From Halohasta litorea (lineage in GTDB: Archaea > Halobacteriota > Halobacteria > Halobacteriales > Haloferacaceae), in contig NZ_JANHDJ010000002.1 of NCBI RefSeq assembly GCF_024494645.1, forward strand, positions 372,001-436,000: a stretch of DNA of 64,000 nt, given 5' to 3'. The notes under the pieces are model-generated. The model did no database searches and was not told the DNA's origin. It saw only the letters and a list, made by a program, of their open reading frames with translations. Numbering within the stretch: position 1 is the stretch's first letter; every line of letters starts with the position of its first letter. Made by a program: the position numbers and the translations under genes. Shown here piece by piece: positions 1 through 64,000 of this stretch.

Positions 1-75
1 ACCCACGGCCGGACCAAGAAGCCGCCGGACGAGGCGTTCTGGGAGAAACGGTTCGGCTGGCTGTTGGAGGAATAG
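1..75 (+). CDS. C-terminal end of an unidentified protein (5' end outside window)
   Basis: Frame 1 is open from the first base to a TAG stop at 73-75 and encodes the last 24 residues of a protein, finishing with aromatic and acidic residues (FWEKRFGWLLEE). The codons have G or C in most third positions, as in the neighbouring genes, so I take it as a real coding tail. It converges on the SpoVR gene. Too little is present to name a family. Confidence 0.6.
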   Translation, partial: THGRTKKPPDEAFWEKRFGWLLEE

Positions 76-177
76 GCGGCGTATTCTGTTATCTGTCGAA
101 TCGTCCTTTTTAAGCAGCCGTGACCGTTCGGTCGGTTCACCGACTTTTAAAAGTCGCCAATCGGGGAGCGTGTCGAG

Positions 178-2223
178 CTACGCCAGCCACTCGTCGGGTT
201 TGGTGTCGTAGTCGACTTCGCTGGCCTCGATCGCGGTTTTCAGTTCGGGTTCGAGATCGAACTCCTCGTGGCCCTCGCCGTCGTAGCGGATACGAACGCC
301 GACCTCGGTGCCCTCCGGCTCGCGGCCCCGCCTGCGGGCGACTTCGAGTTCGTGGTCGTCGTACTCCGTCCGGATCGTCATTAGATTCACCGGACGGCCC
401 CAGAGATCGAACACGCGCTCCAGGACGTCTTTAGCCTCCCCGATATCGAGGGCGACCCCGTTGTAGCGGTGGCCCAGCAGCAGCTCGCCGCGGTTGGCGA
501 AGTTGCCGTCGTAGACCGCGATCGAGGGCTTGCCGAAGTTGGTGAACTGCAACAGGAGCTTCCGTTTGACGTCCTCGGCGGCCGTACTCGCCACGCGGTA
601 CTCGCTGCCAGCGTGGGAGTACTCGTAGGTGAAGTAGTTGTTGTGCAGCACGAACTCGCCGGTGAGGAACTCGTCGATGAACGTCACGTCATTGTGGCTT
701 TCGCGCACTTCGCGCATCCGATCCCAGCCCGCCGTGTAGTCGACGTCCGCGATCGCCGCTTCCACACTGGCGTACTTCTCGTCGTCGAACATATACCGAG
801 CCAACTGTTCGAGCTCCGAGCGGTCGATCCCCTTGAGGAAGCCGCGGTTCTGTCGCTTTGCCAGCGAGAAGTGACGTTCGGCCAGCCCTTCATACGTGAG
901 GAGTTTCCACGGATAGCGGTCGGCGTCGATCGCCCGCTCTTCGTCGGGATCGAACTCGCCGTCCCGCGTCGCGATCGCCCGCTCGACCGCGTCGGCGTCG
1001 ACTCGTGGGTCGCCTTCGTCGGCCAATGTGGCCAGTTCGTCGAGCCGATCCGTGCCGACGCCACCGATCGCCGGATCAGGTGCGAGCAGCGAGGCGACCG
1101 CCTCGAAGTCGACCGCGTCGCCGAAGTTCCGCCACGTGACGCCCTCGACGCGGAGCAGTTTGTCGGCGACCTCCTTGCGGTTGGTCGTGTTTTCGAGATG
1201 GTCCCACAGCTCCTTGCCGAGTTTGTAGGGGTTGAGCCCCGGCGAGCCGAGTACACGGGCCTGGTGATCGGCGTAGGTGATGAACTCGTCAGTCCCCGCG
1301 AAGCGTTCGTCGCCCATCATCAGCGACTCCCAGTAGGCTGCCCACCCCTCGTTCATCACCTTGGTCATCTTCTGGGCGGCGAAGTAGTAGGACTCCTCGC
1401 GGAGCCGCTCGATCACGTCCGTCTCCCATTCTTCGCGGTCGACGGCTTTGCCAGCCTCGGGATCGAAGCGTTTGCCGTGGTCCCTGAGGAACGCGATCAC
1501 GTCGAGCCGGGGGTCGTCGATCCCGGCGGCCTCGTCGGCCTCGGCTCGATCTTCGAGCCACTCCTCGTCGAAGACCTGCTGGCGGACGTCCTCGGAGAGG
1601 CCGAGCTGATCGAGCTTGTCGGTGATGTCGTCGATATCGTGGGCGTCGTCGTCGGTGTCGGCGGCGGCCAGCGGGCGATGTTGATCGATGGTATCCTCGA
1701 TGCAGAGCACCGCATCGATCAGCCGCTCGACCTCGGTGCGGTCGATCTCGGGGTCCTCCATATACCGCTCGATCGCCTCGCCGTGGCGTTCTAACATCGC
1801 CGCCGCGTCGGGATCTGTGCCCGTACCCCCGCGGTCGCTGTAGAGGCCGAACCAGCTGTTGTTGGCGAAGAAGTCGGCGTGGGCCTCGACGTGGGTGATG
1901 ACCGCCTTCTGGTCGGCCATCGTGTTGGACTCCTGGAGAAAGGCGTGGCTCGGATTGTCGTTGTTGACGATCTCGAAGGCCTTCCCCATGCCGAACTGAT
2001 CTTTCTTCTGCTGGCGGTCGTAGGCCATCCCCCAGCGCCAGTGGGGGTAGCGGTCCTGAAAGCCGCTGTAGGCGATGAGTTCGTTCATCTCGTCGTGGTC
2101 GACGATCCAGTAGTTCACCGGGTAGGGGTCTAATCCGAGTTTGCGCGCCAGCGCCGCCGCCTCCCGCACTGGCTCGTCGAGCCCGGCGGCGATCCGTCTG
2201 GCGTCCAAGCGTTCGTCTTTCAT
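178..2223 (-). CDS. spoVR: SpoVR family protein
   Basis: A 681-residue soluble acidic protein of the SpoVR/YcgB family. The family is named for a Bacillus spore-cortex gene; its biochemical activity is unknown, and in enterobacteria it is co-expressed with the PrkA-type kinase YeaG and the DUF444 protein YeaH. The N-terminal third carries the family-typical stretch with HWRWGMAYDRQQ and the following histidine- and acid-rich segments; residues of about 150-270 form a very acidic insertion that makes it longer than the roughly 500-residue bacterial proteins. It is last in a four-gene operon: its ATG overlaps the TAA of the DUF444 gene by one base (TAATG), so translation is probably coupled. 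Identification is by family resemblance and by the diagnostic context; function is inferred only from that context. Confidence 0.9.
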   Translation of the reverse strand: MKDERLDARRIAAGLDEPVREAAALARKLGLDPYPVNYWIVDHDEMNELIAYSGFQDRYPHWRWGMAYDRQQKKDQFGMGKAFEIVNNDNPSHAFLQESNTMADQKAVITHVEAHADFFANNSWFGLYSDRGGTGTDPDAAAMLERHGEAIERYMEDPEIDRTEVERLIDAVLCIEDTIDQHRPLAAADTDDDAHDIDDITDKLDQLGLSEDVRQQVFDEEWLEDRAEADEAAGIDDPRLDVIAFLRDHGKRFDPEAGKAVDREEWETDVIERLREESYYFAAQKMTKVMNEGWAAYWESLMMGDERFAGTDEFITYADHQARVLGSPGLNPYKLGKELWDHLENTTNRKEVADKLLRVEGVTWRNFGDAVDFEAVASLLAPDPAIGGVGTDRLDELATLADEGDPRVDADAVERAIATRDGEFDPDEERAIDADRYPWKLLTYEGLAERHFSLAKRQNRGFLKGIDRSELEQLARYMFDDEKYASVEAAIADVDYTAGWDRMREVRESHNDVTFIDEFLTGEFVLHNNYFTYEYSHAGSEYRVASTAAEDVKRKLLLQFTNFGKPSIAVYDGNFANRGELLLGHRYNGVALDIGEAKDVLERVFDLWGRPVNLMTIRTEYDDHELEVARRRGREPEGTEVGVRIRYDGEGHEEFDLEPELKTAIEASEVDYDTKPDEWLA

Positions 2224-3542
2224 TATGAATCACTCTCCGCGTCTTCCGTACTCAGTATCTCGTAGATGGCGTCGACCACGTCATCGGGTTTGGTCACTCG
2301 TGTCACCGCGACGTTGCCCGTCGTCCCGAGGGCGCGTTCGACCTCCTCGGCGTGGGTCGCGTTGATCGCGGTCCCGCCGGGCTGGGTTTCGACGTAGGCA
2401 TGGAGGTTCGCCGGGATCTCCTGGATCAGCGGCACCACGCGGTCCTTCGTGTCGTTCGAGGAGTTCTCCGAGTCGCCCGCGGCGAACACGTAGCGGTTCC
2501 ACTCGCTGAAGGGGTACTCCTCCAGAATCTCGGCGGCCAGTTCGTAGGCCGAGGAGATCCGAGTCCCACCACCGGACCGGATGCCGAAGAAGTCGCTCCG
2601 GTCGACCTCCCAGGCGTCGGCGTCGTGGGCGATGTAATGGAACTCGGCGTTGTCGTACTTGCCCGTCAAATACCAGTCGAGCGGGGTCAGCGTCCGCTCG
2701 ACGAGTTCGCGCTTCTGCTCGCGCATCGACCCCGAGACGTCCCGGATGTTGATGACGACCACGTTGCGCTCTTTCTTCTCGATGATCTCGGGGTGGCGAT
2801 AGCGCTCGTCCTCCCGGCGGAACGGGACCTCCTTGAGCCCATCGCGGCGGATTCGGTCGCCGACGTGGGTTTGCTCGACGTTCGCCTCGAACTCCTCGAA
2901 GCTCGCCCACTTCGTGCGCTCGTCGGCGGGGATCTCGTCGTAGGCGTCTTCGATCCACGCGAAGGAGACGGGGATGCGCTCGCCGCGAGCCCACTCGAAG
3001 ACCGCCCGTGGCCCCTTGCCGTCGATCTTGAGGGCCTCGCGGATGTACTCCTCGTCGAAGTCCATCGCCAGCTTCCGCTTGAGCCCTCTTTTAAATAGCT
3101 CCTCGAAGTCGAGGGTGCCTTTCGGGCCGACCTTGGTGACGTCGGTGAAATCGCCCTCGACTTCCTCGACGACGCGTTTGCCCTTCGGTTCGAGATCCAG
3201 CCCCAGTTCCTCGTCGAGTTCTTCGGCGAACTCCTCGGGGTCCATCTCGTAGTACTCGTGGTCTGCGCCCTCCTCACCGGGATCGCCGTCCTCGTCGCCC
3301 TCGCCCGGTTGGGGTGGGCCGACGGGCTGGCCAGGTTGGGGCGTACCGCCCTGTCCCTGGCCGACGCCGCCCATCGACCGTTTGTCGTAGGTGAACTCCG
3401 GTAAGTCGACGATCTTGACGGGGATCTTCACCTGATCCGGCCGCGAGCCGCCGAGGTCGCCGTAGCTGATGAACGCTTCGAGGTCCTGTCTGCGCTGGTC
3501 GCCGACCTCACGGAATCGATCTAAGTCGTCTCTCAGTCCCAT
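2223..3542 (-). CDS. yeaH: DUF444 (YeaH/YhbH-type) protein with von Willebrand A-like domain
   Basis: A 439-residue protein of the DUF444 family, partners of PrkA-type kinases in bacteria and archaea. Residues about 55-100 form a Gly/Pro/acid-rich linker typical of the family. The C-terminal half is a von Willebrand factor A-like fold: the metal-site motif DVSGSM appears near residue 265 followed by a mixed alpha/beta domain. That suggests divalent-metal-dependent protein binding and an adaptor or scaffold role between the kinases and SpoVR; this is inference. The start ATG lies inside the end of the PrkA2 gene (10-base overlap) and the stop overlaps the SpoVR start, so the operon is translated as a unit. 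Confidence 0.9.
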
Positions 3543-5797
3543 TTGTGTTGCACCTCTCGCATGACTGCCCGCGTCGTCAGTTCGGCCGATGCTGGCGAGT
3601 AGTCGCCCTCACACAGCGTGGCGATCGTGTCGTCTTTGAGCTGTTCGGTGACCGTCCCCGTCGGTGGCTCCTCCCACTGCCTGGGGTCGAACTCCGGATA
3701 GATCCGCTTGACATCCGCCCAGTCGTATGACTCCAAGACTGCGCGAATCACCGGAATCGAAGTCAGGTCGACGTTGTCGATCGAAAAGCCCTCGTCGCGG
3801 TGTTCCCACGCGTACCGATTCAGCGCGGTGATCACCTTCTCCCGACGGAACTCCTCGACCGCGGCCGAGGGCGCGTTGCCTCTGTAGTCGCCCGAATCGA
3901 ACCGGCCCAAATGCTCGGTTTCGAATACCTTCATCAACAGCGGATCGGGGTCGACGCGGCCGCGTTCGGTCTCGATTTGGCTGTCGGCCTCCCACGCGTA
4001 GACGTGTTCGACGTACTCGGCGACCGTCTCTTTCGAGACGCTCTTGCCCGACAGCAGCGCCTGCAGGACGGCGTCTTCCTGCTGGTCGAGCACGAAATCC
4101 TTCACCGCGGGGAGTCGGTTCTCGTACTCGGCGGCTTCCGCGCGCGAGAATACCGGTGTAGTCGAGAGCTCCTCGGCCATCGCGTTCAGCACGTCCTCGG
4201 GCATCACCACGTTCTCGACGGGGTGATCGGGGTGGCCGCGGCCGGTCTCCTCGTGGAGCAGATCCGCGATGATATCGCGGGTGTAGGTGACGGGAATCCC
4301 GTGGGTACCGTCGGAGGTGGCAGTGATCTCGAAGGCGTCGATCGATCGGCGGTCGTCGCCGTCCTGGAGATATCCCTGCTCGAACAGCCGGGCCTTCTCG
4401 ATCAACGAGAGTTCCGAGGGTAGCTCCTCGCCGTCGAGCCGACTGACGACGCTGTACATCGCCGCCGCCCCGATCGCAAACGGCGCGAGTTCGCGCTCCC
4501 GCGTCTCGCCGCGGCCGTCGCGGATCGCAATCGACAGCGGGGCCCGGACTCGGCGCTCGATCTCCTCGTCGTCGAGATCAGCCCAGACGCTCTTTTCGGC
4601 GGTCAGTTCCCGCCGGATGAGCTCGGCCTCCAGCCGCCGGTTGGTCAGATACCGGAACTCATGGCGATCCAGCCGCCGTTTTAAAGCCTTCAGCGGATCG
4701 CGGCCGTTGCGGTCGGCGTACTGATCCAATTCGGCGTCCAGATCCGGGTTCGAGATCATCACCAGTTGGGTGTCGATATCCATCCCGATTCCTTTGTCCA
4801 GTTTCACGCGTCCCTCATCGGGAACGTTCAGGAGTTTGCGGAGCAGATCGGCGTGCTGGCTGGCGTCCTCGACGACCGTCAGCAGGCTGTTGCCCTGCGA
4901 GAGCACGCCGTCATAGCTGAACGCCTGTGGGTTCTTTCGGCCGCGAGAATCGAGCTCCCGCAACATTCCGGGCATCCAGGAGCCGACCAGCCGCTCCTTG
5001 GGGCTGCCGTCGTCCTCGGAGTGGAGAATGCCGATTCCCCGGCCCACGTCGACGATGTAGTTGGTCACTCGGAGATGGCTCCGGTCGGTGATCGACGAGA
5101 ACAGTTTCCGGGTGCCCGCCTGCCGGTAGTTGGATTCGAGGTAGTCGTAGGCCTCCCGGCTGAAGGGATCGAGTTCGCCGTCGATGACGATCGGTGGCCC
5201 CTCGGGATCGACCTCGTTGAGCCGGGCCAGCAGGTCCTCACGGACGCTCTTGGGGAAGATTGTCAGCGGGTGGACCTGCACGGGACTTTCGTACCACTGC
5301 TCGTCGTCGCTGGCCTCGTCGCCGTAGCTCAGTCCGCGGCTGTTGTCCGCGCCCGTAATGTTCCATTCGAGCGTGTAGCGCCGCCCCTCGGGCGTCTTGG
5401 AGTACTCCCGCAGCCCGTTGACCAAACAGCGCTTGAGCTCCGATTTGCCCGTCGCCGTCGGGCCGTCGAACCAGATGATCTTCTCGCCCTTGCCGCGGTT
5501 GGCGGCGATCGTCCGCAAGTCGTCGACGAAGGCGTTGAGCACTGCCGTGTTGCCCAACACGGCGTGTTCGCCGTCGTTGTGTGGATCATCGAAAAAGCGG
5601 TATCGCTCCCGCTCTTCGCCCTCCTCGATCACCGTGCGGGTCCCCATCGACTCGATGGCCGCCAGTAGGTAGCGGCTGGCGTGGGCCGCGATGGAGGGAG
5701 ATTCGAAGGCCGCCTCGACGTACTCGTCGAGGCTCATCGGTCCCTCGTAGGCCCGCTGCAGTTGGCGGTCGGCGGCCGTGATGTAGTCTTCAGACAT
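3533..5797 (-). CDS. prkA2: PrkA family serine protein kinase, divergent paralog (PrkA2)
   Basis: A 754-residue PrkA-family protein: an N-terminal AAA+ ATPase module and a C-terminal PrkA domain. The P-loop GPTATGKS is at about residues 112-119. It differs from the first kinase of the operon (GPVGSGKS) in the P-loop and over most of its length, so the two are old paralogs rather than a recent duplication. Bacterial PrkA/YeaG phosphorylates proteins on Ser in stress and starvation, and some members have been reported to have protease activity. The gene starts inside the 3' end of PrkA1 (8-base overlap) and ends inside the DUF444 gene. Two non-identical AAA+ subunits encoded side by side suggest a hetero-oligomer, which is my inference. 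Confidence 0.88.
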
Positions 5798-7865
5798 CTT
5801 CTTCGAGCTCGCTTTTGGCGACTTCCGCCCCAGCGAACTCCAGGACTTCCCGCGCCCCCTCTTCGGAGTAACCCTGCTCGCGGAGAGCGTCGATCCAGGC
5901 GCTGCGCTCGTCGTCGTCGAGCTCGTTGGCCGAGACCAACGCCGAGAAGTTGATGTTGTGTTTCTTGTCCTCCCAGAGCTTGCGCTCCAAGGCGCGGCGG
6001 AGCCGGTCGTTGTCCTGTGGGTTGAAGCTAATTCCCTCGCGGGCGCGCCGGGAGACCCAGTTGGAGACCTCCTGGCGGAAGTCGTCCTTGCGGTCGGCCG
6101 GAATATCCAGCTTCTCCTCGACCGACCGTAGGAACGTCTCGTCGGGCTCCTGCTCGCGGCCAGTGAGCTCGTCGGCGACGGTGGCGTCGTCGATGTAGGC
6201 CATCACGTGGTCCATGTACTTCTCACCCTGGCGCTGGATCTCGTCGAGATCGTAGGCGAGTGCGTGACGGACGTCCTCGATAGCCCGATTTTTGTACTCC
6301 TCGCGGACCATCTCGAGGTAGCGCTGGTAGCGCTCGAAGTTTTCCTCCGGAATGGAGCCGTGGTTTTCGAGGTTCTCCTCGAAGTGGCGGAACGTCGTCA
6401 GGGGACTCAGATAGCTCCGCCCGCGGTGGGTCGAGTCCATGATCGCCTCTGCGATCTCGTCGCCGATAAACCGCGCCGAGACGCCGTCCATTCCCTCGGC
6501 GATGTCGGATTGGGTCTCGCCGTCCTCGCGGAGTTTTTTGACATCGACGTCGTCGTCATCCAACTCGCCGTTGTAGGCTTTGGCCTTCTGGACGAGTGTG
6601 ACTGATTCGTCGTTCGGTTCGACGATTCGCGTCAGCACGCCGAACAGCCCCGCCATCTGGAGGGTATGGGGCTCGATGTTCATGTTGGGTACGTCGGCGT
6701 TCCGGAGCATTTTGCCGTAGATTTCGGCCTCCTGCTCGTACTCCAGGACGTAGGGGTAGTCGATGCGTTTGGTCCGGTCGTTGAACGCCTCCATCTTCTC
6801 GTCGCCCTTTTTCTCCCTGTATTCGGGCATATTCGTCCGGCCGACGATCACCTGGTCGATGTCGATACGGGGGTTGTTTTTGGGTTTAATCGTCTGTTCC
6901 TGCGAGGCGTGCAGGAAGTCATAGAGGAACTCCCGCTGAAGCTTGAGGAGCTCCTCGCCGGAGAAGATACCGCGGTTGGCGTTACAGAACGCCCCGGCGT
7001 AGTCGAAGGCTCGGGGGTCCGATTCGCCGTAAATGGCGAGTTTCGAGTAGTTGACGTCCCCCGTCAGCTCCGTCTCGTCTTGGTTCTTCTTGTCCTTCGG
7101 CTCGAAGGTCTCGACGGCCTGGCGTTTGTTCTCGCTGGCGACGAGTCGGATGATCTCGATGTGGTTGTTGAACACCGCCTTGAGGTCGTCGTCGTACTCT
7201 GCGAGCAGCCGATCCATGTAGAACTCGCTGGCGGGGTCGAGATGCTGCTCGTTGCGGATGGTGTACGGAGCCTCAAGCTGCTCGTTGAGTCCCTCGATTA
7301 TCATGTCCCGCTGCTCCTGTGGCAGCAAGACGAGCGGATCCTGGTGCATCGGCGACTCGACAGTGTCGTCGGCGGGGTCCTGATCGCGGATCACGTCACA
7401 GAGGTTGACCCACCGGAAGGTGTACATCCGGCCGCCCTCCTGGAGGGTGTAGTTCTCGAAGTACCGTCGGACGAGCCAGTCGAAATGGGACTTGCCCGAC
7501 CCCACGGGACCGAGGAGGAGTTTGATACGTTTCTCGGGGCCGAGCCCACGGGCACCGGATTTGACCTTGTTGACGAACTCGTGGATCGATTCGTGGACCT
7601 CCCGCCCGTAGAACACGTTTTCACCGTCGTGTAAGGGGTCTTCGGAGGCCATCGTATACTCGACGACCCCGGCGTCCTCGTCGTAGGTGGTGCCGTAGTG
7701 GTCGAACATATCGGCAACGCGTTGGTGGGCGTTGCGGGCGATCCGCGGATCGTCGGTCACCTCGTCGAGATACCAATCGAAGGTCTTGGCTTCGCGGAGG
7801 TCTTCGGGAACCGATGCTTGGTAGTGCTGACTGAGGCGTTCGAGGGTTTGTCTGTCGTTGCTCAT
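5790..7865 (-). CDS. prkA1: PrkA family serine protein kinase (PrkA1)
   Basis: A 691-residue PrkA-family AAA+ protein kinase, the first gene of the operon. The P-loop GPVGSGKS is at about residues 119-126, preceded by the family-typical DPLHDGENVFYG stretch, and the C-terminal PrkA domain fills the last third. I chose the ATG at 7865 (MSNDRQTLERL) because the acidic, halophile-like composition begins there. The reading frame remains open upstream to 8264, but that extension is rich in Cys, Trp, Arg and Ser and lies in the leader downstream of a good TATA box at 8126-8132. The long leader of about 235 bases is unusual in a genome where most promoters here give leaderless messages. Confidence 0.9.
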   Translation of the reverse strand: MSNDRQTLERLSQHYQASVPEDLREAKTFDWYLDEVTDDPRIARNAHQRVADMFDHYGTTYDEDAGVVEYTMASEDPLHDGENVFYGREVHESIHEFVNKVKSGARGLGPEKRIKLLLGPVGSGKSHFDWLVRRYFENYTLQEGGRMYTFRWVNLCDVIRDQDPADDTVESPMHQDPLVLLPQEQRDMIIEGLNEQLEAPYTIRNEQHLDPASEFYMDRLLAEYDDDLKAVFNNHIEIIRLVASENKRQAVETFEPKDKKNQDETELTGDVNYSKLAIYGESDPRAFDYAGAFCNANRGIFSGEELLKLQREFLYDFLHASQEQTIKPKNNPRIDIDQVIVGRTNMPEYREKKGDEKMEAFNDRTKRIDYPYVLEYEQEAEIYGKMLRNADVPNMNIEPHTLQMAGLFGVLTRIVEPNDESVTLVQKAKAYNGELDDDDVDVKKLREDGETQSDIAEGMDGVSARFIGDEIAEAIMDSTHRGRSYLSPLTTFRHFEENLENHGSIPEENFERYQRYLEMVREEYKNRAIEDVRHALAYDLDEIQRQGEKYMDHVMAYIDDATVADELTGREQEPDETFLRSVEEKLDIPADRKDDFRQEVSNWVSRRAREGISFNPQDNDRLRRALERKLWEDKKHNINFSALVSANELDDDERSAWIDALREQGYSEEGAREVLEFAGAEVAKSELEEDV

Positions 7866-8359
7866 TGTATCACTGGCCACATGGTCGACGTCGGGCGTGT
7901 CGACCGACTGCGGCCGGAGGTAGCACGAAACCACGGCTGGTGGCGACCAGACGGACGCCGCAACCAAGTCTCGTTCGTGGCATGGGTACGCATACCACTC
8001 CACTGGACCGAACACCCGGTCGGCGACGAACAACGAACGACATCGAGAACCAACGAACGGCGCGCGTGGAGAGGTGTGTTTGCCCGGTCGGGAGACCGAG
8101 ACTATTTGCATTGTGTTTTTTGAAACGTATAAGGCTTTCTCCGGGATGGGTGGTCCGTGGTCGGTGGAATCGGGACACAGCAGCCGACCGGTTCGCGGTG
8201 GCAGTGGCGTGTGATCGATCGCCCGGAGTGTCGCGTCGGCGGGGCGTAACCGTGTCACTACCACGGAAGGTAGTGCTTACGCGACGGCCAGCGGCCCTTC
8301 GACACACGTCGACGGCCTGCTGGCGCGGGGTCTTAGTAGGTCGGCGGCTAACGACGGCT
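7866..8359. other. Divergent intergenic region (494 bp) with prkA operon leader
   Basis: No gene fits here. It separates the minus-strand prkA operon from the plus-strand small gene at 8360. It holds a minus-strand TATA box (8126-8132) that would give prkA1 a leader of about 235 nt, a perfect 7-bp inverted repeat CACTACC-N6-GGTAGTG at 8256-8275, and a weak plus-strand TATA-like CTTAGTAG about 25 bases before 8360. The prkA1 frame is open across much of it, but its composition is not that of a haloarchaeal protein. Confidence 0.6.
8126..8132 (-). promoter_or_regulatory. TATA box of the prkA-spoVR operon
   Basis: On the minus strand the sequence reads GCCTTATACGTTTC, a good archaeal TATA box with a purine-rich BRE-like GGAGAAAG before it. 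Transcription would begin near 8100-8105, well upstream of the 7865 ATG. Confidence 0.5.
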
Positions 8360-8746
8360 ATGAGTCTTCCCGAGTTGCCGTCAGGCTGGCGCGTCTGGAA
8401 CGAAGAACCCGAGGGACGGATCATCCTCGCCTACCGGCCGGACGTCTTCGATTCCGAGGCCTTCCCCGCGGCCTGTCTGCCGACGATCTACGTGACAAAC
8501 GGCTCGCCCCAGCGTCGCCCAGGTGCCGGCTCGGTCGCCACCGACAACTGGCAGGTGAAACTGTTTCTCGAACCCGAGATCGAGGCGATCGCCACACGGT
8601 ACGACGACCGCGAGGCGGCGATCGACGGCGCGGTCGAAACCGCCGGACGGTTCGCCGATGGCGAGGTCGACTTCCGAGACTGCTATCAGGTGCCACGGGA
8701 GACCTACTTCGCAAAACTCGACGAGCTCGTCGGCACGCCCGAGTAG
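8360..8746 (+). CDS. Small conserved haloarchaeal protein (probably DUF5820)
   Basis: A 128-residue acidic soluble protein, no signal peptide, membrane segment or metal motif. It resembles a small family I remember in haloarchaeal genomes as DUF5820; no function is known to me. The start ATG (MSLPELPSGW) is preceded by a TATA-like CTTAGTAG at about 25 bases, consistent with a leaderless message. It has a Trp-rich amino end and an alpha-helical charged C-terminal half. It is followed in the same direction by the UPF0179 gene after 38 bases. Confidence 0.75.
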   Translation: MSLPELPSGWRVWNEEPEGRIILAYRPDVFDSEAFPAACLPTIYVTNGSPQRRPGAGSVATDNWQVKLFLEPEIEAIATRYDDREAAIDGAVETAGRFADGEVDFRDCYQVPRETYFAKLDELVGTPE

Positions 8747-8784
8747 GGGCGAACGTTAACGGGGTTCGGACCGAAAGAAGATAT

Positions 8785-9228
8785 ATGTCTACTGTCACAC
8801 TCATCGGCGACCGGCTCGCGGAGGTCGGTCGGGAGTTCGTCTACCGCGGCGAGGCCGACGGCTGTGCGGGCTGTCCCTACCGGAGCCAATGTCTCAATCT
8901 CGAAGAAGGCAGACGCTACCGCATCACTGATATCCGGGAAAACGCCCAACTGCTCGACTGTGCGCTCCACGACACCGGTGTCCGGGCCGTCGAGGTCGAG
9001 CCCACACCGGTCCCGGCCAACATCGCCTCTCGCGGTGCCTACGCCGGGAGCAAAGCCAGCCTCGAAGGCGGCTGTCCCCACACCGAGTGCCCGAGCCACG
9101 AGTACTGTGTGCCGGAGGGCGTCGACTTCGAGACCGAGTACCGGATCGTCTCGGTCGAGGGTGAGCCCCCACACGACCACTGTCTGTTGGATCGCGACCT
9201 CACACTCGTGAAGTTAGCCAACGACTAA
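8785..9228 (+). CDS. UPF0179 family Cys-rich protein
   Basis: A 147-residue archaeal UPF0179 family protein of unknown function. It has many conserved Cys residues: a CxxCx5C cluster near residues 29-38, a further Cys in LLDCALH, a CxxxxCxxxxxC arrangement in the second half, and Cys-His residues near the C-terminus (HDHC). This suggests a metal site (zinc or iron-sulfur) but I cannot tell which. The ATG at 8785 is the only sensible start. It converges on the aspartoacylase-like gene, leaving only six bases between the stops. Confidence 0.85.
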   Translation: MSTVTLIGDRLAEVGREFVYRGEADGCAGCPYRSQCLNLEEGRRYRITDIRENAQLLDCALHDTGVRAVEVEPTPVPANIASRGAYAGSKASLEGGCPHTECPSHEYCVPEGVDFETEYRIVSVEGEPPHDHCLLDRDLTLVKLAND

Positions 9229-9234
9229 CGGCCG

Positions 9235-10038
9235 TTAGGCGACGTGGCCAACCGGTTCCGAGACGTAGCCGAAGATGTTCTCGTAGCCCTCCGCCGACAG
9301 CAAGACCGGATAGAAATCGGCGTCCGCGTGTAGCGGGTCGCCGTCGACCGCGGCGAACGCCGTTCCCTCGGTGACTAACTCGAAGTTGTCGACGAAGACG
9401 TCGTAGCTCTCGCCGGTCGGTTTCGGGATCGGCTCCTGGAGCCGGAAGACGTCCACGGCTTCGGGGTCCGGCGTATCGAGCCGGCTCGTGGCGTCGGGAG
9501 CCGGCAGGGCCCCTGTCGCCGCCAGAAACGCCCGCACGAGCTCGTAGCCGTTCTCGGCGGCCGCCTCGGTGCCCTGTAGCCCACACTCGACTTCGATCGT
9601 GTGGGGGTATTCGACCAGCCGTCCGTCGGTGTGGGAGTCGGTCTCGATCAACACGTCGACCGGGAGCCGGGGGTAGATCGCGCGGGCGACCTCGTCGACC
9701 GACCGGATAACGCCCATCGGTTTGGGTGTCGACTGGGTCGAATGCAGCGCGAGGGTGGTACAGCCCTGGATCTCGCGGGCGATGTCGTGGGCGAGGCGGC
9801 GCTCGTGGGCCTCGGCATCCGCATCCCCCGGGAAGACCCGGTTGAGATCGGCGTCGAGATAGCGTTCGCCCGCCTCCAGGGCCGCCTCGTTCGCAATAAT
9901 GAACTTGACCGGCCGCTCGACGGCTGGCTCCTCGGCGAGAAGCCGCTCGATGGCCAGTGGGCCACACGGCTCGTCGCCGTGAATCCCACCGACGACCGCG
10001 ACCTCCGGCGTTCCATCGCCGAGTTCGTAAATCCTCAT
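9235..10038 (-). CDS. Succinylglutamate desuccinylase/aspartoacylase family zinc hydrolase
   Basis: A 267-residue M14-like amidohydrolase of the AstE/AspA family, which removes acyl groups from amino acids. Zinc ligands can be seen: H20 and E23 in GGIHGDEPCG, and H99 in LALHST. The NRVFPG motif at about residues 66-71 is the substrate-carboxylate-binding signature. It is shorter than AstE (about 320 residues) and has a compact C-terminal domain. The actual substrate in haloarchaea is not known. It stands alone; a minus-strand TATA-like TTATAAG at 10119-10125 could drive it with a leader of about 55 nt. Confidence 0.85.
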   Translation of the reverse strand: MRIYELGDGTPEVAVVGGIHGDEPCGPLAIERLLAEEPAVERPVKFIIANEAALEAGERYLDADLNRVFPGDADAEAHERRLAHDIAREIQGCTTLALHSTQSTPKPMGVIRSVDEVARAIYPRLPVDVLIETDSHTDGRLVEYPHTIEVECGLQGTEAAAENGYELVRAFLAATGALPAPDATSRLDTPDPEAVDVFRLQEPIPKPTGESYDVFVDNFELVTEGTAFAAVDGDPLHADADFYPVLLSAEGYENIFGYVSEPVGHVA

Positions 10039-10129
10039 TGGAAACAGGCAGGCAGGGGAGACATTTGAGCAGCCCGGTATAGCTCGCTGCCCGTCGGCGG
10101 AGTAGTCAGTGGCTACTTATAAGCATGGA

Positions 10130-10609
10130 TCAGCCGTCGAGATACTGTCGATCCGACTCCTGGGCGGTGGGTGTCTCGCCGTCGACCCGTAGCTGCCAGC
10201 CCTCGATCACGGTCGGCTCGGTGAGGGCCTCCTGGAGCGTCGACCGGATGTCGGCGACATCGACGCCGTAGAAGTCCTCGGGGACGCCGTGAAGGTACTG
10301 CAGGGCGGTCTCGAAGAGGCTCCGCATCCCGTCGTCGTTCTCGAAATCGAAGTGCTTGTAGGCTCCGGCGGCGACCTGCACCATCCCGTGGAGGAACGCG
10401 CTTTCGGTGGTGCCGCTGCCGTAGTTGTACCATTCATCCTCGAAACAGTCGTGGGAGGCGTGGTACTCGCCCGCATTATAAAAGCGGACGCCGTAGAGGG
10501 TCGCCAGTCGGAGGGTGCCGTGCTCCCAGTGGCCGGTCTGGGGGTTCCAGCCCGTCGGCTCGCCGGAGAGTGGTGGCGCGACCGTCGGATCATGGGTGTG
10601 GTCGTCCAT
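10130..10609 (-). CDS. DUF309 domain protein
   Basis: A 159-residue DUF309-family protein, a small all-helical fold of unknown function. The diagnostic features are [19 protein letters not shown] and the second helix [16 protein letters not shown], whose His and Glu residues are conserved in the family and look like a metal or ligand site. I use the ATG at 10609 (MDDHTHDP); the frame is open 27 codons further, but those codons overlap the divergent promoter of the sugar dehydrogenase and are basic. It is divergently arranged with the PQQ-type gene, 87 bases apart. Confidence 0.85.
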
Positions 10610-10664
10610 CCCGCTGTCACCTCTCTGCGCGTCGACGCGCCTAACTCCATCGGTCGGCCGCCTG

Positions 10665-10672
10665 TTTTTATT
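10665..10672 (+). promoter_or_regulatory. TATA box of the PQQ-type sugar dehydrogenase gene
   Basis: TTTTTATT lies 25-32 bases upstream of the ATG at 10697, the spacing expected for a leaderless haloarchaeal transcript, and this fixes the start of the downstream gene. Confidence 0.55.
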
Positions 10673-10696
10673 CCCATCGAGCGGTACCATCGACCA

Positions 10697-11863
10697 ATGA
10701 AGCGTCGACGGTACGTTTCAGTCGTTGGTGCAGCGGCGTTCGGGGGCACTGCTGGCTGTCTGGGCTCCGGTTCCGACACGGCGCTCCCCGCCGGTGTCGT
10801 CGCCGAAACAGTCACCGAGGAGCTCAGCAACCCCTGGGGGTTGGCGTTTCTCCCCGGCGACTCCCGGCTGGTCGTCACCGAGCGCGATACGGGACGGCTC
10901 GTCCTCGTCGACCGTGAGGACGGTACCCAAACGGCAATCGACGGCGTTCCGTCGGTGGATTCGGCCGGACAGGGTGGCCTGCTCGATGCGGCGATCCATC
11001 CCGATTTCCCCGCCGAGCCGTGGCTGTATCTGACCTACTCGGCGGCGACCGGCGACGGCCGGACGACGACTCACCTCGGCCGCGGGAGACTCGATCCCGA
11101 CGCCGCGACGCTCTCGGCCTTCGATGTGCTCCACGCCGCCGAACCGTTTCTCGATCGCGTCAATCACTACGGCTCGCGGGTCGTCTTCGGGGCCGATCGA
11201 TTGGTCTATCTGAGCGTCGGTGATCGACAGTTCAAGGACTTCGGGCCGGATCATGTCGCCCAAGACCTCAGCAACGACCTCGGGACGATCCTCCGCTTCG
11301 AGCCCGACGGCTCGATTCCCGATGATAATCCCTTTGTCGACACCTCTGAGGCCCGCGATCCGATCTACAGCTACGGCCACCGGAACCCACAGGGGTTGAC
11401 GGTCCACCCTGAGACGGGCGCACTCTGGGAATCCGAACACGGCGAGCGCGACGGCGACGAGCTCAACGTGATCGAGGCGGGTGGTAACTACGGCTGGCCG
11501 GTGGCGACGTATGCCTGCGAGTACGGCACCGACCAACCGATCGGCGACCCGCCCGCCGAGCGAGCGGACCTCATTCCGCCGGTCTACTACTGGGAGTGCG
11601 GCTCGGGTGGCTTCCCACCGGCGGGGATGACGTTCTACGACGGGCCGATCAGCGAGTGGCAGGGCGATCTGTTCGTCGGCAATCTCGCTGGGACGTACCT
11701 CGGTCGGTTTGTGGTCGACGGCACCGACGTGACCGAACGCGAGCCGCTGCTTGCGGACCGTGATTGGCGGATTCGGGCGGTCGAGACGGCTCCCAAGACG
11801 GGCCATCTCTACGTCGCGGTCGATGCTGGATCGGCACCACTCGTTCGGCTGCAGCCGGAGTAG
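10697..11863 (+). CDS. PQQ-dependent sugar dehydrogenase (soluble glucose dehydrogenase family), Tat lipoprotein
   Basis: A 388-residue exported protein of the soluble glucose/sorbosone dehydrogenase family, six-bladed beta-propellers that oxidise aldoses with PQQ. The N-terminus has an arginine-rich Tat-like signal ([10 protein letters not shown]) followed by a lipobox, GTAGC with Cys21 as the predicted lipid anchor, so the enzyme sits outside on the membrane. Propeller motifs follow: [21 protein letters not shown], the YGHRNPQG calcium/PQQ-site segment, and [13 protein letters not shown], all hallmarks of the family. Whether PQQ is made by this organism is not shown here; many archaeal members may use other ligands. 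It is a single-gene unit with its own TATA box. Confidence 0.85.
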
Positions 11864-11920
11864 TCGGTCGAAGGGCTGGTGCGTTAGTGCAATCATCAAC
11901 ACTCCTGGAGTCGGCTGTGG

Positions 11921-12211
11921 TCAGTGGCTGCTCTCGGATTCCGGACGAGAATGGCCGTGGCCGATATAAAAGGCAAGCAGATTCGCCGTGAGGAGCCCGG
12001 AGAACACACCCAACTCCGTGATGGTGCCGACGCCGACTACGAGCACCAGGAGCGTCGGCACTGGGAGGACGACCGCTGCCCAGAAGCCGACCGCCTCGAC
12101 GGACGATCGGCCGATCAGACTGCGTGCTCGAAGCTGTTGGATCGGCGCGGTCGACTCGTCACCGCCTTCGGTGTGGGCACTGCGATCTGTGAGTGTTTGG
12201 GGGAGACGCAT
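11921..12211 (-). CDS. Small two-helix membrane protein
   Basis: A 96-residue protein with a charged N-terminal 40 residues, then two hydrophobic helices (about 42-63 and 65-84) and a short His/Ser-rich tail. I do not recognise the family. The reading frame has halophile codon use and a clear TATA box (12251-12260, AT-rich on both strands) upstream, so it is likely real. It sits between the convergent sugar dehydrogenase and tRNA-Thr. Confidence 0.65.
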   Translation of the reverse strand: MRLPQTLTDRSAHTEGGDESTAPIQQLRARSLIGRSSVEAVGFWAAVVLPVPTLLVLVVGVGTITELGVFSGLLTANLLAFYIGHGHSRPESESSH

Positions 12212-12250
12212 TACATCAATGTCCTGTGATCATGATAACGTCCCACACGG

Positions 12251-12260
12251 TTATAATTAT
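12251..12260 (-). promoter_or_regulatory. TATA box of the small membrane protein gene
   Basis: Minus strand ATAATTATAA, 40-49 bases before the ATG at 12211, giving a leader of about 15 nt. Confidence 0.5.
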
Positions 12261-12375
12261 TCGGTTACTATCTGGAAATGTCTCTCGTGGCTGTTCGACT
12301 ATCGGCTCCGTTAGTGGCTGCCTAACCCAGTGGAATCCATGCATCGCTCGCCGTTTTGATTCGTCGTAGAAACCA

Positions 12376-12449
12376 AGCCGGAGGAGGGATCCGAACCCTC
12401 GGCCTAATCCTTACGAAGGATTCGCTCTGCCAGGCTGAGCTACTCCGGC
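12376..12449 (-). tRNA. tRNA-Thr (anticodon CGT)
   Basis: A 74-nt cloverleaf on the minus strand: acceptor stem GCCGGAG/CTCCGGC, D-arm with GCTC/GAGC, anticodon stem AATCC/GGATT closing the loop TTCGTAA (anticodon CGT, reads ACG), a five-base variable region and T-arm GAGGG-TTCGGAT-CCCTC. The discriminator base is U, as usual in archaeal tRNA-Thr. There is no intron, and CCA is not encoded. Confidence 0.95.
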
Positions 12450-12475
12450 GCGCACTCTATGGTACCGCCATACAG

Positions 12476-12484
12476 CAAATAAGG
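12476..12484 (-). promoter_or_regulatory. TATA box of tRNA-Thr
   Basis: Minus strand CCTTATTTG, 27-35 bases before the tRNA 5' end. The tRNA-Lys promoter at 51051-51060 shares the CCTTATT core. Confidence 0.5.
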
Positions 12485-12499
12485 GTTGCGAAAGCCGAC

Positions 12500-13066
12500 T
12501 CAGAAATCGCCGTCTTCGTCAACGACCACGACCTCGCCGTCGACCACATCGACGTTGATCAACGTCTTGACCTCGTAGTCGGTATCATCGAGTTCGTTCG
12601 GGCCGACCTTTTTGATCACCGCAAGCACGTCGGCGACCTCCGCGCCCATTTCGGTCAGCGCATCCAGGATTGCCGTCATCGTCCCGCCGGTCGAGAGCAC
12701 GTCATCCAGGACGAGTACCCGGTCGCCCGCCTCCACGTCGTTGATGTACATCTCGGATTCCGAGTAGCCGGTGACCTGCGACAGCGAAACCTCGCCGTCG
12801 AGGCCATACGAGCGTTTGCGGATGATCGCCACCGGGATGTCGGTCGACAGCGAGACCGCCGTCGAGATGTGGATGCCCATTGCCGCCGGTGTGACGATCT
12901 TGTCGACGCCGTCGAGATCGACCTCCTGGATGATTCGAACGGTGATCTCGCGAAGCAGTTCCGGCTCCAGCATCGGGACGCCATCGCTGATGGGATGGAC
13001 GAAGTACTGGTAGCCGTCCTTTTCGGTTATCGGGGTGTCGAGAAGCGACTGCCGGAGACGATCCAT
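12500..13066 (-). CDS. hpt: Hypoxanthine/guanine phosphoribosyltransferase
   Basis: A 188-residue archaeal purine phosphoribosyltransferase that salvages hypoxanthine or guanine with PRPP. The PRPP-binding signature [13 protein letters not shown] is at residues 117-129, the PAAMGIHI loop at about 60-67 and the archaeal-type [10 protein letters not shown] segment at about 83-92. Length is usual for the archaeal Hpt family (about 185-190). A minus-strand TATA-like CATCTTTAGG lies about 25 bases upstream of the ATG at 13066, suggesting a leaderless message separate from the SDR gene that precedes it. Confidence 0.9.
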
Positions 13067-13118
13067 ACGGTCACTTCTTCAGCCGAAACCTAAAGATGAC
13101 GATCAGCCGCTGGCGACG

Positions 13119-14714
13119 TTACCGCGTCCCAACGACCCTCGGCTCCCCGATCGTGAACTCGCAGTTCCCGCCGAACCGCGCCAGCGGCCGCGACCCGAGG
13201 TCCACCGACCGGAGGCTGTCGGCCCACGCGTGCTCGCCGAGCGACCAATCGGCCCGCCGACCCAGCGGCCAGAGGCCCAACTCCCCGGAAAACGTGTTCG
13301 GTATCTGTTGGAGCTCGCCATCCCGCACCGTGTAGGACGAAAGCGACAGCTCCCGATCCCGCGTCGGCGGCTGCTCGACTGCCAGCGACAGTACGTGCTG
13401 GCCCTCGACAGCCAGCCGGGTCCGTGTCACCCCGTCATCGTTCGCAATATCGATTTCGGCGACGGATTTCGGGTAGCCCCAGATCTCTCGGCCGAGCGCG
13501 CAGGCGGGCTCGGTCGTCACCGGCAACTGCCAGACGTAGCCGCCGACGCCCCCCGAGAGCGCAGACAGGAGCGGCAGCCGCCCGGTGTCCGGCACTGCTG
13601 GGATCATGATCGCCACCTCGTCGTAGGGGTCGATCTCGCCGCGCCCGATTCGGCTGTAATCGACTGACATGATTACGACCATCCCCCGCCGGGGCGTGAG
13701 CCGGACAGGCGCGAGCCTCGACGGCAGCAACGAGCCGACGCCCTCCGCCGACGCCGAGAGGACGACCCCCGAGATCGACGCGTGGGTCGACAGCGGCACC
13801 GACACCTCCTGGCCGGTCGAGAGCCGCCTCGTCGACTCGGCATCCGACCCACTGCTGAAACAGAACTCCCAGAGCCGCCGGGCGGTGATCGTCGCCCGGT
13901 TGAACGCTGGCGTCGACCAGTCGCTGATCGATGTCGGGAGCCACCGCTCGGAGCGCACGAACCGGCTCCGGCGACCGACGGGATATCGTGCCTTCGGGCT
14001 GTCGGCGGTCGCCGCCTCGACCACGGTGTCGGCCACTTTCTCGGGGGCAACCGCCAGTGGCCCGCCGTCGACCACCCATCCCGACTCGACCGTCTCGTAG
14101 ATGTCGCTGTAGGCGGGCGTTCGATCGCTGGGGAGCCGATCTGCCGCGCTCCCTGAAAACGCAGTGTCGACCCACGCTGGCTCGATCAGCGAGACCGAGA
14201 CCCCAGTGCCGCGGAGTTCCATCCGCAGGGAATCAGACAGCGATTCGACCGCCGCCTTCGCAGCCCCGTAGGTTCCGATTCCGGTCGACGGGGCGACCCC
14301 CAACACGCTCGATAGCATGATGATCCGCCCCCGGCCCTGCTCTCGCATCGCCGGGAGGGCGGCCTGTGTCATGTTGTGGGTGCCGTGGACGACGACATCG
14401 AACTGCTTCCTGGAGGCCTCGACGGATACGTCTTCGACCGGGCCGGGGACGGCAAATCCGGCGTTGTTGACCAGCACGTCGATCCGGCCCGTCTCGTCGA
14501 GCACCCGGTCGACGACTGCCTGGGGTTCCTCGCTGTCGGTGACATCGCAGTCGAGACACCGACAACCCGCCTCGACGGTCGCCGGGTAATCGGGGTCGAT
14601 ATCGGTCGCATACACCGTCCACCCCGCGTCGGCGAACGCCGCCGCGGTCGCCGCACCGATACCCGAGGCAGCGCCGGTGATGACGACAACAGGTCGACTG
14701 CTCGTGGCTGGCAT
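13119..14714 (-). CDS. Short-chain dehydrogenase fused to an acetoacetate-decarboxylase-family domain
   Basis: A 531-residue two-domain protein. Residues 1 to about 280 are a classical SDR oxidoreductase: nucleotide motif TGAASGIG at 13-20, NNAG at 83-86, catalytic Ser near 135, Y149 and K153. After a linker, residues about 300-531 match the acetoacetate decarboxylase (ADC) superfamily, with the landmark GREIWGYPKSVAEI; K416 aligns with the Schiff-base Lys of ADC, but the following Lys is Ser. The ATG at 14714 was chosen because a TTTATATA box lies 27 bases upstream (14741-14748). Both domains share one uninterrupted frame, so this is a true fusion. The substrate is unknown; a beta-keto or hydroxy acid is a reasonable guess. 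Confidence 0.85.
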   Translation of the reverse strand: MPATSSRPVVVITGAASGIGAATAAAFADAGWTVYATDIDPDYPATVEAGCRCLDCDVTDSEEPQAVVDRVLDETGRIDVLVNNAGFAVPGPVEDVSVEASRKQFDVVVHGTHNMTQAALPAMREQGRGRIIMLSSVLGVAPSTGIGTYGAAKAAVESLSDSLRMELRGTGVSVSLIEPAWVDTAFSGSAADRLPSDRTPAYSDIYETVESGWVVDGGPLAVAPEKVADTVVEAATADSPKARYPVGRRSRFVRSERWLPTSISDWSTPAFNRATITARRLWEFCFSSGSDAESTRRLSTGQEVSVPLSTHASISGVVLSASAEGVGSLLPSRLAPVRLTPRRGMVVIMSVDYSRIGRGEIDPYDEVAIMIPAVPDTGRLPLLSALSGGVGGYVWQLPVTTEPACALGREIWGYPKSVAEIDIANDDGVTRTRLAVEGQHVLSLAVEQPPTRDRELSLSSYTVRDGELQQIPNTFSGELGLWPLGRRADWSLGEHAWADSLRSVDLGSRPLARFGGNCEFTIGEPRVVGTR

Positions 14715-14740
14715 CGTATTCGGTGGATTTCGATCACCCA

Positions 14741-14748
14741 TATATAAA
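14741..14748 (-). promoter_or_regulatory. TATA box of the SDR-ADC fusion gene
   Basis: Minus strand TTTATATA, 27-34 bases upstream of the ATG at 14714; leaderless geometry that rules out the upstream in-frame ATG at 14762. Confidence 0.6.
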
Positions 14749-14762
14749 CCATCTGCTGACAC

Positions 14763-15533
14763 TCAGGTCTCGATTGCCCCGGTGTACTGGATCGTCTGCC
14801 AGACGAGCCCCCCGATGGCCGCCAGCGTCGCCCCGACAACACCGACCAGGAGGGGGTGGGCGATCACGTCGTAGGAAACCACCCCGGCGACGCTCAGGTA
14901 GGGCACCGCCAGGCCGACGACAAGCAGCCCCGCCCCGCCAGCAGTCAGCACGGTTGGGACCCGATTGTTCCCCGTCTGTTGGGCGATGGCGTTCGTGGCG
15001 ATGACGATCGCGCCGAGCGGCAGCAGCCCGAACAGCCAGACGTACGTCGACGTCGGCTGGTCGCCGAACCCATCGCTCAGTCCGGTCCCCTCCTGGACAC
15101 CGGTCTGGAACAGATACCGCTGGCCGTCGGCCTCGATGATCGTAAACACATCGTCGGGGGCGGCCTCGCCGTACTGGAACTCTGCTGGAGGTTCACGAAC
15201 CGAATCGCAGACGACCATCACGTCCCGACAGACCGGGAGTTCGTACCGGTACCACCCATCTCCGTCAGGTCCGCTGGCGATCGTCCGCTCGACGGCGAGC
15301 TGGCCCGTCGGCGAGAGCTCATCGACTGACGTTGCGTCCTCGGGGTCGAACCCATAGAGCTCGACGAGGTTTCCGAAATCACCCTGGTCGTCGGCGACAG
15401 CCTGATGCAAGTAGGGCGCTGGCTCGCCCGTCTGGTAGGGCGACCCAAACACCGGGTAGGGAGCGACGCCACTCAGCAACAACAGCGTCCCGACCACGAG
15501 TCCCGCGAGGAGCCGACGGCGGTCTCCGTCCAT
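14763..15533 (-). CDS. Conserved membrane protein with extracytoplasmic domain
   Basis: A 256-residue protein not assigned to a known family. Residues about 8-28 form a hydrophobic N-terminal helix; residues 30-165 form a polar domain that includes two nearby Cys (near 128 and 133); then come three hydrophobic helices before the C-terminus. The ATG at 15533 (MDGDRRRLL) is preferred, because the 41 codons upstream encode a basic, Cys/His-rich stretch unlike haloarchaeal proteins. Hypothesis: the polar domain is outside the membrane between helix 1 and helix 2. It ends 15 bases upstream of the TATA box of the SDR-ADC gene. Confidence 0.75.
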   Translation of the reverse strand: MDGDRRRLLAGLVVGTLLLLSGVAPYPVFGSPYQTGEPAPYLHQAVADDQGDFGNLVELYGFDPEDATSVDELSPTGQLAVERTIASGPDGDGWYRYELPVCRDVMVVCDSVREPPAEFQYGEAAPDDVFTIIEADGQRYLFQTGVQEGTGLSDGFGDQPTSTYVWLFGLLPLGAIVIATNAIAQQTGNNRVPTVLTAGGAGLLVVGLAVPYLSVAGVVSYDVIAHPLLVGVVGATLAAIGGLVWQTIQYTGAIET

Positions 15534-15646
15534 ACCCCGTGTCGGTGCGTCGGCGTCAAATCCGTTCCGACCGACGCTGCGGTGGGCAGGGCAACGGGAT
15601 AGCCGGTAACAAAACTTGTTTGGGAGTGATACACGATGGGGCGTAT

Positions 15647-16018
15647 ATGACTGCACTCGCCGAGCGGCTGGAACTCGATTCGCTCACGACGCTCGACTGG
15701 GTCGGTATCGTGCTGGCGCTTATCACCGCAACCGTGCATTTCGTTATCGGTCTCACGTTCGTTCCCGAACCTGGCGGCGTCCTCTTTCTGTTGGCCGCTG
15801 GCGGGTTCGTCGGGGCAATCGTGCTGTTACTCGTCGACTACCGCCGTCCGCTGCTGTACCTCGTCGGGATTCCGTACACGGGCGTTCAAATCGTCGCGTG
15901 GTACGCGATCAACCGGCCTGCGGGCCCCGCCGCTGTCGGCCTGCCGACAGCTATCGACAAGATCACACAGCTCGTGTTGATCGTCGTCCTCGTGTTGCTC
16001 TACCAGTGGGAAGCCTGA
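15647..16018 (+). CDS. Four-helix membrane protein
   Basis: A 123-residue membrane protein with four predicted helices (about residues 16-37, 42-63, 65-88 and 100-120). The family looks like one of the small conserved haloarchaeal membrane proteins of unknown function. The start ATG (MTALAERLEL) follows a weak TATA-like GTGATACAC about 20 bases upstream. It is first in a plus-strand cluster with a CDP-alcohol phosphatidyltransferase (40-base gap), a glycosyltransferase and a methyltransferase, so a role in membrane or lipid modification is possible. Confidence 0.75.
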   Translation: MTALAERLELDSLTTLDWVGIVLALITATVHFVIGLTFVPEPGGVLFLLAAGGFVGAIVLLLVDYRRPLLYLVGIPYTGVQIVAWYAINRPAGPAAVGLPTAIDKITQLVLIVVLVLLYQWEA

Positions 16019-16058
16019 ATGGTCTCACGGTCAGCCCTCGGCATTCTGGAGCCCCACG

Positions 16059-16799
16059 ATGGCTCGTGAGTACCCCCTCGACCGCTCGGCGGGCTGGCAG
16101 CGGTGGCCGACCCCACTGCTTGGGATCGGGCTGCTCGTCGTCGCGGCCGTCTGGCTGCTGCAAGCCCGGTTGGCTCTCGGGCTCTCGACCGCGTTCCTCG
16201 CCGGTGTCGCCGGTGGGCTGGTGACCGTCTCTGTTCCTGTCGGGTGGGCTGTCAGTCGGGCCGACGAGCCGATCACGTTTGCAACCGCCGTTACACTCTC
16301 TCGGGGGGCTGCCCTCGCGGTGTTTGCCGGGTTTTTGGCTACTGGTCTCCCGGCCGGTCGCGCCGCGTGGCTCCCGGCGGTGCTGTTTGCGATCGCCGCC
16401 GGACTCGATACCCTCGATGGGGCCATCGCCCGCGCGACCGACGCCATCTCCGAACTTGGCGGGCGACTCGACACCGAGATGGATGGCCTGACGGTGTTGT
16501 TCGGGACCGCCCTCATCGTCGCCGCCGATCTCGTCCCGCGTGTGTTCCTGCTCGTCGGCCTGGCGCGCTACCTGTTCGTCTTCGGCTGCTGGCTTCGGCG
16601 TCGGCGCGACTGCCCAGTCTACGACCTGCCGCCGAGCCAGCTCCGTCGAGTGCTTGGCGGACTGGCAATGGCGACGGTCTGGCTGGCCCTGCTCCCTGTT
16701 ACCGAACCGTCGGTGACCCGACCGGTCGCCGTTGTCGTCTTGGTCCCGTTCTGCTTCAATTTCAGCCGCGACTGGCTCACGGTCTCAGGCCGTCGCTGA
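16059..16799 (+). CDS. CDP-alcohol phosphatidyltransferase family protein
   Basis: A 246-residue membrane enzyme of the CDP-alcohol phosphatidyltransferase family, which transfers a phospho-lipid moiety from a CDP-activated lipid to an alcohol. The complete signature is present: D117, D120, G121, A124-R125, G134, D138 and D142. About seven hydrophobic segments surround it. The two leading helices before the motif are more than in small archaeal members such as archaetidylserine synthase. Substrate cannot be read from the sequence; being next to a glycosyltransferase and a methyltransferase, a lipid carrying a modified head group is plausible. Confidence 0.88.
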   Translation: MAREYPLDRSAGWQRWPTPLLGIGLLVVAAVWLLQARLALGLSTAFLAGVAGGLVTVSVPVGWAVSRADEPITFATAVTLSRGAALAVFAGFLATGLPAGRAAWLPAVLFAIAAGLDTLDGAIARATDAISELGGRLDTEMDGLTVLFGTALIVAADLVPRVFLLVGLARYLFVFGCWLRRRRDCPVYDLPPSQLRRVLGGLAMATVWLALLPVTEPSVTRPVAVVVLVPFCFNFSRDWLTVSGRR

Positions 16800-16855
16800 G
16801 TCGGTGTCGATCTTATAAGTGGTCTCCCACTAACACGACTAGCAACGAACACAGA

Positions 16856-17998
16856 ATGGAGATTGGACTGGTAGTGTACGGCGGGCTCGACGAAACCTCC
16901 GGTGGCTTTCGGTACAACCGACGGTTGGTCGACTATCTCCGAAGCCACGGCGACACCGTCGAGGTGATCGCGCTCCCGTGGCGCAACTACTGGCGAGGCG
17001 TCGTCGACGGCCTCCGATCGTCGGTCTCGACCCGACTGAACAGGCCGGTAGATGTGCTGCTCCAGGACGAACTCTGCCATCCGTCGCTGTGGCGGCAGAA
17101 CCACCGGCTGACTCGGCCGGGGGCGGTCGTCGCGCTCGTCCACCACGTGGGCTCCGACGACCACCACGGGCGGTGCCTGCGGCTGCGACGCTGGATCGAA
17201 CGTCGGTATCTCGACTCGGTCGACGGGGCGGTCTGTACCAGCAAGTTTACCCGACGACGGGCCGCCGCACTCGGGGGTGGCCTCGGCGAGAGCCTGGTCG
17301 CACCGCCCGCCGGTCGGGTCGAAGGGAGGGGACTCAGCGAGACGGCCGTTCGCCAGCGGGCCGCCGATGGGCCACTCCGAATCGCCTTCGTCGGGAACCT
17401 TCTCCCGCGAAAAGGGCTCACCACGCTACTGTCGGCGGTCAGTACGCTTGCACGCCGCCACGACTGTTCGGACTGGCGGATGACTGTCGTGGGCAGCGAG
17501 GCGGACCCGGAGTACGCTGCCACGGCTGCCGACCGGGCGGTGGAACTGGGAGTGGACGATCGTATCGAGTTCACCGGCGAAATCGCGGATAGCGAGCTGA
17601 CCGACGTATTCGAGGCCAGTCACGTGCTCTGTGTCCCCTCGCGGTACGAAGGGTTCGGCATGGTCTATCTCGAAGCCATGGAGTACGGCGTCGTCCCGAT
17701 CGCCAGCGCCCGCGGCGGTGCGGGCGAGTTTATTCGTAATGGCGACAACGGCTTCCTCGTCGACCCCGGCGACGAGGGCCGGATCGCCGCCCTGCTGGCC
17801 GACCTCGCGGCCGACAGAGCGCGACTCGCCGACCTCGGCGTGGCGGCCCTCGATACCGCGGCGGCCCACCCGAGTTGGGACGAGACGCTGGCCGCGGTTC
17901 GGTCGCTGTTGACTCGGATGGCGACTGATCGGTCGTCGTCGGCCGATCGTGCGGCCTCACCGAACGATACGCGGACCGAACAGGGTGGTCGGCCGTGA
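16856..17998 (+). CDS. GT4-family glycosyltransferase
   Basis: A 380-residue GT-B fold glycosyltransferase. The C-terminal half carries the GT4 hallmark IAFVGNLLPRKGLTTLL and the nucleotide-sugar-binding E-x7-E segment in SRYEGFGMVYLEAM; the N-terminal domain begins MEIGLVVYGGLDETSGGFRY, with the Gly-rich acceptor loop. A TATA box (CTTATAAG, about 16811-16818) precedes the ATG at 16856. The stop overlaps the GTG start of the following methyltransferase (GTGA). Donor and acceptor are unknown; the neighbours suggest a lipid or envelope acceptor. Confidence 0.88.
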   Translation: MEIGLVVYGGLDETSGGFRYNRRLVDYLRSHGDTVEVIALPWRNYWRGVVDGLRSSVSTRLNRPVDVLLQDELCHPSLWRQNHRLTRPGAVVALVHHVGSDDHHGRCLRLRRWIERRYLDSVDGAVCTSKFTRRRAAALGGGLGESLVAPPAGRVEGRGLSETAVRQRAADGPLRIAFVGNLLPRKGLTTLLSAVSTLARRHDCSDWRMTVVGSEADPEYAATAADRAVELGVDDRIEFTGEIADSELTDVFEASHVLCVPSRYEGFGMVYLEAMEYGVVPIASARGGAGEFIRNGDNGFLVDPGDEGRIAALLADLAADRARLADLGVAALDTAAAHPSWDETLAAVRSLLTRMATDRSSSADRAASPNDTRTEQGGRP

Positions 17999-18897
17999 CT
18001 ACCTTTCCCGAGTTCCTCACCGCAAAGCGAACTGTCGAGGATCGCGCCCTGAACCGTCGGGTGTGGGAGCAGTTCGTCACCGAGCTCGCGGAGCGAGCGG
18101 GCGGGAGCGATCCCGTCAGGATCGTCGAAATCGGGTCCGGAACCGGTTCGATGATCGCCCGGCTGGCCGACTGGGAGGCCCTGCCGCCGACGGTCTCCTA
18201 CCGCGCGGTCGACCTCGATGCTGAGACCGTCGACAGTGCCCGAAAGCGGCTCCCCGAGCGACTCCGGGCGGCTGGTTACACGGTCGACGAGCAGTCCGAC
18301 CCGATCCGCGCCCGCCGGACTGACAGCGACGGCACCGAGCGGACGATCGAGATCGGCCTGGAGACCGGCGACGGCTTCGCCATCGATGACGCGGCGGATG
18401 CGGTCATCGCTGCGGCCGTCCTGGATCTGGTCGACCTCCAGCCCGCGGTCGAGGACTTAAAAGGGGTTCTCGGCGACAACGGATTACTCTACGCGCCGGT
18501 TACGTTCAACGGCCACACCTCGTTTATCCCTCGTGACCCGGTCGACGACCGAATCGAGCGGCTCTATCACCGACACATGGACGAGGTTCGGGCACAGCCG
18601 GGAAGCAGTCGAGCGGGCCAGCAGCTTTTAAAAGAGCTCCCCGCGGCTGGCTACACCGTCCTGGAGGCGGGCGGGGCCGACTGGATCGTTCGTCCGACCG
18701 ATAGCGCGTATTCGGCCGCCGAGTCGGCCGTCCTGGAACACCTCCTGGAGACGATCGACGGCGCGCTGGCCGACTACCCGGCCGACGTGATCGAGCCTGA
18801 AACGAGAGCCGACTGGATCGAGCGCCGACGGGGCCAACTGGAGCGCGGCGAACTCACGCTCGTCGCCCACCATCTCGACGTGCTCGCCCGGCTGTAG
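17995..18897 (+). CDS. Class I SAM-dependent methyltransferase
   Basis: A 300-residue methyltransferase of the Rossmann type. Motif I is VRIVEIGSGTGSM at about residues 41-53, the acidic strand 2 end (AVDLDAETVD) follows, and a motif IV-like AVLDLVDLQPAVEDLK segment precedes the substrate-binding half. The start is GTG, overlapping the glycosyltransferase stop by four bases, so translation is coupled. The methyl acceptor is not evident; coupling to a GT4 enzyme suggests methylation of a sugar or of the same product. Confidence 0.85.
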   Translation: MTTFPEFLTAKRTVEDRALNRRVWEQFVTELAERAGGSDPVRIVEIGSGTGSMIARLADWEALPPTVSYRAVDLDAETVDSARKRLPERLRAAGYTVDEQSDPIRARRTDSDGTERTIEIGLETGDGFAIDDAADAVIAAAVLDLVDLQPAVEDLKGVLGDNGLLYAPVTFNGHTSFIPRDPVDDRIERLYHRHMDEVRAQPGSSRAGQQLLKELPAAGYTVLEAGGADWIVRPTDSAYSAAESAVLEHLLETIDGALADYPADVIEPETRADWIERRRGQLERGELTLVAHHLDVLARL

Positions 18898-18924
18898 TTC
18901 CCGGCTACGGCTCTACTCGCCCGG

Positions 18925-19476
18925 TTAGTCGTCGGCTACTGTCCTGGAGGTCCCATCATCGGCCGCCGAAATCGGCTCGTTGGCCAGCAGTTCGCGGAGT
19001 CGGCGCTCGCCTTCGCCCGGATCGTACCCCTGCCGCCGCAGGTGGGCGATCGGCGAGACGTTCGCGTTGAGTTCCCAGTGACACCAGAGCTCGGTGCGGC
19101 CATCGGCTGTCGGAAACAGCCGGACGTGCAGCTGGTGTGTGCTGGTGAGGCCGTCGGGGCGGTAGACGTAGCTGCCGACCTCGTGGACGCTCCGACCCTC
19201 GCGGTCGTAGCAGTGGAAGTAGGCCCTGACTAACCGGCGAAAGCCGAACTCCGAGCGGAGCCGCCGCCGGGCCTCAGTGGGAGCGACCTCCCACACACCG
19301 ACGTACTCCGGCGGTGGTGGCGGAAGCACGCTGAAATGCCGCGGCATGACCGCATCCGGAACCGCTGCCAACAGCTGCCCCGCGAGGAGCCGAACCCGGT
19401 AGATCCCAACCTGCGAGGCTGCCATCCAGCCGATCAGCAGGCTCGCCACGAGTGTCGCAAGCCGTCGGCCCTTCAT
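18925..19476 (-). CDS. Protein of unknown function, last gene of the GTP cyclohydrolase III operon
   Basis: A 183-residue protein with an N-terminal hydrophobic helix (about residues 8-24) and a soluble domain rich in Arg and aromatic residues with PPPPPEYVGVWEV and LFPTADGRTELWCHWELN. I do not recognise the family. It starts four bases inside the end of the PTPS-like gene, so it belongs to the same transcript. The domain could be a lipid- or ligand-binding beta barrel (calycin/START-like) judging by alternating hydrophobic strands, but this is a guess. Confidence 0.7.
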   Translation of the reverse strand: MKGRRLATLVASLLIGWMAASQVGIYRVRLLAGQLLAAVPDAVMPRHFSVLPPPPPEYVGVWEVAPTEARRRLRSEFGFRRLVRAYFHCYDREGRSVHEVGSYVYRPDGLTSTHQLHVRLFPTADGRTELWCHWELNANVSPIAHLRRQGYDPGEGERRLRELLANEPISAADDGTSRTVADD

Positions 19477-19859
19477 GAATCGGGCAGTGGTTGTTCGTAG
19501 CTCGCGAACGCCTCGTCGTCCTCCCAGAGCCGGACCCGGATTCGATCCGGATTCGTTGGTGCCGCATGCTCGACGATTCGCTCACAGACGATCCGAGAGA
19601 AGTGTTCGACGCTCGGGTTCAACCCCTCGAAGGCTGGCTGGTCGTTGAGCGTCGTGTCGGCGTAGGTCTCAACGATATCGTCGAGGGCGGCGTTGATCGC
19701 GTCGATATCGACCAGATAGCCGTACTCGTCGAGGCTCTCGCCCTCGAACTCCACGACTGCGGTGAACTGATGGGAGTGTCGGTCACCCTCGGGACCGGGA
19801 TCAGGCACCGTCAGAAAGTGCTGGGCGATGAACGGCCGCCGAACCGAAACCGTGTACAT
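19473..19859 (-). CDS. 6-pyruvoyltetrahydropterin synthase family protein with Glu for the catalytic Cys
   Basis: A 128-residue PTPS/QueD-fold (tunnelling-fold) protein. Zinc ligands are H14, H28 and H30 (HSH). In PTPS and QueD the catalytic Cys sits four residues before the first His of HxH; here that residue is E24 (EGDRHSH). A Cys-to-Glu change is known in the PTPS-III type, which makes 6-hydroxymethyl-dihydropterin. The conserved Glu near the C-terminus (LWEDDEAFASYE) may be the pterin anchor. It follows the MDR dehydrogenase by five bases and overlaps the next gene, downstream of GTP cyclohydrolase III. The reaction is therefore probably on a pterin-like or formamidopyrimidine compound, but this is inferred. 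Confidence 0.85.
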   Translation of the reverse strand: MYTVSVRRPFIAQHFLTVPDPGPEGDRHSHQFTAVVEFEGESLDEYGYLVDIDAINAALDDIVETYADTTLNDQPAFEGLNPSVEHFSRIVCERIVEHAAPTNPDRIRVRLWEDDEAFASYEQPLPDS

Positions 19860-19864
19860 ACCCG

Positions 19865-20899
19865 CTATGTGGGGCCGTCGTAGCTAAAGAGTGTCCCCAC
19901 CATCCCATCGGTCGATGCGGCCAGCGCATCGTAGGCCGCCGGGGCCTCGGCGATCGGGTAGCGGTCGGTGAGCAGCTCCCCGAGGCCACGCTCGCCGAGC
20001 TGCTGCCACGCGAGTTCCATCCGCCGGCCGCGGTCCCACCGACCGCGGAGCGAGGGGTCGATCGTGCTGACCTGACTGCTTGTCAGCGAGATCCGACTGC
20101 GATGGAATCGCCCGCCGAGATCCAGTTCGGTTGGCTTCGTGCCGTACCACGAGCCGACGACGATCCGGCCGTCATAGCCCGTCACTGACACCGCCGCATC
20201 CAGGGCCTCGGGGTTCCCCGAGAGTTCGTACGTGAGGTCCGCCCCCGCATATTCGTCGCTCGACGCCTCGCCGGGCAGTGGTAGTGCCTCGCCGATCGCG
20301 TCGGGGTGGACGCTGTCGGTCGCGCCGAGTTCCCGCGAGCGTGCGCGTCGGTCGGCGCTGTAGTCAACGGTCACGAGCTCCTGGAGGGGAAACTGGCCGA
20401 GCAGCGCGGTGGTCACGAGGCCAATCAGTCCCTGGCCGAAGACGACCGCCCGCTCGCCGAGTTTCGGTTCGCCGTCCTGGACCAGCGTCACCGCCGTCTC
20501 GACGGTCGGTAGCAGCGTCGCTTGGGCGGCGGAAAGCCCCTCGGGAACCGGATGAAGCTCCTCGACGGTCGCACAGAAGTGGCTCTCGTGAGGGTGGAAC
20601 GCGAAGACGCGACGGCCCAGCCAGTCGGCGTCGACGGCGTCGCCGACAGCCTCGACGACGCCGACGGCGGCGTACCCATATTTAAGTGGATAGGACAGCG
20701 AGCCCGACAGCGCATCGAGATTGGGATCGGCAGCCAGCTCCGTGGGGACCTCGCCGTTGTAGACCAACAGTTCGGTGCCGGGGCTGATCGCCGACAGCTC
20801 CGTCCGGACCAACAGTTGGTCGGCCGCGGGATCGGGGATCGGCTCCTCGCGGAGCTCGACCTCGCCGGGGGCGACGAAGTAGAGGGAGCGTCGAGTCAT
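19865..20899 (-). CDS. MDR-family (zinc-type alcohol dehydrogenase-like) oxidoreductase
   Basis: A 344-residue medium-chain dehydrogenase/reductase. The GroES-like N-terminal domain is followed by the nucleotide-binding motif VVFGQGLIGLVTT near residue 150 and an acidic VDYSADRR segment, which suggests NAD(H) rather than NADP(H). The structural-zinc Cys lobe of classical alcohol dehydrogenases is absent. Shape and spacing recall the BchC/YjjN-like subgroup. It starts 13 bases after the GTP cyclohydrolase III stop and ends five bases before the PTPS-like gene. Its substrate is likely a product of that pathway, which I cannot define. Confidence 0.85.
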   Translation of the reverse strand: MTRRSLYFVAPGEVELREEPIPDPAADQLLVRTELSAISPGTELLVYNGEVPTELAADPNLDALSGSLSYPLKYGYAAVGVVEAVGDAVDADWLGRRVFAFHPHESHFCATVEELHPVPEGLSAAQATLLPTVETAVTLVQDGEPKLGERAVVFGQGLIGLVTTALLGQFPLQELVTVDYSADRRARSRELGATDSVHPDAIGEALPLPGEASSDEYAGADLTYELSGNPEALDAAVSVTGYDGRIVVGSWYGTKPTELDLGGRFHRSRISLTSSQVSTIDPSLRGRWDRGRRMELAWQQLGERGLGELLTDRYPIAEAPAAYDALAASTDGMVGTLFSYDGPT

Positions 20900-20912
20900 G
20901 AGGGGAGGCGAG

Positions 20913-21698
20913 TCAATCGTCGCTGGTCGGGACGTGCGGCTGTGCGAACTCGACGGTCGTTCCCTCGTAGCGGCAGTCTTCGAGGGCGTGTTTAGCAGCG
21001 ATCCCGGCCTCGTGGGCCGTCTGTCCGCGACCGACGCCGACTTTCAACTCGACGCCCGCGTCGTCGGCGACGTGGTCGAGGGCCGCCTGATAGGCCTCTG
21101 CCGAGAGCTCGGGGAGCACCGCGATGATGTTGTCGCCGCCGACGAAAAACGACAGCCCGCCGTGGGCCGTCCGGAGATACTCCATCAGCGAGGCGTAGCT
21201 CCGCTCGATGTGGATAAAGGAGTCGAACTCGTTGAGCTGGTCGGTGTACTTGCCGGTCGCGTCGTTGACGTCGAAATGGGCGATATGCACCGGTTCAGTG
21301 CCCGTCTCGCTCGGATCCAGGAATGTCCCGGCGAGGACTTCGGTTCGGTCCTCGTCTTGGGCGCTGCCAGCGGCCTGGAGCCGCTCGGTCGCGCCGTCGA
21401 GGGCCGCCGCTGGCGTGTCGGCGACGTCGATGCCGAGACTGATCGTCACCGGATACCGGTTGCCGATGGTCTCCTGGAGGGTGGCGTGGGCCGCGCGGTC
21501 GATTCCGTTCGTGACCGCGATCATGTTGTCGAACCGCGTGAAGAAGACGTAGCCGCCGCGGCTCCCGATGAACTGGGCGACATCCGCGAACAGCCGCGAC
21601 TGGAGCGTCTGGAGGTCCATCTCCCGTCGCGGTTCCGGCGTCACCGTCCACGGCCCGTAGTTGTCGATCTGAACGAGCGTCAACTGAGTAATCGTCAC
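20913..21698 (-). CDS. gch3: GTP cyclohydrolase III
   Basis: A 261-residue archaeal GTP cyclohydrolase III (ArfA-type), which converts GTP to a formylaminopyrimidine nucleotide (FAPy), the first step toward riboflavin and the deazaflavin of F420. The protein has two GGDEF-like halves: GYVFFTRFDNMIAV in the first and FFVGGDNIIAVLPEL in the second, plus the family opening TLVQIDNYGPWTVTP. I place the start at the GTG at 21698 because the family begins there; the 26 codons upstream are basic. Downstream genes (MDR dehydrogenase, PTPS-like protein, unknown) follow with tiny gaps. Confidence 0.9.
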   Translation of the reverse strand: MTITQLTLVQIDNYGPWTVTPEPRREMDLQTLQSRLFADVAQFIGSRGGYVFFTRFDNMIAVTNGIDRAAHATLQETIGNRYPVTISLGIDVADTPAAALDGATERLQAAGSAQDEDRTEVLAGTFLDPSETGTEPVHIAHFDVNDATGKYTDQLNEFDSFIHIERSYASLMEYLRTAHGGLSFFVGGDNIIAVLPELSAEAYQAALDHVADDAGVELKVGVGRGQTAHEAGIAAKHALEDCRYEGTTVEFAQPHVPTSDD

Positions 21699-21877
21699 AG
21701 TACTTTTCCTTTTGGGAGCCTCCACATTGTGTCTTTCCGTTTTCCGAACGACGAGTCCTCCCTGACTCGCCACCATCGAAGCTACCGCCTACGCGCTGCG
21801 ATTGACGAGACTCACCCGACGTGGTTGAACCGCGTCGAAACCACGGGATTCAATTCCACGACGGCCAACGGTGTGGT

Positions 21878-22669
21878 ATGTCGTACAACGGGATTGTTTT
21901 GGATGTAGACGGCACGGTCGTCCGCGGCGACGAGCCGATTCCGGGGGCCGCCGCGGGTCTCGCTGCCGTCTCGCAGGCGGGACTCGACCGGGTGTTTCTC
22001 TCGAACAATCCGACCAAGCGGCCCGCAGCCTACGAATCTCGGTTCGAGACGGCCGGGTTCGACGTCGACCGCGAGGAGGTATTCACCGCCGGAACGATCA
22101 CCACCGAATATCTCCGCAGCGAGCACGCCGACGATCGACTGTTCGTGATCGGCGATCCTGGACTCGACAGCCAACTGCTGGCAGCCGATCTCTCTCTCAC
22201 GGACGACCCCGAGGCCGCCGACGCGCTGGTGGCGTCGATGGATCGGGAGTTCGGCTACCAGTCGCTCTGTGATGCGATCGTCGCCCTCGACGACGAGATC
22301 CCGTTTATCGGGACCGATCCGGATATGCTGATCCCCCAGACGGGATACAACATCCCCGGCACCGGAGCGATGCTCCACGCCATCGAGGGGGTGACCGACC
22401 GGGAGGTCGACGTGATTTGTGGCAAACCCTCCGACTTCGCCCGCCGGACGGTGCTCGACTACCTCGGCTGTCCGCCCGAGGAGTGTCTGGTCGTCGGCGA
22501 TCGACTCAATACCGATATCGAACTCGGCGCGGCGGCGGGGATGACGACCGTGTTGGTCCGCACCGGGATCACCAACGCCGAGACGCTGGCCGACTCCCCG
22601 ACCACTCCCGACTACGTCCTGGACTCGCTCGCCGAACTCGAAGCGGTTCTCGATGGCCACGCCGACTGA
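21878..22669 (+). CDS. HAD-IIA family phosphatase (NagD-like)
   Basis: A 263-residue haloacid-dehalogenase-like hydrolase of subclass IIA, related to NagD and p-nitrophenyl phosphatases. The nucleophile motif is DVDGTVVRGDEP (D9, D11), motif II is FLSNNPTKRP, and motif IV/III residues are in VCGKPSDFARR and VVGDRLNTDIELG. The ATG at 21878 (MSYNGIVL) is used; the 19 codons upstream are basic and lack haloarchaeal character. Physiological substrate unknown; family members act on sugar phosphates or nucleotides. Confidence 0.88.
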   Translation: MSYNGIVLDVDGTVVRGDEPIPGAAAGLAAVSQAGLDRVFLSNNPTKRPAAYESRFETAGFDVDREEVFTAGTITTEYLRSEHADDRLFVIGDPGLDSQLLAADLSLTDDPEAADALVASMDREFGYQSLCDAIVALDDEIPFIGTDPDMLIPQTGYNIPGTGAMLHAIEGVTDREVDVICGKPSDFARRTVLDYLGCPPEECLVVGDRLNTDIELGAAAGMTTVLVRTGITNAETLADSPTTPDYVLDSLAELEAVLDGHAD

Positions 22670-22739
22670 CCCTGCTGGTAGCAGGCGAGTATTTATTGGA
22701 CCGTGATCGCCATCGCCGCTCGAAAAGACATGTGTGGTA

Positions 22740-22750
22740 TTGTCTGACAA
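22740..22750. promoter_or_regulatory. Palindrome TTGTC-T-GACAA just upstream of a TATA box
   Basis: An 11-bp perfect inverted repeat ending three bases before the TATA box at 22754-22760 of the 45-residue gene, so it covers the BRE. Its position is that of an operator for a TFB-competing regulator, which is inference. Confidence 0.4.
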
Positions 22751-22753
22751 AGG

Positions 22754-22760
22754 TTTATAT
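22754..22760 (+). promoter_or_regulatory. TATA box of the 45-residue gene
   Basis: TTTATAT, centred 26 bases upstream of the ATG at 22783; leaderless geometry. A GGGGAG stretch also lies a few bases before the ATG. Confidence 0.6.
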
Positions 22761-22782
22761 CTCCCGGCGGTAAGGGGAGTGC

Positions 22783-22920
22783 ATGGAACCGAGTGACACA
22801 CCGTACGTCTTCGGCGACGAATCGCCACAGCCACCCAGCCACGACCCCGAAGGACGGGACGTGGTCATTATCGACGGCCAGGCGATGACCTACCGGAGCT
22901 ACCACCGCACTCGGCAGTAG
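22783..22920 (+). CDS. 45-residue acidic small protein
   Basis: A short gene encoding MEPSDTPYVFGDESPQPP and continuing to DGQAMTYRSYHRTRQ. It is backed by a strong TATA box at the leaderless distance, an ATG with G-rich context, a halophile-like acidic composition and a clean TAG stop at 22918-22920. I do not recognise the family. Possible helix near VVIIDGQAMTYRSYHR. It may be a small regulatory or stress protein, but no motif indicates a role. Confidence 0.6.
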   Translation: MEPSDTPYVFGDESPQPPSHDPEGRDVVIIDGQAMTYRSYHRTRQ

Positions 22921-22991
22921 TCGGCGCTGGTTGCGATCCGCGATAGTTCGGCTATTTATAAAAGACGTGAGCGTTGGCTGCGTTGGCCGGG

Positions 22992-23390
22992 TTAGAACGC
23001 GCCGCCGTGGACCTCGATCTCGGCGTGGAGTTCGGGTTTGAGGGCGGCGTGGACGTGACAGATGTCTTCGGCGCGGTCGACGATGGCGTCGAGTTCGTCG
23101 TCGGAGAGGTCGGCCTCGACGTGGATCGCAAAGCGGATCGCCGAGAGGTCATCGCCCTCGTCGATGTCGGCCTCGGCGTCGATCTGGATCGTGCCCAGAT
23201 CGTCGTGTCCCTCCTTGTTGCCGCCGACACGGAACGCAGGCAGGAAACAGGAGGCGTAGTCCGCGACGAGCACCGCGTTGGGGTTCGGGCCCGTCTCGTC
23301 GGTGGCGTCGATCGAGAGCTCGAAGTCGCCGACCTGACTCGTGGTTGCGTAGCCTTCCTCGCTGACCGTGGTGGTTTCGATATCCGTCAT
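22992..23390 (-). CDS. OsmC family protein
   Basis: A 132-residue OsmC/Ohr-type peroxidase-fold protein. The two redox Cys are at about residues 48 (DYASCFLPAF) and 111 (EDICHVHAAL), the arrangement of OsmC-type thiol peroxidases, which reduce organic hydroperoxides. A TATA-like GTTTAGG about 25 bases upstream of the ATG at 23390 fits a leaderless message. It stands alone. A role in organic peroxide defence is likely from family knowledge, untested here. Confidence 0.88.
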   Translation of the reverse strand: MTDIETTTVSEEGYATTSQVGDFELSIDATDETGPNPNAVLVADYASCFLPAFRVGGNKEGHDDLGTIQIDAEADIDEGDDLSAIRFAIHVEADLSDDELDAIVDRAEDICHVHAALKPELHAEIEVHGGAF

Positions 23391-23541
23391 GCATCTCGGT
23401 CGACGCCTGCGACCGACCTAAACGTTGCTCACTCCCGACGCGAACGAAGACGGTTTTGATTACCTGTGAGTCACAGCGCGATACAGTTCGGTGTCGACTG
23501 ACGGTGTGGGATCGGCCGACAGTGGGTGCGCCCCCGACGAG

Positions 23542-24261
23542 CTACAGTTCGAACGTTTCGTCCCCCTCCAGGACGTGGGGTTCTGCGGTGCTGCCGGTGG
23601 CTTTGACCTCCCGTACCCAGTCGTCGATCTCGATTTCGACCGGCGGGAACGTATCGTAATGCATCGGGAAGGCGTGGTCGACATCGAGCCAGTCGACGGC
23701 GACGGCGGCCTGCCACGGCCCCATCGTGAAGTGGTCGCCGACCGGCACCGCCGCGGCGTCGGGTTCGAGATACGCGCCCGTGACCTCCCGCATCTCGGTC
23801 ATCAGGCTGGTGTCGCCCGCGTGGTAGAAGGTGGTCGACTCTTCGTCGGTGGCTTGGGTCGGCTTGGTATCGCCGATAACGAAGCCGGCGGGCATCCCGC
23901 CCTCGTACTCGTGTTCGGTGTTGATCCCGTTGGTGTGGTCGGCCCGAACCATCGTCACGAAGGCGTCGCCGCACTCGACGGTGCCGCCGAGGTTCATCCC
24001 GATGGCATCCTCGAAGCCCAGTTCGGCTTGGGCGTAGCTCACGATTTCGGGGGTCGCCACCAGCGTGGCGTCGCTGAACTCGGGGGCGTGGGCGATGTGG
24101 TCGGCATGACCGTGCGTAAGCAGGAGATAGTCCGGCGTCTCGACATCACTGGGGTCGAGATCCGTGTGCGGATTGTCGAAAAACGGGTCGATCAGGAGGT
24201 CGGTGTCGTCGACGCTGACGTGCCATGTGGAGTGGCCGTGCCACGTGAGTTCGACTGTCAT
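23542..24261 (-). CDS. UPF0173-type metal-dependent hydrolase (metallo-beta-lactamase fold)
   Basis: A 239-residue MBL-fold protein of the UPF0173 family. The HxHxDH signature is [10 protein letters not shown] near residues 49-58; further metal ligands are His108 in RADHTNG, the Asp in YHAGDTSL and the His in HYDTFPP. Haloarchaeal members are annotated as metal-dependent hydrolases with unknown substrate. The ATG at 24261 ([11 protein letters not shown]) is the family start; the longer open frame upstream to 24678 is spurious. The promoter carries a palindrome on its TATA box (24287-24300). Confidence 0.9.
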
Positions 24262-24286
24262 AGTCGGTTTGTTGTTGCGGCAGAAC

Positions 24287-24300
24287 GCACATAAATGTGC
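24287..24300. promoter_or_regulatory. TATA box inside a 14-bp palindrome (MBL hydrolase gene)
   Basis: GCACAT-AA-ATGTGC, perfect 6-bp arms around two bases, sitting exactly on the TATA region 26-39 bases upstream of the ATG at 24261. A regulator bound there would compete with TBP. Confidence 0.5.
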
Positions 24301-24353
24301 AGTTCGGTGGCCGCGATTGTCGGCCACAGGTCGGCCGAAAACGGGACGACTGC

Positions 24354-24836
24354 TTACGATTCGAGCCGGTCGACCAGCTCCGAGAGCTGTTCTTTCCGGC
24401 CGTCGACGGCCTCCTGGCGGAGCGCCTCCTCGGCCTCGCTCGGACACACCAACTCGGGAACCTCGGTCGGGACGCCGTCGTCGTCGAGGGCGACGAACGT
24501 GAAGAAGGAACTCGTGGTCGGTCGTTCCTCGCCCTCGACGGGGTTTTCGGCGCGGACGTCGACTTTCACGTCGATGCTCGTCCGGCCGACGTTGAACACG
24601 TAGGCCTCGACGACGACGACCTCGCCGATGTCGATGGGGCTGATGAAGTCGACGTGTTCCATCGAGGCGGTCACACACTGGCGGTTGGAAAACCGCATCG
24701 CCGCGATGGCCCCACAGATGTCCATCCAGTGGAGCACGACACCGCCGAGGGCCCGGCCGAGGTTGTTGGTGTCGTTCGGGAGGAGGAGTTCGGTCATCTC
24801 AGTGTAGGAGTCTACAAGCGTCGCTGTCTCGTCCAT
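24354..24836 (-). CDS. Acyl-CoA thioesterase (hotdog fold)
   Basis: A 160-residue hotdog-fold protein of the YciA/BFIT acyl-CoA hydrolase type. The signature [20 protein letters not shown] includes the conserved Asn and Asp residues of the active-site helix; the following beta sheet ([20 protein letters not shown]) is typical. Its likely job is to release free fatty or other carboxylic acids from CoA thioesters. It lies between the MBL hydrolase and the DUF151 gene, all on the minus strand but with separate gaps of 51-92 bases. Confidence 0.85.
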
Positions 24837-24887
24837 GAATCGTTTCGGAAGCCGACCGCGGAAAGTCCGTCGGTCGCCACGGGGAGT

Positions 24888-25394
24888 CTACTCGTCGAAC
24901 TCCTCGGAGAAGGGGTCGTCGGAGAACGGATCGTCCGAGACCGGTCCGCCTTCGTCGGCGCGGCTGATGTCGACTTCCTCGGGCGAGCGCCCGGCGGCAT
25001 CCAGGATCTCATCGGAGACGGAGATCGGACATTCGACCCGGACGGCCAGCGCGATCGCGTCGCTGGGGCGGGCATCGAAGACGAACCCTTCGGGTTCGCC
25101 GTCGTCGTACCGTTCGGCGTCGATCTTCGCATAAAAGGTGCCGTCGGCCAGGTCGTCGATGCGCACGCCGTCGATCGCGCCGCTGAACTCCGTGACCATC
25201 TCGACGAGTAGATCGTGGGTGAGCGGTCGCTCGAACGGTTCGCCCGAGAGCGCAAGCTGGATCGATTGGGCCTGGTCGGCCGTCACGAAGATCGGGAGAT
25301 ACTCCTCGCGCGCCGTGAGGATGACCGCAGGGACGTTCTCGCCCTCGGGTCCGACGCCCATGCCGATCCCCGTTACCTCCGCGGAGTGGTCCAT
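24888..25394 (-). CDS. DUF151 / bifunctional nuclease family protein
   Basis: A 168-residue protein of the DUF151 (bifunctional nuclease-like) family. Family hallmarks are ILTAREEYLPIFVTADQAQSI near residues 26-46 and the FDARPSDAIALAVRVECPI block near 106-125. Bacterial and plant homologues have been described as nucleases or stress regulators; the activity in archaea is not established. The C-terminal 25 residues are an acidic repeat (DDPFSDDPFSEEFDE). The ATG at 25394 (MDHSAEVTG) is used; the longer frame overlaps the divergent TraB start. Confidence 0.88.
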   Translation of the reverse strand: MDHSAEVTGIGMGVGPEGENVPAVILTAREEYLPIFVTADQAQSIQLALSGEPFERPLTHDLLVEMVTEFSGAIDGVRIDDLADGTFYAKIDAERYDDGEPEGFVFDARPSDAIALAVRVECPISVSDEILDAAGRSPEEVDISRADEGGPVSDDPFSDDPFSEEFDE

Positions 25395-25494
25395 ACATCC
25401 CCTTCGGGAGACGGCTATGAATAACTGTTCCCGGCAGCCACTGGGAACCGTCGGTTCCGACACTGGTAAACGGGATGGAACGCTATCACGCCCA

Positions 25495-27180
25495 ATGAGC
25501 GAACCAGCGGACCCGGAACCCTCCGGCGGCGAGGGACGGGTAAGTGTCGTTGGGACCGCCCACGTCTCCGAGGCCAGCGTCCGTGAGGTCGAAACACGGA
25601 TTGCCGAGGACAAACCGGACATGGTGGCGGTCGAACTCGACGAGGGACGGTACCGACAGCTACAGGGCGAAGAACCCGATGACCTCGACGCCAGTGACCT
25701 CCTGAAAGGCAATACGGTCTTTCAGTTTCTGGCCTACTGGATGCTCTCCTACGTCCAGACCCGACTCGGTGACCAGTTTGACGTCGAACCCGGCGCGGAT
25801 ATGATGGCCGCCATCGAGACGGCCGAAAAACACGGCTGCGGCGTCGCCTTGGTCGACCGAGACATCCAGGAGACGATCCAGCGCTTCTGGGCGCGGATGA
25901 CGATCACCGAAAAACTGCGGATGGTCGGCGGCCTCGCCTTCGGCGTCACCGATAGCCGCGTGGTCGGGATCATGGTCGGGCTGATCGTCGGCCTGCTCGC
26001 CGGCCCCGTCCTCGCGCTGTTCGGCGGCACCCTCGGCATCACCGAGGCGATCTATCTGCGGGCCGCAAGCGGCGCGCTGCTCGGCCTCGGCACCGCGCTC
26101 GTGGTCGACCAACTGGCTGGCCTCGCCCTCGGTGGCGACCAGCGTCTTGCAACCGCCGTCGGCAGCGGCGGCGTGGTCGGCATACTGGCGGCGGCCACCG
26201 GCCTCGCAGACAGCCTCATCGGGAGCTATCTGGGTGGCTTTACGATCACCATCGTCGGCAGCCTCGCGCTGGGGCTCGTCGGCGGCCTGCTGTTCGGCCT
26301 CGTCGCAGCCGCAATTATCGGCCTTCGGGGGTCGACCCAACCCGAGACCGAGGGGCTCGACGAGATGGATATCGAGGACCTGACCGATGCCGACGTGGTG
26401 ACGGTGATGATGGAGGAGTTCCGCCAGTTCAGCCCCGGCGGTGCCGAAGCCCTCATCGACGAACGCGACGCCTACATCGCCCACCAACTGGTGGGGCTCC
26501 GGCAGGCTGGCTACGACGTGCTGGCGGTCGTCGGCGCGGGCCACCGCGAGGGGATCGAGGGATACCTGGCCGATCCGTCCACGCTGCCGCCGATGGAGTC
26601 GCTGACCGGCGAGGAAAAAGGCAGTCGACTGCCGTGGGGCAAGCTCGTCGGGATCGTGCTGTCGGTCGGCTTCGTGGCCTTCTTCATCCTACTTGCGATG
26701 GCCGGGGTCCAGGACGGCTTCCTGCTGCGGCTGTTCGGCGCGTGGTTCCTGATCAATGGGATCTTCGCCGCCGGGTTCGCCAAGCTGGCTGGCGCACGAT
26801 GGTCCTCCGCAGGCGTCGGCGGTGCGGTGGCGTGGATGACCTCGATCAACCCCGCCCTCGCGCCGGGCTGGTTCACTGGCTACGTCGAACTCCGACATCT
26901 CTCGGTCAACATCGGCGACATCTCGACGCTCAACGGCCTGCTGTCCGACGAGACCAAGCCAGTAGGGGAAATCCTCTCGGAGATGTTCGAGGTGCCGATG
27001 TTCAAGCTGATCATGATCGTCGCACTGACCAACGTCGGCTCCATCGTCGCCAGCGTGCTGTTCGTGAGCTACATCCTCCCGCAGTTCGGTACCGAGTTGG
27101 GTGGCGTTGAGGGAATCTCGCGGCTGATGTTGGATGGGGCCCGTAACAGCGCCGAACTCATCTGGAGTACCCTCACATGA
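25495..27180 (+). CDS. TraB/PrgY/GumN-family membrane protein (Tiki-type metalloprotease motifs)
   Basis: A 561-residue membrane protein. The N-terminal TraB domain has the two GxxH motifs of the TraB/Tiki family: GTAH near residue 20 and GAGH near 345, with the conserved Glu in VAVELDEGRY. Between and after them lie many membrane helices rich in Gly/Ala (about residues 155-290 and 385-560). Tiki homologues in animals are membrane metalloproteases, so these residues could be catalytic; TraB/PrgY of Enterococcus quenches a peptide pheromone. The stop overlaps the start of the site-2 protease (ATGA), so the two proteins are made together. The start at 25495 (MSEPADPEP) was chosen over the longer frame, which runs antisense into DUF151. 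Confidence 0.88.
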   Translation: MSEPADPEPSGGEGRVSVVGTAHVSEASVREVETRIAEDKPDMVAVELDEGRYRQLQGEEPDDLDASDLLKGNTVFQFLAYWMLSYVQTRLGDQFDVEPGADMMAAIETAEKHGCGVALVDRDIQETIQRFWARMTITEKLRMVGGLAFGVTDSRVVGIMVGLIVGLLAGPVLALFGGTLGITEAIYLRAASGALLGLGTALVVDQLAGLALGGDQRLATAVGSGGVVGILAAATGLADSLIGSYLGGFTITIVGSLALGLVGGLLFGLVAAAIIGLRGSTQPETEGLDEMDIEDLTDADVVTVMMEEFRQFSPGGAEALIDERDAYIAHQLVGLRQAGYDVLAVVGAGHREGIEGYLADPSTLPPMESLTGEEKGSRLPWGKLVGIVLSVGFVAFFILLAMAGVQDGFLLRLFGAWFLINGIFAAGFAKLAGARWSSAGVGGAVAWMTSINPALAPGWFTGYVELRHLSVNIGDISTLNGLLSDETKPVGEILSEMFEVPMFKLIMIVALTNVGSIVASVLFVSYILPQFGTELGGVEGISRLMLDGARNSAELIWSTLT

Positions 27181-27824
27181 GTCTCGGCTACCGGATCGCG
27201 GGCTACGAGTTCAGCCCGACCGAAGTCCGTGACCTGCTGGTCGCGTGGCTCGCACTCGGGGTCGCCTTCGCTATCTTCTTTGCTGGCGGCGGGCCGAACA
27301 TTGCCACCCTGATTTTTGTCCCTCAGTTACTAGTCGTGAGCCTGCTGACCGCTGGCGTGGCCTTCCTGCTCCACGAGGTCGCTCACAAGGTCGTTGCGGT
27401 CCACTACGGCCAGCTCGCTGAGTTCCGCGCCGACTACAGTATGCTGTTTCTGGCGATCATGTCGGCGCTGATCGGCTTCATCTTCGCCGCGCCGGGGGCG
27501 GTCCACCATCGTGGGTATTTAAATGAGCGGGAACACGGCCACATCGCCATCGCCGGGCCGGTGACGAACCTGCTTTTGGCCGCGGTCTTCTTGCCCGCCT
27601 ATCTCGGCGGAACTGCGCTGAGCGTCGACCTGCTGGCCACGCTCGGCCGGTTCGGGATCATCATCAACCTCTTTTTGGCCGCCTTCAATCTCGTTCCTTA
27701 CGGCCCGCTCGACGGGAAGACGGTCAAACGCTGGAGCACGCCCGTCTGGCTCGGGACGTTCCTCCTGTCTGCCCTGCTGACGGTCGGCTCGATGCTGTCG
27801 ATCGGCCTTAGTTTCCGGATATAG
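27177..27824 (+). CDS. Site-2 protease family membrane metalloprotease (M50)
   Basis: A 215-residue intramembrane metalloprotease. The zinc-binding HEVAH is at residues 66-70 in a membrane helix, and the third ligand Asp is in the later NLVPYGPLDGK motif, as in S2P/SpoIVFB. Six hydrophobic segments are predicted. No PDZ or CBS domain is present, so it is the compact archaeal form. Its ATG overlaps the TGA of the TraB gene. Because both genes encode putative membrane proteases, they may act in sequence on a common substrate (regulated intramembrane proteolysis); this is inference. Confidence 0.9.
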   Translation: MSLGYRIAGYEFSPTEVRDLLVAWLALGVAFAIFFAGGGPNIATLIFVPQLLVVSLLTAGVAFLLHEVAHKVVAVHYGQLAEFRADYSMLFLAIMSALIGFIFAAPGAVHHRGYLNEREHGHIAIAGPVTNLLLAAVFLPAYLGGTALSVDLLATLGRFGIIINLFLAAFNLVPYGPLDGKTVKRWSTPVWLGTFLLSALLTVGSMLSIGLSFRI

Positions 27825-27867
27825 CGACGGTGCGGACACATTTGCTGCCGGAGCGCGACCTCTTGCC

Positions 27868-29280
27868 ATGGAGAGCATCAACCCCGTGACCGGCGAGCCA
27901 CTCGACGAGTACGAAACACACGACACCGACGACATCGACACCGCCCTCAGCAATGCCGAGACTGCGTTCGACGACTGGAGCCAGCAGTCGATAGCCCACC
28001 GAGGGACGCTTCTTCAAAAGACCGCCGAGCGACTCGACGAGCGCGTCGAGGAGTACGCCGAGCTGATGACCCGCGAGATGGGCAAACCCATCGAACAGGC
28101 CCGCGCGGAGGTCAAAAAATGCGCGTGGGTCTGTGAGTATTACGCCGAAACCGCCGCCGAGCATCTCCAGGACGAGGTGATCGAAAGCGACCCCGATGCC
28201 CGGACGCTCGTCAGCTACGAGCCGCTCGGCCCGATTCTGGCGATCATGCCGTGGAACTTCCCGTTTTGGCAGGCCTTCAGATTCATCGCGCCGAATCTCG
28301 CGGCTGGCAACGTCGGCCTCCTGAAACACGCCTCGAACGTCCCCGGCTGCGCGCTGGCCATCGAGGCAGTCCTGGAGGACGCCGGGCTGCCGGAGGGGGT
28401 TTTTCAGACGCTCCTGATTTCGTCGTCGGAGGTCGACCCCATCATCGAGGACGACCGCGTCGCCGGTGTCACGCTTACCGGCAGCGAGGGTGCGGGTCGC
28501 GCCGTCGGCAGGAAAGCGGGCGAGCAGCTCAAACCCTCGGTGTTGGAACTCGGCGGCAGCGATCCGTTCGTCGTCCTGGATGATGCACCGATCGAAGCCA
28601 CCGCCGAGCGCGGAGCGTTTGCCAGGCTCCAGAACACCGGCCAGTCCTGTATCGCTGCCAAGCGCTTTATCGTCCACGACGCGGTCTACGACGAGTTCGT
28701 CGACGCCTTCGTCGACGAGGTCGAGGCGCTCACCGTCGGCGATCCGATGGACGAAGCGACCGACATCGGCCCGATGGCTCGCCCGGATCTACGCGAGGAT
28801 CTCGACGACCAGATCGAGCGCACCCTCGACGCCGGGGCCGAACTCCTCACCGGCGGGGAGGCGGTCGACGGCGAGGGAGCCTACTACCAGCCGACCGTTC
28901 TCACGGAGGTCCCCTCCGACTCCGCGGCCGCGACCGAGGAGACGTTTGGCCCGGTCGCCAGCGTCACCCGCGTCAGCGACGAACAGGAGGCCATCGAGGT
29001 AGCGAACGATACCGACTTCGGGCTCGGCGCGAGCGTCTGGACGAGCGACCTCGACCGCGGCGAGGCCTTCGCCCGCCGGTTCGAGGCCGGACTCTGTTTC
29101 GTCAACGAGCTCGTGAAATCCGACCCCCGCTTGCCGTTCGGCGGCGTCAAGAACTCCGGTTACGGCCGTGAACTGAGCCGACACGGGATTCGGGAGTTCG
29201 TCAATGCGAAGACGATCTGGGTCCAACACGGTCTCGGCGAGGGCGAAACGGGCGACGATTCGTATGCGGGAGTCGAATAA
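27868..29280 (+). CDS. NAD(P)-dependent aldehyde dehydrogenase (succinate-semialdehyde type)
   Basis: A 470-residue aldehyde dehydrogenase of the succinate-semialdehyde type. Landmarks are ILAIMPWNFPFWQAFR, the catalytic Glu in VLELGGSDPFVVLDD and the nucleophile Cys in NTGQSCIAAKR. The end matches PFGGVKNSGYGRELS. Substrate specificity cannot be read reliably; succinate semialdehyde is the usual assignment in haloarchaea. It is followed 31 bases later by an acetolactate-synthase-like gene on the same strand, possibly co-transcribed. Confidence 0.88.
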   Translation: MESINPVTGEPLDEYETHDTDDIDTALSNAETAFDDWSQQSIAHRGTLLQKTAERLDERVEEYAELMTREMGKPIEQARAEVKKCAWVCEYYAETAAEHLQDEVIESDPDARTLVSYEPLGPILAIMPWNFPFWQAFRFIAPNLAAGNVGLLKHASNVPGCALAIEAVLEDAGLPEGVFQTLLISSSEVDPIIEDDRVAGVTLTGSEGAGRAVGRKAGEQLKPSVLELGGSDPFVVLDDAPIEATAERGAFARLQNTGQSCIAAKRFIVHDAVYDEFVDAFVDEVEALTVGDPMDEATDIGPMARPDLREDLDDQIERTLDAGAELLTGGEAVDGEGAYYQPTVLTEVPSDSAAATEETFGPVASVTRVSDEQEAIEVANDTDFGLGASVWTSDLDRGEAFARRFEAGLCFVNELVKSDPRLPFGGVKNSGYGRELSRHGIREFVNAKTIWVQHGLGEGETGDDSYAGVE

Positions 29281-29311
29281 TGAGCCGACCGGATCAGACG
29301 GGAGGCGATCG

Positions 29312-30907
29312 ATGAGACAGACGGGCGCGGAGCTACTGGTCGACTGTCTGGAGGCCGAAGGCGTCGAGTACGTCTTCGGGATTCCGGGCGAGGAGTTGGA
29401 AGATATTCTGTTTGCGATTCGGGAATCGCAAATCGAGTTCGTGCCGACGCGCCACGAACAGGGCGCGGCGTTCATGGCCGACGTGCACGGTCGACTCACC
29501 GGCGAGGCTGGGGTCTGTCTCGGGACGCTCGGTCCAGGAGCCACAAATCTCCTGACGGGGGTTGCCGACGCCCACCTCGATAAGGCCCCGCTGGTCGCCC
29601 TCACCGGCCAAGGCGGGCTTGAACGGCTCCATCAAGAGAGCCACCAGGCCCTCGACGTTCCGGATATCTTCGAGTCGGTCGTCAAATGGAACACGCAGAT
29701 CGACGACGACCGGATCATCGCCGAATCGGTCCGCAAGGCGTTCAAACTGTCGACCTACGAGAAACCGGGCGCGACCCAGATCGAACTCCCCGAGGACGTG
29801 ATGGCCGCTCCGGCGGATGGCGAGCCACTGCCGGTTCGGGACCGAGTGCGTCGGCCGAGTCCCGATCCCGACTCGCTGCGGCGGGCCGCCGAGGCGTTCG
29901 CGGCCGCCGATCGACCGATCGTGCTTGCGGGCAACGGGGCGGTTCGGACGGATGCCGTGACCCAGCTCCGCTCGTTCATCGAGCGGACCACGACGCCAGT
30001 GGTGTCGACCTACATGGGAAAGGGCGCAGTCTCGGACCGCAGCGAGCAGTCGCTGTTCACGCTCGACTCGGGGCCGGACGACGAGGCAGCCGACGCGGTC
30101 GCGGCCGCGGATCTCGTCCTCGCAGTCGGCTACGATATCGCCGAACACGACCCCGAGAAGTGGAATCCAGATCGAGAGAAAACGATCCTCCATCTGGACC
30201 ACGAACCGGCGGAGGTCTACAGCCACTACAATCCGACCGTCGAACTCGTCTCCGATATCGGTGCGGGGATCGAGGGGCTGGGTTCGGCACTCGACGAGGT
30301 CGGCGCGACGGTCGAGACTGACTCCCTGTGGTGTGCCGAGGCCCACGAGACGATCCTCGAAGATGCCCGAAGCGAGCCCGACGCCGAGCCGTTTACGGTC
30401 GCCGGGACCGTCTCGCTGCTCCGGTCGGCGATGGCCGATTCGGACATCCTGCTCTCGGATGTCGGTAGCCACAAACTAACTATTGCCCGGCGGTTTCCGT
30501 CCTACGAGCCCAACACCTGCCTGATCTCCAACGGACTGGCGAGTATGGGCATCGCCCTGCCGGGCGGGATCGCCGCCGATCTCGCGGTCGACGACAACGT
30601 CGTCGTCGCCAACGGCGACGGCGGCTTTCTGATGAACGCCGCCGAGCTGGAGACCGCAACACGGCTCGGCTGTAGTTTTACCGTGGTCGTCTTCGTCGAC
30701 GACGATTACGGACTCATTTCGGCCAAACAGGCCGACCACCGTGGCGAGGCCTTCGGCACCCAACTCACGAACCCGGATTTCGTCGCGTTCGCCGAGAGTT
30801 TCGGGGTCGACGCATACCGACCCGACGACTGGGACGGGCTCGGTCAACTCCTTGAAGCACAGCTCCCAAGCGATACCCTCTCGTTGATCGAAGTTCCGCT
30901 TGGCTGA
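29312..30907 (+). CDS. Acetolactate synthase-like thiamine-diphosphate enzyme, large subunit
   Basis: A 531-residue ThDP-dependent enzyme of the acetolactate synthase type. The N-terminal PYR domain has FGIPGEE and the activating Glu in TRHEQGAAFMA; the central domain covers about 185-315; the ThDP-binding motif is GDGGFLMNAAELETATR near 430-450, ending VDDDYG where most members have NN. No FAD-interaction features beyond the family core can be judged. There is no small regulatory subunit beside it, so it is a stand-alone, perhaps catabolic (AlsS/BudB-like) or other ThDP enzyme. ATG at 29312 (MRQTGAELL) begins at the conserved family start. Confidence 0.82.
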   Translation: MRQTGAELLVDCLEAEGVEYVFGIPGEELEDILFAIRESQIEFVPTRHEQGAAFMADVHGRLTGEAGVCLGTLGPGATNLLTGVADAHLDKAPLVALTGQGGLERLHQESHQALDVPDIFESVVKWNTQIDDDRIIAESVRKAFKLSTYEKPGATQIELPEDVMAAPADGEPLPVRDRVRRPSPDPDSLRRAAEAFAAADRPIVLAGNGAVRTDAVTQLRSFIERTTTPVVSTYMGKGAVSDRSEQSLFTLDSGPDDEAADAVAAADLVLAVGYDIAEHDPEKWNPDREKTILHLDHEPAEVYSHYNPTVELVSDIGAGIEGLGSALDEVGATVETDSLWCAEAHETILEDARSEPDAEPFTVAGTVSLLRSAMADSDILLSDVGSHKLTIARRFPSYEPNTCLISNGLASMGIALPGGIAADLAVDDNVVVANGDGGFLMNAAELETATRLGCSFTVVVFVDDDYGLISAKQADHRGEAFGTQLTNPDFVAFAESFGVDAYRPDDWDGLGQLLEAQLPSDTLSLIEVPLG

Positions 30908-30981
30908 GCCGTTGCTGTCGTTCCCGCTTCTCTGAGGGTCGAATCACCGTGTTTTTGTGTTCACTCCGCGCCCCTTGAGAC

Positions 30982-31971
30982 ATGACTGACGACGACGGAT
31001 CTGCTGACGAGGAGGAACTCACCTACGCCGACTCGGGTGTCGACATCGAGGCCAGCGAGGCCGCCACCGCCGCGCTCATCGGCGCGACCGGCGACAGCGA
31101 AGGCGATTACGCGGGTCTGCTCGACATCGGCGACCGCTATCTCGCACTCGCCACCGACGGCGTCGGCACCAAACTGCTGGTGGCCGAAGCCCTCGAAGAC
31201 TACTCGACGATCGGGATCGACTGCATCGCGATGAACGTCAACGATCTGGTCGCCGCGGGGGTCCGACCGGTCGCCTTCGTCGACTATCTCGCAATCGACG
31301 AACCCGACGAGACGTTCGCCGAACAGGTCGGCGAGGGACTCGCTGCCGGTGCCGAGCAGTCTGATATCGAACTTGTCGGCGGCGAAACCGCCGTGATGCC
31401 CGACGTCATCAAGGGTCTGGATCTCGCCGGAGCCTGCGCCGGGCTGGCGGCCAAAGACGCCCTCTTCGAGGGCGAGGCCGAACCGGGCGACACGCTCGTC
31501 GGCTGGGAGTCCTCCGGCATTCACTCGAACGGACTCACGCTGGCCCGAACAGCGGCAACAAAAAACCACGCATACACCGATTCGTTCCCCCACGAGGGGT
31601 ACGAGACGGTCGGCGAGGCGCTCCTGGAGCCGACCCGGATCTACACGGACCTGCTCGATCCGATGCGCGAGGCCGGCGTTCGGGGGGCGGCCCACATCAC
31701 CGGCGGCGGCTGGACCAACCTCGAACGACTCGGCGACAATCGGTACGTTGTCGACGACCTGTTCGACGCCCAGCCGGTCTTCGAGTTCGTCCAGCGGGAG
31801 GGCAACGTCTCCGACGAGGAGATGCACACCACCTTTAATATGGGCACTGGCTTTGTCGCGGCGGTGGGCGACGAAGCGGCCGCCGAGTCGCTGGCCGAAT
31901 CGACGGACGGCCACGTAATCGGCCACGTCGAAGACGGTGAGGGCGTTTCGATCCGCGGACTCGAACTCTAA
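30982..31971 (+). CDS. purM: Phosphoribosylformylglycinamidine cyclo-ligase
   Basis: A 329-residue AIR synthetase, the fifth step of purine biosynthesis (FGAM plus ATP to AIR). Signature elements: TYADSGVDIEA at the start, the ATP-binding LATDGVGTKLL near residue 58, CIAMNVNDLVAAG near 81-93, the ELVGGETAVMPD block and GAAHITGGGWTNL. Length is usual for the family. It stands alone with its own upstream region (74 bases from the preceding gene) and is followed by a hairpin at 31996-32009. Confidence 0.93.
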   Translation: MTDDDGSADEEELTYADSGVDIEASEAATAALIGATGDSEGDYAGLLDIGDRYLALATDGVGTKLLVAEALEDYSTIGIDCIAMNVNDLVAAGVRPVAFVDYLAIDEPDETFAEQVGEGLAAGAEQSDIELVGGETAVMPDVIKGLDLAGACAGLAAKDALFEGEAEPGDTLVGWESSGIHSNGLTLARTAATKNHAYTDSFPHEGYETVGEALLEPTRIYTDLLDPMREAGVRGAAHITGGGWTNLERLGDNRYVVDDLFDAQPVFEFVQREGNVSDEEMHTTFNMGTGFVAAVGDEAAAESLAESTDGHVIGHVEDGEGVSIRGLEL

Positions 31972-31995
31972 CGAGTACTTATAAATAGCCGCTGG

Positions 31996-32009
31996 CTACC
32001 AGTTGGTAG
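31996..32009. terminator. Hairpin between convergent purM and DUF106 genes
   Basis: CTACC-AGTT-GGTAG perfect stem-loop in the 73-bp convergent gap, followed by an AT-rich TATATAATT tract; a candidate bidirectional transcript end. Confidence 0.4.
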
Positions 32010-32044
32010 TCTGTATATAATTCAGTAGAACGGGCCGACCGCAG

Positions 32045-32929
32045 TTAGCTCGACGGCGTCATGCTGATGTTGAGTCCCTTCTGGATGACCTGCTGGAACG
32101 CCATCGAACAGAGGAAGTACCAGACGATCCAGACCTGAATCGGGCCGAAGATCGCGGTCGTCCAGTCGACGCTGCCGGCGAAGGGGATCACTAGCGACTG
32201 GAGTTCGTACTGCGCGTCGGCTCCGCGGTAGCCGACCGCCCAGTACATCCAGAGGAACGCCGGGATGGTGAGGAACATGATCCAGACCATCGGGCGGAAC
32301 TGCTCTTTGAACATCCCGAGCTGGTCGCCCATCATCTCCATCTGCTCTTCTTGGATCTCGTCGAGGGCCTCCTCGTCGCCGCGCTCCTTGGCTGCCTCGC
32401 GGCGCTCTTTGACTTCCTCCATTTGCTCGCGGTACTGACCCATCTTGTCCATGTCCATCAGCGCGACCCGTAGCAGCGTCGAGTAGAGACCGGTCGCCAC
32501 CGCGATGATCATGATGACGGCGTAGAACGGGAGGACGCCGAGCACCGGCGCGAGGAGGATGTCGACCCCATTACCCACGAGTTCGCGGGCTGGCGGCCAT
32601 AAATAGCCCGCGAACATCAGTACCGTGACGCCTGCTGCGCCCTTGTCCCACTTCGACCATGAGCTGCTTTCGATCTCCTCGCCGCTATCGCTGGGCTCTT
32701 CGAGCCCGTCACGGACGGCCTCTGGCTCTTCGATGCGGAACCCCGACTCGCCGTCGACGAGAACCCCTTTCTCGATCAGCCGCCCCCACTGGCCGCTGGT
32801 AATGTTGTCGCGCACGTCGACCCACTGGACTTCGTTGTCGGTGGCGCTGTCGAGGACCGTCCGGATCGCCGATTTCATCTCGGCGTCCGCCTTGACCATC
32901 GACCGGACTTTGCGTTCGATCCTGCTCAT
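32045..32929 (-). CDS. DUF106 family membrane protein (YidC/Oxa1/EMC3 superfamily)
   Basis: A 294-residue integral membrane protein of DUF106, archaeal relatives of the YidC/Oxa1/EMC3 insertases. Residues 1-95 form a charged cytoplasmic domain that can be winged-helix-like; helices lie at about 97-113, 125-150, 215-235 and 265-285, with a charged coiled-coil hairpin (about 155-210, rich in Glu/Lys/Arg and Met) between helices 2 and 3, as in the YidC fold. It lies 96 bases downstream of adk, a conserved archaeal neighbourhood. Role: probably insertion or assembly of membrane proteins. Confidence 0.88.
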   Translation of the reverse strand: MSRIERKVRSMVKADAEMKSAIRTVLDSATDNEVQWVDVRDNITSGQWGRLIEKGVLVDGESGFRIEEPEAVRDGLEEPSDSGEEIESSSWSKWDKGAAGVTVLMFAGYLWPPARELVGNGVDILLAPVLGVLPFYAVIMIIAVATGLYSTLLRVALMDMDKMGQYREQMEEVKERREAAKERGDEEALDEIQEEQMEMMGDQLGMFKEQFRPMVWIMFLTIPAFLWMYWAVGYRGADAQYELQSLVIPFAGSVDWTTAIFGPIQVWIVWYFLCSMAFQQVIQKGLNISMTPSS

Positions 32930-33025
32930 TAGCAGCCGGTAGGCAACGGTCGGTTAAGAAGGTTGTACTCTCGGTGTCTGTTCACTCGCTGTGATAGTCA
33001 GCCGCAACGGACGAGGCGACGGCGA

Positions 33026-33637
33026 TCAGGCGTCGACGACCTCGGTGATGCGCTCGAAGACCTCGTCGGGGTGGGCCTCGCCGTCGACCTCGACGAGCTC
33101 GCCCGCCTCCCGGTAGTGTTCGATCACGGGCTCGGTGTTCTCGTAGTAGGTCTCCAGGCGGTCTTTGACGACCGCCTCGGTGTCGTCGTCCCGCTGGACG
33201 AGTCGCTCCTCGACCGCTTCGTCGTCGGGCATATTGAACTCGGTGTGGTAGATGTCGCCCGTTTCGGGGTCCATCCGGCGACCGGTGAGTCGGCGAACGA
33301 GTTCGTCCTCGCCGACATCCAGGAAGATCGCTGCGGTCAGATCGGTCTGCTCGCTGAGGTATTCGGCCTGCGAGAGGTTCCGCGGGTAGCCATCCAGGAC
33401 GAAACCGTCGGCATCCGACAGCGCGGCGTCGACGATCTCGTTGACCACCGGATCGGGGACCAGATCGCCAGCGTCCATATACTCCCGCGGCGTGCCGTGT
33501 TCGGTCTCCATGTCCTTGTTCGCACGGAGCGCATCGCCCGTGGTGATGTGTTCGATGTCGTACTCGTCGGCCAGCCGCTTGCTCTGGGTACCTTTGCCTG
33601 CGCCGGGTGCGCCAAGTAGCAGAATTCGCTTGCTCAT
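33026..33637 (-). CDS. adk: Adenylate kinase
   Basis: A 203-residue adenylate kinase (AMP + ATP to 2 ADP). P-loop [10 protein letters not shown] at about residues 8-17, the AMP-binding [10 protein letters not shown], the [13 protein letters not shown] signature and the LID with [16 protein letters not shown]. The LID lacks zinc Cys ligands, so it is the non-zinc type. It is followed by the DUF106 gene on the same strand, the order typical of haloarchaea. Confidence 0.95.
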
Positions 33638-33746
33638 ATGCTCTCAGTCAGCCGCCGGGGTTAAATGCTTGAAGAAACCGCCGCGATCCGACCGAATGCC
33701 ACCACGCGGAGCAGACCTTTTTAAACCCGATGGCGAATACGCGTGT

Positions 33747-34175
33747 ATGGATCTCACTGCATTCGTTGAGGATCTCGTCTACGAACCGACACAGACCGAG
33801 GGCCGTGGGCTGGATCTGACCGTCGATTCGATCAGCCGGGTGGTCGAACCGGGTCGGGTCGACTTCGGTGGCGGCGAACTCGATGCTGCCGAGACAGAAC
33901 CGATCGACACCGAAAAACGCGACCCCGAAGACGACTACGGCTGGTGGGAACTCGCCGAGGGAACCTACCTGATCGAGTACAACGAGACGCTGTCGATCCC
34001 GGCGGATGTTTCCCTCGTGGTTCAGACGCGCGATGCAGTCCGAGCCCGTGGCGCATTCCACCCGACGCTTCACCTCGGGGCCAGCGAGACACTGGGCCCC
34101 GTTCCGCTGACAGTCAGCCAGGGCGGGATTAACATCAAAGAAAACGCCCGGCTGTCGACGCTCCTCGCCGACTAG
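33747..34175 (+). CDS. Divergent dUTPase/dCTP-deaminase-fold protein
   Basis: A 142-residue protein with the trimeric dUTPase/Dcd fold, showing the beta strands GTYLIEYNETLSIPADVSLV and PVPLTVSQGGINIKENARLS. The catalytic region has RDAVRARGAFHP where active enzymes have RSSLxRxG, and the conserved downstream E of dCTP deaminase is not evident, so it may be catalytically altered or a binding protein. A TTTTTAAA box lies about 25 bases upstream of the ATG at 33747. A second, apparently active member (dut) is at 49017. Annotated by some as dUTPase; I think the activity is doubtful. Confidence 0.7.
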   Translation: MDLTAFVEDLVYEPTQTEGRGLDLTVDSISRVVEPGRVDFGGGELDAAETEPIDTEKRDPEDDYGWWELAEGTYLIEYNETLSIPADVSLVVQTRDAVRARGAFHPTLHLGASETLGPVPLTVSQGGINIKENARLSTLLAD

Positions 34176-34235
34176 TATTTAAATAGAGCGAGGCTGAAAC
34201 ACCGCTTCTTTGATTAGGCGGTGCCTACTGCCGGT

Positions 34236-34631
34236 ATGACCAGATTCGATGCCGACACACCAACCGACCGTCGGACCCTGTTCGCCGAGGCGATCACCGC
34301 CCACCGCAACCGGGGCAGCGAGTTCCTCACGATCGAGCCCGACTCGCTCCCGCCGGAATCGACCGAGGAACTCATCCCCTGGATCCAGTTCAGTGACACG
34401 ACGGTCTCAATGGACTGTACCGACGGGGAACTCGACCGGCTAAAGGGGCTGCTCGACGAGTATCCCGAGTTCCGCACAGAGAGCTTGGAGAGCCCCGAAG
34501 AGGCCGAGGGGACCCACGCCCGAATCACGGCCCGGTCGGACGCCAACCGGCTGGCGATGTTCGTCGACGAGGCGTTTCAAGACGTCTACGGCTACGAGTC
34601 GAGCTACACCGCATGGGTCGTTGCCATCTGA
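34236..34631 (+). CDS. Small conserved protein of unknown function
   Basis: A 131-residue acidic soluble protein (MTRFDADTPTDRR...). It resembles small haloarchaeal proteins annotated as uncharacterised; no catalytic motif is visible. A TATTTAAATA box at 34176-34185 lies 50 bases upstream of the ATG; a GTG at 34221 is an alternative start. It follows the dUTPase-like gene by 60 bases in the same direction. It has one pair of beta strands (AEGTHARITARSDANR) that may form an RNA/ligand-binding core, a speculation. Confidence 0.7.
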   Translation: MTRFDADTPTDRRTLFAEAITAHRNRGSEFLTIEPDSLPPESTEELIPWIQFSDTTVSMDCTDGELDRLKGLLDEYPEFRTESLESPEEAEGTHARITARSDANRLAMFVDEAFQDVYGYESSYTAWVVAI

Positions 34632-34634
34632 GCA

Positions 34635-35426
34635 TTAGGCCGATACAGTTCGACTGATGAACTCCCGGATCGTGTTCGTGTAGGCTGTCGGTCGGTGGAG
34701 ATTGGCGACGTGGCCGACATTTTCGATCACCTCGACCCGTCCCTGCTGGGCGGCTTCGGCGTGGGCATCCTCACCGCGGCGCATCACGTAATCGCGCTCG
34801 CCGTTGAGTACGAGCGACGGGCCGGGATACGACGCGAGGGCGGCACGGAAATCACGCCCGGCGAGTTGTGGGCCTGCGTTACCGAACTGTTTCGGATAAA
34901 ACCCGGAGTCGATGATCTCCGCTTTGTGGGCCTCCGTAATATCCCGCTTACGGACCCAGTCGGCCGCTCGGTTCTCAACGAATCGGGTGATCCGGTCGCT
35001 CCGGGTGGCGAGGCGGGTGACCCCACCAGTCGCACGCGTCAGTAGCCCCATCCCGTCGACCGGGTTCGCACTACACCCCGAGAGGACGACGCCATCGGCC
35101 CGTTGGGGGTGGTGGCTGACGTACTCGGTGGCGACATAGCCACCCAGCGAGAGGCCGACAATCAGTGGCCTCCCGTCTGTTTCCGCTTCAACAACGCGAT
35201 CGAGCAGCTCGACAGCCGACTCCAACTCGAACGAACCGTCGGCCCGTGTTCCGTGGCCGGGGAGATCCGGCGTGACGACATGGAATTCGTCGGCCAACGC
35301 CTCGCGCTGTGGGGCCCACATTTTCCGTGTAAAGACCGCGCCGTGGACGAAGACGATCGATCGGGCGTCGTCGGGGCCAGCGGTGTCGACGCCGTCGGAC
35401 AGTGCAGTTGGGTCGTTCTGTTGCAT
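34635..35426 (-). CDS. Alpha/beta hydrolase
   Basis: A 263-residue alpha/beta hydrolase. The oxyanion/HG motif is FVHGAVFTRKMW, the nucleophile elbow GLSLGG has Ser at the centre, the acid is in VLNGERDYVM and the catalytic His is in ENVGHVANLHRP. The family (esterase/haloperoxidase-like) includes thioesterases and lactonases; substrate unknown. The start ATG at 35426 (MQQNDPTALSD) is divergent from the aldo/keto reductase at 35554; the frame open upstream to 35612 is not coding-like. Confidence 0.88.
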   Translation of the reverse strand: MQQNDPTALSDGVDTAGPDDARSIVFVHGAVFTRKMWAPQREALADEFHVVTPDLPGHGTRADGSFELESAVELLDRVVEAETDGRPLIVGLSLGGYVATEYVSHHPQRADGVVLSGCSANPVDGMGLLTRATGGVTRLATRSDRITRFVENRAADWVRKRDITEAHKAEIIDSGFYPKQFGNAGPQLAGRDFRAALASYPGPSLVLNGERDYVMRRGEDAHAEAAQQGRVEVIENVGHVANLHRPTAYTNTIREFISRTVSA

Positions 35427-35553
35427 CGCACTCAGATACCACAGCAGTTTCCTTAGTAGGCGGTGTGAAGGGGGTGTTTTCGAGACTATCAGGCCAGTCG
35501 ACACAGGCAGTCGGATCAGTGGCGTTCTTGGTGATGACCGCTCGAAACACGGT

Positions 35554-36318
35554 ATGGAACTCCCACCGATCGGGCTCGGAACGATGGGCGTCGACGACCC
35601 TTCGACAATCACGACCGCCCTCGATGTCGGCTACCGACATCTCGATACGGCTCAGATATACGACACCGAGGGCGTTATCGGCGACGGACTCGCAGCAAGC
35701 ACCGTCGACCGCGAGGCACTCATCGTGGCGACGAAAGTTTGGGCCGACAGTCTCGCGCCCGATGACGTCAGCGAAACAACGCAAGCGAGCCTGCATCGAC
35801 TGGGCCTCGAGCGCGTCGACCTGCTGTACGTCCATCGACCGATCGACAGCTACGATCCGGAGCGGACGCTGGCGGCGTTCGATCAACTGTATTCCGACCG
35901 CATCATCGGTGGAATTGGACTGAGCAACTTCACCATCGACCAGCTCGAAACCGCCCGAAATCTGCTTTCGGCACCCATCGCGGCCCATCAAGTCGAGTTT
36001 CATCCGCTCTGGTGGTCCGAAGCGCTCCTGACCCACGCCCAAACACACGACTACCAGGTAGTGGCGTACTCACCACTCGCAGGCGGGACCGTCAACGAGA
36101 TCGAGGCGGTCGTCGACATCGCAACCACTCACGACACAACACCTGAGACAGTCGCGATCGCGTGGTTGTTATCGAAGCCGAACGTAGTAACGATCCCGAA
36201 AGCCAGCAGCCGTCGACATCTCGAAGCGAATCTGGCCGCCCGGCAACTCACCCTGACCGACGACGAGTGTCGACGAATCGATGACATCGACCGGACGCTC
36301 GAACTGTACCCGGAATAA
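35554..36318 (+). CDS. Aldo/keto reductase
   Basis: A 254-residue TIM-barrel NADPH-dependent aldo/keto reductase. The active-site tetrad is visible: Asp (HLDTAQIYDTE), Tyr, Lys in VATKVWAD and His in YVHRPIDSYD; the NADPH-binding IPKASSRRHLEAN segment is near the end. Shorter than most AKRs (about 270-330), at the length of the AKR5/DkgA-like group. It starts divergently from the alpha/beta hydrolase, with 127 bases between. Confidence 0.88.
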   Translation: MELPPIGLGTMGVDDPSTITTALDVGYRHLDTAQIYDTEGVIGDGLAASTVDREALIVATKVWADSLAPDDVSETTQASLHRLGLERVDLLYVHRPIDSYDPERTLAAFDQLYSDRIIGGIGLSNFTIDQLETARNLLSAPIAAHQVEFHPLWWSEALLTHAQTHDYQVVAYSPLAGGTVNEIEAVVDIATTHDTTPETVAIAWLLSKPNVVTIPKASSRRHLEANLAARQLTLTDDECRRIDDIDRTLELYPE

Positions 36319-36336
36319 CAGTAGCGGGCGACTACC

Positions 36337-37975
36337 TTAGCGGTCCGATCGCTCCTGGAGATCCTGCCGCCGAATCTTGCCCGTCGTGGTCGTCGGCAGC
36401 GAGTCGATGAACTCGATCTCCCGGGGATACTCGTACTCAGCGAGCTGCTCGCGGACGAGCGTTTTCAAATCGTCCCGAAGCGTTGCCGACCCCTCCCCGG
36501 TGGGCTGGACGAAGGCTTTGATCGCCTCGCCGCGGGTCTCGTCGGGAACCCCGACGACGCCAGCCTGCTCGACGGCCGGATGGTCCAGGAGGACGCTCTC
36601 GATCTCCATCGGGCCAACGCGGTAGCCGCTGGTGAGGATCACGTCGTCGGCCCGCGAGACGAACCAGCAGTAGCCTTCGGCGTCGCGCTCGACGATGTCG
36701 CCGGTCAGAAACCAGCCGTCGACCTCCTTCTGGGCCGTCTTCCCGGGGAGGTTCCAGTACTCGTCGAAGAAGACCCGGCGGTCTTCCGGCGTGACCGCGA
36801 GTTCGCCAGCCTCACCCCGCGGGAGCGGGTCGGCCGGGTCGGGATCGTCGGGGTCGACGACCCGCACCTCGTAGCCCGGCAACGGTTGGCCCATACTTTC
36901 CGGTTGAGCATCGAACCACGTCGAGCTGTTGCCGACGACGAGGTTGAGCTCGGTCTGGCCGTAGAACTCGTTGACCGGCACGCCGTCGAACGTGTCGGCG
37001 GCCCACTCCAGGATCTCCGGCGTGAGTGGTTCGCCCGCCGCCGCCAACGCCTTCAGCGAGAGATCGTAGCGGTCGGCCGGATCGTCGACGCCCATCAGCA
37101 TCCGGAGTGCCGTCGGCGGCATGAACGAATGGCTGACCTCGTGGCGGGCCAAAAACTCGAAGACTGCCTCGGGGTCGAACCCCTCGCGCGGCCACGCAAC
37201 GATTGTCGCGCCGTAGTGGAGTCCGGCGAACAGCGTCCCGCCGAGGGCCGCCCCCCACGCCCAGTCGGCCGGAGTCCACAGCGTCGACCCTTCCACTCCT
37301 TGATCGAAGTAGTTGTAGGCCGCCGCCCGCCCGCCCGAGCCACAGCGCGTGGCTGTGGAGCACCCCCTTCGGCGGCCCGGTCGAGCCGCTGGTGTACATG
37401 ATCGCCGAGGGCGTTGCGGGCGTCGACTCGTATATCTCGATGCCGGGGTCGTGATCCGACACGAGCCGCTCGAAAGCGTGGACGTCTCCCACCGCCGACT
37501 TCCCGAGTTCGATCACGTGATCGAGACCGGGACACGAATCGCGGACCGCCTCGACCGTCTCCTGGACGCTTGGGTCGACCACGACCGCGCTCGCGCCGCT
37601 GTCGTCGAGTCGGTATTCGAGGGCCTCCGGGCCGAAGAGGACCGTGAGGGGAACCGAGATCGCGCCGAGCTTCCAGATGGCGAGATGGGCGATCGGATTG
37701 GCGGGCTTCTGCGGAACCACGACCGCCACCCGGTCGCCCGCTTCGATCCCGAGCTCGCGGAGCGCCGCGGCGAGCCGGTCGGACCGATCGTCGAGCTCGC
37801 CGTAGCTGTGGGTCGACACCGCCCCATCGTCGGTTTCGTAGACCAGTGCGGGCTGATTGGACTCGTGTTTCCGCAGGAAATCTCGTGCCGGATTGTAGTC
37901 GTCGGGTAGCTCCCACCGAAACCGCTCGCGGGCCGTCTCCAGGGAGTCGTAGGTGGGCATGATCTGCAACGTCAT
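36337..37975 (-). pseudogene. Acyl-CoA synthetase (AMP-binding) with a +4-base frameshift
   Basis: Two overlapping minus-strand frames together make an AMP-forming acyl-CoA synthetase. The N-terminal part (from 37975) has the ATP-binding YTSGSTGPPKGV; the C-terminal part has the motif YGQTELN and the GDI/GYRVGPMEIE hinge and ends with the catalytic Lys in TTTGKIRRQDL. The frame is lost within a (GGGC)3 tandem at 37325-37336. Removing one GGGC restores LGRAAAYNYFDQG and a 544-residue protein with no stop. A start at 37960 (MPTYDSLE) is an alternative. Either a recent inactivation, a slippage-controlled gene or a sequence error. Confidence 0.85.
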
Positions 37976-38037
37976 GGCTGTTTTTTTCAGGGCGTCGACC
38001 TTGCCGTTTGCGCTGGTAGGCGGCGACTATTTAATTA

Positions 38038-38766
38038 TCAGTTCGGCCGGTCGAGTGCGATCGGGACCGACCGGCTTGCGACGTCGACGGCGAAGGCTTC
38101 GTCGTCGGCCGCCAACAGGTCGAAGGTGTCGTAGTGGATCGGCACCACGAGATCGGGGTCCATCCGCTCGGCGAGATCGGCCGCCGCGTGGCGGTCCATC
38201 ACGACGCTGCCGCCGATGTTGGCCAACAGTAGCGAGACCTCCAGTTCGGCGAAGCCATCGAGGGCGTCGGTGTCGCCGGGCCAGAAGACGGTCGTCCCCG
38301 CAATAGCGAGCCGGAACCCACAGCCCTCGCCCTCGGGGTGGGGGACGTTCCCCTCGGCGTCAGCACAGGGACCGTCGGGTCGATTGTACGCCGGGACGGT
38401 CCAGCAGTCGACCGTCATCTCGCCCGCGTCGGTGTCGAGGTCGACCGTCAGATAGTCGTCGTCGCTACAGCGAACCACCTCGTAGGGGAGTTCCTCGACC
38501 GGCGTCACATCGCGGTCGATCCGGCTGGCGTCGACGCCCTCGAAGACGACCACCGTCGCGTCCGGGCGGGCGACGCGCTCGATCCCGTCCGAATCGTAGT
38601 GGTCGCCGTGGGTGATGACGACGAGGTGGCCGTCCTTCGGATACTGGCCCTCCAGGACGCCGTACCGGCCCGGGTCGGTGTAGACGACGGTTCCGGCGGT
38701 CGATTCGAGCCGTGCGGTCGCATAGCCGAGCCAGTCGACGGTGAGGGTGCGGTGTCGAACGGTCAT
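38038..38766 (-). CDS. Metallo-beta-lactamase-fold hydrolase
   Basis: A 242-residue MBL-superfamily protein of the L-ascorbate-6-phosphate lactonase/UlaG-like type. Metal-site motifs: THGDHYDSDG near residues 51-60 (a HxDH variant), WPGDTDALDGF and the C-terminal IHYDTFDLL. A cluster of Cys and acid residues (DGPCADAEGN) follows the core strands. Substrate unknown. The ATG at 38766 is used; upstream codons belong to the DNA ligase 3' end in another frame. It lies 62 bases upstream of the broken acyl-CoA synthetase. Confidence 0.85.
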   Translation of the reverse strand: MTVRHRTLTVDWLGYATARLESTAGTVVYTDPGRYGVLEGQYPKDGHLVVITHGDHYDSDGIERVARPDATVVVFEGVDASRIDRDVTPVEELPYEVVRCSDDDYLTVDLDTDAGEMTVDCWTVPAYNRPDGPCADAEGNVPHPEGEGCGFRLAIAGTTVFWPGDTDALDGFAELEVSLLLANIGGSVVMDRHAAADLAERMDPDLVVPIHYDTFDLLAADDEAFAVDVASRSVPIALDRPN

Positions 38767-38809
38767 GGTTCGGCTACCGCCAGCAAGCGGCTTGTAGCTG
38801 ACTATCCGA

Positions 38810-40498
38810 CTACTGGCTCTCGGCGAGCCGTTCGATCCGGCCGACCGTCTCGGCGTCGGCGGGCGATTTGTCCTCGCGGACTGCGACGAACCGCGGGAAT
38901 CGCAGCGCATAGCCCGACGCGTAGGTCGGCGACGGCTGGATTTCTTCATACCCGACCTCGAAGACGACCGATGGCTGGATCTCGACGGTCTGGCCCGATT
39001 CGGCGGTGATGTGGGGCTCCAGGAGCTCGGTTAGCTCGGCCAGTTGCTCGTCGGTAATCCCCGTGGCGACCTTGCCGATCGTCCGGTAGCTGGCGGTCTC
39101 CGGATCGCGGACTGAGAGCAGAAACGTCCCCAGAAAACTCGCCCGCCGTCCCTCGCCCCACTCCGCGCCCGTAACCACGAGGTCGACCGTCTCCACATCG
39201 GGTTTCCGTTTGAGCCAGTTTTGGCCCCGGTCGCCCGGCGAGTAGGCCGACTGGGGGTTTTTCAGCATGATCCCCTCGTGGCCTGCTTCCAGCGCGTCGG
39301 CCTCGAAGGCGGCGAGTTCGTCGGGATCGTCGGACAGCAGGAGTTCGGCAACCGCCTCGTCGGCCTCGCCGTTTTTAAATACAGTTTCGAGTCGGTCGTG
39401 GCGGTCGACGAGCGGCTTTGTAAGGAGGCCCTCGCTACCGGCGCGGAGACAGTCGAAGGCGTGGAGCCGGAGCGTGACCTCCTCGACCATCCGTTCGATA
39501 TCGTGTTTCCGGCGGAACCGCCGGAGGACGTGCTGGAAGGCCAGAGGGTCGCCCGCATCGTCGACGGCAACGACCTCGCCATCCAGGATACACGAGTCGG
39601 TTACCGACTGCCTCACAAACTCAACGACATCGGGCAGCGCCGCGGTCACGTCGTCCATGTTGCGGGAGTAGATGGAAATCTCGCCGAGCCCGCTTTCCTC
39701 TCCCTCCTGGACGTGGATCTGGACCCGTGCGCCGTCGAACTTGATTTCGGCGGCGGCCTCGCCCCACGAATCGAGCGCCTCGGCGGCGGTCCCGGCCTGG
39801 GCGAGCATCGACTGGACCGGGCGGCCGACTTCGAGTTCCAGACTGTCGAGACCAGCCGCGCCCTCCTCGCGGGCAACGGCGGCCACCTCGCCGTAATCGT
39901 TCGTCACCTGGAGGGCGCGGCTGACGGTCTCGGTCGGCTGGTCGAAGGCCTCACAGATGGCATCGCGGACAGTTCCTTCGCCGACGCCGATCCGCATTTC
40001 GCCGAGGACGAGTCGGGCGAGATACCGGGCTTCGAGCGGCGAACACTGACGGAACAGCCCGAACAGCAGGTCGACTTTGCGGTCCTGACTTCCCGAGCCG
40101 TCGGCGTCGGCCAGCGCCCGGAGTTCGCTGTCGACCTCGTCGACGGTCAGCCCCTCGGCAGCCCCGCTGCCGAAGGCGGCCAATCCCTGTTGGTCGCCGA
40201 ACTCGTAGCCCTCGGCGACCGCACCGATCTCTCCTTGGTCGGCCAGCCGGGCCTCGACATCGTCGGCCGAGACGTTCGGCCCCGCCGCGCGGGCGATGGC
40301 GGTATAACAGAGCGAGGGGCCGATATCGAGGGTTGTCGAGGACCACGCGGGAAACACTCGTCCCTGAACGAAGCGGACGACGACTGGAAGCTCCGCGTCG
40401 GCGGCCCCAAACAGGGCTGCGACCTCCTGGATCGTCTCGATATCTCCCGCCTCGGCCTCGATTCCGTCGACTCGCTTGGCGAACGCCTCGAACTCCAT
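38810..40498 (-). CDS. lig: ATP-dependent DNA ligase
   Basis: A 562-residue archaeal DNA ligase I-type enzyme that seals nicks with ATP. The N-terminal DNA-binding domain covers residues 1 to about 225; the nucleotidyl-transfer motif is EIKFDGARVQ with the adenylated Lys at 253, motif III (LDGEVVAVD), motif IV and V (the GIMLKNP region) follow, and the OB domain closes. Length and order are usual (about 550-600). It faces the amphi-Trp gene with 111 bases between starts. Confidence 0.95.
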   Translation of the reverse strand: MEFEAFAKRVDGIEAEAGDIETIQEVAALFGAADAELPVVVRFVQGRVFPAWSSTTLDIGPSLCYTAIARAAGPNVSADDVEARLADQGEIGAVAEGYEFGDQQGLAAFGSGAAEGLTVDEVDSELRALADADGSGSQDRKVDLLFGLFRQCSPLEARYLARLVLGEMRIGVGEGTVRDAICEAFDQPTETVSRALQVTNDYGEVAAVAREEGAAGLDSLELEVGRPVQSMLAQAGTAAEALDSWGEAAAEIKFDGARVQIHVQEGEESGLGEISIYSRNMDDVTAALPDVVEFVRQSVTDSCILDGEVVAVDDAGDPLAFQHVLRRFRRKHDIERMVEEVTLRLHAFDCLRAGSEGLLTKPLVDRHDRLETVFKNGEADEAVAELLLSDDPDELAAFEADALEAGHEGIMLKNPQSAYSPGDRGQNWLKRKPDVETVDLVVTGAEWGEGRRASFLGTFLLSVRDPETASYRTIGKVATGITDEQLAELTELLEPHITAESGQTVEIQPSVVFEVGYEEIQPSPTYASGYALRFPRFVAVREDKSPADAETVGRIERLAESQ

Positions 40499-40609
40499 TG
40501 GCCGCGATTGCCAGCCGAGGCTCCTAAATTCGGCGATCCGACCCCTGCCCGCTGCGTATTCATCACAATCGCAAATTGGTTTTATGTGTCGTGTTATCGA
40601 CTGTCACAT

Positions 40610-40849
40610 ATGGCCGAGAAGACCGTCCACGAGAGCGAACTCGACAGATCCAGCGTCGCCGAGAGCCTGCGGTCGCTCGCCGACGAGTTCGAGTCCAGCG
40701 AGGATGTCCATGTGCGGGTGGGAAACAAGTCGATCAGGCTCCAGCCGCCCGAAACCGTCAGCTACGAGGTCAGCGTCCACGAAACCAGTTCCCTACTCCG
40801 GAGCAGCCGCGAGACGATCACCGTCACCCTCGACTGGAAGAGCCGGTAG
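40610..40849 (+). CDS. Amphi-Trp domain protein
   Basis: A 79-residue acidic protein of the amphi-Trp domain type, short proteins that end in a Trp-containing amphipathic strand (TVTLDWKSR here). The first half is helical (SELDRSSVAESLRSLADEFES). Function is unknown. A TTTATG box about 25 bases upstream of the ATG at 40610 fits a leaderless transcript. It precedes the glutamate-cysteine-ligase-like gene by 56 bases. Confidence 0.8.
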   Translation: MAEKTVHESELDRSSVAESLRSLADEFESSEDVHVRVGNKSIRLQPPETVSYEVSVHETSSLLRSSRETITVTLDWKSR

Positions 40850-40905
40850 CGGGCCGTCCAAGCTAGGTGGGTTCAAGAGGCTCGAAACGAGAGTAGGGCC
40901 AACTG

Positions 40906-42435
40906 ATGACCAAGTCCGAGTTGGCGGCGTCCGTGAGAGACGTGCTTACGGTCGACACCGAGGCGTACAACACCGAGGCGGCAGCCGATGCCGACTTCGT
41001 ACTCTCGGAGCTCGATTCCGGAACGTTCGACAACCACCAGTCGATTCTCGGGCTCGAATACGAGTTTTATGCGGTCTCCGAGGATCGCTGGCATACCGCC
41101 ACCGAAAACGAGTTCGCCCTCGCCCGCGTGCCACGTCGGCTCCTGGAGCTAATCGGCTTCGAGAAGGAACTCGGTCTCCACAACGCCGAGATGACCGCCA
41201 GCCCCCAGCCGTTCAACAGCTACGGGCTCGAAGCGATCGAAGCCGAGGTCCGGGGCCGCCTCGAAGCAGCCCTCGACTGTAGCCGCGCCGAGGGATTGCG
41301 GCTGGTCAGCGATGCCATGTGGACGATCCCGCCGACCGGCGAGACCGCCCGCGAGTATCTCACCGACAGCGTCTCCGACGGCGGGGTTCGGATCGCGACC
41401 AACATGAGCGATGCCGTCCGCTACCACGCGATGGCCAACAGCGGCACCGGCGCGTTCCGCGTCGACGCACCGGGCGTCGACCTCGAAGCCGAGACGGTGA
41501 TGCCCGAGAGCCTCATCACCTCGATCCAGCCCCACTACCAGGTCCAACAGGCGATGGATCTCCCCCGCTATTTCAACTACGCCGTCCGCCTCGCTGGCCC
41601 CCTGCTCGCGCTCGGCGTCAACGCCCCCTTCTTCCCGCCGGACTGCTACGAGGACGACCTCGACCCCGAGTGGCTCCTTGAGAACGGCTGGCAGGAAAAC
41701 CGGATCGCCGTCTTCGAATCCGTACTCAACAGCGTCACCGAGACCGACAAGGTCCGGTTCCCGGAGGATCTCGACAGCATCCAGGAGGCCGTCGACCGCG
41801 TCGTAACGGACGAGACGATGATCCCGATGCCGGTCGACCAGGAAGGCGAGTTCCACGACAACTTCGCGACCCTCCGACGCAAACACGGCACCTACTGGCG
41901 GTGGGTCCGACCGGTCTTCGACGGCCCGACGCGCTCGCAGGCCAACGCCCGCATCGAGTTCCGCCCGCTGCCCGCCCAGCCGACCGTCCGGGACTCGATG
42001 GCGCTGACCGTCGCTTTTGCGGGCGCGATGGAGGGGCTGACCCGCACCGAACACCCGGTCGTCGACCTCCCGTGGGCTGACGCCCGCGAGAACTTCTATA
42101 CGGCGATGCGCGATGGTCTCGGGGCCGATATCTCCTGGATCACTGCCGACGGCTCGGAGACCGACGATCTCGAACTCGCCTTGACCGACCTGCTGGAACA
42201 CGCCGCCGAAGGGCTTCGGGCGGTCGGCCTCGATCGAGCGGCCGTCGACCGCTACCTCCAGCCGCTCCAGTGGCGGATCGAAACCGGCCTGACGCCTGCG
42301 GGCTGGAAACGACAGCAGGTCCGGGGGCGGCTCGATGACGGCGACTCGCTGGCCGAGGCGATCCAGTCGACCCAACGGTTGTATATCGAAAACCAGGCCG
42401 CAACGCTGATCGACGGCGACTTCACCGACTGGTAG
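40906..42435 (+). CDS. Glutamate-cysteine-ligase-like (GCS2-type) carboxylate-amine ligase
   Basis: A 509-residue protein of the GCS2/EgtA-like carboxylate-amine ligase fold. The first metal-binding motif is LGLEYEFYAV near residues 47-56; GLHNAEMTASPQPF near 90, the Asn/Gly-rich substrate loop around 170-180 and ARIEFRPLPAQPTVRD near 350-365 are further landmarks. Haloarchaea use gamma-glutamylcysteine as a main low-molecular-mass thiol, so this could make it or be a related ligase with another amine. It is longer than the haloarchaeal GshA I remember (about 360), so I do not assign gshA. Confidence 0.72.
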   Translation: MTKSELAASVRDVLTVDTEAYNTEAAADADFVLSELDSGTFDNHQSILGLEYEFYAVSEDRWHTATENEFALARVPRRLLELIGFEKELGLHNAEMTASPQPFNSYGLEAIEAEVRGRLEAALDCSRAEGLRLVSDAMWTIPPTGETAREYLTDSVSDGGVRIATNMSDAVRYHAMANSGTGAFRVDAPGVDLEAETVMPESLITSIQPHYQVQQAMDLPRYFNYAVRLAGPLLALGVNAPFFPPDCYEDDLDPEWLLENGWQENRIAVFESVLNSVTETDKVRFPEDLDSIQEAVDRVVTDETMIPMPVDQEGEFHDNFATLRRKHGTYWRWVRPVFDGPTRSQANARIEFRPLPAQPTVRDSMALTVAFAGAMEGLTRTEHPVVDLPWADARENFYTAMRDGLGADISWITADGSETDDLELALTDLLEHAAEGLRAVGLDRAAVDRYLQPLQWRIETGLTPAGWKRQQVRGRLDDGDSLAEAIQSTQRLYIENQAATLIDGDFTDW

Positions 42436-42488
42436 GTCTCGGCTTGTAGTAGCAGTCGCAGTTCAGTGGCCGTTGCTCGGCGGTCGGC

Positions 42489-42500
42489 AAAACGGAAAAA
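42489..42500 (-). terminator. T-rich transcript end of psmB
   Basis: Two T runs on the minus strand (TTTTTCCGTTTT) about 13-24 bases after the psmB stop, typical of archaeal U-tract termination. Confidence 0.45.
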
Positions 42501-42512
42501 CGAGTCGCCTTT

Positions 42513-43247
42513 TTAAATCATCTCGTCGACATCGTTGTATCGGGTGATGTCGACGCCGTCTTCGGTGACGACTGCAACGTTGATCCCGTTACCCGACGCG
42601 AGGTCGCGCTCGATCGCCGTCTTGATCGCGTTGCCAGCGATGGTCTCAGCCTCTTCGATCGACAGCCCCTCCTCGTACTGCTGTTCGAGCACACCGAGGG
42701 CGAACTGGCTGCCCGAGCCGGTGACGGTGTAATCTTCCTCGGTCGTCCCGCCCAGCGCGTCGATGGAGTAGATGTGGCTGCCTTCTTCGTCGACGCCGCC
42801 GAGGATCGGGCTGACGATCAGGAACGCCCCCGAGCGGAGGAAGTTGCCCGTGAGCGTCGACAGCGCCTGCATACTCATGTCCTCGCCGCGGCGGGCCTCG
42901 TAGAGTCGGACCTCCGCCTTGAGGGAGGAAATGAGGTTCTGGGCCGCCGAGACCGACCCGGCAATGGTGAGCGCACCCGTCGGGTGGATCTCTTCGACCT
43001 TCTGGACGTCCTTGCTGGAGACCATGTAGCCCATGCTCGCGCGCATGTCGGTCGCCAGGACGACGCCGTCTTCGGTCTTGAGACCGACGGTGGTCGTCCC
43101 GGTTTTCATCGTGGCGTCTTCGGTGTCGCCCGCGCTGTGCTGGCCGTTCTGACCGGAGAAGTCGCCGATTTCCGGCCCAAAGACGTTCGCGTTGTTGGCT
43201 TCGAGTTGACCCAACTCGTCAGGAGAACCGCCTGTCGGAGTTCGCAT
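42513..43247 (-). CDS. psmB: Proteasome subunit beta
   Basis: A 244-residue archaeal 20S proteasome beta subunit. A 50-residue propeptide ends MKTG and is cut before Thr51 (TTTVGL), the catalytic nucleophile. Conserved residues of the active site include D in ATDMRASMGYM and K in SSKDVQ. The long, acidic propeptide with NGQHSAGDTEDAT is haloarchaeal in style. A TATA-like CATTTATC lies about 25 bases upstream of the ATG, so the message is probably leaderless. Single gene; the alpha subunit is elsewhere. Confidence 0.95.
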   Translation of the reverse strand: MRTPTGGSPDELGQLEANNANVFGPEIGDFSGQNGQHSAGDTEDATMKTGTTTVGLKTEDGVVLATDMRASMGYMVSSKDVQKVEEIHPTGALTIAGSVSAAQNLISSLKAEVRLYEARRGEDMSMQALSTLTGNFLRSGAFLIVSPILGGVDEEGSHIYSIDALGGTTEEDYTVTGSGSQFALGVLEQQYEEGLSIEEAETIAGNAIKTAIERDLASGNGINVAVVTEDGVDITRYNDVDEMI

Positions 43248-43377
43248 TGTCTACCGTTACGCTGGAGCGGTGATAAATGCAACCCTTCGGCAACCCTCGC
43301 CGCTACTCACCGGGGGAGCGACAAGACCGTCGCCTCAGTCGGTGAGGAGGCAGTACAGACGAACCGAGCGGTCGGCG

Positions 43378-44004
43378 CTACTCGGTTTCGTAGTCGCCGC
43401 CGTACTTGATGAAGAAGAAGGCAAACGAGAGCGTCGAGACCATCGCGAAGAAGGTCGCGATCCCGAGGGTTTTGGCGCTGTTGGGGATCTGTGGCGGGCC
43501 GCCACTCCCGCCACCGCCACCGGTCTCGACGGTCGGTACGTCGTCGCCGACCGCGACCGCCCCGAGCATCCCCAGCTGGGCGTGGGGGTCACACTGGTAG
43601 TTGGTGATACCGGCGTGTTCTTCGGTGAACTCGAACTCGTAGGTAAAGCCAGCTTCACCTGTCTGTTCGCTTTCGAGCGATGCCGGGCCATCGGTCGTGA
43701 CGACGTTGTGGTCGCCACCTTCGCCGGTCCACTCCCAGATCACGGTCGTTCCTGGATCGATCCAGATGCCCGCCGGGCTGAAGGCGACGTTGCCGCCGTT
43801 GCCGCTTGCGCCGACCTCGACGGTGACCTCGCTTTCGCCGCGGAGGTCCTCGGTGCCGCCGTCGACGCCTTCGAGTTCGGTGAACTCGGCCATTTCGCTC
43901 TGTGCTGCGGCGGTGCCAGCAGTGGCAGTCGCGGCGCCTGCCGCGGCGGTCGCTCCGGCCGAGGCCCGGAGGAATCCACGCCGAGAGACTACGTTGTCGC
44001 TCAT
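43378..44004 (-). CDS. Halocyanin (blue copper) protein, Tat-exported, C-terminal membrane anchor
   Basis: A 208-residue secreted cupredoxin. Residues 1-35 are a Tat signal (SRRGFLRAS) ending near AAAQS; the copper-site ligands are in GDHNVV (His) and TNYQCDPHAQLGM (Cys, His, Met); a Gly-rich linker (about 163-172) is followed by a C-terminal helix (about 180-200). It is membrane-bound at the C-terminus, unlike the lipobox halocyanin of Natronomonas. Small electron carrier for the respiratory chain; partner unknown. ATG at 44004. Confidence 0.9.
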   Translation of the reverse strand: MSDNVVSRRGFLRASAGATAAAGAATATAGTAAAQSEMAEFTELEGVDGGTEDLRGESEVTVEVGASGNGGNVAFSPAGIWIDPGTTVIWEWTGEGGDHNVVTTDGPASLESEQTGEAGFTYEFEFTEEHAGITNYQCDPHAQLGMLGAVAVGDDVPTVETGGGGGSGGPPQIPNSAKTLGIATFFAMVSTLSFAFFFIKYGGDYETE

Positions 44005-44133
44005 ACCTGCAGGTTTGTCATCGCCCGTAGTGAATACTTTGGTTCGCCGTCGCGGGGTGTTCGGCTGTCGGCCACTGCCGGGGTGTGTTGTCGTTCCGGA
44101 ACGTTTTTGGCCGCTTTCGCGCCACACTCCTGT

Positions 44134-44391
44134 ATGACAGATATCGAGGCCGAACTCCGCGAACAGTTCACCGACGCGTTTGCCGACGCCGAGTTTCCGG
44201 TAACGAGCCAGATGGATCTGGTTCCGGCGCTGCCGGATGGTCCCGGCACGACGTTCTCGGCCGGAGACCGGACGCTGTCGGCGATGGAACTCGCCTCGAA
44301 ACTCGGCGGCCATCAGGACTTCCCCTACGAGGACGCCGAGAGCCTCGTCGATGACGTGATCGCCGGACTCAAGGCCGAAGACGTGATCTGA
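44134..44391 (+). CDS. MTH865-like family protein
   Basis: An 85-residue helical acidic protein that matches the archaeal MTH865-like family (EF-hand-like fold of unknown function). It opens MTDIEAELREQFTDAF and has the GGHQDFPYEDAESLVDDVI segment conserved in the family. It is divergent from the halocyanin gene (129 bases between starts) and is followed after 46 bases by the J-domain gene on the same strand. Confidence 0.82.
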   Translation: MTDIEAELREQFTDAFADAEFPVTSQMDLVPALPDGPGTTFSAGDRTLSAMELASKLGGHQDFPYEDAESLVDDVIAGLKAEDVI

Positions 44392-44437
44392 CGACGGCTC
44401 CCGAGAGTTTCTTTATCCCTCGTCTCCAACCACGACC

Positions 44438-45049
44438 GTGCCCATCGAGCTGCTGAACGAACTCCCGACATGGCTGCTGTTAGGCGTCGGCCTCGGGACG
44501 GTCGCCTCTGCGGCCGTCGGCGCAGTCTTTTATTTCGGGGACCGCCTGTTTCCGCCCATCGACCGCAGCGGCCAGCAGGGATACGTCGACGGGAACCTCC
44601 GCCGCCACGCCGAGATTCGATCCTATCTCTCCGCCATCGACGAGCGGTTCGTCGAGAACGCCGACCTCGATGGCTTTGCGGCCGCGTTCTATCTCCCCGA
44701 CCGTGACGTTGCGATCACTTTCGATCCGCGGGTGTTTTTCGGCCTCGAATCGGCCCCGACCTACGTCGTACTCTGCGAGGACGAGATGCCCGTCGCCACC
44801 CTCGGGCGGCGGCTCCCCTTCGAGGTTGAGGAACCCGAGCGTGAGGCGGGCCGGAGCCGACGGACTGCCGACCGGGCGGTGACCAATGCGTTCCAGGAGC
44901 TCGGCTTGGATGCTGGAGCCTCCCAGGACGAAGTACGGAGCGCCTACCGCTCGCTGGCCAAGGAGGCCCACCCAGATCGCGGCGGTACCGAAGCCGAGTT
45001 CAAACAGCTCCAGGACGCGTATACGACCGCCAAAGAGTACACCGACTGA
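44438..45049 (+). CDS. Membrane-anchored J-domain protein
   Basis: A 203-residue protein with an N-terminal transmembrane helix (residues about 12-35), a middle domain of about 100 residues of unknown fold and a C-terminal J domain (about 150-200) with the HPD tripeptide in EAHPDRGGTEAEF. It should recruit Hsp70 (DnaK) to the membrane. The start is GTG at 44438, with the TTTATCC box 22-30 bases before, a leaderless arrangement. The inverted order (J domain last) resembles DnaJ-type C family proteins rather than canonical DnaJ. Confidence 0.85.
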   Translation: MPIELLNELPTWLLLGVGLGTVASAAVGAVFYFGDRLFPPIDRSGQQGYVDGNLRRHAEIRSYLSAIDERFVENADLDGFAAAFYLPDRDVAITFDPRVFFGLESAPTYVVLCEDEMPVATLGRRLPFEVEEPEREAGRSRRTADRAVTNAFQELGLDAGASQDEVRSAYRSLAKEAHPDRGGTEAEFKQLQDAYTTAKEYTD

Positions 45050-45147
45050 GCCGCCGACTGGGGTGCGTTACAACCGCGAGACCGCTGTTCTGTAGCCGGG
45101 GCCGCCCCGTCTTGACTCTGCTTTGGGACCGGGAGAGACGGTCCGGT

Positions 45148-46602
45148 CTAATCGGGAGTATTGGTTTGATCGGTGAGTTCGGCGCCCGTGATTTCGAACC
45201 GCACGCCGTCCTGGCCGTCTGCGAGATCGATTTCCCAGCCGTGGGCGTTCACGATGCGTTTGATGATCGCCAATCCGAACCCGGTCCCCTGTTCGTTCGT
45301 CGTGAATCCCGTCTCGAAGATCTGGTCCTGCTTGTCGTCCGGGATGGGGTCCCCGTCGTTTTCGACGTAGAACCCGGATTCGTCGTCCAGGAGGCCGACG
45401 CTGATGGTCACGGCATCGCCACCGTGTTCGATAGCATTCCGGAAGAGGTTTTCAAACACTTGGCCCAGCCGAATTTCGTCGGCCTGAATCAGGGCGTTCG
45501 TCTCGGCCTGTAGCGACGCGTGCTGCTGGTCGATGTTGTTCCAACTCGACAACACGAGTTTGTCGAGCGACACCGATTTGGTTTCGGTTACTTCCTGTCC
45601 CTCTCGGGCGAGGACGAGCAGTTCACTGATCAGCGTCTCCATGCGATCGAGTGCACGGGCGACGGTTTCGAGGTGGTCGCTGTCGGCCTCCTCGCGGGCC
45701 AGTTCGAGGTAGCCGTCGGCAACGCTCAGCGGATTGCGCAGGTCGTGTGAGACGATCGAGGCAAACCGTTCGAGCCGCTCGTTTTTGGCTCGCAGTTCGA
45801 GTTCACGCTGCTTTCGCTCGGTGATTTCGTGTGTGAAGCCAGCAACGCGGACGACCGTGCCCGTCTCATCGAAAATCGGCTCGGCATGGGACTCGACCCA
45901 TTTGTTCGAGTCCGCCTGAATGCGATACTCGACCTGTTGTGAGCTCCCGTTTGCGGCTCGCCCCATCGCGGTTTCCAGATCATCGACGTCGTCCGGATGG
46001 ACGGGTTCTAAAAACGTTGTCGGGTTCTCACGAAGCGACGCAACCGATCGATCGAACAGCTCTTCATAGCGGGAGTTGATGTATTCGAGCTCGTCCCAGT
46101 CGGCCGAGAAGATGAACAGCACGTCGTTCGTGTTTTCGGTGAGTTCGTGGAGCTGCTGTCGGGTGCGACTCGCAACCGCTTCGGCGCGGCGGCGCTCGAC
46201 GTGGGTCGTGATCTTGGTTGCCAACAGCCCGTACTGTTCTTTGACCGTCTTTTTGATGACGTAATCCGAGATGCCCGCCGAGATCGCGTCGCTAGCGATG
46301 GTCTCGCTGCCCGTGTCGGTAAAGAGTATAAACGGGATCTCCGGGTCGACCGCCCGAACCTCGCCGAGCACGTCGAGACCGGTCAGCTCCGGCATCGCGT
46401 AATCGCTGAGAACACAGTCGACCGCCTCGCTCGCAACGATCTCGGCGACTTCTTCGGGGTCGGTCGTCCACTGGGTCGAAAAGCGGTCGTCCTCCCGTTC
46501 GAGGTTTCCGGCGACCATCCGGGCGAAATCCGGCTCGTCGTCGACGTGCAGAATACGGATCTCCGAACCCGGAGCGATCCGGGTCTGTGAGGTAGCGTTC
46601 AT
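45148..46602 (-). CDS. Receiver-PAS-histidine kinase (hybrid sensor)
   Basis: A 484-residue soluble signalling kinase. Order: receiver domain (about 15-130; phosphoacceptor Asp in VLSDYAMPE, acidic DDE near 21-23), a helical linker, PAS domain with PAC (about 150-270), dimerisation HisKA (VSHDLRNPLS, phospho-His near 288) and HATPase (NLFRNAIEHGG, GTGFGLAI). No membrane helix, so it senses inside. The first receiver position (response-regulator first) is common in haloarchaeal bat-like sensors. No cognate output gene is adjacent. Promoter carries an inverted repeat (46664-46684). Confidence 0.9.
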   Translation of the reverse strand: MNATSQTRIAPGSEIRILHVDDEPDFARMVAGNLEREDDRFSTQWTTDPEEVAEIVASEAVDCVLSDYAMPELTGLDVLGEVRAVDPEIPFILFTDTGSETIASDAISAGISDYVIKKTVKEQYGLLATKITTHVERRRAEAVASRTRQQLHELTENTNDVLFIFSADWDELEYINSRYEELFDRSVASLRENPTTFLEPVHPDDVDDLETAMGRAANGSSQQVEYRIQADSNKWVESHAEPIFDETGTVVRVAGFTHEITERKQRELELRAKNERLERFASIVSHDLRNPLSVADGYLELAREEADSDHLETVARALDRMETLISELLVLAREGQEVTETKSVSLDKLVLSSWNNIDQQHASLQAETNALIQADEIRLGQVFENLFRNAIEHGGDAVTISVGLLDDESGFYVENDGDPIPDDKQDQIFETGFTTNEQGTGFGLAIIKRIVNAHGWEIDLADGQDGVRFEITGAELTDQTNTPD

Positions 46603-46663
46603 GGCTGGCTCCTGGAACAGTAACTACTACTGATAGACTGGGAAGTGATACAAGAACCAGGAA

Positions 46664-46684
46664 TAAATACGTTTTGTGTATTTA
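46664..46684. promoter_or_regulatory. Inverted repeat over the histidine kinase promoter
   Basis: TAAATAC-GTTTTGT-GTATTTA, perfect 7-bp arms, spacer 7. The TATA-like arm (TATTTA on the minus strand) lies 62-82 bases upstream of the kinase ATG at 46602. Confidence 0.4.
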
Positions 46685-46697
46685 ATTTAAATTTAAC

Positions 46698-46746
46698 ATG
46701 TAGCTGAAGGCAGATTTTTGAGTTGTGAACGTTCTTCGAGCTACAT
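46698..46746. other. Long hairpin in the kinase-aconitase intergenic region
   Basis: ATGTAGCTGAAG pairs with CTTC-G-AGCTACAT across a loop of 24 bases (12-bp stem, one bulge). It lies downstream of aconitase and upstream of the kinase promoter, so it could be an end structure or a small RNA. No transcript evidence. Confidence 0.35.
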
Positions 46747-46869
46747 TCGTCACAGAAGTCAACGGAGTCCCGCCAGTGGGTAGACGAACGGTGAACAACA
46801 CAGCAACCGTGACCGGCCCAGCCGCTCACTGGTTATAAATAAAACGGAACCGGGGTGTGACCGAGTCGC

Positions 46870-48837
46870 TCAGTCGTCGGCCGGAGCCGCGCCGCCCGAT
46901 TCGGCCTGCTGTTTGGTCCACGAGAGCTTGCCACCGGCAGCGAGGATGTCGCGCTCGCGTTCGGAGGCGTCGAGTTCGGCGGTGAACTCCCACTCGCCGT
47001 TGACGCTGACGGTGAACTCGTCGGCACCCGAGCGGACGCCCTCACCGATATTGTCGACGATCTCGATGTCGTCGCCCTGGTCGATCTTTGCGTAGGTCTC
47101 CTCGTCGATCGCCAGCGGGACGATCCCGAAGTTGAACAGGTTCGCCTTGTGGATGCGGGCGAAGCTCTGGGCGAAGACGGCCTCGATACCGAGATACATC
47201 GGACAGAGCGCCGCGTGTTCACGCGAGGAACCCTGACCGTAGTTCTCGCCAGCGACCAGCACGCCGCCGGGAGCCGCCTTGGCGCGCTCGGCGAAGGTGT
47301 CGTCGACACGCGAGAGGGTGAACTCCGAGAGCTTCTCGATGTTCGACCGGTATTTCAGGATATCCGCGGTGGCGGGGATGATGTGGTCGGTCGTGATGTT
47401 GTCGTCCATCTTGAGGATGGTCTCGCCGCCGACCGTGTCACCGAGGGGGTCCTTCAGCGGCACGTCGCCGATGTTGGGGCCCTTGATGAGCTCGTCGTCG
47501 ATCGCCTCGTCCGGCGAGATGAGGTCTGCCTTCGAGCCGTCGTACTTCTCGGGCAGCTCGATACCGGGGGCTTCGAGGTCGTACTCCTCGGCCAGATCCC
47601 GTGGGTCGACGATCTCGCCAGCGATGGCCGCGGCGGTGGCGACCTCCGGCGAACAGAGGAAGACGTTGTCGTCTTCGATCCCCGAGCGACCCTCGAAGTT
47701 GCGGTTGAAGGTACGCAGCGAGACCGAATCCGAGGCCGGAACGTGACCGATACCGATACAGGCACCACAGGTCGCCTCCGAGAAGTTGACGCCGGCGGCC
47801 ATCAGTTCCGCGACGTGGCCCTGTCGGGCGAGGATCTCGGCGGACTGTTTGGAGGCCGGTGCGATGATCATCTCGGTGTGTTTGGCGACCTCGTTGCCTT
47901 TGAGCATCTTCACCGCGGGCAGGATGTCCTCGTAGCTGCCGTTGGTACAGGAGCCGATCATGACCTGCTCGACGCGCTCGCCTTCGACCTCGCGGACGGG
48001 CACGACGTTGTCGGGCATGCTCGGCGTGGCGATGAGCGGTTCGAGCTCCGAGAGATCGATGGTGATCTCGTCGGCGTACTCGGCGTCCTCGTCGGGGCCG
48101 AGTTCGACGAACTCGTCGGCGCGGCCGACGCGTTCGAGGTAGTCTTCGGTCTGGTCGTCGGTCGGGAAGATCGACGAGGTCGCACCGAGTTCCGTGCCCA
48201 TGTTGGTGATCGTCGTTCGCTCGGGGACGGTGAGCGACTCGACGCCGGGGCCGGTGTACTCGAAGACCTTGCCGACGCCACCTTTCACGCTGAGGCGGCG
48301 GAGCATCTCCAGGATGACGTCCTTCGCGGAGGCCCAGCCCTCAAGCTCGCCCTCAAGTCGGACGTTGACGACTTCCGGCATCTCGACGTAGTAGGCGCCG
48401 CCACCCATGGCGACGGCGATGTCGAGGCCACCTGCGCCGATCGCGAGCTGGCCGAGGCCGCCGGGCGTTGGCGTGTGGCTGTCGGAGCCCAGCAGCGTCT
48501 TGCCGGGGGCGGCGAAGTTCTCCTTGTGGACGTTGTGACAAATACCGTTGCCGGGTCGGGAGAAGTGCGCGCCGAAGGTGCCAGCCGCCGAGCGGAGGAA
48601 GCGGTGGTCGTCGGTGTTTTTAAAGTCGAACTGATAGGTCTGGTGGTCGCAGTACTGCGCGGCAAGCTCAGTCTGGACGTCTTCGAGTCCGAGGGCTTCG
48701 AACTGCAGCCAGACCATCGTCCCAGTCGTGTCCTGGGTGAGCGTCTGGTCGATTTCGATACCGATCTCCTCTCCGGGGGTGAGGTCCCCCTCGACGAGGT
48801 GATCGTCAAGGATCTTCTCTGTGAGCGTCTGTCCCAT
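46870..48837 (-). CDS. acn: Aconitate hydratase
   Basis: A 655-residue aconitase, the TCA-cycle isomerisation of citrate to isocitrate. The [4Fe-4S] ligands are in IGSCTNGS and EATCGACIG; the active-site Ser is in NYGQGSSREHAAL near residue 540. Haloarchaeal length is typical (about 650), without the bacterial AcnB extras. The ATG at 48837 lies 20 bases after the end of a TATA-bearing palindrome (48857-48879), giving a nearly leaderless mRNA. Regulation by a repressor that covers TBP is possible (see findings). Confidence 0.93.
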   Translation of the reverse strand: MGQTLTEKILDDHLVEGDLTPGEEIGIEIDQTLTQDTTGTMVWLQFEALGLEDVQTELAAQYCDHQTYQFDFKNTDDHRFLRSAAGTFGAHFSRPGNGICHNVHKENFAAPGKTLLGSDSHTPTPGGLGQLAIGAGGLDIAVAMGGGAYYVEMPEVVNVRLEGELEGWASAKDVILEMLRRLSVKGGVGKVFEYTGPGVESLTVPERTTITNMGTELGATSSIFPTDDQTEDYLERVGRADEFVELGPDEDAEYADEITIDLSELEPLIATPSMPDNVVPVREVEGERVEQVMIGSCTNGSYEDILPAVKMLKGNEVAKHTEMIIAPASKQSAEILARQGHVAELMAAGVNFSEATCGACIGIGHVPASDSVSLRTFNRNFEGRSGIEDDNVFLCSPEVATAAAIAGEIVDPRDLAEEYDLEAPGIELPEKYDGSKADLISPDEAIDDELIKGPNIGDVPLKDPLGDTVGGETILKMDDNITTDHIIPATADILKYRSNIEKLSEFTLSRVDDTFAERAKAAPGGVLVAGENYGQGSSREHAALCPMYLGIEAVFAQSFARIHKANLFNFGIVPLAIDEETYAKIDQGDDIEIVDNIGEGVRSGADEFTVSVNGEWEFTAELDASERERDILAAGGKLSWTKQQAESGGAAPADD

Positions 48838-48856
48838 AACGTTCGCCGATGGTCCC

Positions 48857-48879
48857 TACGCGGGTATAAATCCCGCGTA
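48857..48879. promoter_or_regulatory. Aconitase promoter: 8-bp inverted repeat with the TATA box as its spacer
   Basis: TACGCGGG-TATAAAT-CCCGCGTA. Both arms are perfect complements, and the seven-base spacer is exactly the TATA box (ATTTATA on the minus strand) for acn. A dimeric DNA-binding protein would mask TBP. Confidence 0.6.
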
Positions 48880-49016
48880 TTTCTCGACTGTTAACCGTGT
48901 GGAATCGAACGCCGACACCCCGGTTGGGACGGGTTACTACCGCAACACCGACGTTTTCGAGAATCGAACCAGTCTGATCTCGGTACTGTTTAGGCCGTTC
49001 CGACGGAGCCTCGGGT

Positions 49017-49481
49017 ATGTTCGAATCAGGCGCGTTCGTCGGTCAGCATCTCACGCCAGTCGACGAGGAGCAGCTCCAGCCGAACGGCGTCGACCTCACT
49101 GCCGCGAAGATTTATAAACAGATCAGCGCGGGCCGAATCGGTCAGAATGACAAAGAAATCGGCGAGCGCGACGAGATCGAGCCGGTCGACGGCACCTACC
49201 ACCTCGATCCGGGCGCGTACATCGTCCAGTACGGCGAGACCGTTCACATCCCCAAGGAGCACATCGGATTTATATACCCTCGCTCGTCGCTGATGCGGAA
49301 CTCCTGTATGCTGCATACGGCGGTCTGGGATGCGGGCTACGAGGGGAAAGGCGAGGGGCTCCTGGAGGTCCACCACGACATCGAGATCGATCAGGGCGCG
49401 CGGATTGCCCAGATCGTCTTCGCCGAGGCCGACCACGAGGGCACTTACGACGGGAGCTACCAGGGCGAGAACGTCAACTGA
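49017..49481 (+). CDS. dut: dUTP diphosphatase / dCTP-deaminase family protein
   Basis: A 154-residue enzyme of the dUTPase/dCTP deaminase family, removing dUTP from the nucleotide pool. Active-site landmarks: PNGVDLTAAKIYK, GFIYPRSSLMRNSC, DAGYEGKGEGLLEV and the C-terminal tail GSYQGENVN that closes over the substrate. The Dcd-type ends with QxxFxxxE; here QIVFAEADHEG supports the archaeal Dut type. A TTTAGG box 23-30 bases before the ATG at 49017. It is divergent from acn (179 bases). Confidence 0.85.
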   Translation: MFESGAFVGQHLTPVDEEQLQPNGVDLTAAKIYKQISAGRIGQNDKEIGERDEIEPVDGTYHLDPGAYIVQYGETVHIPKEHIGFIYPRSSLMRNSCMLHTAVWDAGYEGKGEGLLEVHHDIEIDQGARIAQIVFAEADHEGTYDGSYQGENVN

Positions 49482-49612
49482 GGGTTCTTCCGTGGTCTGT
49501 GGGAGACTGCAAGCGCGAATCTCACACAGAATCAGTTCGCAATTCGATCAGATCAGGTCGGTCAACACAGACGACAGAGAGACGTTAGACGACTTTTCAG
49601 TCATCCAGATTC

Positions 49613-49620
49613 TTTATAAG
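49613..49620 (+). promoter_or_regulatory. TATA box deciding the GTG start at 49642
   Basis: TTTATAAG, centre 26 bases upstream of GTG 49642; no ATG is present in this frame near the promoter. Confidence 0.55.
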
Positions 49621-49641
49621 GTCAAACAATTGATAGTAGGT

Positions 49642-49932
49642 GTGAAGATCGTTCGACAAATACTGTTCCGCGAGCCAGATGGAGGAAGGAAAGGGCTCTT
49701 CAACTCGGGTTTGTCGTTCATTTGCCTCCTCACATGGGTGTATACTGGTGTCATTCTCGACAGTTCCCATCTGTTCCTCTTTATAGGTCTCGCGTTTGGA
49801 CTCTCCGGGATCGCTGAGTCGCTCCCTTCGAGCCGCCGCCGTTCGGCAGGAGCACTTCGAACACTAGCCGTTAGTATCCTTGTCGTCTACCTCGGTCTCC
49901 TCACATCGGCTCCAGAGTTGGTGTTCGAGTAG
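49642..49932 (+). CDS. Small membrane protein, GTG start, locally AT-rich
   Basis: A 96-residue protein with three hydrophobic segments (about 20-36, 40-58, 73-92) and basic loops (ESLPSSRRRSAGALR). It has no family I recognise. GTG at 49642 is chosen from the TATA box at 49613-49620; a TTG lies at 49630. Codon use and the basic, less acidic composition differ from the surrounding genes and the region is close to the tRNA-Lys att-like fragment, so it may be an acquired gene. Confidence 0.5.
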   Translation: MKIVRQILFREPDGGRKGLFNSGLSFICLLTWVYTGVILDSSHLFLFIGLAFGLSGIAESLPSSRRRSAGALRTLAVSILVVYLGLLTSAPELVFE

Positions 49933-50057
49933 GAGCGAACAGCGGTTCGAGAGGCATCTGCATTCCGAGTCGTCTATCTTCGTCGGGACGTTCCGAAACG
50001 GACCCACGAGAGAATCTACGACGGCAGTATCAGGCCGAAAACGTCGACTACGGCCAA

Positions 50058-50672
50058 TTACTCCATCGTCGGATCGAAGGGGTCGCCATCGAGTTCGCCC
50101 GCCGCCTCCGCGTCGGGGAGCGCCTCCTCGTCGGCGATCAGCGAGGCGAGATACGGCGCCTCGGGGTTGAAATGGCTGTGGGTGAGCTTCGAGGCGGTGT
50201 GGTCGAGGGCTTTGTCGAGCGACGGTGTCGTTCGGACGAGCCGGTGGCGAATCCCGCGGTTACGGTCGTGAATAAACAGTTCGACCTCGTCGGTCGGCGT
50301 AAAGATGTCGACCGGCTTCAAGATCACGTCGTAGGAGCGCTGATAGTGGCTAAAAACGAGCGCGTCGGCCAGCGACTCCTCGCCGAACTTGACGATCTCG
50401 GGGTCGACGTTCCAGCCGGAGTCGAGCCGCCGATCGACCTCGCGGTAGTTGACGACGTTCCGCACCGTCGTCCGTTCGCGGATGGTTTCGAGGTCGATCT
50501 CGCGCTCGCGGCTGAACAGCGTAATAAATCCCTTGAGCAACACCTCGACCGAGTCGGTGACCGAACGCTCGGCGGAGTTCTCGATCTCCGCGGGCGTGGG
50601 GACCTCCCGGTCGTCGGCCTCGGCAGGGGCTAAAAGCGAGCTCTCGTCCGACGGCGTGCCAGTGTCGCTCAT
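50058..50672 (-). CDS. Acidic protein of unknown function
   Basis: A 204-residue acidic soluble protein. It has a low-complexity N-terminus (residues 1-30), a central region with VLLKGFITLFSREREIDLETIRERT and FSHYQRSYDVILKPVDIFTP, and an acidic C-terminus (DAEAAGELDGDPFDPTME). I do not recognise the family. The central region could fold as a PilZ-like or beta-rich domain; I have no firm evidence. Neighbouring tRNA-Lys is 282 bases upstream on the same strand. Confidence 0.7.
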   Translation of the reverse strand: MSDTGTPSDESSLLAPAEADDREVPTPAEIENSAERSVTDSVEVLLKGFITLFSREREIDLETIRERTTVRNVVNYREVDRRLDSGWNVDPEIVKFGEESLADALVFSHYQRSYDVILKPVDIFTPTDEVELFIHDRNRGIRHRLVRTTPSLDKALDHTASKLTHSHFNPEAPYLASLIADEEALPDAEAAGELDGDPFDPTME

Positions 50673-50833
50673 TGTGTAGGCCTCCCCGTTTGAATGGGAT
50701 TCTGTCTCTAGTTGATCTATCGTTCCATGTGGTAAAAAATCCCTCGTACGCGTCAGACGTTCCGCTCTAGTCTGTTCCGGTGGTATTTAAACAGATCAGG
50801 GACCTGATCGGCGCGTCGACTGCCGGATCAATT

Positions 50834-50857
50834 ACGGGCTGGGAGAGAGTTGAACCA
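50834..50857 (-). repeat. Displaced 3' fragment of tRNA-Lys (att-like)
   Basis: This stretch (ACGGGCTGGGAGAGAGTTGAACCA on the plus strand at 50834-50857) matches the tRNA-Lys 3' end at 50954-50977 in 22 of 24 positions, exactly 120 bases away. It covers the acceptor 3' strand and the T-arm start. Integrases of the tyrosine type leave such copies. Confidence 0.7.
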
Positions 50858-50954
50858 ACGGAAGACGAACGTTCGCTCCGCTCACGGTTGCGACTTCCAG
50901 GGTTCAACACCCTCGACAGTCGCGTTGCTCCTCACGATAGTGTTCGGAGCAAAA

Positions 50955-51028
50955 CGGGCTGGGAGGGAGTTGAACCCCCGACCGTCTGGTTAAAAGCCAG
51001 ACGCTCTCCCTAACTGAGCTACCAGCCC
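50955..51028 (-). tRNA. tRNA-Lys (anticodon TTT)
   Basis: A 74-nt cloverleaf on the minus strand: acceptor GGGCTGG/CCAGCCC, D-arm GCTC/GAGC, anticodon stem TCTGG/CCAGA with loop CTTTTAA (anticodon TTT), T-arm GGGGG-TTCAACT-CCCTC (4 Watson-Crick pairs plus one G-T). Discriminator G, as in archaeal tRNA-Lys. No intron, no encoded CCA. Upstream TATA at 51051-51060. Confidence 0.95.
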
Positions 51029-51050
51029 TCATCCGAAATTGCCTGCACGC

Positions 51051-51060
51051 ATTAATAAGG
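51051..51060 (-). promoter_or_regulatory. TATA box of tRNA-Lys
   Basis: Minus strand CCTTATTAAT, 23-32 bases before the tRNA 5' end; shares the CCTTATT core with the tRNA-Thr promoter. Confidence 0.5.
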
Positions 51061-51120
51061 GTTTACATCACCGCCGACTACGGCCATTCCTCACACAATC
51101 CCGGCCACTGATAGATTGGG

Positions 51121-51780
51121 CTACTCCGTGGCGAAATACTCCGCCAGCGCGTCGGCGACCACAGCGCCGGGATCGCGGTTCTCCATCGAGGCCCGGTGGC
51201 GAAGTTCGATATACAGCTCCGGCGGCAGGTCCATCGAGAGCCGCCCCGGCTCGATGTCGTGGTCCTGGAGGGCGACCTCCACGTCGGTGCCGTTGTTGAT
51301 CGCGCTGGCGACCGACCGGATGTCCCGCACCGTCAGCTCCGCATCCAGGCTGGCCCACGCCAGCAGGTACCGGTCTTCCGCGGGGACGCGGGCGATGTGT
51401 TTGGCCGCCGTCGGCGCGATGTGGCCGCGGGCGACGTGGCGGCGGATCGACTGCGGGAGGTCGTGGACGCGGGCCCATTTCCGGATAAACGAGACTGTCA
51501 CGCCCTCTCCGGCCCGCTCGGCGGCGGCCTTGTAGGAGCCCACCCCGCGAACGAGCGCCGCGCAGGCGGCCGCCCCACGCAGCATCAACACGTGGTCGTT
51601 GCCGCCGACCGCGCCGGTGGCGAACTCGTAGACGACCCCGGCGGCCTCCTCGACGCTCTCGGGGTCGGCGGGGTCGAAGCCGATCGCTTCGGCGGCCCGC
51701 TCGCCAGTGATCTCGGGGTCGGCCCGCACGACCGGCGTCCCAACCGGCGTCTCTCGATCTGAGCCGTACTCCTCACTCAT
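51121..51780 (-). CDS. ParB-like helix-turn-helix plus ribbon-helix-helix-like DNA-binding protein
   Basis: A 219-residue protein. The middle (about 75-170) reads like the ParB/Spo0J HTH core: TVSFIRKWARVHDLPQSIRR, HVARGHIAPTAAKHIARVP and a helix ELTVRDIRSVAS; the GERR-like ParB CTP-binding box II is not present. The last 40 residues (SMDLPPELYIELRHRASMEN, GAVVADALAEYF) resemble a ribbon-helix-helix domain. No family name is known to me with certainty. It lies alone, 93 bases upstream of the tRNA-Lys 5' end. It may be a chromosome-organising or regulatory protein. Confidence 0.75.
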   Translation of the reverse strand: MSEEYGSDRETPVGTPVVRADPEITGERAAEAIGFDPADPESVEEAAGVVYEFATGAVGGNDHVLMLRGAAACAALVRGVGSYKAAAERAGEGVTVSFIRKWARVHDLPQSIRRHVARGHIAPTAAKHIARVPAEDRYLLAWASLDAELTVRDIRSVASAINNGTDVEVALQDHDIEPGRLSMDLPPELYIELRHRASMENRDPGAVVADALAEYFATE

Positions 51781-52143
51781 TGTCCCAACTAATGGATGCG
51801 TTCTGTAAAAACATCCTGTTCAGATATTCCCGCAATGTCGGGGTGGCCTTCGCAATCAGTTGGTGATCGACGCGCTTCATTCGATAGCTGAAGACTGTAC
51901 CGGATCGGTAATAGAGCTTGTTGGGAATCCGGCTGAACTCTCCCCACTGTCCGTTGAAACTCCCTCCCAAATTCGACGGCCAGCCGACGGCCCTGCAGCG
52001 AGTCGATTCGTCTCAACGTCTGGGCTACAGACCGGGAGCCGACGAGTCAGCACGCCGGTATCGTGAACTCTCACGATGTCTACTGAGACGGCATCAGCCA
52101 TTGAGATCGCGGGTCGAAGTCGAATTACAGGAGGGGCGTCGGC
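51781..52143. other. 363-bp interval without a clear gene
   Basis: No convincing reading frame: all frames of 60-75 codons lack halophile composition and overlap each other. Lower G+C than the neighbours in 51781-51960. It may hold promoters for the 51780 gene and decayed sequence; nothing else was seen. Confidence 0.5.
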
Positions 52144-52359
52144 TTACGGACAAGGGACTTTCGCGGCTGCGTCCTGCTCGGCGTCGGCGTCCTCGTCGGT
52201 GTCTGCGGGCTTGGCGTCGGCGGTCGACTCCTCGTCGGATTCGCTGTCGGCGTCGGCAGCCTCGGCGGCCTCGGCTTCGCGCTGCTCGGAGAGGTGTTCC
52301 CAGACTTCCGCACAGCCAGCACCGTCCGAGAGGTTCGCTAAGTGGTCGTTGTCGCTCAT
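52144..52359 (-). CDS. 71-residue very acidic small protein
   Basis: A short protein MSDNDHLANLSDGAGCAEVW followed by an Ala/Asp/Glu-only middle and ending AAKVPCP. The first 25 residues, with one Cys, look conserved-like; the middle is low complexity. No function is assigned. The ATG at 52359 follows by 15 bases a TATA-like TGTATGG on the minus strand. It diverges from the 52614 gene. Confidence 0.6.
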   Translation of the reverse strand: MSDNDHLANLSDGAGCAEVWEHLSEQREAEAAEAADADSESDEESTADAKPADTDEDADAEQDAAAKVPCP

Positions 52360-52613
52360 TGGTTCGCCTCCGTGGCGGTGGTCGCTACGTTCATCGAGTG
52401 TCCATACACACCCACTACGGTTAACCACAACCGAACCCGTAACACTGGCCCGGGGTATGGAATACAGGAGACTGTTGCCCGTACTGACGACAGCCCAAAT
52501 AGTACAAAACCACCAGACTGAGGCCGATTAAGACAATCGAACCGCGTCATCAGTGCGGTCAGTGATTGCTGTAGGCGACTGATAAACCCCCATAGAGGAC
52601 GTTGGGTTAGTAA

Positions 52614-52934
52614 ATGAGTGTTGCCCTTCGCATCCTGGATGACGGTGCGTGGCTGTCGGTCAACGACCAGCGACGTGTCAGTGTAAGCGAACTGTGGCGG
52701 CTCGACGCCCCTGATTTCTGCGATTGTGACCTCGTGGACTTCATCGCCGAGGGGTTCACCGGGGTCTCGGCCGACGGTCACCAGGTCGCCGTCACGACCT
52801 ACGGCAAATGTATCGCCTGTGGCGAAAGCGGTGTCCCCGGAAAACTCCCGGTCGGCCACATCCGCCAGGGTGAGTACAAGGGGTACGACCGCCAGAACAT
52901 CGTGCTGCGGCCGATCGAGCGCCGACAGCGATAG
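52614..52934 (+). CDS. Small Cys-containing protein of unknown function
   Basis: A 106-residue protein with a CxC pair (DFCDCD) and a CxxC pair (CIACGES), possibly a zinc site. It is encoded 88 bases upstream of the sulfite/nitrite reductase on the same strand and could be cotranscribed with it. I recognise no named family. The ATG at 52614 (MSVALRILDDG) is preceded by a TATA-like CCCATAG at about 25 bases. Confidence 0.75.
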   Translation: MSVALRILDDGAWLSVNDQRRVSVSELWRLDAPDFCDCDLVDFIAEGFTGVSADGHQVAVTTYGKCIACGESGVPGKLPVGHIRQGEYKGYDRQNIVLRPIERRQR

Positions 52935-53022
52935 TAGCGGCAACAGTTACCTGTATATCAAAGCACCGGGGAGGGTTGACGGGGTAGCGGGCTGTTTACG
53001 TGGGGAGACAGTGAATGGTAGT

Positions 53023-54795
53023 ATGCCAACTGACGTTGAGCGATGGAAATCTGAGGTTTACGGCAACGAGATACGGGAGCATCTCTATCAGTTCGCGGAG
53101 GACGGATGGGAGTCGATCCCCGATGACGAACACGACGCGTGGTTCGAGCGCTTCAAATGGTGGGGGCTGTACCACCAGCGCAACGGCCAGGAGAGCTACT
53201 TCATGATGCGGATCGGCACGCCCAACGGCGTGCTCGAACCCGGCCAGACCGAAGTCGTCGCCGAGATCGCCAAGGAGTACGCCAGCGGCCCCGCCGAGAA
53301 CCCCGAGTTCGGCGACGCCTACGTCGACTGGACGACCCGACAGTCGATCCAGCTCCACTGGATCAAACTGGAGGATATCCCGGAGATCTTCGAGAAGCTC
53401 GAAGCAAACGGCCTCTCGACCCAGCAGGCCTGTGGTGATTCATGGCGCAACATCGTCGGCAACCCGATGGCCGGAAAGGCCCCGGAGTTCGTCGACGCGT
53501 GGCCCGTGATCCAGGAGCTCAACGAGCGGTTCAAAGGCAACGAGGACCACTCGAATCTCCCACGGAAGTGGAAGGTCTCGGTCACCGGCGCACCTGACGG
53601 CTCCGGTCAGGGTGACATCAACGACCTTGCCTTCGAGCCAGCCTACAAGGAAGTCGACGGCGAGGAAGTCCGCGGCTTCAACGTTCGCGTCGGCGGCGGG
53701 CTCTCCCGGAACGAGCCGCGGCTCGCCCGCGAACTCGACGTCTTTACCCGGCCCGAAAACGCCGCTGACGTGGCCGCGGGGATTTCAGCGCTGTTCCGCG
53801 AACACGGCGACCGCGAGAACCGATACAACGCCCGCGTCAAGTTCCTCATGGACGAGTGGGGCCCCGAGAAATTCCGGAACACGCTCCAGGAGGAGTTCGT
53901 CGACTTCGAACTCGAAACCGCGGGCACCGACCTACGGGAGCAGTACACCTACAACGCCGGTGGCGAGGAACACGGCGACCTGATCGGCGTCCACGAGCAA
54001 GCCGACGGCAACTACTACGTCGGACTCAACGTGCTGGTCGGCCGCATGGGAGCCGATGACACCCTCGAACTCGCCGAACTCGCCGAAAAGTACGGCTCCG
54101 GCGAGATCCGCATCAGCCAGCGACAGAACGTGATGATCACGGACGTACCCGAGGAAGACCTCGACGACCTGCTCGAAGAGGACCTCCTGGAGCACTACTC
54201 GCCGGACCCACATCCGTTCATGCGTGGCTCGGTCGCCTGTACCGGCACCGAGTTCTGTTCGCTCTCGATCGTCGAGACGAAGAACCGCCAAGTCCGCTTC
54301 GCCCGCTGGCTGAAGCAAAACGTCGAGCTTCCCGACGGCGTCGAGGACTTCCACATCCACCTCTCCGGATGTACCGCCTCCTGTGCCCAGCCGCAGATCG
54401 CCGACATCTCGCTGCGCGGCATGAAGACCCGGAAGGACGGCGAGCCGGTCGAGGCCCTCGATATCGGCCTCGGCGGCGGCCTCGGCGAGGACCCACACTT
54501 TGCGGAGTGGGTCGGCCAGCGCGTCCCCGTCGACGAGGTGCCCGGTGCGATCAAGAACCTGCTTGCGAGCTTCGAGGACCAGCGCGAGGGCGACGAGACC
54601 TTCCGCACCTTCATCGCCCGGCAGGACGAGGAGGAACTCGAAGATCTCATCGAGCCCGAGGAGACCAGCTACGAGGACCCCTACATGCACAACACGAAGA
54701 TGACCTGGTACCCATACGCCGACGAGGACGATATGGACGCCTCGCCCGCGCCGACCGACGGCGAGGGCAACCCCATCGCACCCGCCGACGACTAA
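53023..54795 (+). CDS. Ferredoxin-dependent nitrite/sulfite reductase
   Basis: A 590-residue siroheme/[4Fe-4S] reductase. The cluster Cys are C406 and C412 (CTGTEFC), C450 and C454 (CTASC), the arrangement of the assimilatory nitrite/sulfite reductase superfamily. The two-fold ferredoxin-like halves appear in the sequence (NVRVGGGLSRNEPR and the LVGRMGADDTLELAELAEK region). It reduces sulfite to sulfide or nitrite to ammonia; which one is not decidable here because no nitrate reductase, nitrate transporter or sulfate activation gene is adjacent. A poly-T end follows at 54810. Confidence 0.9.
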   Translation: MPTDVERWKSEVYGNEIREHLYQFAEDGWESIPDDEHDAWFERFKWWGLYHQRNGQESYFMMRIGTPNGVLEPGQTEVVAEIAKEYASGPAENPEFGDAYVDWTTRQSIQLHWIKLEDIPEIFEKLEANGLSTQQACGDSWRNIVGNPMAGKAPEFVDAWPVIQELNERFKGNEDHSNLPRKWKVSVTGAPDGSGQGDINDLAFEPAYKEVDGEEVRGFNVRVGGGLSRNEPRLARELDVFTRPENAADVAAGISALFREHGDRENRYNARVKFLMDEWGPEKFRNTLQEEFVDFELETAGTDLREQYTYNAGGEEHGDLIGVHEQADGNYYVGLNVLVGRMGADDTLELAELAEKYGSGEIRISQRQNVMITDVPEEDLDDLLEEDLLEHYSPDPHPFMRGSVACTGTEFCSLSIVETKNRQVRFARWLKQNVELPDGVEDFHIHLSGCTASCAQPQIADISLRGMKTRKDGEPVEALDIGLGGGLGEDPHFAEWVGQRVPVDEVPGAIKNLLASFEDQREGDETFRTFIARQDEEELEDLIEPEETSYEDPYMHNTKMTWYPYADEDDMDASPAPTDGEGNPIAPADD

Positions 54796-54809
54796 CGCCG
54801 CTCGGCCGG

Positions 54810-54826
54810 TTTTTGTGATCTTTTTT
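54810..54826 (+). terminator. T-tract terminator after the reductase gene
   Basis: TTTTTGTGATCTTTTTT shortly after the stop at 54795; the classical archaeal U-tract. Confidence 0.55.
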
Positions 54827-55033
54827 GGGAGTAGGCAGTGCATTACGGCCAGTAGTCGAGGGCTACTCGCGGGCGAAAAGCAACTGTTATCCGGCTGTCG
54901 GGGCTGATTGGTGGCATGTTATTCGGGGTGCTGTTCGTGACTAACCGACACCGAGGCCGTTCGACCACCGGCTGCTGGCGTCGGTACCGGTCGACCAGCA
55001 CCGTCTCACGGCGAGCAAGACGGAGGCCAGCGA

Positions 55034-56554
55034 ATGAGTAGCACGCGGGACCGGTCGGTCAACGTCACCGACGGCCCACTGCTCAAACCCCTTGTCGTCC
55101 TCTCGCTGCCGATCGTGCTCACCAATCTCCTCCAGGTCGGCTACAACCTCGCCGACACCTTCTGGGTGGGGCGGCTCGGCCAGCCCGCCGTGTCGGCGCT
55201 GTCGTTCTCGTGGGCGATCGTCTTTCTGGTCATCAGCCTCTCGCTTGGGTTTTCGGTGGCCGGAACGGTGCTGGTGGCCCAACACAAGGGCGCTGGCAAT
55301 CTGGATCGGGTCAGCCACGTCGCCGGACAGACAATCAGCCTCGTAGTTGCGGTCTCGCTGCTGTTTTCGGTAGTCGGCTATCTGCTGGCTCCGTGGCTGC
55401 TCCTGCTCGTCGGTGCGACCCCCGGCACCACCGAGTTCGGGATGGCCGTCGAGTACACCCGGACGATGTTCGTCGGGATCCCCTTCGTCTTCAGCTTCTT
55501 CATCTTTCAGTCGCTGCTGCAGGGATGGGGCGACACCCGAACGCCGCTGTACCTGATGGCCTTCGGCGTCGGCCTCAACGTGGTCGTCGACCCGTTTTTT
55601 ATTCTGGGGTTCCAGGACAACATGCTCTTCGCGTGGTTCGGCCTCGAATCGCTGGAATCGACGCTGTTCGCGGCGACCGGATTCACCGGCTTCGGCGTCC
55701 AGGGCGCGGCGATCGCGACGATCATCTCCAGGGGAATCGGCGCGGTCATTGGCATCTGGCTGCTGCTGTCGGGGGCCGTCGGAATCGAACTCGCCGCTGC
55801 CGATTTCGTGCCCGATCCTGAGACGATCCGCCGCATTTTCACCATCGGCGCGCCCGCGAGCCTCGAAATCAGTACCAAGGCCCTGAGCGTGACGATCCTG
55901 ACGGCGCTCGTCGCGATTGCGGGCGCAGAGGCCGTCGCCGCCTACGGGATCGGTACCCGTGTCACCTCGATGGTTGTCCTCCCGGCGCTCGGTATCGCAC
56001 GGGGTGTCGAAACCGTCGTCGGCCAGAACCTCGGGGCCGGACAGGTCGACCGTGCCACACGTGGGGTCCGTGCGGCAATCGGGATCGTCGTCGGCACGTT
56101 TCTCCTCTTTAGTATCGGCGTCTACCTGTTCGCCGACGTGATTATCGGCGTCTTCGTCAGCGGCACTGGAGCCCAGTCGGTCGTCTCGACAGGCGGAGCA
56201 TATCTCCGTATCGTCGGTGTAACCTACGTCTTCCTCGGGGTCTTTTATATCATCCAGGGCGGGTTCCGCGGCAGCGGCCGGACGCGGCTGGCGTTGGTGT
56301 TCGCCTTTATCGGCTTCATCGTGCTCCGGTCGGCGCTAGCCTACGGCTTCGCGGTGCCGCTCGGCTGGGGTGCGACCGGTATCTGGTACGGCGAGGCCGT
56401 CTCGAACGTGCTGATGGCGGCTCTCGCCCTCGCCTACTTCCGCCGTGGCACGTGGACCGACCGGCTCGTCGAGGCCGACCGCGGGTCGGCTGGTCGACAG
56501 CAACCGGACGATCGCCCGACAGCAGGTGGCGACCAGCCAGCGGATACCGACTGA
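55034..56554 (+). CDS. MATE family efflux transporter
   Basis: A 506-residue membrane protein of the MatE type (NorM/DinF branch): 12 hydrophobic helices, with the opening SLPIVLTNLLQVGYNLADTF and the symmetrical second half after about residue 275 (IGAPASLEISTKALSV). Cation-driven export of cationic drugs or metabolites is the family role. The C-terminal 40 residues are a hydrophilic tail rich in Gln/Asp. A TATA-like TGTTATCC lies about 150 bases upstream, and a 41-codon frame (54916-55041) intervenes that I do not call a gene. Confidence 0.9.
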   Translation: MSSTRDRSVNVTDGPLLKPLVVLSLPIVLTNLLQVGYNLADTFWVGRLGQPAVSALSFSWAIVFLVISLSLGFSVAGTVLVAQHKGAGNLDRVSHVAGQTISLVVAVSLLFSVVGYLLAPWLLLLVGATPGTTEFGMAVEYTRTMFVGIPFVFSFFIFQSLLQGWGDTRTPLYLMAFGVGLNVVVDPFFILGFQDNMLFAWFGLESLESTLFAATGFTGFGVQGAAIATIISRGIGAVIGIWLLLSGAVGIELAAADFVPDPETIRRIFTIGAPASLEISTKALSVTILTALVAIAGAEAVAAYGIGTRVTSMVVLPALGIARGVETVVGQNLGAGQVDRATRGVRAAIGIVVGTFLLFSIGVYLFADVIIGVFVSGTGAQSVVSTGGAYLRIVGVTYVFLGVFYIIQGGFRGSGRTRLALVFAFIGFIVLRSALAYGFAVPLGWGATGIWYGEAVSNVLMAALALAYFRRGTWTDRLVEADRGSAGRQQPDDRPTAGGDQPADTD

Positions 56555-56583
56555 GTTCCCCGGTGGTCGGTCGTCACTGATGA

Positions 56584-57432
56584 CTATCGAACGAGGTAGT
56601 AGGGGTCCTCGTCGATCCGCTCGGTCAGAAACGCTTCCATCTCACCGGCCCGCATACCCATCACGTTCAGCCCGTTGAGCACGTAGTGGTCCATCACGCC
56701 CGCCGCCACCATGTCGTCGCGGAGGCCACGCCGGTTCCAGAAGTACAGATAGTTGTTCTTGGTGTAGTTCCGCTGGGTGATCCGCTCGGTCGTGCCGTCG
56801 ACGGTGAGTTCTCCCTCGATCTCGACGGTCTCCGCGTAGGGGACGTCACACACCCGTTCGACGTAGTGGAGCTGTGTCGAGATCAGCCACGGCGTGCCGA
56901 TATTCAAATACAGGACGTTGTCCGCACTCAGCTGTCCGTACGGCCCGTCGGGCGAAAAGGTGTCTCTGAACCCACAGCCGTCGAACCGGTAGGGGCCATC
57001 GACGAGAATCGAATGCAGCGGATCGGGCGTTCGGTAGGTCGCATCCTCGAAGAACAGCGACGAAAAAGCACCGAGTTCGGGTGGGGTCTCCTGGATGTCG
57101 AAAACCCCCGTCTCCCGGAACGAACGGGTGAACCCCGGCGCGAGGACCGACTCGAAGGTCGCGTCCAGTTTTTCGGTGATTGCGTCGTAGGGGTTCTCCT
57201 GGAGGGCGGTTTTGATATCGCTCAGCCCGATATGAACGAAGACGACATCCGTCTCGGGATACTGTGCGAGCACCGTCTCCAAGACGGCGTCGTCTATCGG
57301 GCCGCCAGGCCGGTCGAACCGCTTGAGGGCGTAGTGCTTCGCGCTACACCACGCTGTCTCGGGGAGGTGTGTGAGCCGCTCGACGGCGTCTCGACCGGCC
57401 CGACGACTGAGATGTGTGAGTCGTTGATTCAT
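56584..57432 (-). CDS. AAC(3)-family N-acetyltransferase-like protein
   Basis: A 282-residue protein of the antibiotic-NAT/AAC(3) family: VFVHIGLSDIK near residue 63, the FTRSFRETGVFD and AFSSLFFED...TPDPLHS segment and the GTPWLISTQLHYVER block. The active-site His/Glu residues of AAC(3) are in the TYRTPDPLHS region. In haloarchaea these proteins sit in surface-glycan clusters, where they probably acetylate amino sugars rather than antibiotics (inference). It is divergent from the DUF354 gene. Confidence 0.82.
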   Translation of the reverse strand: MNQRLTHLSRRAGRDAVERLTHLPETAWCSAKHYALKRFDRPGGPIDDAVLETVLAQYPETDVVFVHIGLSDIKTALQENPYDAITEKLDATFESVLAPGFTRSFRETGVFDIQETPPELGAFSSLFFEDATYRTPDPLHSILVDGPYRFDGCGFRDTFSPDGPYGQLSADNVLYLNIGTPWLISTQLHYVERVCDVPYAETVEIEGELTVDGTTERITQRNYTKNNYLYFWNRRGLRDDMVAAGVMDHYVLNGLNVMGMRAGEMEAFLTERIDEDPYYLVR

Positions 57433-57859
57433 TGTGTTTCCGAACCGCCAGCGAAGAACCGGCAGACGACTGTGATCCGCACCGAGATTCCCGATCGGTT
57501 ACACCTTGGGATCCACGTCCTGTCGATGCTTTTAGCTTTCCACCGATGTATGCAGATGAACGTATCCGACCCGTATCCAGTGATATCAAAAACGCATCTG
57601 GTAATAAACTGGAAAGAAACCTACGCTCGGTGCGGTCTCGTGGCTGATCGGCGTCGAACTCGGTAAGGTGGCTATAACAAACACGCCTACGGCCGCCGGT
57701 GTTCGTAATGCACACGAATCGCGGTGACGCAGCGACGGTTCGTCGACGGATACGACACGGACAGGGTCGCTTCCCAGGTGGCGGTGCGGACCGACACCGA
57801 GCGGCCGGTTCGGGAGGCGGGGGGCGACGCCGAAGCGGCCCGGCGGGTCGTGGTCGCTG
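57433..57859. other. 427-bp divergent interval
   Basis: Between the AAC(3)-like gene and the DUF354 gene. It contains a plus-strand TATA-like CTATAAC near 57672, a minus-strand TTTATTACC near 57600 and, in the last 150 bases, short GC-rich frames (57708-57860 and 57724-57909). The 57708 frame ends in TGATG at the DUF354 start; its protein would be basic, so I do not call it. The rest is AT-rich and gene-free. Confidence 0.5.
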
Positions 57860-58897
57860 ATGCGCGTCCAGTTCGATCTCACCCATCCCGCCCACGTCCA
57901 CCTATTTAAAAACGCGAGCAGGGAACTGGCGGCCGACGGCCACACGGTGGCGGTCGCCTCGCGGGAAAAGGAGGTGACGACGGCGCTGCTCGATGCCTAC
58001 GGGATCGAACACACAGTGCTCTCGACGAAGGGGACGACCACGGCGGCGCTGGTCTCGGAATGGGCACTCCGCGAACTCCGGACGATCGACTTCACCCGCA
58101 AATTCGACCCGGACGTGGTCGTGAGCCGGGCGCTCCCGTCGGCCGTCCACGCAGCCGCACTCACCGGCGCGAAAAGCATCGTCGTCACCGACACCGAGTA
58201 CGCCTGGAAGGTCTCGAAACTGATCGCCCCGTTCGTCGACTACTGGTGTACGCCCTCGTCGTTCAGCCGCGACTACGGCGACACCCACCGCACCTACGAG
58301 GGGTTCGACGAGCTGGCCTATCTCCACCCCAACCGGTTTTCGGTCGCCCCCGAGCGGCTCAGAGAGCACGGCGTCGATCCCGAGGAGCCCTATTTCGTCC
58401 TCCGGTTCGTCTCGATGGGGGCTCACCACGACGTCTCCAGGAGCGGCCTCTCGCCGGACGCCAAGCGCCGACTCGTCGAGGAACTCGCTGACCACGGGAC
58501 GGTGTACATCTCCTCGGAGCGCCCGCTGCCGCCGGAGCTGGGCGACCACGAGTCGCCGGTGCCGCCGGAGGAGATCCATCAGCTGCTCGCCGGGGCTGCG
58601 CTGCTGGTCGGCGACAGCGAGACGATGGCGACCGAAGCGGCCCTCCTCGGGACGCCGACGATCCGGGTGAACTCCCATGCCACCGACGAGGCCCTCGGCG
58701 TGTTCGTCGAACTCGAAGATCGGGGGCTCGTCGAATCGATCGGCGACGAGGAGACGGCCCACGACCGCGCCGTCGAGTTGGCTACCGACCCCGAGGCGGG
58801 CGACCGGTGGGCCCAACGCCGGGACGCGCTGCTCGACGACAGCATCGACGTGACCGACTATCTGCTCGATGTCATCCAGGAGGCCGCCGATGAGTGA
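57860..58897 (+). CDS. DUF354 family protein (UDP-GlcNAc 2-epimerase-like)
   Basis: A 345-residue DUF354 protein, a GT-B-type fold related to UDP-N-acetylglucosamine 2-epimerase and glycosyltransferases. The N-terminus MRVQFDLTHPAHVHLFKNAS is typical; the LLVGDSETMATEAALLGTP motif in the C-terminal half is the nucleotide-sugar-binding region. It is the first gene of an overlapping pair with the next glycosyltransferase (8-base overlap). Role in surface glycan biosynthesis is inferred. Confidence 0.9.
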   Translation: MRVQFDLTHPAHVHLFKNASRELAADGHTVAVASREKEVTTALLDAYGIEHTVLSTKGTTTAALVSEWALRELRTIDFTRKFDPDVVVSRALPSAVHAAALTGAKSIVVTDTEYAWKVSKLIAPFVDYWCTPSSFSRDYGDTHRTYEGFDELAYLHPNRFSVAPERLREHGVDPEEPYFVLRFVSMGAHHDVSRSGLSPDAKRRLVEELADHGTVYISSERPLPPELGDHESPVPPEEIHQLLAGAALLVGDSETMATEAALLGTPTIRVNSHATDEALGVFVELEDRGLVESIGDEETAHDRAVELATDPEAGDRWAQRRDALLDDSIDVTDYLLDVIQEAADE

Positions 58898-59879
58898 GTC
58901 GACGACCACGCAGCCGGAGTCGGCCGAAAGCGAGACCAAGCGCGACCCCAGCGGCCTCCGGGTGCTGAGCCTCGTCACGAACCACCGCGCGCGGTTCTAC
59001 CTCCAGCAACTCGACTCCCTCCGGGACCGGGGGGTCAGGGTCGACGTCGTCACCGTCCCCGACGGGACGAGCGGCTCGGGGTCCCGCCAGCCGCTGGATT
59101 ACGCACGGTTCTACGCGGCGGCGCTGTGGGCGAGCCGGGGCGACTACGACGTAGTACACGCCAACTATGGGCTATCGGCCCCGCCCGCGGTGCTGCAGTG
59201 GTTTCATCCCACGGTCGTCTCGCTGTGGGGCAGCGATTTGCTGGGCACCTACGGAGCCGTCGGTCGCTGGGCGGCCCGGTTTGCCGACGAGGTGATCGTC
59301 ATGTCCGAGGAGATGGCCGCCGAACTCGACTGTGACTGCCATGTCATCGCCCACGGGATCGACCTCGATCGGTTCCGACCCGAACCACAGGCGGCCTGCC
59401 AAGCGGAACTCGGCTGGGACCCCGAGTCGGTGCAGGTCCTGTTTCCGTACCCGCCGGATCGAGACGTCAAAAACTACCCGCGGGCCGAACGCATCGTCGA
59501 GGCGGCCGCCGCCGAGCTCGATCGGGGGATCGAACTCCAGACCGTCAGCGGCGTCCCACACGAGGAGATGCCCACCTACATGAACGCCGCCGACGTGTTG
59601 CTGTTGACCTCCCACCGGGAGGGATCGCCGAACTCCGTCAAGGAGGCGATGGCCTGTAACCTGCCGGTCGTCTCGGTCGACGTCGGCGACGTCGAAGAGC
59701 GGCTTGCGGGTGTCGAACCGTCGGCAGTCCACACCGACGACAGCGCGCTCACCGATTCGCTCGTCGAGATCATCCGGCGCGGCGAGCGGTCCAACGGCCG
59801 CAAGCGGATCAGCGAGATCAGCCAAACCCGCCAGATAGACCGTCTCGTCGATGTCTATCAGCGTGCTGTACTCGCCTAG
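58890..59879 (+). CDS. Glycosyltransferase (GT4-like)
   Basis: A 329-residue GT-B glycosyltransferase. N-domain acceptor region with YDVVHANYGLSAPPAVLQW and a WGSDLLGTYG loop; the C-domain has VQVLFPYPPDRDVKNYPRA and the GT4 motif ADVLLLTSHREGSPNSVKEA with the conserved E/E pair. The gene starts eight bases before the DUF354 stop. It is a surface glycan enzyme by context; the donor is unknown. Confidence 0.88.
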   Translation: MSESTTTQPESAESETKRDPSGLRVLSLVTNHRARFYLQQLDSLRDRGVRVDVVTVPDGTSGSGSRQPLDYARFYAAALWASRGDYDVVHANYGLSAPPAVLQWFHPTVVSLWGSDLLGTYGAVGRWAARFADEVIVMSEEMAAELDCDCHVIAHGIDLDRFRPEPQAACQAELGWDPESVQVLFPYPPDRDVKNYPRAERIVEAAAAELDRGIELQTVSGVPHEEMPTYMNAADVLLLTSHREGSPNSVKEAMACNLPVVSVDVGDVEERLAGVEPSAVHTDDSALTDSLVEIIRRGERSNGRKRISEISQTRQIDRLVDVYQRAVLA

Positions 59880-60568
59880 CGAGTCTCCCACATCGAGAGC
59901 CACTGTTCGACCGTCCTGAACGGTTGCCTGTGGGTCCTGGATGTCGCCAGCCTTCAATCAGCGAGACGACGAGAGTGACCCTCGGTCAGCGTACCGGCGG
60001 GACCGGAATCGAAAGTCCTTCGCTGGGCCTTACAGGCGACGAACACCGCGGCTCCGGAGAGGAGAGATGAAATATCACTTATTCGGTACTATATTTGATT
60101 TACCAGCTATCTGTAAAATATATTTGGGGCGTGCTGTAGAGCTCGTCGACTTACTTCGGCATCGAGCCGTCGATTCGGCTGCTGTCGTCGTCGAATACGA
60201 AAACACGCGTAAAACTATTAAAAACCAATATTGCTCGTTTAAACTAGTTTCAGTGAGACTCGCATTCTGCTGTGTTCGTTCCGAATCTGCATCAGCTGAT
60301 TGGCACTTATCGCTACCGATCATGAGGTGACTGGATTATTTATAAGAATCCAATTAATCACTAGAAAATTATGTATAGGCGGTATGTGATGCGACGTATC
60401 CCACCCGAGTGGAGGGATGCAGCTACTGGTGTCTCCGCTCGGTAATCCATCCCTACTACGACACCATCTCCGTCCGTGATGTCGCTGATCGTGTATCGGG
60501 ACGGTGACTTTTTATTCACGTATCTCGTCCATTCGACTACTACCCGTTTCGCACACTACTCCTGGATC
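59880..60568. other. AT-rich 689-bp intergenic island
   Basis: No gene is supported. From about 60060 to 60390 the G+C content drops sharply against the neighbours; frames here (59941-60330 plus, 60075-60323 minus) have poor composition. A TGGATT-ATTTATAAG-AATCCA inverted repeat (60332-60352) carries a TATA-like centre. Likely remnant of insertion or a regulatory spacer before the small anchored protein gene. Confidence 0.5.
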
Positions 60569-60958
60569 ATGAACAGCCACACCCACTCATCCGATCGCGC
60601 CAAAGTCGACGTGATCAACTTCTGGTGTGTGGTGGTGCTGGTCGTGTCGGCAGCCTCTGTCGCGGGCGTCGTCGGGGCGGCGGTCGTTGCTGGCGAGTTC
60701 GACGACCGCAACTTCAACGTCAATGAAAGCCAGAACGGCAGCGACGTCGGAGTGTTGATGGAAACCAACACTGACGGCACCACGAGAGTCCGATGGTCCG
60801 AGCGGGGAGAAGCCCAGTTCCTGGAGATCAGAGCCGACGGCGAAGTCGTCGAGCGACTGAACTTCATCGGTGACGAAACCACCGTCGAAAGCGGCGAGTT
60901 CGAAGTGTATGCCGTCTACGAGGACCGCCCCACGACGCTGGTGGACTCACGCGGCTGA
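60569..60958 (+). CDS. Secreted or anchored protein with one membrane helix
   Basis: A 129-residue protein: a short charged N-terminus (MNSHTHSSDRAKVD), one long hydrophobic helix (about residues 16-43), then a polar domain of about 85 residues (ETNTDGTTRVRWSERGEAQF and VESGEFEVYAVYEDRPTTLV) that looks like an extracellular beta sandwich. I recognise it as type IV-pilin-like in outline (haloarchaeal pilins have similar N-terminal helices) but the FlaK/PibD cleavage site is not clear. A TTTTTATTC box at 60509-60517 precedes the ATG at 60569. Confidence 0.62.
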   Translation: MNSHTHSSDRAKVDVINFWCVVVLVVSAASVAGVVGAAVVAGEFDDRNFNVNESQNGSDVGVLMETNTDGTTRVRWSERGEAQFLEIRADGEVVERLNFIGDETTVESGEFEVYAVYEDRPTTLVDSRG

Positions 60959-61219
60959 TCGGCCCGAGTAAGGTCGGCTTATATCCGCTCCGAGCGGGCC
61001 TGTGTTCGCCTTCTGGCGACGGTTCCGAGCGATCGCTGTAGGGTTCGTCTGCGGTCGGCTGTAGACACCGAGTCACCGTTTCCTGTCCCGATCGACCCCC
61101 CACAGGCTCGCCCATCCTGCGAAGCATTCGCATACAAAGCGATACATAACAAAGGGGATCTCGGAGCCAGTACTCGGCAGTTCGCTTTCGTGCCGCCTGA
61201 CGGCGGCAGGACTCTACGT

Positions 61220-63022
61220 ATGAATGACACACGACGACAGGCGACCGTTCTGAAGGCACTGTTGGCGGTTGGATTCCTCGCGTTCGCCGGGGCGCTCGCG
61301 GCCGCATACAGTCGGCCAGCGACCGGCTACGAGCTTTCGATCTACGGGTCGACGCCGCTGGGCTTCTGGGTCGGGAGCGGGCTCGCCGTGATCGTCGGCC
61401 TCACGGTCGCGTTCGCACCGCCGACGTCGCGCCGGATTCGTGGCCTCGCGCTCGCGCTCCTGACGGGCGTTGCGCTGTCGGTGTATGCACTGCCGCTGGT
61501 CCGCAGCTACTTCTTTTATGGCGCTGGCGACTCGATGACGCATCTCGGCTGGGCCCGCGGGATCAGCGAGGGAACCGGCAGCCCCTTCGGCGTTATTTAT
61601 CCCGCGATTCATCTGATGGCGGTGTTTCTGCGCGATCTCACCGGGTTCGATCTCACCTATACCCTCCAGTTCGTTCCGCTGGTGGTCTTTCCCCTCCTGA
61701 GTATCCTCTTTACGGTCCTCTGTGTCCGCTATCTCACCGATAGTCGGTGGGCGGTTCCCATCGGGCTCGCTGCCGGGCTGTTGTTGATCCCGATCAACCA
61801 CCTCAGTATCCACCTGCTGGCCCACCCGTCGAGTCAGGCGATACTCTACCTCCCGTTCGTCCTCTATCTGGTGTTCCGGTTCGTCACCGAGCCCGACGAC
61901 GGGTTCGCCTTGCGGACGTCGACCGGCATCGCTCTCGCGATCGCCTGCGTTGCCATGATCTTCATTCATCCCCAGGAGGCACTGAGCCTGCTGCTCCTGT
62001 TGGGGACGATCGCGGCCGTCCAGTTCAGCTACAGGCGGTTTCGACCGACCGACCGGATCGCCCACCACAGACCGGTCTACGCCCATACGATCCTGACGTT
62101 CCTCGTGTTCGCCTCGTGGCTGCCGCAACACGACCGGGCAACCGGCCGCATTCGCTTCGTGATTTCGCAGTTCCAACAGGTCGGAGTGACTGCCGGTGCC
62201 GAAATGACCGAAACACAGACCTCCTCGCTGACCGCACTCGGCGGTAGCGTCGACGAGCTGTTCGTGAAACTGTTCGGCGTCGCTCTGATCGTCTCGCTGT
62301 TCGCGGCCGTGCTCATGGCCGGGAACGTGTTGGGGCGGCTCGACGGTCGCACACCCGGCCGCAAAGCGTTACTGACCTACTTGACTGTCGGGCTCGTTCC
62401 GCTCGGTCTGGCCTTCCTCTTCGTTTTCGCGGCCGATCAGGGAGACCACTACTTCCGCTTCATGGGCTTTATGATGGTCCCGGTGACGATCGTCGGCGCA
62501 GTCGGGATCGCGAAGCTCGCATCGCGGCTCGAGGGGTCGGTCTCGCGGACGACAGTCGCGACGGGTCTCGTGGTGGTGTTTACGGTGATGATTGCGATGC
62601 AGGGGCTCGCGGTGCATCCCTCGCCGTACTACTACCAGTCGAACGGCCACGTCACCGAGAGCTCGATGGATGGCTATTCGGTCGCCTTCGACCACCGCGT
62701 CGAAGACACTGTCTTCATGGGAATCAGAGGCGGCCCCCGCCGGTACGTCCAGACCTACTACGGCCGACCGGCTGCCGACCAAATCGGGTTCCCCGGAACC
62801 GGTGTCGGTGGGGAGGTGTTCGATTCAAATGTGTCGACGGCCTACGACGAAAACCGGTACCTCGGGGTCCAGGAGTCGAACTACGCCACCGAGGTCGAAC
62901 TGTACGATGGGCTTCGGTACACAGAAGAGGGGTTCCAGTCGCTGGAGACCGCCGACAACATCTACCGGGTCCAGGACAACGGCGGCTTCACCCTGTATTT
63001 CATCGAGAACGGGGATAGCTGA
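61220..63022 (+). CDS. Polytopic membrane protein of surface glycan cluster (possible glycosyltransferase or ligase)
   Basis: A 600-residue protein with about 12 hydrophobic helices in the first 470 residues and an extracytoplasmic C-terminal domain (about 480-600) rich in Tyr, Gly and Asp. It resembles the large haloarchaeal membrane proteins in glycan clusters, which are related in layout to PMT/AglB-type or O-antigen-ligase-like enzymes; the specific family is not clear to me. A conserved-looking YGAGDSMTHLGWARGI segment lies in an outer loop after helix 3. The stop overlaps the start of the flippase gene by one base (TGATG). Confidence 0.78.
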   Translation: MNDTRRQATVLKALLAVGFLAFAGALAAAYSRPATGYELSIYGSTPLGFWVGSGLAVIVGLTVAFAPPTSRRIRGLALALLTGVALSVYALPLVRSYFFYGAGDSMTHLGWARGISEGTGSPFGVIYPAIHLMAVFLRDLTGFDLTYTLQFVPLVVFPLLSILFTVLCVRYLTDSRWAVPIGLAAGLLLIPINHLSIHLLAHPSSQAILYLPFVLYLVFRFVTEPDDGFALRTSTGIALAIACVAMIFIHPQEALSLLLLLGTIAAVQFSYRRFRPTDRIAHHRPVYAHTILTFLVFASWLPQHDRATGRIRFVISQFQQVGVTAGAEMTETQTSSLTALGGSVDELFVKLFGVALIVSLFAAVLMAGNVLGRLDGRTPGRKALLTYLTVGLVPLGLAFLFVFAADQGDHYFRFMGFMMVPVTIVGAVGIAKLASRLEGSVSRTTVATGLVVVFTVMIAMQGLAVHPSPYYYQSNGHVTESSMDGYSVAFDHRVEDTVFMGIRGGPRRYVQTYYGRPAADQIGFPGTGVGGEVFDSNVSTAYDENRYLGVQESNYATEVELYDGLRYTEEGFQSLETADNIYRVQDNGGFTLYFIENGDS

Positions 63023-64000
63023 TGGCGTTCGCTGACCGGATCGCCCACGGCGTCAAAGCGAGCTTTGCGGCCCGGCTAGTCAAGATCGGCACGAACGCGC
63101 TGCTGTTGGTCCTCCTGACCCGGTTCCTCTTTACTACCGACCAGTACGGGCTGTTGTACACGGTGATCTCGGTCGTCGGCGTCGCGTCGATGTTTGCGAC
63201 TCTCGGCCTGCCGTCGTCGGCCGCGCGATACGTCGCCGAGTACTCCGAGAGCGATCCCTCGCAGGTGCCGCGGATCCTCAAGGTGTCGGTGCTGTTCGTC
63301 CTCGGCTTCGGTCTGTTGACCGCGGTCGTCGTGGCGGCCTTCAACACCCAGATCGCCGCCCTCGTCGGCGAAAGCGCGGTCGCGCCGCTGCTGTTCGTTG
63401 CGGCGATCTACGTCGTCTTCGAGTCGCTCCACAAGTATCTGACCGGGATCTTTCAGGGGCTCAACGAGATCGCGCTGAGTGCGGCGGTCAACGCCACCGC
63501 CCAGATCGGTCGGCTCTGCTTTGCGGTCGCCCTCGTCGTCATCGGCTTCGGCGTCTGGGGGGCGCTGGCGGGCTATCTGCTCGGCTTCGTCCTGTCGGTC
63601 GCCATCGGCGGCTACCTGCTGTACACGCGGTTCTATCAGACGCTTCCCTCGGCCGACGAGACCGAAGACGGCCTCGTCAGGCGAATCCTCGAATACAGCG
63701 TCCCCCTGACGGCGACCCGTGGGGCGACCGTGGTCGACAAGAAGATCGACACGATACTCGTCACCTCCATCGCCGGACTGACGCCCGCCGCGTTCTACGC
63801 GGTCGCCAAGCAGATCTCGGAGGCCTGCGTTGCTCCGGCGAGTTCGCTGGGGTATACGATCTCGCCGGCGTTCGGCGAGGACAAGGCTGGCGACCGGCTC
63901 GAACGCGCTGCCCGGCTCTACGAGTACTCGCTGGAACACATCCTGATCTTCTACATTCCCGCGACGGTCGGCCTGATTTTGGTCGCCGAGCCGACGATGC
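63022..64000 (+). CDS. Polysaccharide flippase (Wzx/MATE-like), 3' end outside window
   Basis: The first 326 codons of an oligosaccharide flippase of the MOP superfamily. At least nine membrane helices are visible, including the opening VKIGTNALLLVLLTRFLFTTDQYGLLYTV and the mid-protein IFQGLNEIALSAAVNATAQIG. It probably moves lipid-linked sugars across the membrane, with the DUF354, glycosyltransferase and polytopic proteins upstream. The frame remains open at base 64000. Confidence 0.88.
   Translation, partial: MAFADRIAHGVKASFAARLVKIGTNALLLVLLTRFLFTTDQYGLLYTVISVVGVASMFATLGLPSSAARYVAEYSESDPSQVPRILKVSVLFVLGFGLLTAVVVAAFNTQIAALVGESAVAPLLFVAAIYVVFESLHKYLTGIFQGLNEIALSAAVNATAQIGRLCFAVALVVIGFGVWGALAGYLLGFVLSVAIGGYLLYTRFYQTLPSADETEDGLVRRILEYSVPLTATRGATVVDKKIDTILVTSIAGLTPAAFYAVAKQISEACVAPASSLGYTISPAFGEDKAGDRLERAARLYEYSLEHILIFYIPATVGLILVAEPTM

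Follow-up and report, generated by a model that had tools for sequence, protein, structure and literature searches.

Conserved linkage of the genes for a TraB/Tiki-family membrane protein and a small site-2 protease in haloarchaea and beyond

The window analysed here is a 64,000-nt stretch of the Halohasta litorea genome (contig NZ_JANHDJ010000002.1, positions 372,001–436,000). It contains two co-oriented genes. The first (25495..27180, + strand) encodes a TraB/Tiki-family membrane protein of 561 aa, assigned from matches to PF01963 and TIGR00261, a structural model, a fold match and residue conservation. The second (27177..27824, + strand) encodes a small site-2 protease (S2P, M50) of 215 aa, assigned from its motifs, its model and orthologues scoring above the PF02163 cut-off. 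The two genes share the 4-nt sequence ATGA (27177..27180, + strand), in which the ATG of the S2P gene overlaps the TGA stop of the TraB gene. In translation, TraB has GTAH at residues 20–23, VELDEGR at 46–52 (including E47), D121-R122, DERD at 322–325 and GAGH at 347–350, while S2P has HEVAH at 66–70 and NLVPYGPLDG at 171–180. The coordinates, the frames, the ATGA overlap and the motifs GTAH, GAGH, HEVAH and NLVPYGPLDG, as well as the Glu of VELDEGR, are all as an initial annotation of this DNA had given them.

Both protein families are already known. TraB scored 98.4 bits against the Pfam family PF01963 (cut-off 26.8) and 249.2 bits against the NCBIfam family TIGR00261 (cut-off 178.35). The window S2P scored 21.6 bits against the Pfam M50 family (PF02163), below the cut-off of 27.2; the three distant orthologues tested all passed, with 40.8–43.8 bits. 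Six M50 matches were found at E <= 0.1 in the 3.8 Mb of the same genome, two of them being halves of one gene and one being very weak, and the MJ0392-type S2P of this genome is a separate gene (G000:C28:53105-54217). The identified neighbours of the TraB-S2P pair are mostly metabolic genes. The named relatives that were retrieved are haloarchaea, including Halonotius terrestris, whose S2P has 75% identity to that of the window.

In 99 genomes sampled from the family of the window, TraB was detected in 99 and S2P in 98, and in all 98 the S2P gene comes immediately after TraB and is read in the same direction, the gap from one match to the next being -4 to 289 nt (the match is split in two for TraB of G031, G081 and G086 and for S2P of G027). 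No S2P match was obtained in G041, an assembly 62% complete in about 540 contigs, in which about 1.1 kb following TraB is without S2P. The 4-nt overlap recurs in 21 of 28 loci taken one per genus. Among 80 loci of named haloarchaea, a TraB match was present in the same stretch in every case, and the -4 gap was seen in 48 of the 72 that were measured, with start codons outside the window chosen automatically; the other eight comprise seven in which no TraB start was found and one in which S2P is cut by the contig end. The two genes are real, co-oriented and often overlapping.

In both proteins the key residues hardly vary among the aligned sequences. Alignments of 28 sequences of each protein (the window and 27 genus representatives, omitting L019, L050, L051 and L052 because of a contig end, an S2P that was not found and two broken genes) showed invariance of GTAH, E47, D121-R122, DERD and GAGH in TraB and of HExxHK, N171, P174 and D179-G180 in S2P. 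The same S2P residues, which include the zinc site HExxH plus N-x2-P-x4-DG, are kept in 57 of 57 sequences from named haloarchaea. In TraB of named haloarchaea, H350 is present in 63 of 63 sequences and H23 and E47 in 62 of 63; the sole exception, L076, comes from an assembly (G081) in which TraB is split between frames. A wider set of 16 TraB sequences, 13 of them non-haloarchaeal, retains H23, E47, D121, R122, E323, G347 and H350 throughout, the first GxxH being KTSH or KTAH in two f16 sequences (L053 and L054), where the first Gly is replaced by Lys.

TraB, the small S2P and an S2P bearing CBS domains were sought in 196 genomes from 30 families of the phylum. TraB is present in 191 of them and adjoins an S2P gene in 109 of these 191, representing 19 of the 30 families. 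The 191 genomes divide into i) 17 with a triad of CBS-S2P, TraB and small S2P, ii) 59 with only the CBS-S2P linked, iii) 33 with only the small S2P linked, and iv) 82 with TraB unlinked. The triads of G119 and G145 were assigned by reading the loci, as an overrunning TraB match had put them outside the gap threshold. For CBS-S2P to TraB this threshold was set at <=1000 nt, since the first some 430 nt of the gene are not covered by many of the TraB matches; the distance is about 240–250 nt in two f9 loci that were read. Five f9 genomes are unlinked, and in four of them a CBS-S2P is present 1.2–2.1 kb upstream on the same strand. Eleven families (f5, f10, f12, f14, f17, f19, f24–f27 and f30) are unlinked throughout. 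In the taxonomic order to which the window belongs (f1–f7), TraB is followed by the small S2P in 32 of 33 genomes, with G223 as the exception.

The S2P of the second type, upstream of TraB in deep loci, consists of an M50 domain and two CBS domains (both of the two tested) and is of the MJ0392 family, matching 3b4r at E 2.2e-62. This CBS-bearing S2P, preceding TraB in a larger string of genes, had escaped the initial annotation. Extra copies were seen as well: the additional S2P-like genes of G040 and G050 (L045 and L046) showed no TraB partner in the surrounding stretch, and the additional TraB copies of G006 and G010 (L048 and L049) showed no S2P partner in theirs.

The initial annotation had put forward a search for a conserved TraB-S2P neighbourhood, and such a neighbourhood exists, both in the family (98 of 98 genomes) and in the phylum (109 of 191); the GxxH motifs, whose conservation in close homologues was also at issue, are invariant in the 28 aligned TraB sequences. 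Set beside just six M50 matches in the 3.8 Mb genome, the 98 family genomes and the invariant motif residues of both proteins show a pairing that goes beyond chance. Since the two genes are linked outside the haloarchaea too, are co-oriented and often overlap, a joint module is the best reading of the locus, and the lasting adjacency of overlapping genes suggests that the two proteins work together.

A model of TraB (m47c6526fa2de, pLDDT 81.6) places the two halves of the TIKI domain at about residues 14–150 and 290–365, a membrane insertion at about 154–277 and a C-terminal membrane part at about 381–560. As modelled, the insertion is glycine-rich, forms four long helices and splits the TIKI domain of the window protein. 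It is missing from 13 of 13 sampled non-haloarchaeal TraB sequences and, judging from split profile matches, also from haloarchaeal f5, f6, f7 and part of f2. In structural alignments the model matched a subunit of complex IV from Tetrahymena that belongs to the TraB family (Z 13.4, rmsd 4.3, 215 aligned residues), ChaN (Z 8.9, rmsd 4.0, 143 aligned) and Ere-type esterases (Z 5.5–5.9, the highest being EreC with rmsd 3.8 over 134 residues); unrelated rows reached 5.6 on the membrane part. A Foldseek search gave three relevant rows on top, followed mostly by transporters. A sequence search of the PDB with TraB profile A1 returned nothing at E <= 0.1; with the wider profile A6, the Tetrahymena TraB-family protein was recovered at E 3.5e-4, together with one unrelated chain at 0.51.

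No hydrophobic N-terminus was detected in any of 16 TraB sequences. Four of the 16 (L053, L054, L055 and L057, from two families) are only 229–243 aa long and end after the TIKI domain with no membrane segment, retaining H23, E47, E323 and H350; family f8 has both long and short forms. Since TraB lacks a signal peptide and some of its homologues lack membrane segments, the active site probably faces the cytosol. The distribution of charges is consistent with this orientation: each of the 12 long forms has 3–5 Lys/Arg among the 12 residues leading up to its first C-terminal segment, versus 0–2 beyond it. The other loops mostly agree, but residues 278–292, on the presumed cytosolic side, are acidic rather than basic. 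The initial annotation had proposed TraB as a possible first, site-1-like cutter, and this part of its proposal is disfavoured by the predicted topology. With a cytosolic site, an external first cut would be disfavoured, and action of TraB on the products of S2P, or on S2P itself, would be favoured instead.

The model of the small S2P (pLDDT 92.2) was matched by Foldseek at rank 1 to MJ0392 (3b4r; E 3.4e-3, probability 1.00, TM-score 0.44). By VIA-align, it is similar to RseP (Z 8.5–8.7, with rmsd 3.7 over 133 residues at 8.7), SpoIVFB (Z 8.6, rmsd 4.3, 143 aligned) and MJ0392 (Z 8.5, rmsd 3.8, 145 aligned). A designed helical protein reaches Z 8.8, and the program cautions that with helical bundles a Z below about 13 may say little, so that it is the motifs that carry the S2P assignment. 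In the model, HExxH is near the end of helix 49–76 and D179 just after helix 151–171. Lys plus Arg number on average 1.9 ahead of the first helix (13 residues), 0.8 in the first loop (13 residues), 2.6 in residues 77–116 (40 residues) and 1.4 in residues 172–187 (16 residues), a pattern which does not clearly fix the orientation. In the S2P family the active site is positioned near the cytosol, and since the loop charges are indecisive, it is on this family knowledge that a site near the cytosol in the window protein rests.

Taken together, the linkage is operon-like, the key residues are conserved, and the folds are those of models. From these we infer a physical or functional partnership of TraB with S2P, as well as its substrate and order of action. 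The two would be partners in one membrane-proteolysis module, in which the small S2P, with its site toward the cytosolic face, may cut transmembrane segments such as anchors or leftover signal peptides. TraB would sit in that membrane too, its TIKI catalytic domain would project into the cytosol, and its action would be on the side where S2P cuts: most likely it would hydrolyse or capture the peptides set free by S2P, and possibly it would gate S2P. We hold this reading, S2P cutting and TraB clearing peptides on the same cytosolic face, tentatively and put its chance of being right at just short of even. Points against it are the 82 genomes with TraB unlinked, the older string with housekeeping genes, the G223 arrangement, the Lys in the first motif of the two f16 sequences, the indecisive charges of the S2P loops, the acidic TraB loop at 278–292 and the presumed external action of PrgY. 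Of the two-step module proposed initially, the joint action of the two proteins is supported, short of proof, by the linkage. By analogy with Tiki, TraB may be a metalloprotease. However, proteolysis that depends on metal does not necessarily follow from the TIKI residues: one endopeptidase of the TIKI family is reported to be metal-independent (PMC6254334).

A credible though doubtful alternative is that TraB serves mainly as a regulator or anchor of S2P (a gate, an inhibitor or an assembly factor), with TIKI residues that bind rather than hydrolyse. Overlapping genes are common for the subunits of one complex, and such a role would agree with the overlap of the TraB and S2P genes, with the many invariant residues in the C-terminal membrane part of TraB and with the linkage of TraB to two types of S2P, as expected of a general S2P partner. 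However, in the two families in which the membrane part is absent, the TIKI His and Glu residues and the gene link are kept, pointing to a catalytic or ligand-binding role in the cytosol.

The wider gene order has to be weighed too. Deep loci retain an older string, consisting of divergent Thg1 and PRC genes followed by those for the CBS-S2P, TraB and the small S2P and then by one aspartate-kinase-like and one purM-like (AIRS) gene, and the pair is the remainder of this larger string, in which the second, CBS-bearing S2P precedes TraB. In the window's family, a purM-like gene follows the pair at variable distance in 24 of 28 loci, and 19 of the 28 have a divergent gene for a bifunctional nuclease ahead of the pair. 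A single ancestral string with lineage-specific splitting accounts for the three arrangements, and since the pair sits in an older string with housekeeping genes, its conservation is partly plain synteny. That the adjacency is nothing but inherited synteny without shared function, in a slowly eroding ancestral string, we consider unlikely. It would fit the presence of the aspartate-kinase-like, purM-like, Thg1 and PRC genes in the string, the 82 of 191 genomes in which TraB is unlinked and the case of G223, in which the small S2P has kept the purM-like gene as a neighbour but not TraB, which is found elsewhere; the genomes are also related, and the linkage counts are not independent events.

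On the other side, the 4-nt overlap is widespread, and within the family the TraB-S2P pair stays closed at varying distances from its outer neighbours. Moreover, a purM-like gene has a listed place in 150 of the 196 genomes, 104 of them TraB-S2P-linked, and in 58 of these 104 it is separated from the pair by over 10 kb or lies on a different contig, although breaks between contigs in fragmented assemblies may hide nearness; the 58 genomes span eight families (f3, f9, f11, f15, f20, f23, f28 and f29). In seven loci from f9, f11, f20, f23 and f28, chosen for being linked, the CBS-S2P is beside TraB and the stretch contains no aspartate-kinase-like or purM-like gene. On balance, the link between TraB and S2P is more durable than the link to the purM-like gene.

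Classical regulated intramembrane proteolysis, in which TraB would make the first cut outside the cytosol, where site-1-like cuts are made, and S2P the second within the membrane, is highly improbable on the predicted topology: animal Tiki does act outside the cytosol and S2Ps commonly need a first cut, but a hydrophobic N-terminus was found in none of the 16 TraB sequences, four forms have no membrane segment at all, and Lys/Arg are on the TIKI, catalytic side of the first C-terminal segment in all 12 long forms.

What the locus offers under the reading of a joint module is a durable gene partnership of two known families, giving TraB and S2P each a candidate partner, a predicted membrane side and a joint job that can be tested in organisms already kept in the laboratory. 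We know of no established role for archaeal TraB proteins. If the partnership is real, the functions of the TraB/Tiki family could be seen in a context wider than Wnt control in animals and pheromones in enterococci. No report of a TraB-S2P partnership was found by title or abstract in the open-licence literature. Two reviews (PMC4343526 and PMC9263693) give the targets of S2Ps in archaea as unknown, and the word TraB is absent from their main texts.

Several known systems can be compared with the pair. The window TraB resembles Tiki/TraB/PrgY proteins (TIKI superfamily, PF01963, TIGR00261) in its family matches, both GxxH motifs, the Glu and a TIKI/ChaN/Ere-type fold, but differs from them in its predicted cytosolic catalytic domain and in the glycine-rich membrane insertion inside the TIKI domain. 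The window S2P shares the HExxH and N-x2-P-x4-DG zinc site with MJ0392, the archaeal S2P with M50 and CBS domains (3b4r), on which its model superposes over 145 residues; it differs in being about 215 aa long, in having no CBS domains and in showing only 20–21% identity in structural alignments. For Haloferax volcanii, PMC9263693 lists four S2Ps and gives their role as unknown; a CBS domain is present in one and a PDZ domain in another, the remaining two having no added domain. The two without an extra domain, HVO_1555 and HVO_1862, were detected in the proteome according to the same text, which lists their function as unknown, and one or the other may be the ortholog of the window S2P.

In Methanococcus maripaludis, the CBS-domain gene MMJJ_07800 adjoins the TraB-like gene MMJJ_07810, and each of the two deletions was viable with normal transformation (PMC10133366). 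The lack of a transformation defect upon deletion of MMJJ_07810 counts against the peptide-clearing module that we favour.

The enterococcal metalloproteinase Eep is of the M50/S2P type. PMC7117660 describes the release of a pheromone by Eep in Enterococcus and its presumed degradation by the TraB homologue PrgY, which presumably works outside the cell; the two families would thus come together on a single peptide. The genes differ from the pair in that eep is chromosomal and prgY plasmid-borne, whereas the TraB and S2P genes are overlapping neighbours, with a cytosolic TraB domain predicted and no pheromone known. A broader proposal, which we regard as speculative and somewhat unlikely, is that TraB/Tiki proteins are ancient cytosolic partners of S2P, that in an ancestor within the phylum one TraB served both the CBS-regulated and the small S2P by clearing peptides or gating, and that Eep and PrgY would be a late, rewired case. 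By analogy, Eep and PrgY may be taken as a precedent for the two families acting on one peptide, with PrgY presumably working on the side of the membrane opposite to that predicted here for TraB.

In the TraB/Tiki-family protein of the window, a glycine-rich membrane insertion of four helices lies inside the TIKI domain (positions 25954-26325, TraB residues about 154-277), and this insertion is variable across the haloarchaeal families, with full-length matches in families f1 and f4 and split matches lacking the insertion in f5, f6, f7 and part of f2. The TraB genes of loci L053-L057 (families f16 and f8) have no membrane part, retain the TIKI His/Glu residues and are still placed between two S2P genes; that of L056 contains an undetermined stretch.

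In genome G006, an open frame of 958 residues at about 3631-6507 of locus L048 (contig C11, reverse-complement orientation) carries an additional TraB domain close to its end. No S2P match was found in the stretch around this copy. The frame is possibly a fusion of a TraB domain with an unknown N-terminal part.

Upstream of the window TraB gene, a divergent gene encoding a bifunctional-nuclease domain (24888-25394, minus strand) is located; of the 28 family loci, which represent one genus each, 19 have such a gene upstream of TraB, at a distance of about 90 to 2,700 nt. Downstream, the purM-like (AIR synthase) gene at 30982-31971 is a member of the gene string of the TraB-S2P pair. Two genes separate it from the S2P gene (27868-30907), one for an aldehyde dehydrogenase and one for a TPP (acetolactate-synthase-like) protein, each with homologues in 6 of the 28 family stretches. 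The ORF opposite the purM-like gene on the other strand (30961-31926) looks like a shadow frame, since it is less conserved. Flanking the ancestral string at its PRC-gene end, a protein with TrkA_N plus DHH/DHHA1 domains is encoded in L061 (9250-10845, minus strand), L058, L060, L062, L063, L160 and L169.

The solved structure nearest to the archaeal TraB of the window is that of a ciliate respiratory complex IV subunit (PDB 7w5z_E and 8b6h_DQ), which bears the name 'TraB family protein'. In the aligned region, the second GxxH motif is replaced by NQWH in the ciliate subunit.
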